Below are positions 1 through 63,777 of a DNA stretch of 63,777 bases, piece after piece (positions within the stretch are counted from its first letter, which is position 1; every line of letters starts with the position of its first letter). The notes beneath the pieces are model-generated. The model saw only the letters and a list, made by a program, of their open reading frames with translations, did not search any database and was not told the origin of the DNA. The stretch spans positions 1-63,777 of the forward strand of contig CALSCO010001053.1 of NCBI GenBank assembly GCA_943704415.1, read 5' to 3'. Position numbers and translations under genes: made by a program. The stretch comes from Parvularia atlantis. Lineage: Eukaryota; Opisthokonta; Rotosphaerida.

Positions 1-83
<83 letters not shown>
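1..83. repeat. (CT)n microsatellite
   Basis: An uninterrupted CT dinucleotide tract fills the left edge of the window and runs up to the stop codon of the AP-4 mu gene (TGA on the minus strand at 84-82). It therefore lies in or just past that gene's 3' end. It may continue beyond the window, so its true length is unknown. Confidence 0.97.
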
Positions 84-87
<4 letters not shown>

Positions 88-1978
88 GCGGCACACGTAC
101 GAGTTGCTGTATGTGATGTAGCGCACCCACCTGCCGGCCGCGCGGCGTGAGTGCAGGCTCGGGTGGTCGTGGCGGGCGCGCGGGCGCACCGGTGCGGAAG
201 GTAAGACCGGTTGCGCTCAAACACCTTGAGGAACTTGATCTGGACCCCGGACGTGTTGTAGTTGGCGATCTCAAAGCTCAGCCCGACTGAGCCGACCTCG
301 CGCCGCGCCGTGTTGATGTTGGTGTCGGACGTGGTCAGCTTCGGCGCCGGGGTGCTGCGTGTGAGCGCACAGCGGCACGACGGCACAGTCGCACGGCGCC
401 ACCTTGATCCGCAGCGACTCCTCCGTCCCGCCCAGCAGCTTGGGCACGCGCCAGACGGCCTTGTGTTCCTGCGCCGTGTACTCGAAGGTCTGCCCGCTGC
501 CGATGCTCGCGTACTCGCTCGAGACGCTGAGGGCGCGGCACCGTCGTCGTGAGCCCGTGAGCACGTGACGCTGCGCAGCGCCGGCGACACACCTCGTGGC
601 CGACTTGGGGATGGGCACGTTGAGCACGAGGTTGTTGCCAAAGACGCCCTGGGGGATGTCGGCGCGGATGCGCACAAGGATGTCGATGCGCTGCGGGCCG
701 GCGTCTTCCAAGAACGCAAAGACGCGGAAGGGTGTGATGTACTCGCCCGAGGCGCGGTAGTTCATGACCTTGGACGCGGCGTGAGCGCTGGCCGGTCGCG
801 CACACGTGCGGCGCACGCGCACCGTGAACTCGCCCTCGGGCGGCGAGAACGAGATGATCTTCTGCTCGTCAAACGCCTCCAGGTTGACGCTCTCGTGGAA
901 GTTGCAGTCGTCCAGCTGCACCACGCCGTACCCTGCCGGTCCCTGCGTCAGCACGCTCGCTGCGCGGGAGCGCGCGCGCGGCGCACCGCTCGACGACGCG
1001 CCCTTGCCCACGACGATCGACTCGTTCAGGCCGAGCTTGATCTCCGGGCTCCCGGCCAGGTACGACTTCATCTGGATGCTCCCGTCGACCTCGCAGCGCA
1101 TGATCGCGCCCTGAGCCGGGGTCAGCGCCCTCGTGTGTGCGCACGGTGCCGTGGCGCGCACGCTCGAGTTGAACAGGACTGTCAGCCGCTCCAGCAGGTC
1201 CACGAAGACCTCGTTGCGTTTGCCCTTGCGATCGCCGCCAGCAGCAATGATGGGCTTGTTGGTGGCCGAGCTGGGCTTAGAGAAGCGGTCCTGGCGGTGG
1301 GCGTGAGACGCGGCGCGAGCGTCAGGCGCATCGGCCCGCACCGTGCTCTTGAACGCCTTGAGCAGGTCCGTCTGCTCGGGCACGGGTGCGGGCGTCTCGA
1401 ACACGAACGACTTGAGCGCCTCGGTCGACGTCGCCTGCGGGTACCCGTAATCCTGCCGCGCGGGCGTGAGCACTCACGGCAGCCCTCGTGAGTGGCGCGG
1501 GCGGGCACGCGCGCACGAGGATCTCGTCCATGAGCTCGTAGACGAGGCTGAAGTTGAGCCGCACCGACTCCTCGCTCAGCACGCCGCAGTAGTCCTTGAA
1601 CACGCGCGCGAGCCGCGCGAGCAGCTCCACGGCGAGCGCCGGGCCGAGGTTGAACTTGGTCGCGAGGACAAAGTACAGGCCGTGCGTGCGTACGTAGACA
1701 AAGTGCGTGCTCTCGACGTTCTGCACGGCATCAGCGGCCCGCGCGCGCGGCCGCCGCACGCACGCGCACGCACGAAGAACGGCGGCGCGTCCTCGTTCTT
1801 CCAGCTCTTGAGCTTGCGGAAGAAGATCTCGGGCGCTCCCTTCACGACATCGCCGCGGTCTTTTCCGGCGCGCACGCGCGTCAGGCGACGGCCCGCGCAC
1901 CGCGCTTCCCCCGCACGCACAGTCGCGCAGCACGAGCGTGTCGCCTCGCGCCGAGAGAACGAACACTTGGCTGATCAT
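82..1978 (-). CDS. AP4M1: AP-4 adaptor complex subunit mu
   Basis: Medium (mu) subunit of the AP-4 heterotetramer, which sorts cargo at the trans-Golgi network. Eleven exons give a protein starting MISQVFVLSARGDTLVLRDY, the longin-like N-domain start of mu subunits. AP-4-specific stretches follow: DYGYPQATSTEALKSFVFE, GSIQMKSYLAGSPEIKLGLN and LDDCNFHESVNLEAFDEQK of the mu homology domain, ending WVRYITYSNSYVCRV. AP-1/AP-2 mu differ at these places, so AP-4 is the best call. Introns (plus coordinates) are about 131-189, 339-412, 527-592, 769-822, 933-986, 1111-1161, 1291-1341, 1453-1516, 1721-1773 and 1860-1920; all start GTG and end AG. The start ATG (1978-1976) was chosen by homology; the frame stays open upstream. 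It is divergent from the SNX3-like gene. AP-4 is patchily kept in eukaryotes, so its presence is informative. Confidence 0.93.
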
Positions 1979-2212
1979 CTGCAGCGGAAGCGGGCGCCGG
2001 AAGCGCGCGGTCGCGTTCACGCAACAGCGTGGCTGGCCCGCGCGAAAAGTGTGGCTGCTCCTCGTTTGCTTTGCCTTGCGCCTTCTCCGCGCACGCGCTT
2101 TGCCTCGCCCTCGCCCTCGTCCGGCTCACGTGCGCGCGCGCGCACGCCCCCCCCCTTCGCGTGCCCGGCAGCAGCGTCCAGCGCGCGGCAAGGCAAGCAG
2201 AAAACGGCGACC

Positions 2213-2918
2213 ATGGCGGACGAGACGACGTCCGCGATCGGCGGGCCGCGCGCGTGGGGCCAGGGCTCCCGGCTCAACTTCAAGGAGCAGACGGTGGATG
2301 AGCGCTACGGGCTGCCCGAGAACTTCCTGGAGATCGAGGTCCGCGACCCGCGGTACCACGGCGAGGGCCGCTCGAGATACGTCGACTACGAGATCCACGT
2401 GATTGTGCGTGGCCGCTTTTTTTTTTTTTTTATCTTGCGTCGCGTGTGCGCGTGTTGTGTGGCGGCCGTTGCGCCTCACCGCCGCCCCGCCGCCTCTCCG
2501 CCGCCGCGCAGACCAACATCCCCGCGTTCAAGAAGCAGGAGTCGTCCGTGCGGCGGGTGCGCGCCTGCGGGGGGGCGCCGCGTGCGCGTGCTGATAAACG
2601 CGCCACACCGCAGCGCTACAGCGACTTTGAGTTTCTTAGGGACGAGCTTGAGCGGGAAAACACGCGGGTCAACATCCCGCCGCTGCCGGGCAAGCGCCTC
2701 ACGCGCAACCTCGACCCGGACGTGATTGAGGAGCGCCGTCAGGGCCTCGAGCGCTTCCTCAACGTGTACGTGGGCGCGGAAGCGGCGCGCGGGCGGGCGG
2801 CTGACGCACACAGTGGCCGCCGGCCAGCGTCGCCGGCCACCCGCTCATCCAGACGGGCTCAAAGATCCTGAGCGACTTTATGCAGAGCAGCGACTGGTCC
2901 AAGGACAAGTACCTGTGA
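2213..2918 (+). CDS. SNX3: Sorting nexin 3/12 (Grd19-type PX protein)
   Basis: A small PX-domain protein that binds PI3P on early endosomes and works with retromer in retrieval to the Golgi. Four exons, with introns at about 2405-2511, 2557-2613 and 2766-2827. Visible features are the N-terminal [16 protein letters not shown] lead-in, [16 protein letters not shown] (PI3P-contacting RRYSDFE), the proline-rich loop IPPLPGKRL, and [12 protein letters not shown] followed by VAGHPLIQT. The protein ends shortly after the PX domain, as in SNX3/SNX12/Grd19. The first intron carries a T15 tract. The ATG at 2213 is the first in frame and gives a normal-length N-terminus. The next gene downstream is on the same strand, 334 bp away. 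Confidence 0.94.
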
Positions 2919-3252
2919 AACCTCGCCCGCTCGCTCGCCCGCCTGCGTGCGCGCTGGCCTTCACCCCGCGTCGTATCTGTTTGCCTCGTCACTCGCCCCT
3001 CCAAATCTCACTTCCTTTGTGTGGGTGTGCGTGCGTGCGTGTCGTTGTTTTTTGCTCCCTCTATGCCATCACAGAGACACATCGAAGGGGGCAGGGCATT
3101 GCCCAGCGTGAGGTGGTAGGTGGTCGTGGTCGTGTGGTCGTGCAACACGCAGCACGCCACGCGAGATCACGGCCGTGACTGCGCATGTGGCATGCTGACA
3201 CATTTCAAAGGTGCTGACACCAACCAAACCTCGCGAATCTTCCGCCGCCGAC
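2919..3252 (+). other. Intergenic spacer (3' end of SNX3, 5' region of small acidic gene)
   Basis: This 334-bp stretch has no recognisable coding region or RNA gene on either strand. It holds pyrimidine-rich sequence and a run of GTGTG/GTGCGTGCGT repeats, and presumably carries the SNX3 3' UTR and the promoter of the following gene. No clear poly(A) signal or TATA box is seen. Confidence 0.5.
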
Positions 3253-3923
3253 ATGGTTCTGAAGGAGCCCACGCACAAGAAGAACGACCCGCGCCGCGGC
3301 CGCGTCGCGGACGACCGCATGCAGCGCCCGCGCAGCAAGAAGGGCCGCGTCGGCTACAGCGGCCTGGCCTACGTGAAGCCGTGCGTCGCACAAAAACGGG
3401 GGTGACGCGCTGAAGCTGAGACCGGGACGCGCGCGCGCACAGGCACGAGGCCAAGCACGGCGCCGGCGGCAAGTTTGTGGTGCGCGTGCGAGGCATGCCG
3501 CGCGACGGGTGGACTCGCTGACGGGGCGCGGCAGTGGGGCGACGCGGCCGCCGACATCAAGGAGTTTGAGCATGTCAGCGCGACCGTCGCGGCCGACGTG
3601 CGTCTGTTTTGCCGTCCGGGCCGCACGGCACTGACGTGCGCTGCGCACAGGCGCTTCTGAACGGTGCGCCGGCCGGCGTCGTGCCGTTCGCCGCGCCGAC
3701 AAACCCGGAGGGCGAGGCGACGCCGATGAACATGCCGAACGACGACGCGTACGACTACAATGAGGACGAGGAGGAGTACGACGACGAAGTCTACGAGGAG
3801 GACGAGGACAGCGCGGCGAACAACACCGCGGGCGAGCAGCAGCAGCAGGAGCAGCAGAAGAACAACGGCGCGCTGCTGGCGACGATGGCGCACGTGCCGC
3901 AGACCATCACGACCGCCTCGTGA
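3253..3923 (+). CDS. Small acidic protein with a GGKFVWG motif (PDCD4/HABP4-like tip)
   Basis: Four exons (introns about 3381-3442, 3480-3534 and 3598-3650) encode a basic N-terminus (MVLKEPTHKKNDPRRGR), a joined motif HGAGGKFVWGD, and an acidic Asp/Glu-rich tail with a short poly-Gln run, ending TMAHVPQTITTAS-like sequence. GGxGGKxxWG is the short conserved patch in the N-terminus of PDCD4 and in HABP4/SERBP1-type mRNA or ribosome-binding proteins; here it forms only when the second intron is removed. There is no folded domain I recognise. Role in translation or RNA binding is inference from that patch. The third intron could use an earlier donor (3574) in the same phase. Confidence 0.6.
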
Positions 3924-4039
3924 GCGCGCCCCCTCGCGCATCCCCCCCGGGCCCGTGTTGGTGCCCGCGCGTGTGTACGTGTACGTCGTGTAGGAGCTAC
4001 CCAAAAAGCAATGGAATGATCAAAGCAAAACACGCCGTG

Positions 4040-5458
4040 TCAGAACACCTGCACGCGCGCGTTGATCGAGTCGCACACGACGACCTTGTAGTCGCGCGTC
4101 ACCGCCACGCCCGTCGGGAAGGTGAACTCGCCCACGCCCGCACCGTGCGAGCCCCACATGTACAGGTACCTGCCCTCGGGCGAGAACACCTGCACGCGGT
4201 GGTTGCTGGCGCGGTGCGGTTAGGTCTATGCTGCCCGTACGCACGCTGTGAGGCCGACGCACCCGTACTCGACCACAAACAGGTTGCCGTCCGGCGCCAC
4301 CGCGACCTGGTACGGGTGGTTGAGCTCGCCCGGGCCCGTGCCCTCCTTGCCAAACTCGCGCACGACCTCGCCCTCGAGCGTCGCGACGACGACGCGGTGG
4401 CTGGCCGCGTCGGCCAGGTACAGCTCGCCCGCGCGGCCAAACGTGATCCCGGCCACGTCCGCCAGCGTCACGCCCGCCAGTCGCAGCTTGCGCAGGAACT
4501 TGCCCTCGGCGCTGTACACACGCAGCTGGTTCCAGTGCGTCTCGAACAAGACGACCTCGCCCGACGGCGCCACGGCCGCGGTCATGACCTCCGTCACCGG
4601 CAGCGCGCTGCGTGCCTCGAGCGTGGCCGCGTCAAACACCTGCAGGCGGTGGTTGAAGTGGTCGACGACGACGACCGAGCCGTTAGCCGCGAGCGCGAGG
4701 TCGCGCGGGCGCGTGAGCTCGCCCAGCGCGTCGCCCTCGCCGCCGACCGTGCGCTGGAACACGCCGTCGACCGTCCACAGCTGCAGCCGGTGGTTGCCCG
4801 TGTCCGACACCAGCAGTCGCCTATCCGGCAGCTCAAGCACGCGCCATGGCATGCGGAACTCGCCCTCAGCCTCGCCCTCGGCGCCAAAGACGGCCACGGG
4901 CTTGGCGATCGTACGCAGGTCGCGCTGCACGCGCACGACGCCGGCCGCCGTCGTCGCCACCATCTGCGGCATGCCCCCCGTCGCCGCCACCGCATCGGCT
5001 GCCGCGTCGGCCGCGTGCACCGCGCGTGCCGTGTCGTCCTCGTCCGCCCCGGCGTCGACCACGATGGGCACCTCAGGCGGCGGCGCGGCTTTGGCCGGCT
5101 TGAGGTTGCTGAGGCTGGGCGGCGGCGCGTCGGCCGCATTCTGCGCCGCGCGTGGCTTGGGCAGCTCCTTGGCCGCGGCCCGCTCCTTGCGCACGCGCAG
5201 CTCGGCGCGCATCTGCTCCTTCCACGCCTCGCGCATGATCTCGAGCACGCGCTGCTCCTGCGCCGCGCTGTCGGGCTCGGGCAGCTTTTCGACGGCCACG
5301 GCCTTCTCGGCGACCGGCTCCTGCTCCACGTCGCCGTCCGCGCGCACGCCCGCCTCCAACAGCAGCAGCAGCACCGCCACAGCGGCCGCGACCGCCAGCA
5401 CCGCCAGCGGCCGCCCGACGCGCGGTAGGCTCTCGCGCGCACGCGACGCACGCGACAT
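4040..5458 (-). CDS. Membrane-anchored NHL-repeat beta-propeller protein
   Basis: Two exons (intron about 4206-4262, with a CTAAC branch-like element). The ATG is at 5458-5456. Residues about 16-38 form one hydrophobic segment (LAVLAVAAAVAVLLLLLEAG), giving a signal anchor. A charged Glu/Lys/Arg coiled-coil-like stretch and an Ala/Pro linker follow, then at least five NHL repeats of the form P(W/R)vL..pdrrLLVSDTGNHRLQ, VVVDHFNHRLQVFD, LYLADAASHRVVV and, across the splice, VEYGNHRVQVFSPEGRYL, ending in a repeat with VVVCDSINARVQVF. NHL propellers bind proteins, RNA or peptides, or act as amidating lyases; no catalytic signature is evident, so function is open. Its ATG lies 38 bp from the start of the divergent L2HGDH reading frame. 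Confidence 0.8.
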
Positions 5459-5496
5459 CGTCGATCACGTGAAAGCTGACAGCGCCCGTTGCGACA
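5459..5496. promoter_or_regulatory. Divergent spacer NHL / L2HGDH
   Basis: Only 38 bp separate the NHL gene ATG from the first L2HGDH codon that can be supported. It contains CACGTG (an E-box-like palindrome) and a CTGAC...CAG that looks like an intron 3' end, so part of it may be intronic for L2HGDH. It contains no ATG on the plus strand. Confidence 0.4.
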
Positions 5497-7063
5497 GTGG
5501 ACGCGCTCGTGGTCGGCGCGGGCATCGTCGGCCTCGCGACGGCGCGCGAGCTGCTGCGACGCCGGCCGGCGTGGCGCGTGGCCGTGGTCGAGAAGGAGGG
5601 CGAGATCGGTGCGCACACACGCGCGCGCGTTCTCGTGCGCGTCGCAAGCTCAACAGGCCGCAGCCGCGCACCAGACCGGCCGCAACAGCAATGTGATCCA
5701 CAGCGGTCTGTACTACCAGCCGGGCTCGGTCAAGTCGCGGCTGTGCGTGCGCGGCATGCGCCTGCTCTACGCCTTCTGCGACGAGCACGGCGTGCCGTAC
5801 ATGCGCTGCGGCAAGCTCATCGTCGCGACCCGGCCGGACGAGCTTGGCGAGCTGGACGTGCTGCTGCGCCGCGGGCGCGAGAACGGCGTGCGCGGGCTCG
5901 AGATCGTCTCGGCCGAGCGCATCCGCGAGCACGAGCCGCACTGCCGCGTACGCGCCCGCGTCACGCCCTGCGTGTTCTGACGCCTGTGCTACTGCAGGGT
6001 ATCGCCGCGCTGTACTCGCCCGACACGGGCATCGTCGACTACGCCGAGGTCGCGCGGGCGCTCGCAGCAGACGTGCAGCGCCGCGGCGGCTCGACACGTC
6101 TGCGGCACCACGTCGCGCGTTTCGAGGGCTTGGTCGACGGTGTGCGTGTCCCCTTGCGCTCGCACCGTTTGACGGGCGCAGCCAGCGGCGCTCGCACGAC
6201 GCGCGTGCACTTTGATGCCGCGCCGCCGCTCACCACACGCTACGTCGTCGGCTGCGCGGGCCTGTTGTCGGACCGACTTGCTGCGGCGGCCGGGGGCGAC
6301 GCCGCGCCGCCCGTGATCGGCATCCGCGGTACAGCGGCGCACACGCGGGTCACACACACTGTCTCTCTCACACACGCATGCGCGCGTGCGCACGCACCGA
6401 GCAGGCGAGTACACCAAGCTCAGGCCCGAGTACGCGCACCTCGTCCGCGGCCTGATCTACCCGGTCAAGAACCCGGCCGTGCCGTTCCTCGGCGTGCACT
6501 TTACCAAAGTGCGCGTGCGTGCTCGCACTTACTGGTCGAGCTGACATGGTGCGCGCACACTCAACGGCAGCGCATGGACGGCGGCGTCGACCTTGGGCCG
6601 AACGCCGTACTGACCTTTGCGCGCGAGGGCTACCGCTACTCGGACGTGAACCTGCGCGACCTGTGGGAGGTGCTGACGTACCGGTGCGTGGCGTGCGACG
6701 CCTCGAGCGATCCGCTGACCGTGCGCGCACACACGCTGCAGGGGCACGCAGCGTCTGATGCTGCGGCACTGGCAGTTTGGCCTGCGCGAGATCTATCGCT
6801 CGCTTGTGCCGTCGGCACAGCTGCGCGAGCTGCAGCGCTGGGTACCCGAGCTGCGCGCGGAGCACATCGAGCCGCGCAAGCCGGGCGTGCGCGCGATGCC
6901 GATCGGCCCCGGCGGCGAACTGCTCGAGGACTTTATCTTCGACTTCCCGCCCGAGCACCGCTTCGTCAACGTGCGCAGCGCGCCCTCGCCTGCCGCCACG
7001 TCGTCGCTGGCCATCGCCGAGACGGTCGTGGACACGCTGCAGGAGCGCTTCGGGCTGGAGTGA
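5497..7063 (+). CDS. L2HGDH: L-2-hydroxyglutarate dehydrogenase
   Basis: A mitochondrial FAD enzyme that oxidises L-2-hydroxyglutarate to 2-oxoglutarate. The spliced frame starts with the FAD dinucleotide fold [18 protein letters not shown], then [20 protein letters not shown] (the family HQTGxNSxVIHSG signature), [45 protein letters not shown] and a C-terminal [16 protein letters not shown]. Introns lie at about 5609-5663, 5948-5997, 6140-6181 (42 bp), 6329-6404, 6509-6570 and 6684-6741. The 5' end is unresolved: there is no ATG near 5497, the codon there is GTG, and it directly follows a CTGAC...CAG acceptor-like sequence. A first exon, probably with the mitochondrial presequence, is likely missing from this model. 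Confidence 0.92.
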
Positions 7064-7113
7064 GACCGCACCCCCGTTTCAGCTGGTGTCTGTCGCGCGC
7101 CGCGGCGTCAGCG

Positions 7114-8629
7114 ATGGCCGAGGTTGAGGTCGATCTGGCCCGGCGCCGGCGCTCGCTCGTCGCCCTCAACCAGCAGTTCTCGTCGCTCTTCGGCAGCGCT
7201 CTCGTGCAGACCGCCGCCGCCGCGGCCACGGGCGGGGCTGCGTCGCCCATGGTGAAGGCAGCGCCGGCGTCGCCCGGACTGCTGCTTCGCACGGCCTCGA
7301 AGCGCCTCACGCTCGACGCCGTGCCGTCGCCGCTCGACATCGATGTAGTGTGTCTGGCGCGCACGCGAGCGCATCACGGCTCACCCGCAACGGCACACAG
7401 GGCGTCTCGGTCGCCCGCACGGACGCCGGCATCGCCCGCTGCGGCGAGGGCCTGCTGCGCGGCGCGGATCAGCTGCGCTTCGACATCGTCGCGCAGGTCG
7501 GTGTGGGCTCGTTCGGCACGGTCTCGCTCGTGCGCGAGCGCGACGCCGAGCCGGCTGTCGATCTCGCGCTCAAGGTGCTCGAGAAGACGCAAAGCCCCGG
7601 CGTCGTGCGCGAGCAGTACGACACGGAGCGCGCGTTTGCGGCGCGTGTGCACGGCGCGGGCGACGGCGCGGGCGGGCGCCTGGTGCGCCTGCTGGCGGCG
7701 TGGGAGGACACCGACTGCTGCTTCCTGGTGCGGCCAGTGCGCCAGCGCGTGTGCCACGTCGCGCCAACTGAGCCGTCCGGCGCAGCTGATGGATTACTGC
7801 CCTGGCGGCGACCTCTTCCAGCTCGTGACTGAGTACGACCTGGACGAGGCCGTGGCGGTGTGCAGCGCGCCAGCGTGTGCCGGGGCGCGGCTGACGCGGA
7901 CGCCAGGCGCCCGTGGTCGCGCAGGCCGCGGCGGCGATCGAGGCCGTGCACGCGCTCGGCTGCGCGCACCGGTGCGGCGCACAGCCACGACAGCACGCGA
8001 CCGGCCACTCACGCGCCGCGCGGGTGCGCAGCGACGTCAAGCCCGACAACTTCCTGTTGGACGCGGCTGGGCGCGTGCGCCTGTGCGACTTTGGCTTCAG
8101 CGTCGCGACGGACGAGCGCGGCGAGGTGTGCAGTGGGCCTGCGCGCGAGCACGCCGGCCCGCTGACAGGCATGCGCAGATCGCGTGCATGCGCTCGGTCG
8201 GCACGCCGCACTACATCGCGCCCGAGGTGCTCAGCGCGATGCAGCACGACCGCGCGTACACGCCCGCGTGCGACTGGTGGTCGCTCGGCATTGTCGCGTA
8301 CGAGCTCGTGCTCGCCTTCACGCCGTTCGAGCACGCGTCTGTGCTGCACACGCACACGATGATCCGCGAGCACGCCGTTGCGTCGCCTGCTCTCGATGCA
8401 CAACGCGGCTGACGCCTGGTCGCCGCAGCACTACTTTCGCTGGCCTGACGCGCCCGTCGTGTCCAAGACGTTCCGCGCGTTCGTCGAGGCGCTCGTGTGC
8501 GCACCCGCGCGGCGCCTGGCCAGCGGCGCGGCCGTGCGCGGGCACGAGTTTATCGCGGCGCATCGCGACACAGCCGGTGCGTGCCACCCACAAGCGCGGG
8601 CGCGGCTCGGGCAGAACCGGCGGTCTTAG
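7114..8629 (+). CDS. AGC-like serine/threonine protein kinase
   Basis: The ATG at 7114 opens a low-complexity N-terminus of about 80 residues. Then comes a full kinase domain: glycine loop GVGSFGTVSLV, ATP lysine in LALKVLEK, catalytic loop HRDVKPDNFLLD (made by splicing across 7972-8031), LCDFGFS, SVGTPHYIAPEVL, and TPACDWWSLGIVAYELV. The WWSLG and TPHYIAPEVL wording, and the TPF after the F-helix, are AGC-type, near NDR/ROCK/MRCK kinases. Introns are about 7345-7400, 7728-7785, 7858-7906, 7972-8031, 8126-8178 and 8377-8428. The frame runs to TAG at 8629, soon after the kinase fold; no hydrophobic-motif C-tail or long coiled coil is seen, so it is shorter than ROCK/MRCK. A final intron from about 8579 is possible. 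Substrate unknown. Confidence 0.85.
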
Positions 8630-8655
8630 CGCGCCGGGCGCGCCTCACGTGCACT

Positions 8656-8742
8656 GCAAGAATGACACTCACCGGTGTGGGTAGCGGACTTCAAATCCGT
8701 TGGCGAGGCAACTCGCAGCCGTTCAACTCGGCCTTTCTTGCG
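8656..8742 (+). tRNA. tRNA-Sec (anticodon TCA)
   Basis: An 87-nt gene, the same length as animal tRNA-Sec without CCA. The acceptor stem is 9 bp (GCAAGAATG with CTTTCTTGC, including the T.T mismatch at pair 8 typical of eukaryotic tRNA-Sec). The long D-stem has 6 bp (ACTCAC/GTGGGT with loop CGGT). The anticodon arm is GCGGA-CTTCAAA-TCCGT with TCA in the loop. The long variable arm is GCGAG/CTCGC, and the 4-bp T-stem GCCG/CGGC encloses TTCAACT. The discriminator is G. It reads UGA as selenocysteine, being charged with serine and converted via phosphoserine. It follows the kinase gene by 26 bp and precedes a T16 run. Confidence 0.96.
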
Positions 8743-8752
8743 GCCCTTTCTC

Positions 8753-8768
8753 TTTTTTTTTTTTTTTT
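8753..8768 (+). terminator. Pol III terminator of tRNA-Sec
   Basis: A run of 16 T residues begins 11 bp after the tRNA discriminator base, in a region otherwise poor in T. This is the normal RNA polymerase III termination signal, longer than the usual four to six T. Confidence 0.85.
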
Positions 8769-8769
8769 C

Positions 8770-9603
8770 TCCTCTCTGAACGCTGCGGCTCGGTCGGATC
8801 GGATGCGCGCACGACTAACTCAAAGGCACCCGGTGCGCAGTCCATGTCCTGCGCGATCTCGCCCCAGCACGCCGCACCGCGCCCAAGCCGCGCCCGCCGC
8901 CCGTGCCGCCGCCGCCCGCCCGCGCGCCACCCGCACGGCCGCCGATGCCGATGCCGATGTCTCGGTCTATGCCGCTGCCGCTCATCGCACCGGCGGCGAG
9001 CGTCCCACGCGCGAGCATGCCGCCGCCGGGCGCGTGAAAAGCACACGTGCGCCGTGGTTGTGTGGCAACCACCGGACGTCCGGCAGCGACGCGCGAAAGA
9101 GATCGCCGATGCGATGACGTAGTTTTCACGCGCGCCGATCTCACGCAGTGCATTTTCACGCGCCAGCCCACGTGAAAAACAGCGTGTGTTGGCTGCCGAC
9201 CGGCACTTTCGCCTTTGCCTCGACGTCCCTCACCCGCCGCCTCCGCCGCTTGGCCCTCCCGCCGGCCTCGCGCTGCCCGCTGCGCCTCTGTGTGCGCGTC
9301 GGTGTCGCCGTCGCCGTGCGTCACGTCTCCCCCCCTTTCGCGTCGTCGGCGCCACGCGCGCGCGTGCCAGCACACGCGTGGCGCGAAAATCACCCCTCCG
9401 CTGCCGGGGCGGCAGGCACGTGGGGCGCGGTGGCCGCGTGCAGCCGCGTGCGGGCAGGACGGGCGTTTTCACATGATCTGCCGCTTCCTCTGCACCCGCC
9501 CTCTGCCTCTGCCTCGCCGCGCGCTCACGCTGCCTGCGCCCCGCCTCGCAGCGCAAGCCCGCCTCGCCCTCCCCTCCGCGAACACTCCACCCAGCACCGA
9601 GAA
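8770..9603. other. Non-coding spacer upstream of perilipin-like gene with repeated TTTTCACG/GCGCGAAA elements
   Basis: About 830 bp without a recognisable gene; open frames here are GC-driven and have no homology that I can see. CGTGAAAA at 9033 and 9171, TTTTCACG at 9123 and 9153, TTTTCACA at 9466, and GCGCGAAA at 9091 and 9381 recur in both orientations. These resemble E2F/DP-type sites (TTTSGCGC-like), so this is probably the promoter region of the perilipin-like gene, or part of its 5' leader. It also contains C-rich low-complexity sequence around 8880-8960. Confidence 0.45.
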
Positions 9604-11186
9604 ATGGCCCCCGAGAGCACCGTCGCGCCCACCGCCGTCTTTGACCCCGCCAGCCCGTCGCAGCTGCCCGCCGGCGACGTCGCCGCGGCCGGCTTCATCA
9701 GCCGCGTGAGCAGGTGCGTGCACGGGGCGCGCGCGCACGCACGCGCAGAAGTATATTCCTGCGACTGACGTGCGCGCGCACAGCCTGCCGATGGTCAACT
9801 CGGCCCTGCAGCAGGCTAAGCAGCTGTACGACACGTCCAAGAGCAAGTACCAGCTGATTGACCAGATCGAGGCCTCGGTCAAGACGCGCGTCGTGCCCCA
9901 GTTCCAGCCGATCGTCAAGACCCTGCACGCGTACGACGTGCAGCTGGCCCAGATCGACATGTACGCCTGCACCGGCCTGGACCTGCTCGAGACGCAGCTG
10001 CCGATCATCAAGCAGCCGACCGACAAGGTGCGGCCGCCCGCAGCCTGCCGCCCGCGACCGCTGAGGCTTCACACGCGCGCACACAGGTCATCGAGAGCAC
10101 GCGCGCCCTCGTCGACGAGCGCATCGTCTTGCCCGTCCGCAACGCCACCAACTCGGTCACCAGCTCGATCTCGCGCTCGCTCGAAGACGGCAAGCACGTG
10201 GTTGAGGAGCACCTCAAGTCGGCCTACGTCAACGACATGTTTGTCTTCACTGAGTCGCTGGCCGACCGCCTTCTTGGCCCGGACGGCGCGCCCAAGGCCG
10301 ACGCGCCCGCCGACGTCACGCCGCTCGAGCGCGCGCAGCACCTCGGCCAGAGCGTGAGCACGCGCATCGGCAAGCACGCCGCCGCGCACCTCCCAGCCCA
10401 CTTCTCGACCATGTCCGTCAACTTGCCCACGACCGCCGACTTGACCAACCTGATCGTGATCGCCGACCTCGTCAAGTACTCGAACCAGGTGCGCACTAAA
10501 TGCAACCGCGTGCTGCCAACCGGTCTCACCTCACGCACGCGCGCGCCTGCAGAAGCTCTCCGAGCAGCGCGCATGGCTGGACCGCGCCATCGCCGAGTCG
10601 CAAAAGCTCGCTCTCGACCAGCGCTTCTCGAGCGTTGCGAGCGCCGTGATGGCCCAGCCCCGCGCATGGCTCGAGCAGACGCAGAAGCACCTCGAGGACG
10701 ACCGGCAGCGCTTCGTGGCCTCGTACGGCACCGTCGCTCAGATCCTCGTCAACACCCTCGCAACCACCGCCGCTGGCCTGTCTACGCTCTTGCCCGAGTC
10801 GGTCCGCGCCCAGTCGGCCCGCCTGCATCTGCTGCTGGAGGACCAGCTGTCGCAGCTGGAGCACCTGCAGCGTGCACGCGACTCGGTCTTCTTCCACAAG
10901 CTGTCTGAGGTGGCGTTTGGTCTTGCGGGAGGCGGCGGCGGCGGCGGCGGTGAGCTGACGCGCGCCGCGATCCCCTTAGGCTGCCGGCACGGGCCAGAAG
11001 TACCTCGACGTCGTCGCCGCCCAGCTGACGCACCTGTACGCCTCGGGCAAGGCCGCGTACAAAGCCACGGCGAGCAACGGCCACTCAGACCTTGCGGCGG
11101 ACAGCGGCCACGGCACGCCGATGGTGATGGAGACAACCGAGATCGTCGACGAGGTCATCGCGCCCGAGCTGGTCGACGCTGAGTAA
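9604..11186 (+). CDS. Perilipin-like (PAT) lipid-droplet protein
   Basis: Five exons (introns about 9714-9783, 10028-10086, 10489-10552 and 10910-10979). After a short N-terminus comes a PAT-like region: SLPMVNSALQQAKQLYDTSK, VPQFQPIVKTLHAYDVQL, then YACTGLDLLETQLPIIKQP, matching the perilipin signature (A)CKGLDxLEExLPxLxQP, then an 11-mer-like amphipathic stretch (VIESTRALVDERI..ATNSVTSSISRS). Perilipins coat neutral-lipid droplets and control lipase access. The C-terminal half is helical, with a four-helix-like segment ending QKYLDVVAAQLTHLYASGK and an acidic tail. The last intron donor was placed at 10910 because it keeps the frame; a 30-nt alternative does not. The gene suggests lipid storage under its own promoter just after tRNA-Sec. 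Confidence 0.8.
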
Positions 11187-11290
11187 AGCGACGCGCGTCA
11201 CGACCCGCATCCCAGCACACACACACACACACGCTGCTGTCTTTGTTTGACCGTTTGAACTGGGGGGCCTGTTCTTTCTTTGCACAACTG

Positions 11291-14200
11291 CTATGACGCG
11301 ACAGGCAGCTCACACTCGTTGCAGTATGCCGTGAGGATGCGGTCGGCGAGCGAGTTGGTCATCGTCTCGGTCGTCCCGGCCGCGCGCGTAAAGAAGTGCA
11401 CGGCGATCGCAGGGCTCGACACAAACTGCTCCCACGCCTTCTCGTTGATCTGCACGTGAACACCCAGCATCAAGCGGCCGTGCCGGCGCGCGCGCACGGG
11501 CGCACCAGCGACATGTGGAACAGCTTCAGGTTTGTCTTGACGCCGCTGATCGGGTTGAACAGCTCGCGCCCAACCACCGTCACGCCATCGGCCTTGATCG
11601 TCGCGCCCTCGACCCGCACGTTGTTTTGCCGCCGGAACACGTGCGTCAGCAGCTGCAAAATGGCGGTGGTCAGCGATCCTGCCGCCGCAACGCGCTTGCG
11701 AGGCCGGCGCACCTTGGACCCGATACTCACGACCTGGTCCATCTTGAACCGGCGCGGCACGTTGAGCATGACCTCGCGGATGAACGGGTTGCCCTTCTCG
11801 AAAATCATCACGTTGCCGTTGATCGAAAAGTCCTCGCCCAGCGCGCTCGGCGAGATTGTGCCGGCCTCGAGGCCGATCGTGTTTTTGAACCCGACGAGCG
11901 GCTTGACGAGGACAACTGCGGCCCGGCCTGTGAGCCACGCGGCGGCGGTGGCGGCGCGCACGCATCGCGCACCATCAAAGTCGAGCGCGATGCCACCGAA
12001 GCGGTCGAGGATCCAGTACTTGTACAGGTCGGCCATCTCGTAGAACCACAGCTTCTCCTTGCCAAACAGCTGCTCGATGTCTGCGCGGGCACACGCGGGT
12101 CAGGCGCGGCGAGTGCGCACGCGCAGCAAGGGGGCAACGCACGCTGCAGCAGCATCGGGTACCAGAACGAGTTCGACTCGTGCCGCAGGACGGCGAGCGG
12201 CACAATCGCGATATCGAGCTGCCGGCTCACGAACGAGGCGATCTCGGCGTCGGTCACGATGTCCGAGTGCACAAACACGATCGCGGTCGGGTGGTGGAAA
12301 AACACGCTGGGGCGACGCGGGGGTGGTTGAGCACGCAGCGCCAGCCGCCCGCGCCACAGACCTCTCGATCGACAGGTACGGGAAGCGCTGCTGCTCTGGG
12401 TCCTTGAACGTGATAACAAAGTGGAACACGGGCCGCTCGGTCTGGCCCACGGCCGCATCGATCTTCTGCGCATGCGCAACCGCCTCCTCCTGCGTGCCGC
12501 CGCGATGAGGACGAAAGGGGACTCACACACACGCCCGGCCGAGCGCACGCACCTTGGTGATCGGCTTGACCGACAGGCCGCCGCCGACCGCGTCGGCCGG
12601 GTTGAACGAGACCGGGCTGACGCAATCCTCCATGTTGGCGAAGATGAGCGGCTGGGAGCGGGCGATGATGTAGTGCCGGTACAGGTACGGCCAGATCGAG
12701 ATGCGCCGCGTGCCATCCAGCCGCGAGCCAAAGACGAGGAAGTTGAACGAGGTGCGCGCCGACATGAGGCTGTTGGAGCCCTCCTGGCGGATGCCCTCCA
12801 TGAAGAGCACGTGCGCGTCAACGCTCAGGTACTTGCGCTTGTACGCCTCAAACTCCTCCGAGTGCAGGAAGCCCGACGGCGTAAGCACGAGCCGGCACTG
12901 CTCGTACATGAGCTCCTCCTGCGTGAACATTTCGACGTTGCGCAGCATCAGCCACGACTTGATGAACGGCTCGTCCACGGTCGACGCGATCACGCCGCTG
13001 TTCTCGTCGGCCTTGTCGAACGGCTCGCCGGGGCACTGCTCGTAGCCCTGCTGGACCCTGCGTGCGCGGCGCGGCGTCAGCGTCGCACGTCGCACGGAGG
13101 CGGTGCTCGGCTCACGCACTGCGCGCGCGTCAGCTCGCCCGACGACGGCTGCGCCCCGTCGATGTAGGCTGGCATCAGGCCCACGGTCGCGTCGGCCGTC
13201 ATCCAAAAGTCGGTCATCTGGCAGTCGCGTCGCGAGCGCGAGCCCATAGGGATGTAGTGCAGCCCGCCCGAGCGCGTCCAGATCGAGCGCGGGACGACGG
13301 GCGGCGCGGCAGCGCCGAGGGCGGGCATGATGTCGTACAGGTCGTGGTCTTACGCGCGCGCGTGCGGGCCCCGGTCACGCTGCGGAAGCATGTCGCGCGC
13401 AGCGCTCGATCACGCACCAGGGATGCCCGCCTTGCGCAGGCAGCGGCAGCCCTGGCTGAAGATCGGGTCCTTGGACACGGCCGCGGGGATGGCGATGTTG
13501 CGCGTGACGCTCTGCAGGCGACCGCGCTCAGGTCCTGCACGTGCGCTGCGTCACGGTCTGCGCACCTTCTCAAACAGCACCTGGATCGCGTTCGAGTAGA
13601 AGTGCGGGCCGGCCGCGAAGATTTCGCTGACGTGGTCGATCACGGTGATGAAGCGCGCGCCGTTGTTAACCGCGTTGTTGATGTGCATCGAGGCCGAGAC
13701 GCTGCCGCGGCGCGTGCCGTCAGCGCGCACAACGACCGGCGCACGCGCGCGGGCACGCACCCGGTCAGGAGGCTCGGCAGGACGCGCACGTTCATCTGCT
13801 TTCTCTGGAAGTTCTCGCGGTACTGGTTGGCGAGCATCACGATCGGGTCATCCGACTCCATGGAGAGCTTGAGCAGGATGATCTCGACGCGCTCCATCGC
13901 GGGGGCCTCGAGCAGGGTCTTGAGGGCTTCCTCGAACGCAGACGCGTCGCGGATGCGGTCGACCGGCTCAAGCCCGAGGCGGAGGATGATCGCGAGCATG
14001 GCGTCGCGCGACGGGGCGATGCTCCACTGGACCTCGGCCCGGTCGGCGGTGCACGCGGTCATGAACAGGTGGTCGGTGTAGGCCACGCAGAGGTCGGCGC
14101 GGCGCTGGTTGTGGATGAGGCCGTCGGTGTCGATGTACCACTTCTGGCTCGACATCTTGTACACGCACGGCGTGGCGTAGGCCGTGGACGCGTCTGAGAG

Positions 14201-14888
14201 CATCGTGAGGCACTGGTCGACGTGGTTGACGTTGCGGATCTCGCCCTCGGGCGTGAGGTCCCACGTGAACTTGCGGTTGAGGTCGAGCGGCTTCTCGTCG
14301 GCCACGAGCACGTACTCCTTCCGCAGTTGGTCAAAGTCGACCTTGAGAAACGTGGGCGAGGCCGCGTGCTTGATCGTGAAGTCGATCAGGTACGGCAGGT
14401 TGGCGGCCTTGCCGCCGCCGCCACCCGCGCCGCCACCGACCGCGCCGCCCTTGCCGCCCGCGCTCACGAGGCCGCCGCCAACGTCGGTCTTGCGCGCGGG
14501 CGCGGTCGTGGACCCGGTCGCGCCGCCGCCCTTGCGCCGCTTGTCGTCGAGCTCGTCGCCGTCGCCCAGCGCCACGCCGTCCTCGCCCTCGACGGCCCCG
14601 ACGGCGTCTCTCCCGACCGCCGGCGCGGGCGTGCGGCGCGTGAGCCCGCCGGCGACGGTCTTGCGCGTGGGGCGCGCGCCGGCGGCGCCCAGCCGCGAGC
14701 GCCCGCGCGCCGCGTCGCCGACGTCGCTCGAGTCCGAGAGGCCGTCGGCCGAGGCGGCGCCGCCGCCGTAGACGTAGTAGATGGAGATGGACCTGGGATT
14801 CGGACGTGGGCACGTGAGGCGGGGGCGGCACGCGCCCGCGCACGCACCACAGCAGCAGCACGACGACGACGAGCACGAGGCGGAGCAT
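11291..14888 (-). CDS. Multidomain Golgi-type glycosyltransferase (lectin-like + GT-A + GT32-like)
   Basis: A type II membrane protein. Exon 1 is a hydrophobic signal anchor (MLRLVLVVVVLLLW), spliced at 14793-14847 to a Ser/Gly-rich stem of about 150 residues. A ricin-B-like segment follows (VDQCLTML, QKWYIDTDGLI, EVQWSI). Next is a GT2-like GT-A region (SMHINNAVNNGARFITVID) and then a GT32/sugar-binding DXD region, YKYWILDRFGGIALDFD, spliced at 11916-11972 to VVLVKPLVGFKNTIGLEAG. YWILxxxGGIxLDxD is the classic Och1/alpha-1,4-GlcNAc/galactosyltransferase motif, with DFD as the metal-binding DXD. More introns at about 13702-13760, near 13556-13500, 13409-13352, near 13119-13060, 12552-12490, 12362-12307, 12145-12081 and 11450-11505. 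It ends CNECELPVAS. Donor and acceptor sugars are unknown. Confidence 0.75.
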
Positions 14889-15218
14889 GGCTGCGCGGCG
14901 CGGCGCGGCGCGGCGCGCGGCGTCAGACCGGGCGTGACGGGGCGCCACGCGCACCGTTCCCGCCGAGCGAGTTAAGCGAGAAGCCGCCCGCGCCCGCCGC
15001 GCCCGAGGCGCCAGGTGTGGCGCGCGAGCGCCGGGCCGGGTTGGCGCGAGCGGGGGCGGGCGGCATCCCGTCCTGCTTGCGATATCGCGAGAGCAGCAGC
15101 CTTGCGCGCCGCGTGCGTGAAGGCCGATGTGTGCTCTGATGATGACCGTCGGCGCGCGAGGGGCCAGACCCACTCGCCCGCCCGCCGTCTACACAGCCCG
15201 CTCTTGCGCGCGCGCCCC
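14889..15218 (-). other. Spacer, possibly holding a last exon of uL13m
   Basis: No separate gene is seen. On the minus strand, however, the uL13m frame can splice from a GTGAGG donor at the stop codon (about 15220) to an acceptor near 15110. That would add roughly 60 residues ([16 protein letters not shown]... ending [13 protein letters not shown], stop at 14923). The added part is basic and low-complexity. Transcript data would decide between the short and the long form. Confidence 0.35.
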
Positions 15219-15955
15219 TCACTTCATCTGCCGGATGTCGAGCTGCTGGAAGATGTTGGCCGCGTGCGGGTGCTCGTTCTCCGCGAAGACCTTGAGCCGG
15301 AGCATGCGGTGCTGCCGCGTGTTGTTCTTGGGCAGCATCCCGGACACGGCGCGCTGGATGATCTGTGTGCGGGTGTGGGTGTGCGGGTGTGCGGGTGCGC
15401 GGGTGCGCGGGAGTGAGCAGGCGCGTGCGGTGAGCCGGGCGTGGCACGCGTTCGGCCAACATCGACCAAACGCGCCATCGCGCCGCGCGCCGTCCCCGCT
15501 CAAAAGACGCACCCGCTCCGGATGCCGCTCGAGCATGCGCGCGTACGGGATCTCCTTTAGCCCGCCCGGGTGCCCCGTGTGGTGCCGGTACAACTTCTGC
15601 TCGGCCTTGCGCCCCGTGACGTGCACCTGCCGCGCGTTGACGACCACGACGTAGTCCCCCACGTCCACTGCCACGCGCGCGCGCACGCGCCCCCGTTGAG
15701 CCACGCGTGCGCCCGCGCCCGCGCCCGCGCCCGCGCGCGGCTCGCGACGCACTGCCCGCGCGCTGGATCGGCTTGTGCTTGCCCATGAGCAGCCCGGCCA
15801 CGCGCGTCGCCAGCCGCCCAAGCACCTGGTCCTTGGCGTCGATGAGCCACCACAGCCGCGCGTGCGTGGGCGTCTGCCGTGCGTGGCGCGCGGGCGTGCG
15901 CGGTGAGCGGTGGTGCGGAGCGTGCGGCGGCGGCACGGACCGGCAGGAACGACAT
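15219..15955 (-). CDS. MRPL13: Mitochondrial large-subunit ribosomal protein uL13m
   Basis: Exon 1 is tiny (MSFLP), spliced at about 15874-15940. Then come [33 protein letters not shown], intron 15668-15750, [40 protein letters not shown], intron 15363-15512, and [29 protein letters not shown]. This is the whole uL13 fold with the GxPGGLKE and AVxGMLPKN signatures in the bacterial/mitochondrial version, so a mitochondrial ribosome subunit is far more likely than cytosolic uL13. The second intron contains a (GCGCCC)n tract. The ATG is 26 bp downstream of a tRNA-Ser gene on the same strand. A longer C-terminus is possible (see neighbouring entry). Confidence 0.93.
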
Positions 15956-15965
15956 CGGACGAGAG

Positions 15966-15974
15966 AGAAAAAAA
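15966..15974 (-). terminator. Pol III terminator of tRNA-Ser
   Basis: On the minus strand a run of nine T follows the tRNA discriminator base by six bases. It sits 11 bp before the uL13m start codon, so the Pol III terminator lies within the 5' leader or promoter of a Pol II gene. Confidence 0.8.
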
Positions 15975-15980
15975 AACCGT

Positions 15981-16082
15981 GTCGTGGCGTGCAGGACTCG
16001 AACCTACGCGTGCGAACACAGTTGATGACCGAAGATCCAAAAAGCTTCTAGTCAACCGCCTTAACCACTCGGCCAACGCCAC
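15981..16082 (-). tRNA. tRNA-Ser (anticodon AGA) with a 19-nt intron
   Basis: A class II tRNA. Acceptor stem GTGGCGT/ACGCCAC, D-arm beginning GGCCGAGTGGTTAAGGC as in eukaryotic tRNA-Ser, anticodon arm GTTGA-CTAGAA...A-TCAAC with anticodon AGA, variable arm around TGTGTTCGCACG, T-arm GTAGG-TTCGAGT-CCTGC, discriminator G. A 19-nt intron (plus 16027-16045) lies one base 3' of the anticodon, the canonical position for tRNA splicing endonuclease. Internal A and B boxes are good. It occupies most of the spacer between uL13m and the carboxypeptidase gene. Confidence 0.95.
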
Positions 16083-16124
16083 TCATCACCGGAGGCCCGG
16101 CAAATACGCTTCGAACGCAACAGC

Positions 16125-17877
16125 ATGCGCGCCGCGGTGGTCGTCGCGCTCGTCGCGGTCCTCGTGACCTGCGTCGCCGCGCGCGTCCCGTCCGACCGCG
16201 TCGCGTCGATGCCCAACTACGCGGGCAACGTCACGTTCGAGCAGTACTCGGGCTACCTGTACGCGTCGGCCACGAAGCGGATCCACTACTGGCTGACCGA
16301 GAGCCAGCGGCGCCCAACGAGCGACCCGCTCGTGCTGTGGTGCGCGATCCCCGCACCCGTGCGCACCTGCACCCGCTGACACGCACGTGCAGGCTCAACG
16401 GCGGCCCGGGCTGCTCGAGCCACTACGGCCTGATGCGCGAGCTCGGCCCGTTCATGTTTGACCGCGCCAACCCGAGCGACATGACCCTGCGCGACAACCC
16501 GTGGTCATGGAACAAGATCGCCAACGTGCTCTTCTTCGAGTCGCCCGTCGGCGTCGGGTTCAGCGACTCGACCGAGTCGGGCGACTACAGCAACAACGAC
16601 ACGGGCACGGCCGCTGACAACTACGCCACGCTGCAGGAGTTCTTCCGCCTGTACCCGGAGTACGCCGGGCGCGAGTTCTACATCGCGGGCGAGTCGTACG
16701 CGGGCATGTGCGTGGACGCCGGCACGCGCGAGACTGCAGATTCGCTCACGAGCGCGCGCACTCCGCAGGTACATCCCCATGCTCGCGCGCGAGATCAGCC
16801 TTGGCAATGCCGCGGGCGAGCCCTTCATCAACCTGCAGGGCTTCCTCGTCGGCAACGGCGTGACCGAGCCCGAGGCCGACTCGACCGTCAACTCGCTCGC
16901 GCCGTTCGCCTACGGCCACGGCCTGATCAGCCAGAAGACGAACGAGAAGATCGCGGCGTGCAACGGCGGCGCGACGCCCAACGGTGCGCTCGCGGGCATC
17001 ATCGTCGCAACCGACGCCGCCGCGCTGCGCAGACCCGCGCTGCGTCGCCGGCCTGGCTGAGCTCTCGGTCGCGATGCGCGGCATCAACCGCTACCAGGTG
17101 CTGACCGACTGCGAAGACCCGCAAGAGCGCATCGACTGGTCCGTGCTCGAATGGGGCGACCGCATCAACTCGGAGATCCCCTGTGCGCGCAGTGGCCCGC
17201 GCGTGCAGCCGCCGCTCGCTGACGCTGACCGCACGTGCGCGCGCACACGCAGGCGTCAACTCGGAGCAGGTGCGCGCGTGACATGCGCGCTGTCCGTCGT
17301 GCCGCGCTAACGCAGCCCCGCTTGCCGCGCCCGCCTTCGACCGCATGCGACATCGTAGGACAACCGTGCGCTCCGCCGCCGCCCTGCCCACTTGGTACTC
17401 ACGCTGCGGCCGCCCCTGCAGGCTACTTCAACTCGCCCGAGGTCAAGGCGGCGATCCACGTCAACCCGGACATCGACTGGGTCATCTGCTCGGACCGCCT
17501 GCGCTACACCAAAAACCTCGGCTCCAACTCGTTCCAGTTCTACCCCGAGCTACTAAAGCAGTACCGCGTGCGTCGGCGCTCCGTGCGCCCACCCCCGTCC
17601 GCTCGCTCAGCGCGCGACGCAGGTGATCGCGTTCGCGGGCGACACGGACGGCGCGGTGCCCTACGTCGGCGTGGAGACGTGGACGCGCAAGTTGAACCAG
17701 CCTCTGCTAGAGGACTGGCGTTCGTGGATCGTCGACGGCCAGGTCGCCGGCTACGTCACGACGTACGAGAATCTGCAGTTTGTGACGTTCAAGGGCGGCT
17801 GGCACACCGTGCCCGAGTCAAACCCGGAGGAGGCTCTTCACATGCTTGAGCGCTTCATCGCCAACGAGCCGCTGTGA
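16125..17877 (+). CDS. Serine carboxypeptidase (peptidase family S10)
   Basis: A secreted or lysosomal/vacuolar enzyme removing C-terminal residues. The ATG at 16125 opens a signal peptide (AAVVVALVAVLVTCVAA). The family signatures are all there: LNGGPGCSSHYGLMRELGPF, NPWSWNKIANVLFFESPVGVG, nucleophile Ser in GESYAGM (split at 16708-16768), catalytic Asp in IAFAGDTDGAVPY and catalytic His in FKGGWHTVPESNP near the C-terminus. Clear introns: 16340-16392, 16708-16768, 16984-17032, 17568-17622; two more lie between about 17180 and 17325, and a possible 27-nt one at 17395-17421 is in phase and may not be spliced. The ending VPESNPEEALHMLERFI is typical. Its stop is 60 bp from the stop of the convergent NAR1 gene. 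Confidence 0.93.
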
Positions 17878-17936
17878 ACCCGGCCCTGTGTGTGCATGTC
17901 CGCGTGCCAGCAGATACGTATCTATGTGTGTGTCAG

Positions 17937-19670
17937 TCACCACGAGGCGGCCACCGAGGGCAGGGTCGGGTCGAACGCGACGGCGCGGTAGGTCGTGTGC
18001 AGTCGCCGCCGCACCTCGTCCTCGCTGTCACCCAGCCAGTCACTGCGTGCGTGCGCCGCGAGTGAGCCTGCCGACCGCAGCCTCGTCGGCCCGCCGCGCA
18101 CCGGTACAGCGCGCGCGCGGCCTCGTTGGCCTCGGGCGCCTGGTACGGCAGCGAGCGGTAGACGGCCTCGGCGTCGGCCGTCAGCGCGCGGTCGCCATCG
18201 GCCGTGCCCTGCTTGAGTTGCCCGCCACCATTGATGCACGCTGCACACGCGTCAGTGACGCCAAGCGCACGTCGCGAGACCGCGCTCGCACACACCGGAC
18301 GGGCACGCCATAATCTCGACAAAGTGGTACGGCTTGCCGGCGCCGGCGCCGTGCTTGACCTTGCGCACAAAGTTCTGGATGTTGCGGAAGCCGTAGGCTG
18401 TCGCGAAGCGCAGCATGACCTGGCCGCCGACCTCGAGCGTGACCTCGCGGTGGTCGGCGCCGCGCACGGTCGCGTAGGCGATCTCGTTCACGCGCACGCC
18501 AAACAGTTCATGCGCCGCGTGCCGGAACACGCTCTCAAGGAACCCGCCCGCGGTCGAGCCCTCCGAGCTCAGCAGGCGGCCCTCGGCGTCCAGCTTGCTG
18601 AATTCGCGGTCGAGCTCGGCCTCGGGCGCCGCGCGCAGGTCTACGCCCTCCTCGTCCAGCAGCATCTCAACCTCGCCCGTCGTGATCACCAGGTCGACGT
18701 CGCGCGTGCGGTACACGTCGTCATAAAAGTCCTGCCGCGACGCCTCGAGCTTCTTGTCGTAGCACGGCATCACGGCCACGTGGAACACCTCGTCAGGCCT
18801 GGTACGCCGGCGCGCGGAGCGTGAGCACGCACACACCGAGCGCGCCCCGCGAGCGACGCCACCGCCGCTGCTGCCGCTGCGCATAATACGACTTGACGAG
18901 CGCGCCCATGATCTGCTGCGACGACTTGGTCGTGCTGATGTACGGCAGGACGTACTGGCCGTGCTTCTTCTCGGCATAGCACACCCAGCCTGCGCGCGCA
19001 CGCCGTCAAGACGCAGCGCGGCGCACCGTCCGCGGGACGGCGCACCCGGGCAGGTCGACGCGAGCATGGGCAGGCTGCCGGGCGTGCCGGCCGCGCCCGC
19101 GCGGAACCGCCGCACAAACTCGCGCTGGCTCTCGAGCAGGGCGAGGTCGCGGGCAAAGCTCGTGTCAAACACGGCGTGGCACCCGATGAGCTTGAAGAAG
19201 GCGGTGAGGCGGCGCGCGACCTGGAGCGGGCCCATGCCGTACTTGGCCGCGAATGACGCGCGCGACTGCGGCGCGATCGACACCACCACGAGGCGCGGTG
19301 TCGCGGCGCCGTCGCGCAGGACGCGCAGCAGCTCGTGGTGGCTCTGCGCTTCGATCAGCACGCTCTCAGCCGACGTGATGCAGCCGCTGCACGCAAGGCA
19401 GTCGTTGAGCGTGATCTTGGCCGTGCGCAGGCGCTTCGCCGCGCCGTTTGCCGCGACCTCGGTGTACACGCCATCCCCCTCGACGCGTATCTCGGTCGCC
19501 TGCACGCGGCCGCGCTCAGCTGCGCGGGCCTGCCGCCCCGCCTGCGATCCGATGCGCACCGCCGCGCCCGCCTCGCGCTCGACCGCGACCGGCTTGACGC
19601 ACGCCTGCGACGGCGCAACGTAGTCGTTCAAGTCCGTAAGCAGGACGGCGCCCGAGAATCGACCGGTCAT
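17937..19670 (-). CDS. NAR1: Cytosolic Fe-S cluster assembly factor NAR1 (hydrogenase-like)
   Basis: It delivers [4Fe-4S] clusters to the CIA targeting complex. The N-terminus reads [20 protein letters not shown] with SQACVKPV, then a cysteine cluster [20 protein letters not shown], and the H-cluster-like domain motifs [32 protein letters not shown] (split at 18990-19045), [30 protein letters not shown] and [10 protein letters not shown] joined to CINGGGQLK. It ends in AASW: a C-terminal Trp is the known NAR1 tail for docking on the CIA complex. Further introns lie at about 18795-18868, 18240-18299 and 18061-18112. The start codon (19670) is 18 bp from that of the divergent ELM2-SANT gene. 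The catalytic Fe-Fe hydrogenase role is unlikely given the NAR1 N-terminus. Confidence 0.94.
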
Positions 19671-19688
19671 TTTTTTCGAGTGTCGACG
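19671..19688. promoter_or_regulatory. 18-bp bidirectional start region NAR1 / ELM2-SANT with TTCGAGTGTCGA
   Basis: The two start codons face away from each other with 18 bp between. The spacer is a T-run followed by TTCGAGTGTCGA at 19675-19686, a 12-mer almost identical to ones in the spacers at 30333 and 35724. Confidence 0.55.
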
Positions 19689-21470
19689 ATGGAAGAAGTT
19701 GAGCTCAGCTTGGACCGGCGGCTGCTTGTGCCGGACGCGGTGGCGGCTGGTGGCAGTGTCGCGAGCGAGGGCGAGGGCGAGGGCGAGGGCGAGGGCGAGG
19801 GCGAGGACGCGATGATGGACGAGGACGGCGACGCGGACGGCGCCGACGCCGATGCGGAGCGCGATGGCAGCGGCGGACGCGCGGACGACGATGCGGGCGA
19901 CGACGAGCTCATCGCTGTACCGCCGGACGTGCTTGATGCGTCACCGGACGATGACGACGGTGCGCGCGCGCACGCACTCTTCGGGGCCCTAGCCGCGTCA
20001 CGTCCGCCTCACCGCCGCGCGCGCATGCGCCACGCGACACACGCAGACCCTAACTCAACCGTCGACGAGCGCTCGCCCTCGCCCTCGGACATCATCCCGC
20101 CCCGTGTCGCGCGGCTGCACCGCCTGCTCTCGTACTCAGCCAGCACCCCGCGCGTCACCCGCGTCGGCGAGCCGTACCAGGCCACCGTCCCGCCCGAGCC
20201 CGACCTCGTCCCCGAGGCCTACCTTGGTGCGCGATGCGCCGTGCCCGGTGCTCGCCCAACGCGCCCGCCCGCAGGTGTTGCGCGCGAACAGACGCTGGTG
20301 TGGACTGCCGGCGCCATCAGCGACGAAGACTGTGCGCCGCGCGCGCATCTCAATCATCCCGCAGACTTACGCCCGCCACAGACGACGTCTTTGTGCAGAA
20401 CGTGCGCATCGCGGCCGGCGCGCAGTACTCGGACGCTGTCCTGCTGCGTGCCCTGCACGAACTCGTCGACAGCGCCTACCACGCCGACTCGGCGATCGTG
20501 CGCGTCATCTCTTGGCTGGCGACCGAGGCGCCCACCGACACAACGCCGCTGGGCTCGTGGACGGCGGACGAGGTGACGGCGTTCGAGAGGTGCTACGGCG
20601 AATACGGGACCAACTTCTCCAAGTACCGCGCGCTCAACCTGGTGCGCTGTGCCGTTTTTCCGTTGCGCCAAAGTGTACGATGCTGACTTATCGCGCTGGC
20701 GCAGCTGCCGCACCGAGGCATGCGCGACTTGGTGCCTTTCTACTACTTTTGGAAGCGCACGCGCGCCAACGACGACTTCCGCACGCGGCGGCGCGTCGCG
20801 GCCCTCCTCGACGACCCGGCCGGCAAGGCGGCCGCGCCCGCACCGATGGACGCGTGGGACGCGCCAAGCGAGGCGACGCCGGCGGCCGTCTCGGAGCGCT
20901 CGATGCGCCTGATCCGCAGCTACCGGCAGCGCGCGGCGGCGGGGCGAGCGACGTCGGGCCCGGGCAAGGGCGAGGGCGGGCGGCCGGGGCGGCAGCGTGC
21001 GGGCACGCCGGTGCCGCAGCAGCCGGTGCCCAAACGCACACGGCGCTCGACACAGCAGCAGCAGCAGCAGCAGCAGCAACGCGCCAGCAACGGCGGCGGC
21101 AACAGCACGGCGCATCCACCACCGCGGTGCGTGCGGCGCCCGCGTTGCTCGCACGATGCTCACGGCGCGGCGCGGCAGGGCGCCCAAGCGCCAGTGCGAT
21201 GCATGCAACGAGCCGTACGCGCCGGGCACGGCGTCGCGCGGGGAGCTCGACCAGATGCTCTGCCGCGCCTGCGCCGACAAGTGGCGCGCGCGCTGGCGCA
21301 GCGTCCGTCGCAAGACGTACGCGGCCGAGGGGCTCAACGTAGTCGATTTAAACGCGGACGACGAGCTCGCGTTCTCGAGCCCGTCGTCGCAGCCCCACCG
21401 CAGGCGGCCGGCCATCAAGCGTGTGCCGACCCTGCGTCGTGCGCGCGTGCTGAAAGCGAGACTTGTGTAG
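19689..21470 (+). CDS. ELM2-SANT chromatin protein (MIER/RCOR/MTA-like)
   Basis: Probably a subunit of a class I histone deacetylase corepressor. Six exons (introns about 19960-20046, 20227-20274, 20330-20381, 20642-20704, 21127-21178). The N-terminus is acidic with a (GAGGGC)n-coded EG repeat. ELM2 signature RVGEPYQATVPPEPDLVPEAY, then YDVFVQNVRIAAGAQYSDAV and ALHELVDSAYHADSAI; SANT domain GSWTADEVTAFERCYGEYGT followed by LPHRGMRDLVPFYYFWKRT, the HDAC-binding layout of CoREST/MTA/MIER. A Q9 run follows. The C-terminus has CDACNEPYAPGT...MLCRACADKWR, a CxxC-x(n)-CxxC zinc-finger-like GATA-type element as in MTA/RERE. It starts 18 bp from NAR1 and ends 6 bp before the next start codon. Confidence 0.85.
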
Positions 21471-21476
21471 TGCAGC

Positions 21477-23277
21477 ATGGCGGCGATCGATGTTGGCTTC
21501 GCGCGCTCGTGCTTCCCCGCGCTCGCGACGGCCGACGAGGTGGACGCGCCGGCGGGGCGGGCCGCGGGGCAGACGACGCTGACGCGCGGGCACCGGCTGC
21601 GCCAGCTGCTGCTCGACAATGCCGGCGGCTCGCAGACGCTGCGCGGCGTCGCGGCGCGGATTAGCGACTATCTGCTGACGACCAACGTGCAGCTGGGCGC
21701 GTCGTACGCGACGAGCCTGCGCGCGGACAAGCGCGTCAAGGAGGGCACGCACGCGGGCGCGCTGCTGATGAACGCGGACGTGTGGGAGGTGTGCGCGCGG
21801 CCGCGAAGCGGGATCTGAGGCGCGCCGCGAAGCGCAGGTCGTCTACGCCTCGTCCGCGTCCGTCGCCTTCGGCAACATCTCGCAGGCGCTCGGCCCGACC
21901 CTGCGCAGCGACGACGAGATCATCGTGACCAACTTTGACCACGAGGGTGCGCGGTGGCCGGGCACGTCGGTCGGCGGGTGACCCTGCGCGCTCGCGAACG
22001 GCTTAGCAAACGTCGGCGCGTGGGAGCGCATGGCCAAGCTCCACGGCTGCGTGCTCAAGACGTGGCAGATCGACCGCGACACGCTGCGCCCCTCGCTGGA
22101 CGCACTCAAGGCGCTGCTCTCGCCCAAGACGCGCCTCGGTGCGCGCGCGTGTCTCGCTTGCCTGGACGCGCTCTCGCTGACGTCACGCTAGTGTGCTGCA
22201 CGCACGTCTCCAACATCCTCGGCTCGATCCACGACATCCAGGCCATCGCCGAGCTCGTGCACTCGGTCCCGGGCGCCGAGATCTGGTGCGCCATTACGCG
22301 CACGCAACGCAAGCGTGAACGCTGACTGTCGGGACAGCGTCGACGCCGTGGCCTACGCCCCGCACCGCGCCGTGGACGTGCGCGAGCTCGGCGTCGACTA
22401 CTACGTCTTCTCGTGGTACAAGGTCTATGGCCCGCACTGCGCCATCATCTACGCGCGCGCCCGGGCGCTCGCGCGGCTAACGTCGATCAACCACCACTTC
22501 CTCCCGTCGAACGAGCACCACCAGCTGGCGAGCAAGCTCCAGCCGGGCTCGGTCAACCACGAGTTCAACTACTCGCTGACCGCGGTGCGGCGCTCGCCTG
22601 CTCGCGACGCGACTGTGTCTGAGGCGCGCACGTGCACCAGATCCGCGACTACTTTGTCGCGCTCGGGCACGACGACCCCAAGAGCCTCGACCTCGACCAC
22701 CTGCCGACGCTCGAGCGCGACCAGGCCCGCGCGGCCATCGTCGGCGCGTTCGACAAGATCGCCGCGCACGAGGAGGCGCTGAGCAAGGTCATCCTCGACT
22801 ATCTCGCGTTGAAGAAGGACAAGGGTATGCGCGCGCGCGCGCGCACTGTTGGCGCGTGCGTGTGACCCGCGGCTGCCAGGTGTGCGCATCATCGGCGAGC
22901 CCACGGCCGACCGCAAGCTGCGCGTGCCCACGGTCGCATTCGTGGTCGAGGGGCGCAAGTCGTCCGAGATCGTCGCACTCGTCGACGAGAAGCACATCGG
23001 TGCGCGCACAGAGCGCGAGCGCACATCAGGCACACGACCTCACACGCACGCGGCAGGCATCCGCTGGGGCCACTTTTACAGCAAGGTGCGCGCCGGGCGG
23101 GGCGTTCGCACGCCTGCATTCACACACGCGTGCGTGCAGCGCCTGATCGACTACCTCGGCCTCGACAAGTACGACGGGATCGTGCGCGTGTCGATGGTGC
23201 ACTACAACACGCCCGAGGAGGTGCAGCAGGTCGTGCGCGTGCTGGACGACATCATCGAGAACAGGTTCCAGGGCTAG
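21477..23277 (+). CDS. Class-V PLP aminotransferase, cysteine desulfurase-like
   Basis: Nine exons (introns about 21789-21837, 21947-22006, 22139-22189, 22286-22337, 22585-22640, 22825-22879, 23000-23056, 23086-23139). Features: LLLDNAGGSQTL near the N-terminus, VVYASSASVAFGNISQ, IIVTNFDHEANVGAWE, CTHVSNILGSIHDI (typical fold-type I loop), VDAVAYAPHRAVDVRELG, and the PLP lysine in YYVFSWYKVYGPH. The end reads VRVSMVHYNTPEEVQQVV. This is the cysteine desulfurase-like group often labelled VC1184-type, mainly bacterial in my knowledge, which lacks a well-defined substrate. No active-site Cys loop of true IscS/NFS1 was identified, so a desulfurase role is unproven. The last 26 bp overlap the end of the convergent asparagine synthetase reading frame. 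Confidence 0.86.
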
Positions 23278-25510
23278 CCCCGTCACTGTGCTCACTTGTG
23301 GCCGCCGCAGCAGCAGCAGCACTCGGAGAGAACTGGTCGTGCGCGCGCTGCGCCCGGCCCGACGGGTCCGTGCTGCAGCCCCAGTCGGCGCGCGGGACCC
23401 ACTTCTGGACCGTGCTGTGCGCGACAACGCGCGCATCAGTGCGCATCAGCGGCAGCAGCACCAGCAGAACGCACAGCGCCGACGTCGGTTGCGGGAAGAG
23501 CTGCTCAAACACGTCGCGGTAAAAGTACGCCTCCTTGGTCGCCGGTGGCTGGTAGGGGAAGCGCGCGGGCGCCTGCTGCAGCTGCTCGTCAGTCACCCGA
23601 GCCTCGGTGTGCGCCTTAAGCGAGTCGATCCAGGCGTAGCCCACGCCGTCCGAGAACTGCTCCTTCTGGCGCCACAGCACCGACGCGGGCAGGTACGGCG
23701 AGGCCGGCGTCTGCCGAGCGCACGCGCGGGTCAGCAGCCCGTTCGCCCTCCCCGGTGGCCAGCGCGCGCACGTCAAAAGCCTTGCGCAGGACGCTCTTCT
23801 CCATCCTGCCCGGGCCGCAGACCTTCTCACGCGGGTCGAGGCTCATCGCCACGTCCAAGAACGCCTGCACGCACACGCGCAAGCGGCTTCGGTCGGCGAG
23901 CGCAGCGACGCACGACGGCGCGCACGCGCCTTGTCGAGGAAGGGCACGCGGCACTCGAGGCCCCAGGCCATCGTCGACTTGTTGGCGCGCAGGTTGTCGG
24001 CGTACTGCAGGTTCTTGACGCGCTGGAGCGACTCGAGGTGGAACGCCTCGGGCGAGGGTGCCTGGTGGAAGTAGAGGTAGCCTGCCGGTGTGGGCGGTTA
24101 GTCTCGCGCGCACGCGGGCGCACGCGCGCAGGCCGGGCCGGTGGATGGCGCACCGCCAAAGACCTCGTCCGCGCCCTCGCCCGACAGCACCGTCTTGACG
24201 CCGGTGGCCTTGATCTTGCGCGCGAGCAGGTACATGGGCGTGGACGCGCGCACAGTCGTGACGTCGTACGTCTCGAGGTGGTAGATCACGTCGCGCACGG
24301 CGTCGATCCCGTCCTGGACCGTGAAGTGATACTCGTGGTGGCGCGTGCCGAGGAACGCCGCGACCTCGGCCGCGTACTTGAGGTCGGGCGCGCCGCGCAG
24401 GCCGATCGAGAACGAGTGCAGCAGCCGCGACGACCACGCGCCGCCGCCGTCGTCGACGCCGCTGGCCTGGCGCGCCGCGTGCTGCCGCTGGGCGATCGCC
24501 GCGATCAGCGACGAGTCGAGCCCACCGGACAGCAGCACGCCGTAGGGCACTGGGGTTTTGCGTGCGCGCGCGTGAGGCACGCGATCGATCGCACAGGCGC
24601 GCACCGTCCGACATCAGCCGCTTGCGCACGGCCGCCTCGAGCGCGCGGCGCAGCACGCCCAGGTCGGCTGGGGCGCGCGGGACGTTCTGCGACCAGGTCG
24701 AGAGTGAGAAAATCTTGCCAGCGCTGCCGTGCGCGACCCACAGCGCACCTCGCCGTCGAACCATGACGGGTAGAACCAGCGGTAGAGGCCGCGCGCGGGC
24801 GTGTGCGCGTGGCCGGCCGGGAAGTGGATGATCGTGTCGCAGTCGTCGTGCAGCGCCGAGCCGTCGCACGCCCGGGCCCAGCCCTGGTACAGCGTCACGA
24901 CGCCGAGCGGGTCGCGCGCAGCCAGGTGCTCGCCCGTGCGCCCGTCCAGCAGCACAAACGCAAACTCGCCGTCGAGCAGGTCGACGCACGCCGCGCCGTG
25001 CTCGAGGTACTGCCGAACCGCGCGCCGGTCAGCGATCTGGTGTGGACTCGGATGCGCACACCGCGCCGCGCACGCACCAGCGGCAGGATCACCTCGCAGT
25101 CCGAGTCTGTCTTGAACGCGTACGGCTGCCGCAGGGCCGCGCGCAGCTCGCGGTGGTTGTAGATCTCGCCGTTGGCGCAGAGAACAATCTGCTCGCACGC
25201 GGGCAGGTGAGACAGCGTGTTCCATCGACGCTAGAGCACGCCGCACCGCGTCATCCGGGCCGCCCGTCAGGGGCTGCGCGCCACTGTCCACGCCAACGAC
25301 GGCCAGGCGCTCGTGGCACAGCGCGCTGCGGCCGCGCGTCTCGACGCCGCTCCAGTCCGGACCGCGGTGACGCAGCCTGCCAGTGCGCGCCGTTAAACAG
25401 CCAGTCGTGCCACATCGGCGCCGGCGCTACCGCTTCGACAGCTGCAGTAGGCGCGCGCGGCGCGCGGCCGCGTCCTCGGGGAGGCCGAGGCAGGCGAGGA
25501 TGCCGCACAT
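23252..25510 (-). CDS. ASNS: Asparagine synthetase (glutamine-hydrolysing)
   Basis: It makes Asn from Asp, Gln and ATP. Start [18 protein letters not shown], with Cys2 the glutaminase nucleophile; then [10 protein letters not shown] and [46 protein letters not shown], and the synthetase half [18 protein letters not shown] (PP-loop), [62 protein letters not shown], and [15 protein letters not shown]. At least ten introns, all GTGCG-type or close; one is only 35 bp (24714-24748). The C-terminus [20 protein letters not shown] is standard for eukaryotic ASNS; the tail after it is Ala-rich and ends at 23252, overlapping the convergent gene by 26 bp. Confidence 0.95.
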
Positions 25511-25584
25511 TGCGAGCAGTGGCGGTGTTCAAAGTGGACTCTGCCGATGGTGTCCCCTTTTGCCACTTACAGCCTAAGTGTCGG

Positions 25585-28500
25585 TCACGAGCTCAGCGCG
25601 GCCGACAGCACTGCGCGCTCGTCGGCAGACAGGCCCGCGACGATTGTGTTCATGAGCTGCACGTGCACGGGCTGTCAGATTTGCGCGCGTGGGAGCGCGT
25701 GGGAGCACGAGGCGCACCTGCGGCTGCTGCTCGAGCAGTGCTCGCATCGCGGCGATCAGGCGCTGACGCAGCGGCACGCGCAGCTGCTCCATCGGCGGCC
25801 CGAGCAAGCGCGCAAACACCGAGACAATTGACGGCAGTGCTGCTTTGGCCTGTCGACGAGCGCGCACGTTCAGCGGCGCCGTCTGCAATGGCACGCCACG
25901 AGCGTGCGCACCACGGGCACGTCCATGCTCACGAGCAGGAGCAGGCATGACACGACGGCCTCGGCCTCCGCAAAGTCCTCGCGCAGCGGCAAGTGCTGCA
26001 GGAGCACCGGCACGACCTCCGCCAGCGGCACTGCGCTCGGCCTGGCGCGCACGCAGATGGTCAACCGCGGCGCAGCACGAAGCATGGCGCGCGAGACGCA
26101 CGCTGCCACAATCATGCGGCACACAGCGCCGCACGCGTTGTCCAGCAGCTCGTCGGCCTGTGGGTGTTGCCGCGCGAAGAACGGGTGCAGCGCGCCAAGG
26201 ATGTGCACGTACGACCTGGCGCAGCGGCGTGCGCCCGACACGGCTCATGAGCGTCGCGTCGGCCACCTGCCGCCCCGCGCACACGCACTCGACGACGGCG
26301 CCGGGCGCGCCCTCGCACAGGCAGCCAAGCCCGTACACGGCGTTGCGCTGCACCTCGTCGTCGCTGTCCCGCAGGGCCTTGAGGAAGAACGGCAGGAGCG
26401 TCTGGCGGCGCCGTCGGCCACTAGCTGCGCCGCGCGGGCACTGATCGCACCTGCGCAAAGGGCGCACACCCGCCCTTGAGACCCGCGACGACCTCGGCCA
26501 CGCAGCCCACGGCCATCGACCGGTCCGACACGGGACTCCTTGGTTTCTGCGTGTATTGTGCCGCACTGGTCACGCATGGCACCGCCGCGCGCCGCCACGC
26601 AGACTCACGTAGTACTTCTGCAGCAGCGGCAGGTACGTCCCAAAGTCGTTGGCAAAGGCTGGCCCCAGCACGCCGGCCGTTGCGCCGATCACGTCCGCGG
26701 CGGCGTCGATCAGCAGCGCCTGCTCGCTGCGTCAGCACCGCGCCACGCGTGCGGGCGAGGGGCCGCACCTTGCGCTCCGACTCTTGCTCGTCGTCGTCGT
26801 CGTCGTTGCCGAAGCGCGTGGCGTCCGCGTCGTCGTCGTGGTCGTCAAACGTCTTTTGGCACGGCAGCGTCTTTGTGAGCACAGCCAGCATCGTTTTGCT
26901 GAGGACGTCTGCGCCGACCAAACCGTGAGCCTGCGCTCGCTGCCGCACACGGCACACGCACCGCGGCACGACTGCAGCAGGACCGGGCCGAGCACCGGCA
27001 GGTGGTCGCTCACGACGTGGCACACGGCTGTGCACACCTCGATGTCGTCGTCATCTGACAGCACCTGCGCGGCCGCCCGTCAGCGTCCTCAAAGCAGCCA
27101 CGCTAGGCGCACACGCACCGCCAGCAGCAGCGGCATGACGTGGTTCGCCAGCGCGACCACCTCGCTCGGTGCCTCCGGTGCACGCATCTCCTCCCACGCC
27201 ACACCACCCTGGAAGATGATGTTGAACGCGCGCAGGACCTCTGTCGTGCGCGCGGTCGTGTCAGCCCGGACCAAAGACAGCATCACGCGCGACGAACGGC
27301 CGAGCGAGACGACCGCCGCCTGGCACACTTCCGAGTGGTGGCTGTGCAGCAGCTCTGAGAGCACCTGAACGCTCTCCTGCCGACGGCACGTGGTCAGCTG
27401 CACTCGCAGGTGTGACGCCAGGGTCGACGCGTGCCTGGACGTAGGGCAGGAACGGCTGGCCGACGTGCAGGCAGATCTCGCCGATCGCCGCGATGGCCAT
27501 CTCCTTCTCGTACACGAACGTCGTGAGCACGGCCATGGTCCTGTAGCGGCCGTGCGGCTCGTCGTCGTCGTCATCGTCGTCGTCCTCGTACTCGCCGCCC
27601 TCGTCGTCGCCCTCGGCAGCGAGCGCGGTCGCCATCGCGCTCACATGGTCCTCGACCTCCTCGTCTTCGACCTCCGTGTCCGCGTTGAGCTGCGCCGACT
27701 CGAGTAGCCTCGGCATGACCAGCGGCAGGAACTCGGCAAACTGCGCCTGCGCGACGACCGCCAATCCGCATGAGCGCTGGCAGCGCAAACGCATCGTTCG
27801 CGCGCATGCACCTCGGTCAGGCGTGCGAGCGACGCGAAGAAGCCCCAGCTGCACTCGCGGATGCGCGGCTCGTCCAGGCGCGCGAGCCCGTCCAGCACGA
27901 CGTGCACGAGCGGGTTGATGTATGGCTGCGCAACACCGCCCTTCAGCGCGCGCACGCAAGTACACAGCGGCCGTGCGCGCATACCCTGAACGCCTCGAGC
28001 CCGACGGCCGTGGCAATGACGCCCATCGTGTCGGTCGTGAGCGAGCGCAGGGTTATGTCCTGCTCGTCCACGAGGCGCATCGCCGCCGACATCGTCTCTA
28101 TCACGTCCGGCAGGTACGGCAGGAAGCGCTGCAGCGGGCGTTGTCAGCCGGCTGCCGCCGCGCCCGTGCTCGCACCACACCTGCTCGGCCGAGTGCGCGA
28201 CCGAGCCGATCGCAGTAACGACGACCTCCTGCACGGTGCGGCTGTTGACGTGCAGCAGTGCCACAAGCTTCTGCATGAGCGGCTGGATGTACGGCAGGAT
28301 GTGCTCGCCTTTGACGCGAGCGTCAGGCTGGCGATACGTGGTCACACGGCACGGCACGGTCGCACCGAGCTGCTCGCAAAACACCTCGAGGGTCATGCAC
28401 GCGCGCTCGAGCAGGTGTGCGTGGCTCGTGTTGAGCACCTCAAACAGCGCCGGGATCACGGTCGGGTGGTGCTCGGACACCTCGGGCTGCACAAACTCTG

Positions 28501-30319
28501 CGACCAAGCGTCAGCAGCAGCCGGCGAGCCGCCGTTGTGCGCACCACCGAGACGGGCGAGCGCAAAGCACGCGGCCTCCTGCACCGCGCGCTCGCTGTCG
28601 CGCAGGCCCGCCAGCACCTGCGCGCGGGGGTCTGTTCAGCAAACGAACCGCCGAGCGCGACGCCCAGACGCACGATCGGCATGGCGTGGCCGACGAGCGG
28701 GCGGAGAAAGTCGCTGCAGCCTTCGACGACCACCTGATGCGGCATGCTCGGTGAGCGCGCACACCCCCGGCACTCGTGAGTGAGCGCACCGCCAGGCAGC
28801 GCATGGCCGCGCGACGATCCGTCGCCGTGGCGCTTGCCATCATCCGCGGCACCAGCTCCATCAGGGGCGGGATGATCTGCAGGTGCCTGCGTGAGCACGC
28901 GTGCGGCGCTCAGGCGACAGCGGGCACCTGCGGCGGCGGGACGTTCTGCGACAGCTTCTCGAGCGTCTCCTCAGCCACGGGCCCGAGCCGGTCGCCCGCG
29001 GCTGGCCCGGCGTCGGCCACCTCGTCAAACGTGTCGTCCTCGGCCACGAGCGACATAAGCGCGCCAACGATCGGCCCTGTCAGCTTGTGCTTGGTCACAC
29101 TCTTGGGCTTGCTGTGTCGGCGCGCGCAGGCATGAGTGGAGCCACTTGCGGCGCACGGCGTCCACGCACAACTCGGCCGCCCAGGCGATGAAGCTGAGGG
29201 CCTTGATGCGCGTGCCCTCCTCGAGCGTCTTGTTGCAGGCCATCTGCATAAACGTGTTGAGGATGGGGCCCATGTGCGCGGCCAGGATCGGGATCTCCTG
29301 TGCGGCCGTCAGTCCCGCACATGCGCACGCACACACACGTACGCATTCCACGAGCTCGTCAAACACCTCGACCGCGCGGCTCAGCCCGTCGTCGTCGCTG
29401 GCCACGGCAAACTCGTGTACGGCCTGCAGCATTGCTGGCACCGTCTGGCGGAAGCGCTCCTGTGACAGCCGCGCCGTCAGCCGCGCAGCGCGTCGTCACA
29501 CGACACGGGCACGCGCACGATCTCGTTCTTGTGCGACAGCCGGAAGCCGATTTCCTTGAGCGCGCTGCGGCCCGGCCCGACCGAGGTCAGATACACGCCC
29601 AGCGGCACCCCGCGGCGGCCAGCGACGCACAGCAGCGCGTTGGTGCGCACGTGCGAGCTGGCCGGGTCGCGCAGCGCCGTCGCGAGCATGTCGAGCAGCG
29701 GGTTGAGGTGCGCGCGCAGCTGGTCGGCCAGGGCCTCGGCGAGGATGGCGAGCAGGTAGAAGCCGATCTCGCGGTGGGCAACGTCAGGACGCGCGCAGAG
29801 CTCGGTGAGGAAGCCGAGTAGCTGCGGCCACTGCCGCGCAGCCACCTCGGACTTGGCCACGACGGCGATGATGTTGGCGATCGACTGGCGCACGAGGGCC
29901 CTGTGCGCGCACAAAGCCGTCGGCCCAAACGCTTTGTGCATGCCGCAGCGCACTTGTCGTCGACGGCCACGCGCGCGAGCAGCGTCTGCTTGATCTCGGC
30001 CTTGAGCGCGTGGCCCGTGTGCTTCCATGACGACAGCAGGCGCTGGCGCAGCAGCACCGCGGCCAGCTGCCGCACCTCCCACTCGGGGAAGCCGGCGAGG
30101 ATATGCATGAGCGCGACAACGACGCGCCGGTCGCGGAAGAAGCCCTTGAGGCTCTCGTACGCGGCGCGGATCACCTCCGTGTTGGGCACGAGCAGCTGCC
30201 GCAGCAGCTGCGCCAGCTCCGCGACCTTGTCTGGCGGCACCTGCGGCGCGCGCCGGCCGGCAGCGAGCGTGACACGTTGGCACGAACCGCGCAGGGGCCA
30301 CGTGGCGTACATCCGCCAT
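25585..30319 (-). CDS. IPO4: Importin-beta family karyopherin, importin-4/Kap123-like
   Basis: A nuclear import receptor carrying cargo such as histones and ribosomal proteins. The first exon codes only MAD, then VPPDKVAELAQLLRQLLVPN and EVIRAAYESLKGFF, and an importin-beta N-domain patch, WEVRQLAAVLLRQRLLSSW. A long series of HEAT helices follows through about 1,000 residues, e.g. ALVRQSIANIIAVVAKSEVA, REIGFYLLAILAEALADQL, LTGPIVGALMSLVAEDD, AEFVQPEVSEHHPTVIPALF, and an acidic loop with D8 (27555-27580 region), then FVYEKEMAIAAIGEICLHVG. The C-terminus is probably LMNTIVAGLSADERAVLSAA ending at 25585 after a last intron. About 15-20 short introns are present; not every border was fixed. The start is 38 bp from the divergent nucleostemin-like gene. 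Confidence 0.85.
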
Positions 30320-30357
30320 GCTTGCGTGACACTTCGAGAGTCGAGCGCCACGCGGTC
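30320..30357. promoter_or_regulatory. 38-bp bidirectional start region IPO4 / GNL3 with TTCGAGAGTCGA
   Basis: The start codons at 30319 (minus) and 30358 (plus) leave 38 bp. The 12-mer TTCGAGAGTCGA sits at 30333-30344, 13 bp before the plus start. It matches the spacers at 19675 and 35724 in ten of twelve positions. Confidence 0.55.
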
Positions 30358-32964
30358 ATGGTGCCGAAGGGTGCGCGTCGCCTTTTGCCGTCGTTGCGCT
30401 CGTTGCGGCGGCTGTCTGACGCGGGCCCGCGGCGCACAGTGCACAAGAGCAAGCGGGTGACGGCACACAAGCGGTACAAGATTGATCGCAAGGTCCGCGA
30501 GCACAACCGCAAGCTGCGCAAGCAGCAGCGGCTCCACCCAAAGAGTGCGGGCGCACACGCGGCGCCGAGTGAGCGCGCGCGAGGCCTCACGCCGCCTGCC
30601 GTCGCAGAGCTCAAGAAGGACCCGGGCATCCCAAACCTGTGGCCGTTCAAGGACAAGCTGCTGAAGGAGATCGAGGAGCGCAAGCAGCAGGTTCGTGCAC
30701 GCCCGCCACGCGTTTGTCAGCGCTCACCGCCAGATACAAGAACGAGGAGGAGAAGCGCCAGCGGCAGGAGCAGCAGCGCGCCAAGAAGCAGGACCTCGGG
30801 GCGCTGCAGCGGTTGGCCGAGCAGCGCCAGCGCGAGTTTGAGCGAAACGGCGCCGGCGCGGGCGATGCGGGCGCGGGCGATACCGCTGTGCGGGGCGGTG
30901 CGCGCGGCTTGGTGGTGGTAGGGGGCTGGCGACGCTGTGCACTGACATTGTCACGCACGGGGCGGCTAGACAACTCGCGCCGCGCCTACTACAAGGAGTT
31001 TAAGAAGGTGCTCGAGGCCGCGGATGTCGTGCTCGAGGTGCTCGACGCGCGCGACCCGCTCGGCTGCCGCTCCAAGCAGATCGAGGAGCTTGTGATGGCG
31101 TCCGGCACGACCAAGAAGATCATCCTCGTGCTCAACAAGGTCGACCTGGTCCCGCGCGAGGTCGCCGAGCGCTGGCTCAAGTACCTCCGTAACGAGTTCC
31201 CCACAATCGCCTTCAAGGCCTCGACGCAGACGCAGCGCACCAACATCGGCCGGGTGAGCACGCCGGTTGACCACGCGTCGGACGAGATGCTCGGGACGAG
31301 CGAGTGCCTCGGTGCGCACGGACGTGCGCGGCGCCGTACACGCTAACACGCGCGCCCAGGCGCCGACACGCTCATCAAGCTGCTCAAGAACTACTGCCGC
31401 AACCTCAACATTAAGACGTCGATCACCGTGGGCGTGATCGGCTTCCCGAACGTCGGTGCGACTGCGATGCCGCGCGTCGGTTGTGTGGGAGCCGACGCGG
31501 CCGCTCATGTGCGCAGGCAAGTCGTCGCTCATCAACTCGCTCAAGCGGTCCAAGGCGTGCGGCGTGGCCGCGATGCCCGGGTTCACCAAGGCCGTTCAGG
31601 TGGGGGGAGAGGCAGGCTGTCTGCTGCGGCGAGTGGCCACTGACGTGCGATGCAGGAGATCCACCTGGACAAGCACATCAAGCTGCTCGACTGCCCGGGC
31701 ATTGTCTTTGCGACGGGCACGTCGGAGGCGGACGTTCTGCTGCGCAACTGCATTAAGGTGCGCAGGCGCGCCGTGTGGACGCTGTGCACGGGCCTGAGTG
31801 AGGTGCGCAGGTCGAGAACATCGAAGACCCCGTCGGCGCGGTCGGCCACCTTCTCACGCGCATCGACGCGAGCCACATGATGGCGCTGTACACCGTGCCT
31901 GCCTTTGGCACAGCACAGGACTTTCTCGTTCACCTGGCCCGGCAGCGCGGCAAGTTGAAGAAGGTGCGGAACACGTCGCTGCCCCTCACGCGTCGGTCGG
32001 CTGAGACGCGCGCGTCGACAGGGCGGGATACCCGACCTGGACTTGGTGGCGCGCATGGTCCTGCAGGACTGGAACATTGGCAAGGTGCGTCGCGGCAGAC
32101 GTGCAAGCGGTCGCCGCGTGCTCACCGGCGCTCGCGCGCGCAGATCCCGTACTACACTGAGCCGCCAAAGGAGGCGCGTCTGCTGGATGCAGCGCTCGTG
32201 GCGCAGTACAGCAAGGAGTTTTGGCACGTGTACGCGTGCGCCAGTCGCGCGTCCTGACTTGCCGCACAGCCTGGACGACCTTGCACTGGACGAGTCGGCC
32301 GATCTGTCGACGCTCAAGTCGCAGCGCGACGTTGGCAGCACGTTTGTTGCGATGGTGAGCAGTGAGCCGCTGGCGTCTCGCGGCCTCGCTCATGAACGTG
32401 CGGCAGCAATCGAGCGAGCAGCTGCGGGTGGACACGGACGCGATGGACGCGGACGACGACGACGCGGACGACGACGAGGACGAGGACGACGCGATGGAGG
32501 CGGATGAAGACGGGTGCTTGGGGCGCGCCGCAATGTCGAACTGCGCGCTGACAGGTGCGCAGGATGGACGAGGACAACGACGACGACGCGAGCCTTGCCG
32601 ACGACGACCACGGCGACGCCGACGGCATGGACGACACGGAGCTCGACCCCGACGAGGAGGACGATGAAGAGGACGACAGAGACGACGACATGAAGGAGCT
32701 TGCAGACGACCCGGAGCCCGAGGAGCCCGTTGCGCCACGCGGCAAGCGGGCAAAGCCGGCCGCCGCGCCGGCCCCCAGCAGCGCCAGGAGAGCGCGAGTT
32801 GCGCCTGTCAAGGTGCGCAAGCGCGCGCGTCACACGCATGATTTGAGAGCTCACGACCCGCGCGCCAGCTCAAGCCCGCGCCGGCCGCCGCGCCCGCGCC
32901 CAGCAAGAAGGGGCGCCGTGCGGGAGGCGATGAGCGCTACAGCTTTGAGCGCGACTTTGTCTGA
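30358..32964 (+). CDS. GNL3L: Nucleostemin-like circularly permuted GTPase (GNL3/GNL3L/Grn1)
   Basis: A nucleolar GTPase in large-subunit ribosome maturation. After a 4-residue first exon comes a basic stretch ([20 protein letters not shown]), [20 protein letters not shown] and a Lys/Glu/Gln coiled coil. GTPase motifs are in permuted order: DARDPLG, then G4 [10 protein letters not shown], then G1 [20 protein letters not shown] (the GKS is joined across an intron near 31455-31517), switch region [10 protein letters not shown]3 [22 protein letters not shown] is the family C-terminal patch. The tail is strongly acidic then basic and ends RYSFERDFV. About ten introns; the one near 30690-30732 could not be placed in a clean phase. 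Confidence 0.9.
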
Positions 32965-32989
32965 AAAATGCGTGGATAGCGTGACAAAC

Positions 32990-34517
32990 TCAGGTCCCGC
33001 TGGCACAGAGCTCACAGCGGCACTCAAACTTGTACAGGTCGAGCAGCTGTCGCTGGCGCGCGACCCGCGGTAGCGTCTCGTCGATGTAGCTGATGAAGAG
33101 CTCGTTGCCGGCCGCGATCGGCCGGACGGCGACGACGTCGAGCATGTAGTCTGTCGGCAAGGTGTAAGCGCGACAACGGAGCGGCTCGCGCACCGTTGCT
33201 GCGCGACATCGAGACAACGTTTGGCACGCATGAGTGGTTGGTGCAGTTGGCGACGGGAAACATGCCTACGCGAGCGTGCGCTGCTTCAGCAGCAGCCTGT
33301 GCAGCAGTGGGCGCGCAACCTGTGCCGCGCGCTGTCAGGTTCTGCATATACTGGCCGACGCGGAACTGGGCGAGCTGCCGAATCTTGAGGCCAAATCTGT
33401 GCGCCGACGTGCCCTCAGCACTGCCCAGCGGCCGCCCGATCACGCACACGTCCAGCATCTGCGCGAGGGCGTGCGCGTCGCGCAGCTCCAGGTAGCGATG
33501 CAGATCCGACACCGGGTGCAGCTGCTGCGCATTCTGGAGCATGGCGCCGTTGAGGTAGCGAAAGTTGTCGAGCGTCACGACTGCGCCGCGTGAGCGTGAG
33601 CAGGCCCGTGTGAGCGCGCCAGCCGCAGCTGTACCGCTTGCCATGCGGGAATCCGCGGCGAAGAGGGCGTGCACGGTGGCAAACAGCTCGGCGTCGCGCT
33701 GGCCGTCGGCGAGGTGGCCCTCGAAGCGCATGAACGGCCGCAGCGCCTCCTCCGCCTGTGCAAGCGCGTCAGCGTGTCAGCGCGTTAGCCCGGCGGAGTG
33801 CACCGTGGCCGCCTCGGCGCGCTCAAGCGCCATCTGCACGCTCGCAAAGGCGCGCGCGGCGAGGATCGGGTTGGTGCGGTCGACGGCGCTGATGGTCCGT
33901 GCGTGAGCGCACGGTTCATGATCGCGGGCGACACGCGCACCGGCAGAGGCGCTCGAGCACGATGGCGGGATGAGTGGCAGGCGCGTTCTTGCCGGGACAG
34001 AGCACCCGGTGGTAGCGCGTCCACGCCTCGTCGCGGCAGGCGATGCCGCAGCTGCCGTGTATTGAGCCGAGCCGCGCGTGGGGAGTGCGCGGCGCACTAG
34101 ATCTCGCGCGGGCACAGGCCGCTCGCGGCGCAATCGGCCGGACACGCCACGGGCGCGGGCTGCGGGAAGCGCTGCACGAGCAGATCAAAGGCGTGCGCGT
34201 ACGACGCGCCGAGATCGCCTCGACGTAGCATCGGCCGGAGGCAGTGGCTGCAGCACTGGCGAACGGGCTGCGCGTGCGCGCGGTGTGTGAGAGCGCGGCC
34301 ACAGGATGCGCGTGCGCGCGCGTGCCTGCTCGGCCACGAAGCGCGCGGCCACGAGCGGCCGCTCCGAGAAGACGACGTCGCCCGGCGCGAAGTCTCGCGT
34401 CGCAAACACGCCCTTGCCCTCGCGCCGCTGCAGCAGGCGCACGCGCACGCCGCCATCGGGGCGCGCACGCCTCGTCAGCGCGTCGTAGTAGGCCTCCGTG
34501 TCGTTGTCTGCGGTCAT
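32990..34517 (-). CDS. SMYD5: SMYD5-like SET/MYND protein methyltransferase
   Basis: A split SET domain. The N-terminal SET half is VRLLQRREGKGVFATRDFAPGD with VVFSERPLVAARF. A MYND-like zinc segment is assembled over introns: CCSHCLRPM, CPADC, CGIACRDEAWTRYHRVLCPG. The SET core and post-SET follow: GMFPVANCTNHSCVPNVV (NHSCxPN), ISYIDETLPRVARQRQL, and a zinc triad FECRCELCASGT near the C-terminus. This layout (MYND inside the SET) is SMYD. SMYD5 methylates ribosomal protein uL11/rpL40-type or histone targets in animals; the target here is unknown. A second ATG at 34568 would extend the N-terminus by 17 residues and overlap the stop of the upstream GH105 gene as ATGA. About seven introns. Confidence 0.82.
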
Positions 34518-34564
34518 CGGTGCACGCGTGTTGTGTCCAGACCAGTGGCAACACACAAAGTCGC

Positions 34565-35722
34565 TCATAGAGGCACCCGCTCGGGGCTGAGGAACTGCCG
34601 CGCGGCCATGACCCACGCACCGACGCCGTACGTGACCTGCTCCTCGGTTGGGATGAGCGGGTACAGGTTCGGGCGCGGGCCCGTGCCGACCGAGGTGCCG
34701 TTGACGAGCACGCGCTCGCCGTCGTACACGAGCACGGTCAGGAGGCCGTTCATGCCGCGCTCGGCGGCCGTGCGCGCCTCGGCGCCAAACAGGCCCAGGC
34801 TGGCGCCGCGCGCGAGGCCGTACGTGATCAGGGCCGAGCCGGCGGTCTCCTCGTACGTGGTGTTGTCGAGCAGGACGGTGCGGTAGAGGCCGCGCGCGGT
34901 CTGGCGGGCGCGCAGGGCGGCCTCGTGGCGTAGGGCGCGCTCGAGCAGCCCGGGCCGGTCCGGGTGGTCGCGCGGGAGGGAGGCGAGCGTGTCGACGACG
35001 GCGGCGATGACCCAGCCGTTGCCGCGCGCCCAGAACGCGCCCTCGGCAAACTCGGGCAGCTGCTGGTCGAGCGGGAAGTCGTTGTAGGCGTGCGTGACGA
35101 GCCCCGTGGCCGGGTCCTGCATGTTGCGCAGGAAGCCCTTGAGCTGGTACAGCGCCTCGTCGGTGTAGGCCGCGTCGCCCGTGAGCGCCGCGACGCGGTG
35201 CAGGGTGGGGACCCAGTGGAAGAGCGAGTCGACCCAAAGGTCCGGGAAGAGCTGCGGGATCCAGTGGATGGGCGCCTTGCCCAGGTGGTAGATCAGGCCC
35301 TGCGAGGGCGTGCGCGGGGCCTCGTCCATCACGTACGCGACCACCTGGTCCAGCAGCGGCTGGTACGTCGTCACGTTGTCGCGCAGGGCCAGCTCGGCCA
35401 CGGCCAGGGCCGGCGTGGTCTTGTCCGACCAGAACACACGGATGCCGCGCGCCTGGTGGTACGCCAGGTACTGCTCGACGTAGGCGCGGGCCTCGCGTGC
35501 GAGCACGCCGGCGCGCGTGCCCTCGAGTAGCCCAAACACGAGCACGCCCTCGCCCCAGTTCCACGACAGCTCCGTCGGCGGCTCCTCGGCCAGCCACGTG
35601 CGCACCACGCCCTCGGTCGCCGTGCGCAGCGCGCCCACGTCGACCTGCGCGCGCGCCCCGGCCGCCGCCGCCGCCAGGCACAGCGCAAAGGTGAAGACGA
35701 TCGCGCGGCGTGGCACGTGCAT
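34565..35722 (-). CDS. Secreted glycoside hydrolase family 105/88 (unsaturated glucuronyl/rhamnogalacturonyl hydrolase)
   Basis: A single-exon gene of 385 codons in an intron-rich neighbourhood. It has a signal peptide ([21 protein letters not shown]) and then an (alpha/alpha)6 barrel: VRTWLAEEPPTELSWNWGEG, GLIYHLGKAPIHWIPQLFPD, WVDSLFHWVPTLHRVA with the conserved Asp of the WxDSxF motif (YteR/UGL catalytic position), THAYNDFPLD, AFWARGNGWVIAAVVDTLA (family WxRGxGW) and ETAGSALITYGLARG. These enzymes remove the unsaturated sugar left by polysaccharide lyases. The lack of introns and the mainly bacterial/fungal spread of the family suggest lateral gain. The next gene, diverging 12 bp away, is also secreted and nearly intronless. 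Confidence 0.9.
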   Translation of the reverse strand: MHVPRRAIVFTFALCLAAAAAGARAQVDVGALRTATEGVVRTWLAEEPPTELSWNWGEGVLVFGLLEGTRAGVLAREARAYVEQYLAYHQARGIRVFWSDKTTPALAVAELALRDNVTTYQPLLDQVVAYVMDEAPRTPSQGLIYHLGKAPIHWIPQLFPDLWVDSLFHWVPTLHRVAALTGDAAYTDEALYQLKGFLRNMQDPATGLVTHAYNDFPLDQQLPEFAEGAFWARGNGWVIAAVVDTLASLPRDHPDRPGLLERALRHEAALRARQTARGLYRTVLLDNTTYEETAGSALITYGLARGASLGLFGAEARTAAERGMNGLLTVLVYDGERVLVNGTSVGTGPRPNLYPLIPTEEQVTYGVGAWVMAARQFLSPERVPL

Positions 35723-35734
35723 GTTCGAAAGTCG
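35723..35734. promoter_or_regulatory. 12-bp bidirectional start region GH105 / secreted protein with TTCGAAAGTCGA
   Basis: Only 12 bp separate the minus-strand ATG (35722-35720) from the plus-strand ATG (35735). The 12-mer TTCGAAAGTCGA covers 35724-35735, so it fills the spacer and touches the plus start codon. It is the third copy of the element found at 19675 and 30333. Confidence 0.55.
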
Positions 35735-38024
35735 ATGATGCGGGGCAGCCTCGGTGTGGTGCTGGTGGTCGTCGCCCTCGCGGCCGTGGCGAGCGCGGCG
35801 GGCGCGCGCAACGAGACGTACGCCGAGCGCTGCGCGTGGTACGCGCGCTTCTCGGCCGAGCAGGGCGGGCGCGACATCTGGGCCGATGTGGCGCGCGCGC
35901 ACGTGGGCGTGGGCGTGCTGAGCGAGGCCTGGCGCGACGCCGTGGCGCAGCTGTACGAGCGCCGCGACGGCTCCGACTTTATCCTCCCGGCCATCGCCAT
36001 GCTCCTGTTCCAGTACCCGGACAGCCCCGTCGTCACGGCCGAGGCGCGCGCGGGCCTGCGCCAGGCCCTGCTCGACTTCCAGTACTGGCCCGACGAGCTC
36101 GGCTACCACGGCAACCTGCAGTACTGGTGAGCGCGCGCGGACGCCGTCCGCTGTGCCGCGCGCTGACGGGGTGCGCGCGCGCAGGTCCGAGAACCACGCG
36201 GTGCTGTATCACGCGTCCGAGTACGTCATCGGCCACCACCTCGCCGGCGAGACCTTCTCCAACAGCGGCCTGACGGGCGCGCAGCACCGCGACAAGGGCC
36301 GCGCGCTGCTCCTGCGCTGGCTCGACCTGCGCTCGCGCCTCGGCTTTAACGAGTACGCCTCTGAGGTCTACAACACGTTCCTCGTCACAGCCCTCGCCAC
36401 CGTCGTCGACCTCGGCCCGGACGCGGAGGTCGTCACGCGCGCGCAGATGGTGCTCGACCTCGTCCTGCTCGACCTCTCGCTCTCGAGCTTTGCGGGCCTC
36501 TCGGCCGGCTTCCGCGGGCGCTCGTACGAGAGTAACAAGCTGAGCATCAGCGCGCAGTCAACCTCGCGCGTCATCTGGCTGCTCAACGGCGAGGGCACGA
36601 CCTTCCCGGCCGGGCGCGGCGCCGTCTCGCTCGCGGTCTCACGCAAGTACGCGCTGCCCGGCGCGATCGAGGCCGTCGCCCAGGACCGCCCGCGCGAGAT
36701 GGTCGCGACGGGCCGCACGGGCATCGCCACGGCCGAGGGCCCCAAGTACGGCCTGGGCTACACCGACCCGGCTGACGGCATCGTCTGGTTTGGCATGGGT
36801 GCGTACGCCGACCCGCTCACGATCGAGCTGTTTTTCATCGTCCCGACCGCGTACGACATGTGGGAGCATGAGGTCTGGGCGCCGCTCGAGCCCCTGCGCC
36901 CGCTCGCCGGCACGGGCCTGCTCCCGCTCGTCGCCGAGCTCGTCTTCCCGCTGTCCAAGGGCGCCGTGCTCGGCCCGATCTCGACCTCATTCTTCCGCAC
37001 GCCCTTTGGCTCGCTCGGCGGCGCGGTCGAGTACAACACGGGCTACGCCGCCTTCCAGCAGCACATCTGGCAGGCCACGCTCGGCCCGGACACGCTCGTC
37101 TTTGCCTCGCACCCGGGCCCGAACCCGTCCGACTACGCCCTTTCGACCTGGACTGGCGGCGCGTCGATCGCGCGCGTGTCGCAGCACAAGCACGTCCTCG
37201 TCGCGCTGCACCAGCCGCCCTGGCCGACGCCCCTCGACCTGCTCTACCTGAACTTTACCCACGCCTACTTCCCGCGCGCCAACTTTGACGAGGTGCGCCA
37301 GGCCGCCGGCTGGACGTTTGGGCGCCTGGGCGACGGCTACGTCGGGCTGTACTCGGCGCGGCCGACGCGCTGGGTGACGACGGGCGAGTACGCCGACCGC
37401 GAGCTGGTGGCCGAGGGCGGGGCGCAGAACGTGTGGATCGCAGAGATCGGCTCGCCTCTGACCGACGCCTCGTTTGACGCGTTTGTGGCGCGCCTGAGTG
37501 GCGGCACGGTCGATGCCTCGTGGGAGCCCGGCGCGGTCGGCGGCGGCGGCGACGGCCTGGTGGCGTGCATCGTGCGCAACGAGTGCCTCGACCCGGCCGA
37601 CCCCGTCGGCTCGCTCACCGACTGCCTCGTGCGCATCCCCGTCGTCAACCCGAATCCGCCCTGCCAGGCCTACCTCGACGTGGCGGGCGTGACTCGCTGC
37701 GTGGCCGCGTGCGGTGCCGAGGACGCCGCGTGCCAGCTCAAGTGCATCTACACGAATGCCGTCATCGACCCGCCCGTCTTCGCGCCCGGCGAGATCCGCG
37801 TGGCCTATACCGACACGCGCGGCCGCACCGTCACCTACAGCTCGAGCGCGCCGCTCACTGTGGCCGAGCCCGGCGCCGCGCCCGTCGTCGTCCAGCCCGA
37901 GCAGAATCGCTTCCGCAACCCGTACGTGACCGCGCCGTGGGACGCGCGCCAGTTTACCGTCACCGCCGCCGGCCGCGTCCTCGAGCTCGACTTTGACGTG
38001 CCCTCGCGCGTCGTGCGCAACTAG
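35735..38024 (+). CDS. Large secreted protein with alpha/alpha-toroid-like region, polysaccharide-related
   Basis: 743 codons with one intron (36127-36184). Signal peptide SLGVVLVVVALAAVASAAGA. A helical region follows with WSENHAVLYHASEYVIGHHL and SNSGLTGAQHRDKGRALLLR, WLDLRSRLGFNEYASEVYNT: I recall such SENHxxLxxAxEYL sequences from uncharacterised bacterial and microbial-eukaryote secreted proteins with a toroid fold, but cannot name a defined enzyme family. The middle contains GFRGRSYESNKLSISAQSTS and beta-rich segments. The C-terminal about 180 residues hold ten or more Cys (e.g. VACIVRNECLD, CQAYLDVAGVTRCVAACG, CQLKCIYTN), likely disulfide-bonded. Paired with a GH105 enzyme, it may act on the same polysaccharide, but that is inference. 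Confidence 0.7.
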
Positions 38025-38063
38025 CCCCAGCTTGCCACTTGTGTTCACGTGTTGGCGTGTTGA

Positions 38064-38927
38064 ATGGTGCACACGCTAGTCACCATCCTCGGCTTTGGCT
38101 CGCTGCTGTCGCCGCGCTCGGCCGGCACGACGTTCCCGCGCATGCACAACTTCCGCATCGGCCGCGTGGACGGCTGGCGGCGCGCGTTTGCGCACGTGGG
38201 GGTACGTCGCACTGCGGCGGTGCGCGGCCGCGTGTCTGACGGACGCGCGCGCACGTGCGACGCGCAGATCATCTTTCTCGAGAAGGGTTTGTGCATGCGC
38301 GTACCGGCCTCCGCGGCGTGCAGCGGCTGAGGCGCGCGCACCGACAGGGCTGGCTGAGCCTGGATCGCTCGAGGTCGCCAGCGTCGCGGCTGAGGAGCAC
38401 GCGGGCAGCCACCTGCTCGTGTCCGTCTTCGAGATCCCGGTCAACGACTACCCGGCGTTTGAGCGGCGCGAGGACTTTTTCCGCCTCGTGCCCGTCGAGG
38501 TGCACGAGCTGGCCGAGCATCCGTGGCCGGAGACGGTGCCGGTGCGTGCGCACCCGCTGCCTTCAGTGCTGCTGAGAGACTCGCGCGCCAGCATCGCGAG
38601 CGCACGACTGGCGTGCTCTGCGCGGCCTTTGCGCGCGACGCCGACCTGATCGCGAGCAACTTCCGCGACCGCGAGGAGGCGTTCCGGCGCGCGCACGAGC
38701 AGTGGTACCGCGGGCCGATCTACCGCGACGACATCCTCCCGTGCCGGACGTACCTGCTGCACTGCCTCACCGCGGCGGAGCGGCTGCATCCGACCGTGCG
38801 CGACAACTTTCTCGACGCGACCGTGCTCGGCGACCGGCGCACGACTGTGCGCGCGTACCTCGCGGCGCACCCGGGTCTGCTGGACGGCATCCGGCTGGGC
38901 GAGAAGTTTGACCGCTACGCCGGCTGA
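38064..38927 (+). CDS. Gamma-glutamylcyclotransferase-like (GGCT/AIG2 fold) protein
   Basis: Starts MVHTLVTILGFGSLLSPRSA; the FGSLLSPRS loop is the (Y/F)GSLxxxxS substrate loop of the GGCT/ChaC superfamily, followed by FRIGRVDGWRRAFAHV. Then IIFLEKG, a Glu-rich region with SVFEIPVNDYPAFERREDFF (the Glu/Asp of this part usually gives the general acid/base) and a helical C-terminus FRDREEAFRRAHEQWYRGPI, ending EKFDRYAG. Three introns, near 38203-38267, 38288-38351 and 38541-38609. Similar proteins in plants, algae and bacteria are uncharacterised, so the substrate (glutathione, gamma-glutamyl peptide or other) cannot be told. The start is 39 bp after the stop of the preceding gene. Confidence 0.72.
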
Positions 38928-39011
38928 CGCGTGCGACGCGCTGGGCGTGTGCATGCACAGACCAGACCGGGTGTTGAACTAGCGGTACAGAATGTGTCGG
39001 CCTGTGCGAGG

Positions 39012-40943
39012 TCAGAAGAGCGCGTCATGGAACATGAACGCGACCAGCAGCCAGTCCTTCCAGAGCGGGAACGGCAGCCCGCCTGCCGCACTCCTGCGCG
39101 ACGTCAGCCCGTGCGTGTGAGCTGATCAGCAGCCAGTGCCTCGTCCGCACCCTGGTGGCCTGCTTGCGACGATGGCCGTCGCGGAAGCAGGCACGCCGCG
39201 GTGCGCAAAGACGCCGTTGGGCCTGCGCGGGCGTGAGCTCGCGCGCCACGCACGGTTCGGCGCACCCTTGCTCGAGCAGCACTGACAGCTTGCGGTGGAT
39301 GGCGCCGATGTTTGGCACGCCGATCTCGGGCTGCGCGCGCGGGGCGTGAGCTCTCTGCCGCATGGCCATTGCCGCACCGCACGAACCTTGTCGCTCGCGC
39401 CGTCTGTTGACCGGTCCGCCTGCTTTTCCTGCGACTTGGCTGCCGCCGCAGGGCCGTCCTCCACCATTGCCGTCTCCGGTGCGGCGGTCGCGCAGCGGTA
39501 GAAGCCGCAGGCCTTGGACCAGGGCTGCATGCACATCCAGCAAAACTGCGCGCGGTCACGATCAGCCGCTGCGCACGGCACGTTGACCACCCAAACCTGG
39601 TGCCCGCAATGGAGGCAGTCAACCTTGTTGCACCCCTCGTCGCGGTTGATCATGACGGCGCACGTCGGGCAGCGCTTGCTGCGGGAGTGCGTCAGCGTGC
39701 ACCACGGCCCTGCCGCGCGGGCACCTGTTGGCGAGCTTCCACCGCAGGGTCTCGCGCACGTCATCCTCGAGCGTCGTCAGCTCGAGCAGCTGCGCCGAGT
39801 AGTCCTCGCACGTCAGGCCCTCGTGCCATGTCCCCTCGCCGCACTGGAGGCACAGCGGCCCGCTGCACTTGTCGCTGCGTGCCGCGCATAAGCGCATGCA
39901 GTGGACGTGCGCAAATGTGACGCACCACTTGATGCGGGGGAACGTGCGCACGAACGCGTGCTGCAGCGCGCGCCACTTGTCGGGCGTGCGCTCGAGCGCG
40001 GCGATCTGCGCGAGGATCGCCGCGACCGTCTCCTCGTCGTGCTCGTGCTTGATCCGCCGGCGCTTCTCGGGCTGCCGCCCCTGCATGCTGTGGCGGTGTG
40101 CACGTCGCGCGTGAGCAGCGTCAAGAAGGCAGCGAGGCGTTTCGCGACGCACCGCACAACGAGTGACTCGTCCGACGACGACGAGTCCGGCAGCTTGAGG
40201 TTGGTGCGCGAGCCGATGCGGCTGGTGCTGTTGCTTGCGGGCGTGTCGGTGAGCTGGGTGGACATCTGGCGCACCGGTGAGCAAGCGCGCGTGGACGTGT
40301 GGCAGCCGCACCATCTCGTATAGGTCCGTGACGGTCATGCGGCCCGCCTGGACGTCGTCCAGCCCGGCGTCGAACGCGTCCTTGACGTCGTCTCCGATGC
40401 AGAGCTTGGGCAGGAGCTTATCGCGGATGTGCTCGCGGGTGCTGAGGGGGACGCCGCCGTCAGCACGACCCCGGCCGTGATCGGCGGCAAAAAATTCGCG
40501 CGCACAGCTGGTGCGCATCGGGTGCGAGCGAGGGCGCGGGCGTGGGCTGGACCTCATGCCCGCACGCGGTGCAGAAGCGCGAGAAGGGCCGGTACGGCTG
40601 GTTGAAGCGCTCGTAGCGCGCGACCATGTCGCGGCTGACGTACTTGCTCCAGACGTGCTTGGGCAGGACGTCGTAGCAGACGGGGCACTTGAGCGTGCAC
40701 ATGGCCAGGCCCCACGAGTTGCCGATGACCTCGTTGAAGTAGCTGCGCCGGTCGTGCGTGACGCCGCGGGTCAGCCGCGTTCCACGCCACTCTCACGCGA
40801 AGGACGCACTGCTCAATGCACGTCACGCAGAACTGGTCCTGGCAGTGCGGGAAGCTGAAGTCGCAGCGCCGCTCGAAGCAGATGGAGCACGCCTCGGTCA
40901 GCATGAACGACGCGCCCGCGAGACGCTCGGCCATGGCCGTCAT
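39012..40943 (-). CDS. RBR (RING-IBR-RING) E3 ubiquitin ligase
   Basis: RING1: EACSICFERRCDFSFPHCQD, QFCVTCIE joined to YFNEVIGNSWGLA and LKCPVCYDVLPKHVW. A linker with ARYERFNQPYRPFSRFCTAC follows, and a second region with CVTFAHVHCMRLCAARSDKC and GPLCLQCGEGTWHEGLTCED as the IBR. RING2: RCPTCAVMINRDEGCNKVDC, CLHCGHQ, then FCWMCMQPWS. The Cys in DEGCNKV is the position of the RBR thioester Cys, so the ligase looks catalytic. A long low-complexity loop splits the middle. The C-terminus LPFPLWKDWLLVAFMFHDAL is not an Ariadne domain. It does not match one named RBR (RNF14-like order is closest). Start chosen at 40943; more upstream sequence is open. Confidence 0.8.
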
Positions 40944-41206
40944 CGGGTTGGGCCGCGGTGCTGTGCGCGCTCTGCCAACGTCACCGACGGCGCGATCACC
41001 GGCAACGCCGCAACGGCCCTCTCCTCCCATCTTCGCGACGCCCGCTGCCGTCCCCGCCTCGCTGCGGAGGCACCCCGTGCGCACACTGCGCCGGCGGCCG
41101 GCCACGCGCCGGCGTGGGGACAAGTGGCCAGCCCCGGCAGCCTGGCATCGACACTGCGACCGGAAAAAGCGTGCGTGACGGCCGACAAAAGCGTGACGTC
41201 ACGGTC

Positions 41207-43589
41207 TCACTCGCGCTGGACAGCGAGCGTCGTGTGCAGCGGCCACTCGATCGTGTAGATCAGCGGGAGGGTCACCTGCGCACACGCATACGCACGGTCA
41301 GCGCCGGCCGCAGCAGGGGTGCGTGCGCGCTGCACCTCCGCGCCGGCCGCGATCGGCACGCGCCACTCGACGTTATTTTTCGGGTTAAGCTTGATGTGCC
41401 AGCCCGGCGGCGCCTCGGCCGGCGGCAGTTTGGGCTCCTTGACGCGCACCTGGATCTTGCCGTCGTCGGCCAGGGGGATCTGCGCCGCGCCCGCCCGTGA
41501 GCGCGTCGCGTGCGCGGCAGTGAGCGCACCTGGTCGTAGACGAGCATCGCGATCGACGTCGTCTTGTTGTTCTTGATCGTCGTCTCAAAGCGCGACGTCT
41601 CCACGTTGCCCTTGGCCGAGCCGATAAAGTTGTTGACTTGCTCCTGCGAGCACGGTGCGGTGCGGTGCGGCGTGAGCGGACACGCCGTGTCACCGCCTGT
41701 CGCGCGCGTGCGCACCCGCATGATCTTGGCAGGCGCATACGTGACCTTGACCGCGGCGTCCATGCCTGGCCACCCAGTGAGCATCCGCCCTCCCGCACGC
41801 CCGCGCCCGCGCCCGCGCACCGAGAAAGATGGCAAACTCCTCGCGCGGCGACACGGCGTCGATCGACGTCGTGCACACGTAGGAGCCGTCCATGTAGACC
41901 GCGAGCGGGCCCGGCAGGAGCGGAAACTCGCTGTCGTTGGTCACGGTGGCCTTGATGAACACGCTCGTATTGAGGCGCGGCACGGCGACGTGGGTAAAGC
42001 CGGGCTTGAGCGTGAGCACGGCGATCGTGACCTTGTGAGCGTCGTTGTCGCTGGCGATCGTCGCCGGGCGCGGGATGGTGAAGCTGTGCGGCGCGCACAC
42101 CGCGGCGTCAATCGCTGCGCGCAGCCCTCGCGCAGCGTCGCACCTCGCTGACGTGCTGCCCGAGACTTCGGCCGTGCTGACGGCCACCGGCGGCGGCGGC
42201 GGCCCACCCGCTTCCTCTTCCTCGTCGAGCGAGCTGGTGACGTAAAAGTTGGCCTGTTGCATCTGCGGCATCATCATCGCGGCGCCCGGCGGCCCCGCAA
42301 GGCTGGCACCGCCGCCGCCACCAAAGCCACGCTTCTTCTTCATGGACGCGTTGCGGTACATCTCGACCGGCTGATGGAAGCGCGCGTAGGCCGTGGGCAG
42401 CTCGGGCGGCTGACCGCCGACGGACGGCATTGCGGTCGAGAGGCTGCGCCGTGACGGCACCGGTGAGGCCGCGTGGCAATTGGGCGTGCGCGTGTGTGCG
42501 CGCGCACCTGAGTGTGATCGCGTTCCACGCCTCGCCCGTCTGGTTGACGACCTCGCCGTAGTACGTCAGCTGCGCCGCGCTCGGCTGCATCGTCACGCGG
42601 CAGTCGTAGCGCGCCGACCAGCGCGCGTTGTTGCAGGTGTAGATCAGCTCAAAGTCCACGTCCGCCTCGTCCGCACCCTTCTTGTCGCCGCCGTCGCTCG
42701 CGCTCGCGCTCGCGCCGCCCGAGCCGACATCGAGCAGGATCGTGACCTCGCGGACGATCTCGGTCGGGCGCGACGAGCGCCGGTTGATCTCGTGCTGCAG
42801 CGCCTGCAGCTTCTTCTGTAGCGCGGCCTGCTGGCTGCTCGCGGTGTGCGCGTGAGCGCCGCGCACGCCATCGGCCGAGGCGCACTGCACACGCACGTCA
42901 GGAGCGCGCGCTTCTGCGCCGCGAGGGCCTTGGTCTCGCGCATGTAGTACTCGAGGAACTCGGTCGGCATCTTGGTCGCGGCGGCCTTGTCGGCGTCGGA
43001 CGGCTTGGTCGCGAGCGACTTGGCGAGGGAGTGCAGCCACTCGGCCGCCTGCTCGACGACTACGCACGTGTGAGCGGCGCATGTGCGTGGTGTACGTGCG
43101 CGCGCGCCCCGTGTCGCACCGGCGAGCTCGTCGCGCAGCGTGCTGAACTGCTCGTTCTGCGCGAGGGCGTGAGCCGTGCGCGGGGCGGGAGGCAGGCGCA
43201 CGCACCACGTCATCGCGCTCGGCGTGCAGGCGCTTGCCCTCGTCGTCGTTGCCGTCGCCGCCCTCGCCCATGCGCTCTGTGCGCTGCGAGTACACAACCT
43301 CGAGGATCGTAGCCGGGCCGACGCCGCCCGAGACGCGCAGCGACTGCTCGTCGACCGTGTCGGGCAGGCGGCTGCGGCGCGCGCTCGTCGCCGTCAGCGT
43401 GCGCTGCGGTCGAGCGAGGTCGGCAGCGGCGCGCCTCACGACGATCTCGTGCGTGCGCTGCGGCGCGAGCTTGGTCAGGCGCACGTGACGCACGACCTCG
43501 GCGCGGTCGCGGTAGACGGTCACGCGCACGATCGCCGCCTCGGGCGACGCCGTCGTGAGGCGCGTGCGCAGCGGTGCGTCCGTCATCAT
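41207..43589 (-). CDS. DUF4140/DUF4139 (mucoidy inhibitor-like) protein
   Basis: N-terminal DUF4140: AAIVRVTVYRDRAEVVRHVR, HEIVVRRAAADL, LPDTVDEQSLRVSGGVGPAT with ILEVVYSQR. A coiled coil of about 100 residues follows, then DUF4139: DFELIYTCNNARWSARYDCR, AQLTYYGEVVNQTGEAWNAI, a Gly/Met-rich loop, FTHVAVPRLNTSVFIKATVT, LLPGPLAVYMDGSYVCTTSI, ending VTLPLIYTIEWPLHTTLAVQ. The family is widespread in fungi, protists and bacteria; its function is unknown. About eight introns, e.g. near 42452-42515, 43057-43122 and 43167-43208. The start ATG is the second of two adjacent CAT on the plus strand. Confidence 0.88.
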
Positions 43590-43744
43590 GTTTTTGTGTA
43601 ATTAGGGACCGGCGAGTCGGCGGCGATGTGGAGAAAACATGGCCGCGGCCGAGTATGGTGACGCGTCTATGTCGCCCCGGACCACTGGCGGCGAGCTCAT
43701 GAACATGGCGCACAACCGAGGAGTGCGAGCTGGTCACGCCCAGG

Positions 43745-45297
43745 CTATGCGCGCGCATGAGAGGGCCGATCAACATCTGGCGGGACGCACCGACTCAGCA
43801 TGGCCAAGGCGCGCGGGCTCATGTGGCAGCGCCAGTAGAGCTCCACCGACATCACTCGCTGCAGCTGCGTGAGCTCTTTGGCGCGGCTCGACAGCCGCGC
43901 CAGGAGCGCAAGCACTAGCAGAACGGCGCCCTTCTGCTGCGGCTCGAGCTCGCCATCGAGGCCAGCCAGGCCCCGCACGGCGTCGATCGCGGCCTTCGGT
44001 GCAAGAGCAAGTTCTCTGTGAGCAAATGCATGCATGTACAAGAGCACAGCAGAGGGGGTGGCGAAAATAAGCAGGGAGACTCGGAGCAGGACAGCGGCCG
44101 CTCGACGTACGTCTCCAGGTCAAAGCTGGCAAACGTTGAGAGATTGACCGCTTGAGCGGCCGATGCAGAGTGGTACTGCTTGATGGCAAGACAGATGGCG
44201 TTGTAGTCCACGGCCGCGGGCTGTGTGTGAGTGGCGAGCGGCGATGAGCACGCGCAAGAACCGATCGGAGCGCACCTCCTCCTCGTCCGTGTTATCCACC
44301 AGCATCGCTGCCCGCTCGGCCGCGAGCAACGGCGCGGTCGCGGAGCAGAGATAGCCGACTTGCAGCGTGCGCCCTTGCTCCAGGCGCACGCACTGGACCC
44401 CCTTGATCGAGTCCAACTGATCGCAGACCGCGTCAAACGTGCGGCTGTAGATGGCCATCTTGGGCTGCGCAGCGAGCGTCTTCCTGCTGACGAACAAATC
44501 TCGACAGAGCAGATCCAGGGCAGCGTGCGCCACTGCGCCCACTTTCCAGCCCGTGTTCTGGCTGCACTGGTCCCTGAGCTTGATGAGGTTGACCTTGTCT
44601 GGCCAATCCGGGTAGTTCGCCATGCGGGTAAAGCACGCGCTGCACAAGAGCGTCTCCTGGCGTGTGCGCGTGCAATCAGCGCGCGATGCGCAATGCACCG
44701 CAGCCGCACCTCAGTGCGCGCGCTGAGCTTGCCCGTCGGCATGTCCATCACCATCTCGGTGAGCCGGAAGTACTCGGGCCTGCGACACGGCAGTCTAGGG
44801 TGCGCTGAATGAACCATGCATGCATGCAGCACGCGCACCGCAGCGTGCGAAAGCGCTCGCCCATCTTGTGAGTCGGGTCCACCGCGCAGGACCCCGCCGC
44901 ATCCTTCTTGGCTTCCCGCGACAGCCGTCGCTCCACGCTCTGCAGCTCGCGGAAGTGGGCAGGGCACAGGAACACAGGCGCGCGCTCGCCCTGGTACCTG
45001 TCAAAACCACACACCGGCGACAAGCACGGCATGCACGGGCACCGCCGCGGCCGGTTGAAGCTGCGGGAAGGCGCTCGGAAGGGCCGAGTACACCACGGTG
45101 TTGTCGTTGACGACGGTGCTGTCGTCCATGCCACAGCTGCTGCACGCACCGCGCACCAGGCGCGCCTTCTTGCCAGACGTGACCGCCTCGGCGTGCCCTT
45201 GCGTTCTGTCGCCGCTCGCGTCCGAGCGCGCACGCGCGCGGCCCTGCCGGGGCGCCGAAGAGGAGACGGCCGCAGTTGGCGCGAACGCTTCCTCCAT
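43745..45297 (-). CDS. Unrecognised protein with CxxC motifs
   Basis: Seven or so exons can be joined by GTGCG-type introns into a continuous frame starting MEEAFAPTAAVSSSAP. Visible pieces are GACSSCGMDD, AFPQLQPAAGERAPVFLCPA, a charged helix QSVERRLSREAKKDAAGS, PEYFRLTEMVMDMPTGKL, TLLCSACFTRMANYPDWPD, VNLIKLRDQCSQNTGWKVGA, FDAVCDQLDSIKGVQCVR, and a C-terminal helical stretch KGAVLLVLALLARLSSRAKE. CSSC, CPAH and CSAC could bind zinc. I recognise no family. By eye its codons look less extremely GC-rich than the neighbours, and the last intron (about 43999-44116) is longer and more AT-rich, which might mean later acquisition. The stop may lie further on if 43699-43790 is spliced. Confidence 0.55.
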
Positions 45298-45425
45298 CCC
45301 CCTCTGCGCGGCAAGTCTCACGCGCGTGAGTTTTCAACGCAGCGGCATGAAAATCGCACCACGAACGTAGTGCGGGTCGACCTACACGTGCGCCGTGGAT
45401 GACCTGCACCGCCAGAGCTCAGAAT

Positions 45426-46276
45426 TCAAACGCCATGATGTCTCATTTCAATGAGAGGGTGGGAAGGCGAAGAAGGCACGAGGCGCAGCAGGTCCACGGC
45501 GACGTCGACCGACTTGCGCCGGTGGAACTTGTACGAGGCCTGGAGGTCGTAGCGCACCTCGGCGAGGACCTCGCACTGCGCACGCCACTCGCGCGCCTTG
45601 CGCAAGATGTGCTGCGTGTCGCGCGCGTTCAGGCGGCCGCATCGGCGCGGCCAAAAGACGAGGGCAGCGCACGTCGCGCGTGGCCGTCTTGTGCAGCGAG
45701 TAAACCGCGCCGCGGGCGCAGGCGAGCGCGCGCTGCAGGAAGAGCATGTCGGCGCCCTGGTTGTTTTTCGTCCCGAACGGCGGGTTGAGCACGACTGTGT
45801 CGAACGGCCTGGCGCGCGCCGGCGCCCAGACTGCCACGTCGCCGCGCATGAGGTCCACGGGCGCGTCGAGCTCGGCCTCATCGATGTTGGCGCGCGCGAT
45901 GGCCAGCGCATCGGCGTCGACATCGACCCCGAGCACGTAGCTGCGCGTCACGCGTGTCCCGATGTGTTCGCGGCGTGCACAGGGGGGCCGGCCGCACCTC
46001 GCCCCGAGCGCCGCGCAGCCGACCGTCAGCACGCCCGTGCCGCACCCGAGATCGCACACGGCGCGGCCCTCGATGTCGCCGTACGTCGTCGCGGCCGTGT
46101 ACAGCATGTGGGCTGGGGTGCGCCTCGTAGCGTGTGAGCGCGGTGTATATCCAGCAGCGTGGCCGGCCGGGCGCACCGGCGATGTGCGGCGTCGTCACGT
46201 ACTGCTCGAGGTGCACCTTGGGCCGCTCAAAGCCGTCGACCTGCTGCAGCACGGCCTCCAGCTCGCGCAGTCTCAT
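45426..46276 (-). CDS. METTL5: METTL5-like 18S rRNA N6-adenine methyltransferase
   Basis: It methylates an adenine of 18S rRNA using SAM, with TRMT112 as the usual partner. Start MRLRELEAVLQQVDGFERPK then VHLEQYVTTPHIA, spliced to HMLYTAATTYGDIEGRAVCD, LGCGTGVLTVGCAALGA (SAM motif I), VLGVDVDADALAIARANIDE, FDTVVLNPPFGTKNNQGADM (the catalytic NPPF), GAVYSLHKTATR, and YDLQASYKFHRRKSVDVAVD. It matches METTL5 almost throughout. Introns about 46110-46170, 45953-46003 and 45642-45685. An in-frame ATG at 46318 would add 14 residues. The stop is 128 bp from the start of the next minus-strand gene. Confidence 0.95.
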
Positions 46277-46367
46277 CTCCTCCAATGCATCGGCCGTTGC
46301 TGAGCGCAAAAGTGGCATTTCCAACGCGCAACACAACCACACTAAAGACACCGTGGAGAGAGGGCGC

Positions 46368-47295
46368 TCAGTGCGCCGAGAGGCACACGGGCGCGCGGTT
46401 GACAAAGGCAGACTTGGGCACGGGCTGCAGCACGAGGCGCGGCTTGTGCGCCTGGAGCGCGGCCACGGCGACCTCCTCACGGGCGTGCACGGCGGGCGGC
46501 GAGGCGCGGCGCGTGCGCGGCGACATCTTGAGGCTGCGCGGCGAGATGGCGCGCGCCGGGGCGGTGCAGCCCGCGTCCTCGTACGCCCGCAGCTGCGCGA
46601 GCAGCATCGCGTCCAGCTGGTCGGCGAGCTGCACCAGCTCAAGCGCGTCGTGCAGGCTGTGGCCGTACTTCTTCATGAGGAACGCGGCCTGTCGTGGGCG
46701 GCGCAGCAGCGGCCGTCAGCACAGCGACGCTCTCAATGTGCGAAAAGCGCACCGTGCACGCAACCGCGACCGGCGACGCGCTGTCCACAAAGACGCAGCC
46801 GCCGCCCTCGCGCGCGCGGTCGACGAACGTGTACGCCGCGTCGAAGAGCAGGAGGTAGTCGCGCGGGCCGATGGGCGTCTGCGAAGCGAGCGTGTCAGCG
46901 AGATAATTCGCCTCGCGTCTCTGGCACGCACCACGGCCATGACGGCGAGCTGCGCCTCGCTCGCGGCGCGGAGGGCCTCGGGCTCGGCCGTGTCGCACAC
47001 GACGTGCGTGACACTGACGGGCGCGGGCGCGCGTGGGCGGCGCATGAGCACTCGCGGTACCCCCCGGGCCTTGGCACCCACGCACCCGGCCTGGGCCGCG
47101 GCCGGCAGGGCGGCCGGCGTGCACGGCTCACCCAGAACGAGGCCGGGGATCACGGGGCGCACGCACGTGCGCGGCTCCTGGGTCGCAGCAGTGACGCCGC
47201 CGACGGGTCCTTGGTGCGCGCGAGGGCCACGTGCGTCAACCACGCCAGCGCCTCGCCAACGCCGCCGCACCTTGCTCGGCCACGAGTGGTGACAT
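46368..47295 (-). CDS. Dual-specificity-phosphatase-like protein lacking the active-site loop
   Basis: Spliced order: MSPLVAEQ, then EPRTCVRPVIPGLVLGE (like the xxPGLYLG start of DSPs), PVSVTHVVCDTAE, PRDYLLLFDAAYTFVDRARE, GGGCVFVDSASPVAVACT joined across about 46690-46753 to AAFLMKKYGHSLHDALELVQ. The last piece is the AYLM..ygmSLeeAlefV helix that follows the P-loop of DSPs. Where active enzymes have VHCxAGxSRS, this protein has VDSASPVAV: Cys and Arg of the loop are both absent. It should be a pseudophosphatase that binds but does not cleave phosphoproteins. The C-terminus (SPRSLKMSPRTRR) is basic and Ser-rich. Introns near 46879-46929 and 47180-47271. Confidence 0.66.
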
Positions 47296-47645
47296 GACGG
47301 GAAGCGCGAGGGCACGACCATAGAGAGTCTGGGCAGGCTGGTGGCGGGCGCGCGCGCGGGGCGGAAAAGGCTCGGGAGGGCGAGGCTGATGGCACGGGAC
47401 CGACGGTCTGCGACGGCGAGGGGGTGACGTGTCAGCTCTGTGCCCGCGTGTGCTGCCGTGTGCGCTGGCGGTGCGCAAGAACGAGGGGCTCACGGGACGC
47501 GTACGCACGAGAGGCCACACAGCCGGGCAAAATAGGCAACGGCGAAGGCGAGGGGGCAAAACGGCGGCGGCAAAAACACAGCGGCGGAAGTTTGCAGCGG
47601 AAAGTGCCGAGCCGAACATTCGAGAAGCCAGAATACCCTGACAGC

Positions 47646-48351
47646 ATGGCGGACGCCGCGGCCATGATGGATCGCATGCGGCAGGCCTTCGCAGCCTGCC
47701 TCGACGCCGTGCTCCCGGCGCCCCAGCCCGCGGACGGGGCCGAGGCGGCGGGCGGGGCGGTGGCGGCCGTGACGATCATGCCGGATGTGAGCGCGCCGGA
47801 CACGCGAACGGGTGCGTGCACGCAATGCGCGCGATATGTGCGGCGGCTCAACGCAACGCGTCGCATGCAGCGGTAGCAGAGAAGGCGCTCGCCGTGTTTG
47901 CGGAGCGAGCGGGCGACGTGGCGCGTGCGCTGGGCGAGACGCGCGAGCAGCTGTTGCGGTCGCCCGTGGCGCAGCTGGAGCAGGTGGCGAGTGCGCTTCG
48001 TCCCGATTCGCACGCGCGGCTGAAACGCTGCGCCAGCGCGTCGCAAGGCTCGAGCAGGAGGACCGGCTGCTGACCGAGGCGCTGCAGCGGCAGCTGGCGG
48101 CGCTGCGCGGGTGGCACGCGCGACTGGATGCGGCGCACCGCGCCAACCTGGCCGTCGTGCACGAGACCGCGCTCGTGCGACCACCCGCACCCGACAAGAT
48201 CGTCCTGCCGCGGCGCGTCGTGTTTGACGAGGACGAGGACGGGGCCGAAGGCGAAGGCGAAGGCGAGGGCGACGATGAGGGTGACGAAGACGAGGGCGAG
48301 GGTGCGGCAGCCGAGGACGGCGACGACGACGACAACGACATGCAACAATGA
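47646..48351 (+). CDS. MED28: Coiled-coil protein, probably Mediator subunit 28
   Basis: Three exons (introns about 47812-47870 and 47986-48039). It begins MADAAAMMDRMRQAFAACLD, then a helix EKALAVFAERAGDVARALGE and LLRSPVAQLEQ joined to RVARLEQEDRLLTEALQRQL and AALRGWHARLDAAHRAN. The second half lines up with the LxxKDxLVxxHLxKLxxWxxxL helix of MED28, and the N-terminal FxAC with its start. A very acidic tail (EDEDGAEGEGE...) ends at the stop. MED28 is short and divergent, so the call rests on a modest match; another coiled-coil protein is possible. It ends 9 bp from the stop of the convergent TBC gene. Confidence 0.5.
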
Positions 48352-48360
48352 GATGTACAA

Positions 48361-50152
48361 TCACGGCGACAGATCGATCGCGCAGCCCTGCTCCTCGAGC
48401 CGCGTCTGCGCCACGGCGTACTTGATCTGCACGCGCGCGCAGGCGAGTGGACGGTCGGTCAGCGCCGCGCCAGGCGAGGCACGGCAGCCGTCGCACTTTG
48501 GTCTCGACGAGGTCGCGCTCGAGGTCTTTCGTCGTGGCCTCAAGCTGCTGCACGCGCTCGCGCAGGCGCTGCACCTCGCTCCCGTCGGCGATGCGGTCGA
48601 GCTGGCGCTGCAGCTCGCGGTTGCTCTGCTCCTGCATCGTCGACATGCGTCAGCAACAGCATGCGGGCGCGGCCGCGCACACACCAGCTCCTCCTGCCGC
48701 TCCAGCAGCCGCGCCACTTCAAGCTTGGACTCGACCAGGCTCTCGGTCAGGCGGCGGCTCTCGGCCTGCTGCTGCGCCACAAAGCTCTCGAGCAGCTTGA
48801 CGCGCGCCTCGGCGTCGCGCTTCTCCTGCAGCGCGCGGTACGTCAGGCCACGGCACAGCGCGCACGCGTCATGCGCGCAAGACGCACCTGGCGCATCTGC
48901 TCAATCTCGCTGCGCTCGCGCGCGTCCTTCTCGAGCTGCGCCAGCGCCTCGCGCTCGAGCCGCTGCATCTTCTTGACGCCGAGCTTGATCTTCATGGCAT
49001 CGGCGATGAGCTCGCTCACGTCGCGGAACTGGCCAACATACAGCTGGTGCTGCAGGCGCGGCGCGTGAGCGCGCACAAACTGGGTGTGCCGCGCGCAAAC
49101 CTTCAGGTGGTGCATGAGCTCGTCCAGGTTCTTGGCCACGAGGTCGTGCTGGCTGCGCATGAGCATGGCCAGGCCCACGCGGAAGACGATCTCGACGCCC
49201 TCGACGAAGAACAGGTCGAGCAGGCGCATGGCCACGGGCAGCGGCAGGTCCGTCGCAAACAGGGCCATGAACCACTGCGACGCAAACATGCTCGTGCGCA
49301 CGTTGGACACGCTCAGGTAGCGGTGCAGGGCCGGCAGCAGCTCGGCGATGAGCGAGTCCATCTGGTACATGGCCACGTGCAGGCCGCGCATTGACGGCTT
49401 GAAGAAGTCGCGCAGGTGGTACTCCTTCAGCAGGTGCACAAGCACGCCGAACGCGTCTTCCTCCGGCATCTGCCGCACGCGCGTGCACACGTCAGCCGGC
49501 GCCACGCTCGCGCACGCACACGCTTCACGCACGTTCAGCAGCAGCATCCCGCCCACGAAGCACAGGCCTTGGCAGTAGCCCACCTCGGGGTCGTGCACCG
49601 CGTACGCCTTCATCACGTTGAACAGGGCCTGCTGCCCCGCGCGGTTCTCGCGCTGGAAGAATTCATGCGTGGGGAACGTGCGCGTGACGTCGCGGTCGAT
49701 CTCCTTCTCGGCCGGCGTCGTCTCCTGCGTTGTGCGTCCCTACTCAGCCACGCGCAGCTCGTCGAGTGCGACCACGCACGTTGAGGTAGTCCCGGTAGTG
49801 CCGCTCGACCTCGAGGTCGCGCGCGTGCGACAGCTTCTGCCACACGAGCCCGCGCAGCTGGTCCGGCAAGCCGGCCTTGATGTGCTCGGCAACCTCGCGC
49901 GCGCGCTTCTTGAGCAGCGCCGGGCTGCCGTGGACGAGCTCGGCCCAAAACGCCCACTCGGGGCTCGGGTGGCTCTCGCCGTCGGCGTCGTCGCCGTCCA
50001 GCACTTTGGTCGCAGGCACGAGCGGCTCGCCCAGCGCGTCGTCGTCCTCCGTGCCGCCCGACGACGTCGTCATGTTGACCGTGTCGGCGTCGGCGTCGTC
50101 GCCCTCGCTCGTTGTCGAGAGCACGCTGCTGTCGCCGAGCGCGAGCTGGTGT

Positions 50153-50191
<39 letters not shown>

Positions 50192-50432
50192 GCCGATGCC
50201 GCCGCAATGGCAGACGTCGCCGGCGCCGTCGCCGCGGGCGAGTGCAGCAGCCCAAACAGGCCCGACACGCCTGCCGGCGCCGGCGGCAGCGACGAGCGCC
50301 GGTCGGAGGGCGGGAGCGAGGCGCGGCGGTCGAGCGGCGTCGGCACGGCGGCCGACGTGACCGCCGTGACAAACACGCCCGAGTTGGCCGACGACTGCAC
50401 GACGCTGCCGGAAGACGACTGCGCCGCCAACC

Positions 50433-50468
<36 letters not shown>

Positions 50469-50799
50469 TGAACAGGCGCAGGCGCGACGACGTCCATAGC
50501 GCCGCAAACACGCTCTCGCGCTCGCGGCTCGACGCCAGCGCGCTGGGCGGCGTCGGCGTGGTCGCGGCGCTCGTGGGCGCGGCGGGCGTGCTCACGTGCT
50601 GCGCGTCGTCAGTGGTGATGCGCGCCAGCTTGGGATCCTGGTGCAGCCGCTGGTTCTGCTCCTCGAGCTGCGTCAGCAGCGACGTCACCGACCCGCGGCG
50701 CTGCTCGAGGGCGTCGGCCGACATAGGTTGGCGCGCGACTCGGAGAGCACTTGTTGCACGCGCCGCGCCGAAATTCGAACTGACGGACCCACGTGACAT
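48361..50799 (-). CDS. TBC-domain Rab GTPase-activating protein with C-terminal coiled coil
   Basis: A long Ser/Ala-rich N-terminus (about 300 residues) including an Ala run of about 14 coded by (GCC)n at 50155-50197. The TBC domain reads LPDQLRGLVWQKLSHARDLE, KEIDRDVTRTFPTHEFFQ (arginine finger in IDxDxxR), VHDPEVGYCQGLCFVGGMLL (glutamine finger in YCQG), MPEEDAFGVLVHLLKEYHLR, SMFASQWFMALFATDLP and VFRVGLAMLMRSQHDL. Both catalytic fingers are present. The C-terminal 200 residues form a coiled coil (MQRLEREALAQLEKDARERS, LESFVAQQQAESRRLTESLV). The layout is like EVI5/GYP5/TBC1D10-type GAPs. Introns near 49730-49784, 49485-49545, 49029-49089, 48842-48890, 48647-48687 and 48437-48503. The start codon overlaps that of the next gene on the other strand. 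Confidence 0.88.
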
Positions 50800-50800
50800 G
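50797..50800. promoter_or_regulatory. CATG: overlapping divergent start codons
   Basis: The minus-strand ATG of the TBC gene (50799-50797) and the plus-strand ATG of the small downstream gene (50798-50800) share two base pairs in the palindrome CATG. If both are used, each transcript's leader must start inside the other's coding exon. Other in-frame Met codons exist (about 25 codons downstream in the TBC gene), so usage needs checking. Confidence 0.4.
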
Positions 50801-51216
50801 TCGGCGCGCGCGTCGAGTGCACCGAGCACGCCTGTGCTAAGCACGCCTTCCGCGCCCGGAGCGCCCGGTGGGGCGGCGGTCAACGCGGCGATCGAGCTCG
50901 CCGCGCGCCAGACGGCCGCTGCCCATCTGCTGCAGGGTGCGGCGCGCCTGCGCGTTGTGCCGCATCGCGTGGCTCACTGGTCCGCGCCCCGTTCGCGCAT
51001 GCGCCGCACACGCGTGCCCTGACGCGTGCCCCGACGCGTGCCCCGACGCGTGCCCGGACGCTCTCCCGCATCGCACACGCGCATCGCGCCCCGCATCGCC
51101 CGCATTGCTCAGAGCGCAAGAGCGACGTCATGCGCGACCTGCGCGCCACCGTCAAGGCGCTCGAGGCCGACGACTGGATGTACCGCGCGCCGCCGGGCCT
51201 GCCGCAGCGGCCGTGA
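50798..51216 (+). CDS. Small unrecognised protein, two exons
   Basis: Exon 1 codes a Ser/Pro/Ala-rich N-terminus (MSARASSAPSTPVLSTPS) and a helix AAVNAAIELAARQTAAAHLL; the intron (about 50937-51108, 172 bp) joins it to ERKSDVMRDLRATVKALEAD and DWMYRAPPGLPQRP. The helix plus the ending ALEADDWMYRAPP is protein-like, but I cannot name it. The intron is longer than the local norm and carries four near-identical 13-bp units (GACGCGTGCCCCx) at 51012-51062. Confidence 0.5.
51012..51062 (+). repeat. Tandem 13-bp minisatellite in intron
   Basis: Four copies of a unit close to CGCGTGCCCTGA / CGCGTGCCCCGA follow one another, the last diverging to CGCGTGCCCGGA. The array is inside the presumed intron of the small gene. 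Too short to be a CRISPR or other functional array; most likely replication slippage. Confidence 0.7.
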
Positions 51217-51290
51217 GCGCCGCTCTGTCGTGAACGCCTCTGTACACTTGCCAGGTAGCACAGTTAGCAGTCAGGTCCCGTGATCGCCCG

Positions 51291-53698
51291 ATGCGCGTGC
51301 TTGCGGCTGTCGTGTTCGTCGCGGCCGTCGCCTCGGCGGCCCTCGCCGTGGTGCGCGCGGCGCGCAGTCAGCCCACCGCGCCGGGTGCTGACTGCGCGCC
51401 GCAGGAAAACTGCAAGGTGTTTGACCCGGTCAACGGCGAGCAGTACGACCTCAACCCGCTCGGCAAGACGACCGGGTGCGGCGACGTGGCACGCGGCGTA
51501 CAGCCGCGCACGTGCTGACGCGGCGCGCGCGACGCAGCAACTACGTCGTCTCGACCGCGTACGCCAACGGCGACCCACAATACAAGTACCTGCTCAACAT
51601 CTGCCGCCCGCTCAACGCCAACACGGTCACGACGACCTCGGGCGACGTCAAGAGCTGCCCGACGACGTGGGAGGTGCGGCCGCCGCCCGCCCGCCTGCCC
51701 GGGGTCCTGACCGCCCTCCGCGCCCCGCAGGTCTGCCAGGTCGACGTCAAGTACAGCGACAGCGAGCCGAAGAACCTGGGCACGTACGGCGGCGTTGTCG
51801 TGCCCGTTGTGCTCGCGCGCGGCCAGCTCATGCTCAACTATACGAGCGGCGACCTGTGCAACCGCCTGCAGAAGGCCCGCACCACGACCGTCCTGCTCGA
51901 GTGCGACCCGAGCGCGGGCATGGGCCAACCCGTGTTTGCGACCGAGGCGCGTCTCCGCGTCACGCGCACCGCGGCGCGCGAGGCTGACCGCGCCGGACGC
52001 GCAGACTTCGTGCACGTACGTGTTCAAGTGGAAGACGTCGGCCGCCTGCGGCGTCAAGGTCACGCCGCCATCGTCCACGCCGCCGCGCAACTGCGAGGTC
52101 GTCGACAACGCCGCCAAACTGCGCTACGACCTCACCGCGCTGTCCATGTCGTCAGGTGCGCCGCCCCGCGCAGTGCCGTGCTGTTTGCGCATGCGCGCTG
52201 ACGCAGCGGCCCCGATCAGGCAACTGGATCATCTACGACGACGACTACCAGTACGCGCTCAACGTCTGCCGCGACCTCAACGGCCTCTCGCAGTGCGGCA
52301 GCGGTGCGTCTGCCGGCCCCGCTCGCACGATCGCCAACCGGCTGCGCAGGGTCCGGCGCGTGCCAGCTCAAGCCGTCCGACTCGTCCTTCGCCAAGAGCC
52401 TCGGCACGTCCAGCGCGCGCCCGACGCTCACCGCCGACGGCGTGCTCACGCTGCAGGTGGCGTCTGCGCCGGGCGCCCCTTTCGCACCAACTCACGCCGC
52501 GCCCTGCAGATGACCGGCGGCAAGGCATGCCAAGGCGGCACGGTGACGCGCACGGCCACGATCGTGTTTGAGTGCCTGCCCGGCGAGGGTGCGTCGCTGC
52601 GTGTGTCCGCGCCGCGTGCTCACAGCTCACGCAGGCCTCGGCAAACCCGTGTTTGTTGACGAGACCGACAACTGCGAGTACATCTTCTCGTGGGCGTCGG
52701 CGGCGGCGTGCGGCGAGCCCACGGGCGAGGCGCGGCCGTGCACCGTCAAGGACTCGAAGACGCAGAAGAAGTACGACCTCACGAGCCTGGCCCTGCCCAA
52801 GAGCGCCGCGAAGAACTATGTCATCTCGAGCCTGGTGGCGGAGGACGTGCGGTACCAGTACAAGATGAACGTGTGCAACTCGCTCGCCTCGGCCGACAAC
52901 GACTGCCGCGACGGCGTCGCCATCTGCCAGGCCGACCTGTCCGGCGACCAGGCCCCGCGCTCGCTTGGCAGCGTCGCGAGCCTCGCAGGTGCGTCGGCCA
53001 GCATGCCAGCTGCGCCTGCTCATGCGCCGCACCAGTGGTCGACGGCAACGTCGTGGCCACGTACATGGACGGCGACCGCTGCGAAGACACGGGCGGCCGC
53101 GTGACCACCGTCATCTACTACACGTGCGACCCGACCGCCGGCGTGGGCACGCCGCGGTGTGTGTGGCGTGCGGCTGCTCGTCGTCGCGGCTGACCACGCG
53201 CGCGTCCAGCCTGATCACGGCCATCGACGACTGCGAGTACATCATGACCTGGCGCAGCGCCAGCGCCTGCCCGAGCGACTACGTGGCGCCCACGGGCTTC
53301 GTCGACCCTGGTGCGCCCGTCGCGTGCCGCCCGTTTGCGCTCGCCCTGACGCGTGGAGCACAGGCACGTCGGGCAGCGGGCCGAACATTGCGCTGATCGT
53401 CATGCTCGTGCTGCTGTCGCTCGTCGTGCTCTACTTTGCCGTCGGGACGCTGTACAACCGCTCAAAGGTGCGCGCACGCCCATGCAGCGGCGCGTGGCTG
53501 ACGAGCGCGCGCGCGCCTCAGGGCCTCAAGGGCGTTGACCAGGTCCCGCACTGGGACCTGTTCCAGGCGGCGTACTACACCGTGCTCGAGTCCTGCGTGC
53601 GTGCCTGCGACGTGCGCGTGTCGTGCGCCGGCGCTGACGGCCGAATCGCACAGTCTCGCGGCCGGTCGTCGTCGGGCGGTGGCGCCATCCAGCTGTGA
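51291..53698 (+). CDS. Mannose-6-phosphate-receptor-like protein with three MRH domains
   Basis: A type I membrane receptor for lysosomal or Golgi sorting. Signal peptide VLAAVVFVAAVASAALAVV. Then three MRH units, each of form C..(D/N)..YDL..L...Y...(N)(I/V)C..L: unit 1 CKVFDPVNGEQYDLNPLGK with YKYLLNICRPLN and VLLECDPSAG, CTYVFKWKTSAAC; unit 2 NCEVVDNAAKLRYDLTALSM, YQYALNVCRDLNG, IVFECLPGE, CEYIFSWASAAAC; unit 3 KKYDLTSLALPKSA, YQYKMNVCNSLAS, CDPTAGVGTP, CEYIMTWRSASAC. The Q/R/E/Y sugar-binding pattern of MRH is partly visible (E in LLEC, Y in CxYxFxW). One transmembrane helix NIALIVMLVLLSLVVLYFAV is followed by a tail with GLKGVDQVPHWDLFQA, similar to M6P-receptor/Mrl1 tails. At least ten introns. 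Confidence 0.85.
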
Positions 53699-53754
53699 GC
53701 CCCCGTGCCAGCGTGTACAAGTGCGCCCGTTTTTCTTTTGGTCGTCTATCCACA

Positions 53755-55959
53755 TCATGCTGGGGCGAGCCCGGCCGGCACGGGCGCCGGCGCGGTCTCG
53801 GTCACGGGCGGGGCGCGCGCAGCGTGCGCGGGCGGCGCACCCACAGACGGCAGCTTGCTCGTCTCCTTGGCCTCGAAGAAGGTGTACGAGAGGATGAGCG
53901 AGTCGACGCCGCGCATCTTGGGGTCGTTCTCAAACTCGGGATCAATGTAGAAAAACACGGGCATGTCGACCTCCTCGTGCGCGTTCAGGCGCTGATACTC
54001 GAAGCAGTTGTGCACGACCAACCCGTTGGCCAGGAACGCGTGCGTGCGCGGCACGCTCAGATCGTACGTGCGGCGCGCGCCGGCACCCGCGCGCCGAGCC
54101 ACCTTGAGACGCAGCACGGGCCCCGCGGCCGCGCGCCGACCCTCGTGGACCGCGAACAGCTCGCGCGCGCCCACCGCCTTGAGCCAGTCGTCGATCTGTG
54201 TCGCAGCCGCGCCGCTGCCGGCCCGCTGTATGCGGTGCCAGCACGCCGCCGCCGTCAGCCGCATGGTCTTGCAGTACGCGTAGCGGAAGCCGATGCGCTC
54301 GGCAAAGTGCACCGTGTCGCGCGCCAACAGACGCAGGCACAGCACCACGCCCTTCGTCTCGGCGCCCTTGACGAGGCCAATGCTGCTAGGGGCGAGGCCA
54401 AAGTCGCGGCTGAGCACGTCGCGCATTGAGCATAGCAGCGTCTTGCCGGCGCGACGATGACGACGGTCCACGACGAGCAAGAGCTGCAGCGCCTCGAAGC
54501 GCACGTCGGCCCTAGACCCGGCCAGCGCCGGCGCCTTGCCGCTACCGCCGAAGAAGGCCGCCACAAACTCGCGCTTGACGCACAGCGGGGTTGACGCCGA
54601 TGTCACAAGCCGCGGCAGCACCGGTGCGTCACCCGCTGCGCCGCTGTGCTCGAGCAGATCGCGCGACAGTGCGCGACCCAGGGCGACCCGGTACGCGCCC
54701 GCGGCACCTGACGGCGCGCTGACGGCAGCCGCGCGGTCGACACCGAACGCGGCCAGGTCGTGCAGCACAGCGTCGACGTCGAGCTGGTGTTCGAGGTGCA
54801 GCGACGCCTCGCTGGTGTGCAGGCAGCCCTCCGCCAGTGCCCGGCCGAGCAACCGCACAAAGGCGAAGCAGGCGTCGCGGTCGCGCTCGAGCGTCAGTGT
54901 CCGGCCGAGGTGCCTCAGCACAACCGTGAAGGCGTCGGCGGCCGAGGGCGCGTCGCGCACGACGTCGGGGCCGCAAAGCACGCGGCACGCGTCGTCGTCG
55001 AGGGGCACGTCGCGCGCCGCCAGCCAGCCGCGCGTCGTCAGCAGCCGGTGGTCGTCCGTGCACACGAGCTCGCGGCCGTCCTCGAGCGAAACGGTGACGC
55101 ACGCCTTTGTGCCCTGCACCAGCAGCCTGTCGCTGACACCGGCCACAACCCCACCTGCGCGCGCACGCCCGCTCAGCAAGCGCGGGACGGCGGTCGCAGC
55201 CGCACGCGCACCGGCTGCGTTTTCGGCGTACGACAGGATGGGGTGCGAGCCGTCGACGTCCTCGATGGCGCGCCCGAGCCCGTCCACGCCGGCCACGACG
55301 CTGCCGGCGGCCAGGCAGAAGCACTGGATCTTGTTGAAGTAGGCCGCGGCGCGGTCGGGCGTGACGTTGTACGAGGCGATGCCGGTGATGTCGCGGTCGG
55401 TCAGGTTGGTCGCGGTGTAGAACGCGAGCGCGGTCTCGCCGGGCACGATGCGCAGCTCGTGTTGCTGCGGCCGGAACGTCCACTGCAGCTGGTCGCTCAC
55501 GTCCGCGTTGAATTGGATGCGCAGCGTGCGCCCGTTCTCGACCTGCACGCGCCCGTGAGCACAGGCCGTTGCGCGGCCAGCCGGCAAAGCCACGCACCTT
55601 CTTCAAGGGCTTCTGCTCGTCGCCATCCCGCGTCCCGCCCTTGCCGTGGCCGATCTTGGGCGTGCCCGCAAAGCCCGTGACCTGGCAGAACAGCTTGTAC
55701 AGCGGCACTGCGCCAGCGCGCGCGTGAGCCGCGCCATCCTCCACGTGCTCGCACACATGCGCACCCGCGGCGTAGCTCAGCCCGACGAAGCCGACGACGA
55801 CCGCCACGACGTACATCACGACGTTGCGGTTGCGCTGCCGCTGCTGCTGCTGCTGCTGCTGCTGCGCCGCCGTCCCGGCCCAACGTACGGCCAGGCGCGG
55901 CGCGATCGGCCCATGCGACAGCAGCCGCGCACGTGACCAACGCATCAGGCTCGCCGCCA
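53755..55959 (-). CDS. COX11: Cytochrome c oxidase assembly protein COX11 containing an intein
   Basis: COX11 puts copper into the CuB site of cytochrome oxidase from the intermembrane-space side of the inner membrane. Start MAASLMRWSRARLLSHGPIA, an Arg-rich presequence with a Q run, one membrane segment NVVMYVVAVVVGFVGLSYAA, then (intron 55708-55764) VPLYKLFCQVTGFAGTPK, (intron 55543-55597) VENGRTLRIQFNADVSDQLQ, WTFRPQQHELRIVPGETALA, FNKIQCF. The frame then runs through 437 intein codons and resumes CFEYQRLNAHEEVDMPVFFY, IDPEFENDPKMRGVDSLILS, YTFFEAKE. The host parts fit human COX11 closely. The joined motif is IQCF-CFEYQ, the copper-binding CFCF. The Ala/Pro-rich C-terminal tail is longer than usual. 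The start is 36 bp from the divergent AK-HSDH gene. Confidence 0.95.
54007..55317 (-). mobile_element. Intein in COX11 (Hint + degenerate DOD endonuclease), 437 aa
   Basis: In-frame insertion with every splicing block: residue 1 Cys in CLAAGSVVAG (block A), block B GRELVCTDDHRLL with the TxxH motif at 87-90, and blocks F/G TYDLSVPRTHAFLANGLVVH ending Asn 437, followed by Cys+1 of the host. Block H-like IGFRYAYCKTMRLTAAAC precedes. Between B and F lies about 320 residues with two LAGLIDADG-like pieces: FVRLLGRALAEGCL (152-165) and REFVAAFFGGSGKAP (249-263). The second has GGSG where active enzymes have DxDG, so homing nuclease activity is probably lost. It is not a spliceosomal intron: there is no GT at its start or AG at its end, and the frame is open throughout. 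Base use matches the host genome, suggesting long residence. Confidence 0.95.
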
Positions 55960-55995
55960 TGCTTTGAAATCCGCGAACCTCGGCGAGAGCCGGCG
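55960..55995. promoter_or_regulatory. 36-bp divergent spacer COX11 / AK-HSDH
   Basis: 36 bp separate the two start codons. The sequence holds TTTGAAATCCGCGAA but not the TTCGARWGTCGA element found in three other divergent spacers of this window. No TATA box. Confidence 0.4.
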
Positions 55996-58900
55996 ATGCG
56001 CGCGGCGTGCAAGTTCGGTGGCTCGGCGCTGCTGCTGGCCGACCCGCGCGGCCACCGCGCGGCGCTGGCGATCCTGGCGGGCGCGTGGACGCCAGCGGTG
56101 CGGCAGCCGCGATCGCACGCGGACGAGGCAGCCGCCGACGCGCCCGTCTCGGCCGAGCAGCCGCCGCGGCGATCGCGTGTGTGCGTGCCCGAGCACGTGC
56201 GCCTCGTCGTCGTCGTGTCGGCGCTGTCGGGCGTGACGGACGAGCTGACGCGGGTGCACGGGTCTGCCCGATCGCGCCGCGCACGCTGACGGGCCGCGGG
56301 TTAGATCATAGGCCTCGCGCTGGCCGCTGACGCAGCCGCCGTGCGCGCGGCCCTCGCGTCGCTCGCACAGGACCACGTGCACCTCGCGCGCGCGCTCATG
56401 CCGGCCGCGCACGACGCGCCGCGCGTCGCCGAGCTCGAGCGGCAGATGCAGAGCGACATGCAGGACATGCTCGACGTGCTCATCGCGCTCGGGCTGGCCG
56501 GGCAGGCGTCGGACGCGCTCACCGACCACGTCGTACGTCGGCCCGCTTCGTACGCGACGTGTGGCCGTGACGCATGCCGCGCAGCTTGCGCACGGCGAGC
56601 TCTGGAGCACGCGCATCTTCGCCGCGTTCCTCCAGGCGAACGGCGTAGGCGCGGCGTACCTGGACGCGCGCGCGGTGCTCACGGTGCTGCCCGACCCGCA
56701 CTCGGACGGCGCGCTTGTCGACTGGGAGGCGACGCAGCGCGACCTGGACGCGTGGATGGCCGAGCACGTGCGTGCGGGCATCGACACGGTCGTTGTGACG
56801 GGCTACATCGCGCGCGTGCACTCGGGCGCGACGACGACGCTCAAGCGAAAGGGCAGCGACTACTCGGCGTCGATCTTCGGCCTGCTATTTGACGTGTCCG
56901 AAATCGTGCTCTGGTGCGCATGCTTGGCCGCTGCCGCAATGAGCAGCACTCACCCAGCGCGCGCCCGCAGGACCGACTACGACGGCATCTTCAGCGCCGA
57001 CCCGAAGCACATCAAGGGCGCGTACCTGCTGAGCGAGATGAGCTACGCCGAGGTGCGCGCGCATGCCCAAGGCGTGTCGCGGCTCACCAGGCGACAGATG
57101 ATCGAGTACTCGTTCCACGGCTCCGAGTCGGTCGTGCACCCCAAGGCGATGGTGCCGGCGCTCGCGGGGTCGATCCCGATCCGCATCCGCAACACGATGA
57201 ACGTGACGTGCGAGGGCACGTGCATCCGTGCGGGCCAGCAGGCGCAGTTCAGTGCGTCACCCTGTGGCCCGCTTGCGAGCGTCTGAGCCCGAGCGGCGCC
57301 GCCAGACGTGCTCACGCCGACCAACGCCGTGCGCTCGTTCGTCACCCGCTCGGACGTGGCGCAGATGAAGATCCACGGCGCGCGCATCACCATTGGCGAC
57401 TACACGCCACTGCAGGAGCACCACCGTCTGCTGCACCTTCTGCGCGAGAAGCGCATCGCCGTCTACATGATCCTCCACGGCTCGGCCGAGAACAACTTGC
57501 GCCTGTGCGTGTCGCAGCGCGACGCCGAGCGCGCCCTCGCCCTCGTCAAGGAGCATTACGCCGGTGACATCCAGGCCGGGCGCATCCTGAGCGTGCACTC
57601 GGAGAGGTCCCGTGCGCCTGCGCGCGGGAGGCGGGCGCGGACTGACGCGTTGGCGACAGTGGCTACGCCGTCCTCACTGCCATTGGCGACAACATCTCGC
57701 GCACCCCCGGCGTCGCCGCGCGCTTCTTCTCGGCGCTGCACCGGCGCAGCATCAACGTGCTCAGCGTCGCGCAGAACGGCGAGCGCGTGATCTCGGTCAT
57801 CGTCTCGCAAAAGCACCTCGTCCAGGCGACGCAGGCCGTGCACTCGGCCTTCCGCCTGCCGCCCTCGACGCTCTCACTCGCCATCATCGCCGACCGGGTC
57901 CGTCGTGTGCACCTGCGCGCGCACAGCAAGGTGTCTGACACCAGTCGTGCGCCGCAGTCGCCCGTCCTGCCCGAGCGCGCCGAGGCGCTGCTCAAGTGCC
58001 TGGACCACGTCGCTGCCAGCAATCGCGATGGTTCGTTGACGCGGTGCCTGTGCGCCGCGCGGCTGACCGCATGCGGCAGGCTTCACGTTTGACGTCTGCG
58101 CGTTCGCGTGGGACAAGCGCATGCTGCTCGCGTCTGACAACATCACCGCGCCGACGTGGCGCACGCGCATGGAGCGGGACGGGGTGCGTGCTGAGCGGGC
58201 AGTGCACAGGGCTGCTGACCGTTGCGGCGCGGTGCAGATACCGTTCGACCTGGACGAGCTGCAGCGCCACCTGGCCGACATGACGAGCGACGAGGCCGCC
58301 GTGGTTGACTGCACCAACTGGCGCGACATGGCAGCGCAGTACCCGGGACTGATGCAGAGCGGGTTCAACGTGATCTCGGGCAACTGCAACGCGCTGTCGT
58401 CCGGCTCGGACGTGCTCAGCAGTGCGCTCGTGCCGCTGGATGCTGGACTATGGTGGGATCGCTCACTGCGTTCTACCTCAGCGATCGAGTTGCAGACCTC
58501 GCGCGTGCTCCTGCTGGACGAGGCGCTCACGACGGCCTTCCCGATCGCGACGATCCTCAAGGTGCAGCGCCACGCCGTCTGTGCGTGGCCTCACAACGCA
58601 GCGGCAGGACTCGGTCGGCAGCGAGCGGCAGCTCACGCGGCTGCGCTTCATGTTCTCGACGCCCGTGCTGCTCGTGCGTGCATTGGCTGGCTGTGCCCGT
58701 CTGCCCGCTGACCGCCCGTTGTCGCAGGCGCTGCAGGCGGCGGACGTCCCGGGGCGGCCGGTGGACGCGCTCGCGCGTGACATCGGCGCGGCGTGCGGCG
58801 GCTTCCACCCAAAGGTGCTCAAGGACGCCTTCACGGGCATCGACGCGTCGCGCAAGGCGCGCACGCGGGACACGCTTGCGCCAGCGGCCCCCCTCATGCC

Positions 58901-59181
58901 CGTGCGCCAGCTGTGCATCCTCGCGCGCATGTGCGGCGTCGAGCTGCAGATGGAGGACGTCGAGGTGGAGAAGTTCGCCGCGATCGACGCGACGCAGGTG
59001 CGCGGGACAGGGGTGGGGCAGCACGACGCTTGACTGTCGCGGAAGCCGCTCGAGCAGCAGTGGGCGCGCGTGGCCGGCGACGTGAGCGCGCGCCTCGGCA
59101 AGCTGGCGCGGCCACAGCACGTTGTGCGGTATGTGGCACAACTCGAGGTGGGCGGCGACGCGCGCGTGACCTACGAGAGGT

Positions 59182-59215
<34 letters not shown>

Positions 59216-59439
59216 GCGCGGGCACGCACTCGGAGCCAACAGGCGCGCCCAGCGTGCCGCTCGAGGACCCACTCGCGTCGACGGGCGCGGGCGACGTGTT
59301 CTGCGCAATTTACACGGCGGCGCAGCGCGAGTCGCCGATCCTGCTGCGTAGCCCGGTCGCCTCGGCCCTCGCACCATCTTACGCCAAGAACCTGCTGGCG
59401 GACTGCATGCAGCTGGCCGTCCGCATCCGCCCGCAGTGA
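55996..59439 (+). CDS. Bifunctional aspartokinase / homoserine dehydrogenase
   Basis: First and third steps of the aspartate pathway to Thr and Met. Kinase part: MRAACKFGGSALLL (KFGGS), RLVVVVSALSGVTDELTR, LAHGELWSTRIFAAFLQANG, VVVTGYIARVHSGATTTLKR and KGSDYSASIFG, DGIFSADPKHIKGAYLLSEM, VVHPKAMVPALAGSIPIRIR. Two ACT domains follow (GYAVLTAIGDNISRTPGVAA, ARFFSALHRRSINVLSVAQN). Then a dehydrogenase part that is clearly related but diverged: FDVCAFAWDKRMLL, AAVVDCTNWRDMAAQYPGLM, FNVISGNCNALSS, DEALTTAFPIATILK, GIDASRKA, QLCILARMCGVELQME, VVRYVAQLEVGG. Where most HSDs read NKxxN it has NCNAL. About 14 introns, one holding a (CA)n run at 59183-59212. The fusion is known from plants and bacteria; in fungi the enzymes are separate. 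Confidence 0.88.
59183..59212. repeat. (CA)n microsatellite
   Basis: About 14 CA units at the presumed 5' end of an intron in the AK-HSDH gene, directly after the GTGCG-like donor. Probably neutral, but so close to a donor that length change could affect splicing. Confidence 0.85.
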
Positions 59440-59453
59440 AGGTAGTTTTAGAC

Positions 59454-61305
59454 ATGTGGCTTGTCACACTGATCGCGCTGCTGCCGCTGGCGGTGCTCGC
59501 GGCGCTGCGCGGCGTCCTGGCCGTGCGGCGGTGGCTGCAGCGGCGCGGCAGGGCCGATGCGCGCGCCGTCGTCGTCGCCTTCTTGCACCCGTACTGGTGC
59601 AGGCGGTGCGCGCCCGCACCGCGCACACGCGCTGATCGCACGTCAGCAACGCCGGCGGCGGCGGCGAGCGCGTGCTGTGGACGGCCATCGACGCGCTGCA
59701 GCGGCGCGCGGGCGCGGCGCAGCGGCTGCGCATCGTCGTGTACACGGGCGACGTCGACGCGGCGGGCGAGGCGATCGTGTCGCGCACGCGGGTGGGCCGC
59801 ACGGGCCGGCGCCGGCCGCATCGACCGGTCGTGCTGATCCGCTGTGACGTGCAAGGAACGCTTCGGCATCGAGCTGACCGCGCCCGTCGAGTTTGTGTTC
59901 CTGCGCGCGCGCGGCTGGGTCGAGGACCGGCACTACCCCGTTCTGACACTGCTGGGCCAGAGTCTGGGCTCGGTCGTGCTCGGCGCCGAGGCGCTGTGGC
60001 GGCTCGTGCCGGACGTGATGATCGGTGCGCCGCCTCTTGTGCCTGCCTGGTGCTCCTCACGCCCGTCTGCGCAGACACGATGGGCTACGCCTTCGTCTAC
60101 CCGCTCTTCCGCTGGCTGGGCGCGTGCGCCGTGGCCTGCTACGTGCACTACCCGACAATCAGCAGCGACATGCTGCAGCGCGTGCGCGATCGCACGGCCG
60201 CGCACAACAACGCCGGCGCCATCTCGCGCAGCGCCGTGCTCAGCGGCGCCAAGCTCGTCTACTACCGGCTCTTTGCGCGGCTGTACGGCTGGGTGGGCGC
60301 GCGCGCTGACGTCGTGATGGTACGCGGACGCTGTTGTCGTCGCGGTTGTGGTGCTGACGGCCGGCGAAGGTCAACTCGTCCTGGACGCGCGGCCACGTCG
60401 TCGACATCTGGCGCGTGCCCGCGTCGGTTGTGTTCCCGCCGTGCGGCACGCGCCTGCTGCAGCAGATCCCGCTCGGCGCTGCGCGGCGCCCGTGGATCGT
60501 CAGCGTCGCGCAGTTCCGGTGCACGCTCACACGCTCGCTCGCTCTCGCGCCGCTGCTGACGTGCTCGCAGCCCCGAAAAGAACCACCGGCTGCAGCTCGA
60601 GGTACTGGCGGAGCTGCTTAAGCGCCGCGGTGACCTGCGTGGCACCGTGCGCCTCGTGCTCGTCGGCGGCTGCCGTCACGAGGACGATCGCAGGCGCCAG
60701 GCCGACCTGGCGCGCTACGCCGCCGAGCTGAGCGTGGAGGCGCGTTGTGCTCGCGCGCTCTGCTGCACCGTGCTGACCGCGTGCCGCGCCGCCAGGCCTG
60801 CGTTGACTTCCGGCTCAACGCACCGTTCGACGAGCTGCGCGCCGTGCTCGCGCAGGGCACGGCCGGGCTGCACACGATGTGGAACGAGCACTTTGGCATC
60901 GGCGTGGTTGAGTACATGGTGCGTGGGCACGCGAGGCAGGCAGCCGCGCTCATGTGGGTGGCGCGCACAGGCTGCGGGCCTCATCCCTGTCGCGCACCGC
61001 TCGGGCGGCCCGCTCGCCGACATCGTTGTGCCGTACGACGGCGGGCCAGTGGGTGCGGACGACGACAGTGTCTGCGCCCGACCTCACATGCCGCACGCGC
61101 AGGCTACCTGGCCGAGACCGTGGGAGAGTACGCCGACGCGCTGCTGCAGGTGCTCTCGCTCGACCCGGCCGAGCACGCGGCCATGCAACGACGCGCGCGG
61201 GCGGCGGCCACGGCGCGCTTCGACGACGCGACCTTCGTCGACGGCTTTGTTGGGGCGCTGCAGCGGCACACGCGTGTGGGTCTGCAGCTCTTTGGTAGCT
61301 CGTGA
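59454..61305 (+). CDS. ALG11: ALG11-type GDP-mannose:Man3GlcNAc2-PP-dolichol alpha-1,2-mannosyltransferase
   Basis: It adds the fourth and fifth mannoses to the lipid-linked N-glycan on the cytosolic ER face. N-terminal membrane helix [20 protein letters not shown]; then VVVAFLHPY spliced to [20 protein letters not shown] (the ALG11 [15 protein letters not shown] motif), [111 protein letters not shown] (GT4 EX7E region [10 protein letters not shown]) and [11 protein letters not shown]. About nine introns. The start is 14 bp past the AK-HSDH stop on the same strand, and the stop 24 bp from the convergent RNA-binding gene. Confidence 0.94.
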
Positions 61306-61329
61306 CAGCACAGCACACAAGGAGCTGCT

Positions 61330-63604
61330 CTAGCGCCGGTACGGGTTGTAGCGCTCGCCGCTGCCGCGCAGCGTCTGGCCGCCACGGGCAGGCCCTCCGT
61401 AGCCGTCGTCGCCTACCGGGGGCGCGCCGCGCGGCGGCGGGCCGTAGCCGTCGTCGAGAGCGGGCGGCGGGCCACGTGGTGGCGGTGGTGGCGGCGGCGG
61501 CGGTGGGAGCGGTGCGGCGCCGTAGCCGTCGCTGGTGGCGGCGGCACTGCTCGCGGGCGCAACAGCGGCGCGCGGTGCCGGGTTGTACGGGTCGTAGCCT
61601 GCGGGCGCGCGGCACGTCAGCCTGTGCTGCGCCGTGAACCTGCGCGGCATGCACCGTCGTCGTAGCCCTCGGCGCTGCGTGGCGGTACGGCGGCGCTGCG
61701 GTATGGCGCGGCGTAGCTCTGGACGGGCGCATCGAGTGCGGCGTACGGGTCTGCGCAGTCGCCGAGGCGTCAGCGCAGCAGCTTGCAATGAGCGGGCACG
61801 CGCACCGGCGTAGGGATCGGCATAGCCGTACGCGTACGGGTCTGCGTAGCTGGCGGAGGACGACGGCGGCACGGCCAGACTGCTGCGCTGCTCGCCGCCG
61901 TAACTGCTGCTTGCACCCACGGGCACGGCCAGGCTGCGCGGGTCGCGGCCGTAGCTGGAGCTGCTGACGGGCACGGCCAGCCGGCTGACGGGCTTCGTCG
62001 ACGCCGGCTGATCGTACTCGCTGCCCCCGTACCCGCCGGCCCCGTAACCACCGCCTCCGTAGCCGTCGTCGTACGGGTCGGCCCCTGCTGATGCGCCGTA
62101 GTCTGCGCCACCAGCACTGCTGCGCGCCCCGCCGTAGCCGTCTCGGTCGTAGCCGCCATAGCCGCCACCGCCGTAGCCTCCGCCACCGCCGTAGCCTCCT
62201 GTGGCGTACGCGCCGCCCGCACCGTACCCGCCGCCGCCGCCGTAGCCACCACCGCCGTAGCCGCCGCTACCCCGGCCGCCGCCGCCGCCGCCACCGCCAC
62301 CGCCACCGCCACCGCCTCCACCGCCGTAGCCGTCGCCGCCCGACGCGTACGGGTTGGCCGAGCGGTTGCCGTCCTGGCGGCGCGGCATGGCCTTGCGGAT
62401 CTCGAGCTGCGCAGGCGCCAGCGACGTGAGCACGCTGTTCGGCCGCGACCACGCATGCGCCGCACCGTCCGGCCGCGGAACGTCAGCGGCGCCGCGGCGA
62501 GCACCTTGGCGACGGCGTCCTGCGCGCGGCCGAGCGTCATCGACCGCACAGGCGAGCGCCGGGCACGCTGCACCTCGTGCTCGTACGTGACAAAGCCGAA
62601 GCCGCGTGGCTCGCCGGTCATGCGGTCGGCCACGACGAGGGCCTCGATCACCTTGCCGTACTTGCTGAAGAAGTCCTTGACATCCTCGCGGTTGGCGTCG
62701 CGCGGCATGTTGCCTGGCGCGGGTGCGTGAGCGCGATGGAACGGCGGCCGATCGACCGCACCGATGAAGAGCTTGTTGGGCACGGGTTGGTGCGGGACCC
62801 CGCGCGCCTCGACCTGCGTCTTGGCGGGCTCGACGTGGACCTGCGCGGCCGGGGCTCAGGCACGCGCGGCTGCTGGCGGGTCGATCACGCACGCGCTTCT
62901 CGTCGATGATGTGGTCGCGGATGGCCATCGCCCTATGCACGTCCTCGACGTAGTCGAAGGTGATGAAGCCGAAGCAGCGCGAGATCGAGGTGAGCGTGTC
63001 GCGCATGAGCAGCACCTGCTCCCCTCCCCCGCGTGGTTCCATGAGCACGGCCTGTGCGGTGTGCGCGCTGCACGTCGCCGCGGCACCTCCTCGACCGGCC
63101 CCACTTTGTGCTCAAAGTACTTGCGGATGGACGCTGTGTGTTTTTTTTTGTGTTTTGTGTGTGTTGTGTGGTTTTTTCGCGTGTGCCGTGTGCCGTGTGC
63201 CACGCCGTGTGCCGATGTGCCGTGTGCATGCGCGAGCGGTGCAAGCGGGTGCGTGGGCGGGTGAGCAGCCGTGCCGGGGCACACGCGAGCGCACCGCCGC
63301 GACACCGCTGTGCTCTCTGGGCTCTGTGCGTAGCAGCAGCGAGCAGCGAGCAGCGAGCAGCAGCGGCAGCAGCGGCGGGGCAAGCAACAGGCGCTGTGTG
63401 CGTGTGTGCACTCACCCTCGTCGCTCTCTGGCGCGAGCGCGCCGAGGAACAGCTTGCGTCTGTGCCGAAACCGCCACCGTCAGCCACCTGCACGCACGTG
63501 CCACGCAGGCCCGACGGCACGCACGACTCGCGGTCCTCGGCCGTGCTGGGGATCGGCCGGTAGACCCGGTCGGCCGGCGGGATGTCGTTGGCGCCGTCCG
63601 CCAT
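61330..63604 (-). CDS. hnRNP A/B-like RNA-binding protein: two RRMs and a glycine/tyrosine-rich tail
   Basis: Start MADGANDIPPADRVYRPIPS; RRM1 begins AKLFLGALAPESDEG and resumes after a 282-bp intron (63134-63415) with SIRKYFEHKVGPVEE, then CFGFITFDYVEDVHRAMAIR (RNP1) and DHIIDEKRV. RRM2: NKLFIGAV, then DVKDFFSKYGKVIEALVVAD and GFGFVTYEHEV (RNP1). The tail is a G-rich and Y/G repeat region (GYGGGGYGGGGGYGAGG) coded by long (GCC)n/(CCG)n tracts on the plus strand at about 62040-62335, then a Pro run and RYNPYRR at the end. This fits hnRNP A/B, DAZAP1 or Musashi proteins, acting in splicing, export or mRNA control. The tail is a phase-separation-type low-complexity domain. About eight introns; the first is much the longest here. 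Confidence 0.86.
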
Positions 63605-63777
63605 GCTGTGCCGAGCGCGGATCTGGCATAGCTGCTGTGCCAGAAGGCCCCATTTCGGTCCAGCGCCATGCGCTGCCTCCGTCGTGTGGCGCCTTCTGTG
63701 CGCGCGCGGGCCGCGTGTGGCGACGCGCCGTGCGGTCGCGCGCCGTGGGGGGTGCGGTGCGCCTGGGAGGGGGAAGG
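63605..63777. other. Upstream flank of the RNA-binding gene
   Basis: The last 173 bp are very GC-rich, with a C/G-rich end (GGGGGGTGCGG, GGGAGGGGGAAGG). No gene is recognised; it is presumably the promoter of the minus-strand RNA-binding gene. Confidence 0.4.

Follow-up and report, generated by a model that had tools for sequence, protein, structure and literature searches.

The window, meaning the whole stretch of 63,777 nucleotides that was analysed, carries on its minus strand a COX11 gene interrupted by an in-frame insertion with the anatomy of an intein. The gene was modelled from the sequence, with its ATG at 55960 and its stop codon ending at 53755, and it encodes a precursor of 697 aa, or 260 aa once the intein is removed. 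The features of the locus are as follows.

53755..55960, minus strand: COX11 gene model, ATG to stop, three exons, PF04442
55765..55960, minus strand: exon 1, with a presequence-like N-terminal stretch (localisation predicted from it), poly-Q and a hydrophobic segment
55708..55764, minus strand: intron 1, 57-bp GT-AG, SYAA^VPLYK, predicted from the sequence
55598..55707, minus strand: exon 2, VPLYKLFCQVTG...PLKK
55543..55597, minus strand: intron 2, 55-bp GT-AG, predicted from the sequence
55318..55542, minus strand: N-extein part of exon 3, ending YFNKIQCF, with Cys-2 as the first Cys of CFCF (placed by aligning the same-site protein P0004, see below, to CtaG)
54007..55317, minus strand: COX11 intein, 437 aa
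55315..55317, minus strand: Cys1, the first nucleophile of the intein
55048..55059, minus strand: block B TDDH, intein residues 87-90, with Cys86 just before it
54823..54855, minus strand: LAGLIDADG-like motif 1, RLLGRALAEGC, acidic position E by eye (from sequence and modelled fold)
54538..54573, minus strand: LAGLIDADG-like motif 2, REFVAAFFGGSG, acidic position S by eye (from sequence and modelled fold)
54007..54012, minus strand: His436-Asn437, the C-terminal pair of the intein
53758..54006, minus strand: C-extein, starting at Cys+1 (CFEYQ), the second Cys of CFCF (placed by the same alignment of P0004 to CtaG)

The two small introns were inferred because their removal joins conserved COX11 residues, and as predicted GT-AG introns upstream of the insertion they mark COX11 as a eukaryotic gene. 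Frames with mannose-6-phosphate receptor (CIMR) repeats adjoin COX11 (window 51476-53104, plus strand). The window also holds a selenocysteine tRNA at 8656-8742 on the plus strand (ARAGORN; Rfam RF01852, 74.1 bits), which is notable in a fungus-like genome because most fungi are said to lack the Sec trait (PMC10778597).

The COX11 flanks match PF04442 at 1.2e-46 in two stretches (Pfam). The insertion splits the protein inside a CFCF motif (IQCF/C...HN/CFEYQ, slashes marking the junctions), which we take to be the copper site of COX11, and joining the exteins restores both this motif and the CtaG/Cox11 domain. P0004 has the same junctions as the window gene, and when it is aligned to the CtaG structure 1so9 the break falls inside CFCF. 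Each of the 120 relatives listed for the joined COX11 (7964 matches among 8000 candidates scored) has the motif uninterrupted. The original prediction of a 437-codon in-frame insertion was borne out, with 437 stop-free codons running from 55317 to 54007 in a gene on the minus strand, the plus strand having stops. The ends and block B that it had described, namely, CLAAGSVVAG at the start, TDDH at residues 87-90 and FLANGLVVHN before Cys+1, are all read in the sequence. A long open frame is in itself nothing unusual, since the six frames of the window contain 18 stop-free runs of 437 codons or more, and the evidence therefore lies in homology and in the recurrence of the insertion in two further COX11 proteins.

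These two proteins came from a protein search with the intein. P0004 is from Sorochytrium milnesiophthora (Blastocladiomycota, order Blastocladiales) and P0003 from a JGI metagenome; the source name of P0004 is COX11, with the intein unmentioned. They were the only matches at E<=0.001 among the 8000 candidates that the search scored. Both share the host gene and the insertion residue with the window copy, and over aligned columns their inteins are 62% (P0004) and 66% (P0003) identical to it, while lengths differ (437 aa in the window, 516 aa in P0003 and 431 aa in P0004). Cys1, as in class 1 inteins, and an HN end followed by Cys+1 are present in 3/3, and block B has the TxxH form in each (TDDH in the window, TEDH in P0003, TDDH in P0004). 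Block A of the window intein is unusual. CxxxDT is common in intein block A, and the window copy has no acidic residue at that position.

The model matches agree in part. The insert alone gave 34.1 bits (2.9e-8) against PF14890, whose curated cut-off is 35.8, and the P0003 and P0004 inteins scored 33.3 and 35.8 bits, respectively. TIGR01443 was above its cut-off of 15.6 in all three COX11 inteins (29 bits for the window insert alone and 33.6 in the whole frame), and TIGR01445, for the N-terminal region, was below it in the window intein (15.1 or 18.2 versus 24.5). NCBIfam models of RtcB-type inteins also match, as do solved inteins in a profile search. The structure model of the whole precursor was poor (pLDDT 34.8, three sequences). 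A better model of the intein, built from a five-row alignment, shows at its centre a double LAGLIDADG core fold like that of PI-SceI, the yeast VMA1 intein, which has a different host and is 12% identical to the COX11 intein over the aligned part. In this model too the splicing domain, where a HINT fold is expected, had low confidence, and the fold-match rows mainly span residues 128-398.

The catalytic Asp expected in both LAGLIDADG motifs is replaced in the window copy. Read by eye, the two acidic positions are E and S in the window and Q and C in P0004, whereas P0003 and a bacterial GcvP intein (see below) have D in both. The endonuclease of the window intein is thus probably degenerate and inactive, and, judged by these residues, the three COX11 copies seem to represent successive states of a decaying nuclease. 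Compared with the window intein, both P0003 and P0004 show higher conservation in the splicing blocks than in the nuclease region. The simplest reading would be selection on splicing, with nuclease decay in two of the three copies.

Taken together, we give a probability of about 0.94 to a cis-splicing intein of class 1 (Cys1) that carries a LAGLIDADG domain, is spliced from the translated precursor and sits in the only COX11 found in a fungus-like nuclear genome, which, judging from one named relative, probably belongs to Blastocladiomycota or to a related lineage. The predicted full intein in a nuclear COX11 thus held, as the class 1 residues, the LAGLIDADG core, the single host gene and the two same-site relatives agree. 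It may be instead that the intein has decayed and no longer splices, leaving COX11 broken in this organism. The degenerate nuclease motifs would fit, and there is no second COX11 to show that the gene is needed or spared: the 16.25-Mb, possibly incomplete, assembly yielded three PF04442 pieces in a profile search, all from this gene, and no second copy. Against such decay, which we consider very improbable, the splicing nucleophiles and assist residues are all intact, the splicing blocks are the best-kept part of the insert, and the exteins are intact and conserved, with 63/75 and 46/51 residues identical to those of P0003.

Removal of the insert as an intron from RNA, rather than from the protein, appears even less likely. 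The gene model does have two small GT-AG introns, and there are six in-frame GT-AG pairs no more than 30 bases from the insert junctions, but each of these pairs would leave at least CLAAGS and remove at least CFE after the insert. Exact excision is possible in five equivalent registers, none of which has GT-AG ends (0/5). Moreover, three genes conserve the insert at the protein level, most strongly at the splicing residues, which an intron would not need. With no GT-AG intron for precise removal and COX11 found once, the only evident way to make COX11 is by protein splicing. A chimeric or contaminant contig is the least credible explanation, for although the assembly is broken into 616 contigs, the same intein at the same residue in two other proteins argues strongly against chimerism, the same junctions recur in those two records (that of P0004 being a 521-kb contig from S. 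milnesiophthora), G+C is continuous through the insert, COX11 has eukaryotic-type introns, and a frame with CIMR repeats lies next to it.

For the cis-splicing intein, the anatomy implies that COX11 would be made through protein splicing. The whole 697-aa precursor would be translated, an N-S acyl shift would occur at Cys1, and the chain would be transferred to Cys+1. Cyclisation of Asn437, helped by His436, would follow, and an S-N shift would then join CF to CF and restore the copper site. The intein probably reached COX11 by homing, as a mobile element, its nuclease in the window copy subsequently losing the acid of motif 2, and its persistence may reflect the difficulty of a precise loss from a gene that the cell needs.

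We compared the distances among the three copies. The intein/extein distance ratio was 2.78 for the window-P0003 pair and 1.09 and 0.88 for the two pairs that include P0004, and it was higher for window-P0003 than for both others in 2000/2000 bootstraps. The P0003 intein was closer to that of P0004 than to that of the window in 1412/2000 bootstraps, and its extein in 0/2000. These ratios give hints of horizontal movement, which we do not claim, because in the splicing domain taken by itself the three distances are 0.161, 0.231 and 0.231, and because saturation or a change of rate might account for the ratios. In a COX11 tree of 25 rows (the three intein holders and 22 of the 120 listed relatives), P0003 stood beside the window protein (92/89). 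P0004 was placed apart, on a long branch, and COX11 proteins lacking an intein fell between; most supports in this tree were weak.

The COX11 intein is not alone in its genome. Profile searches of the assembly (G000) by family or single protein, followed by frame reading, found 13 further inteins, giving 14 in eight genes: COX11, eRF1, RtcB (two), PRP8 (six), VMA1, RPA2, CIA2 and RPC1.

L002:1378-2670 (G000:C118): eRF1 intein, 431 aa, SLYL/C...HN/CDNKFHTE, kin to the COX11 intein
L017:944-1966 and 2075-3784 (G000:C309): two RtcB inteins, 341 and 570 aa, of different families
L032 and L033 (G000:C417:8659-21558): six PRP8 inteins, 462, 407, 549, 612, 316 and 505 aa
L031:4128-5258 (G000:C381): VMA1 intein, 377 aa, VYVG/C...HN/CGERGNEM
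L042:1946-2773 (G000:C596), minus strand: intein-like insert in a CIA2/MIP18-like iron-sulfur assembly gene, 276 aa, PTIPH/C...GN/CSMATLIG
L043:1231-2523 (G000:C239): RPA2-like intein, 431 aa, with an apparent intron abutting its start (NMYQ^C) and weak model matches
L006:1492-2562 (G000:C613), minus strand: RPC1-like putative intein, 358 aa, RNA polymerase III largest subunit

Of these, 10/14, COX11 included, matched a model for inteins or Hint domains (PF14890, PF05203 or TIGR), with the PF14890 matches of COX11 and RPC1 (29 bits, 1.1e-6) below the cut-off. Tested alone against Pfam and NCBIfam, the PRP8-1, PRP8-6, RPA2 and CIA2 inteins had no significant intein or Hint match; their best Pfam hits were LAGLIDADG_3 at 0.057, zf-H2C2 at 0.014, PT-HINT at 0.027 and none relevant, respectively, and RPA2 alone matched in NCBIfam (0.0046). 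A PDB search covering RPA2 and PRP8-1 linked the former to a mini-intein (0.023) and the latter to nothing. The case for these four is made by their host flanks, Cys1, a Gly-Asn end and their BLAST similarity to one another (PRP8-1/PRP8-6 1e-23, CIA2/PRP8-1 6e-12, RPA2/PRP8-1 6e-4). The putative RPC1 intein is odd: it starts with Ser1, lacks TxxH and has an apparent Arg-Asp end, followed by Thr, that depends on an assumed junction intron. The count of 14 may be low, because only the best candidates were scored and a search by family or single protein may leave more inteins to be found, or high, should any of the four that lack a model match prove wrong. A further candidate, a 116-aa frame at C317 in cysteine-rich coding-like sequence, nominally passed the cut-off at 15.4 bits (E 0.63) but was judged by eye to be a chance match.

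Host domains recognised by Pfam were RtcB, ATP-synt_ab for VMA1, Rpb2 domain 6 for RPA2 and Rpb1 domain 4 for RPC1 (domain 5 being below its cut-off), with eRF1_1 at 22.8 of 23.8 bits and FeS_assembly_P for CIA2 at 22.4 of 23.5 bits. In PRP8, 4/6 frames had a Pfam PRP8 domain (PRP8-1, -2, -4 and -5: PROCN, PROCN, U5/U6-snRNA and U6-snRNA, the last at 24.4 of 29.8 bits) and 4/6 inteins an intein-type model; no host Pfam domain was found in the PRP8-3 and PRP8-6 frames. The names RPA2, RPC1, CIA2, PRP8-3 and PRP8-6 are our assignments from recognised flanking residues, and VYVG/C is presumably the classic VMA1 intein site. A protein search with the eRF1 intein returned no intein-bearing eRF1 among candidates of ~288-915 aa, a range so limited that a longer one could be missed. 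Its one weak match (1.2e-4) was in a protein with PF02867, which we take to be a ribonucleotide reductase domain.

By BLAST, the inteins of the assembly fell into groups: COX11, eRF1 and RtcB-b; VMA1, RtcB-a and PRP8-2 to -5; PRP8-1, PRP8-6 and CIA2, with RPA2 weakly attached; and RPC1 alone. Short, weak matches link the first two. The best prokaryote relative found of the COX11 intein was detected among 17 loci from a scan of prokaryote genomes with two peptide patterns.

L082:3001-4599: GcvP intein, 533 aa, LHKTF/C...HN/CIPHGGGG, in a proteobacterial MAG

Its host is presumably glycine dehydrogenase, recognised from the flanking residues, and it is 30-33% identical to the COX11 intein. BLAST of the COX11 intein against GcvP (5e-25), eRF1 (3e-24) and RtcB-b (1.5e-6) indicates one intein family. 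In a tree of 10 inteins, the three COX11 inteins formed one group (100/100), with eRF1, RtcB-b and GcvP alongside in unsettled order; these share the family and the side of the tree with COX11, but they sit in other hosts and are ~24-33% identical to it. The second RtcB intein seems, by eye, to keep D in both LAGLIDADG motifs. The VMA1, RtcB-a and PRP8-2 inteins formed a separate group (100/100). As sampled by these sequences, the COX11 intein family crosses domains of life, with the direction of transfer unsettled. No viral source is indicated by the contigs covered. In a scan of viral sequences (34 loci from 311 pattern-matching stretches, with frames of at least 250 codons rescored), the best match reached 46.6 bits versus 96.7 for the bacterial L082.

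The splice site of COX11 carries Cys-2, Cys1 and Cys+1, with the further Cys86 beside block B, and two of the three splice-site cysteines are COX11's own copper ligands. One could imagine a copper or redox gate, in which metal or oxidation at these cysteines would stall splicing and keep COX11 active only in suitable states, although we regard this as doubtful. Copper reportedly inhibits the PRP8 intein of Cryptococcus, probably by oxidising cysteine (PMC6805012). The Cys before TxxH is also present in the eRF1, RtcB-b and GcvP inteins and is therefore a family trait, not special to COX11.

The commonest nuclear intein hosts named in the available part of a 2018 survey are PRP8, VMA1, RNA polymerase subunits, ThrRS, GLT, CHS and eIF5B (PMC5784728). 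Its main text has no 'cox', 'eRF1' or 'release factor', and the largest number of inteins for one nuclear genome in the available passages is three. Seven PRP8 intein sites are known across species according to the part of PMC6805012 at hand, and the available text of an RNA polymerase paper has an RPA2 intein ending Gly-Asn and leaves RPC1 unmentioned (PMC1635734). As described in the accessible portions of these three sources, the fungal nuclear inteins of PRP8, VMA1 and RNA polymerase are the same kind of element as the COX11 intein, inserted at conserved active-site positions and, in many cases, with a LAGLIDADG nuclease, but their hosts are other than COX11. We found no report in the open literature of inteins in COX11, eRF1 or RtcB of fungi, including Blastocladiomycota and early-diverging fungi, and no paper under the name Sorochytrium milnesiophthora; the earlier remark that no intein was known in COX11 agrees with this search.

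COX11, a host for which our searches gave no earlier report, carries a clear intein that breaks a copper motif in an intein-rich assembly. With it, a nucleus-encoded mitochondrial copper chaperone joins the intein hosts, at the metal site itself, and the surprise lies in the insertion site and in the company of other inteins. The finding raises testable questions: whether splicing of a protein bound for mitochondria precedes or follows its import, and whether it is under the control of copper or oxidation. An assembly with 14 inteins in eight genes, six of them in PRP8, offers a natural system for the spread of inteins within a nucleus.
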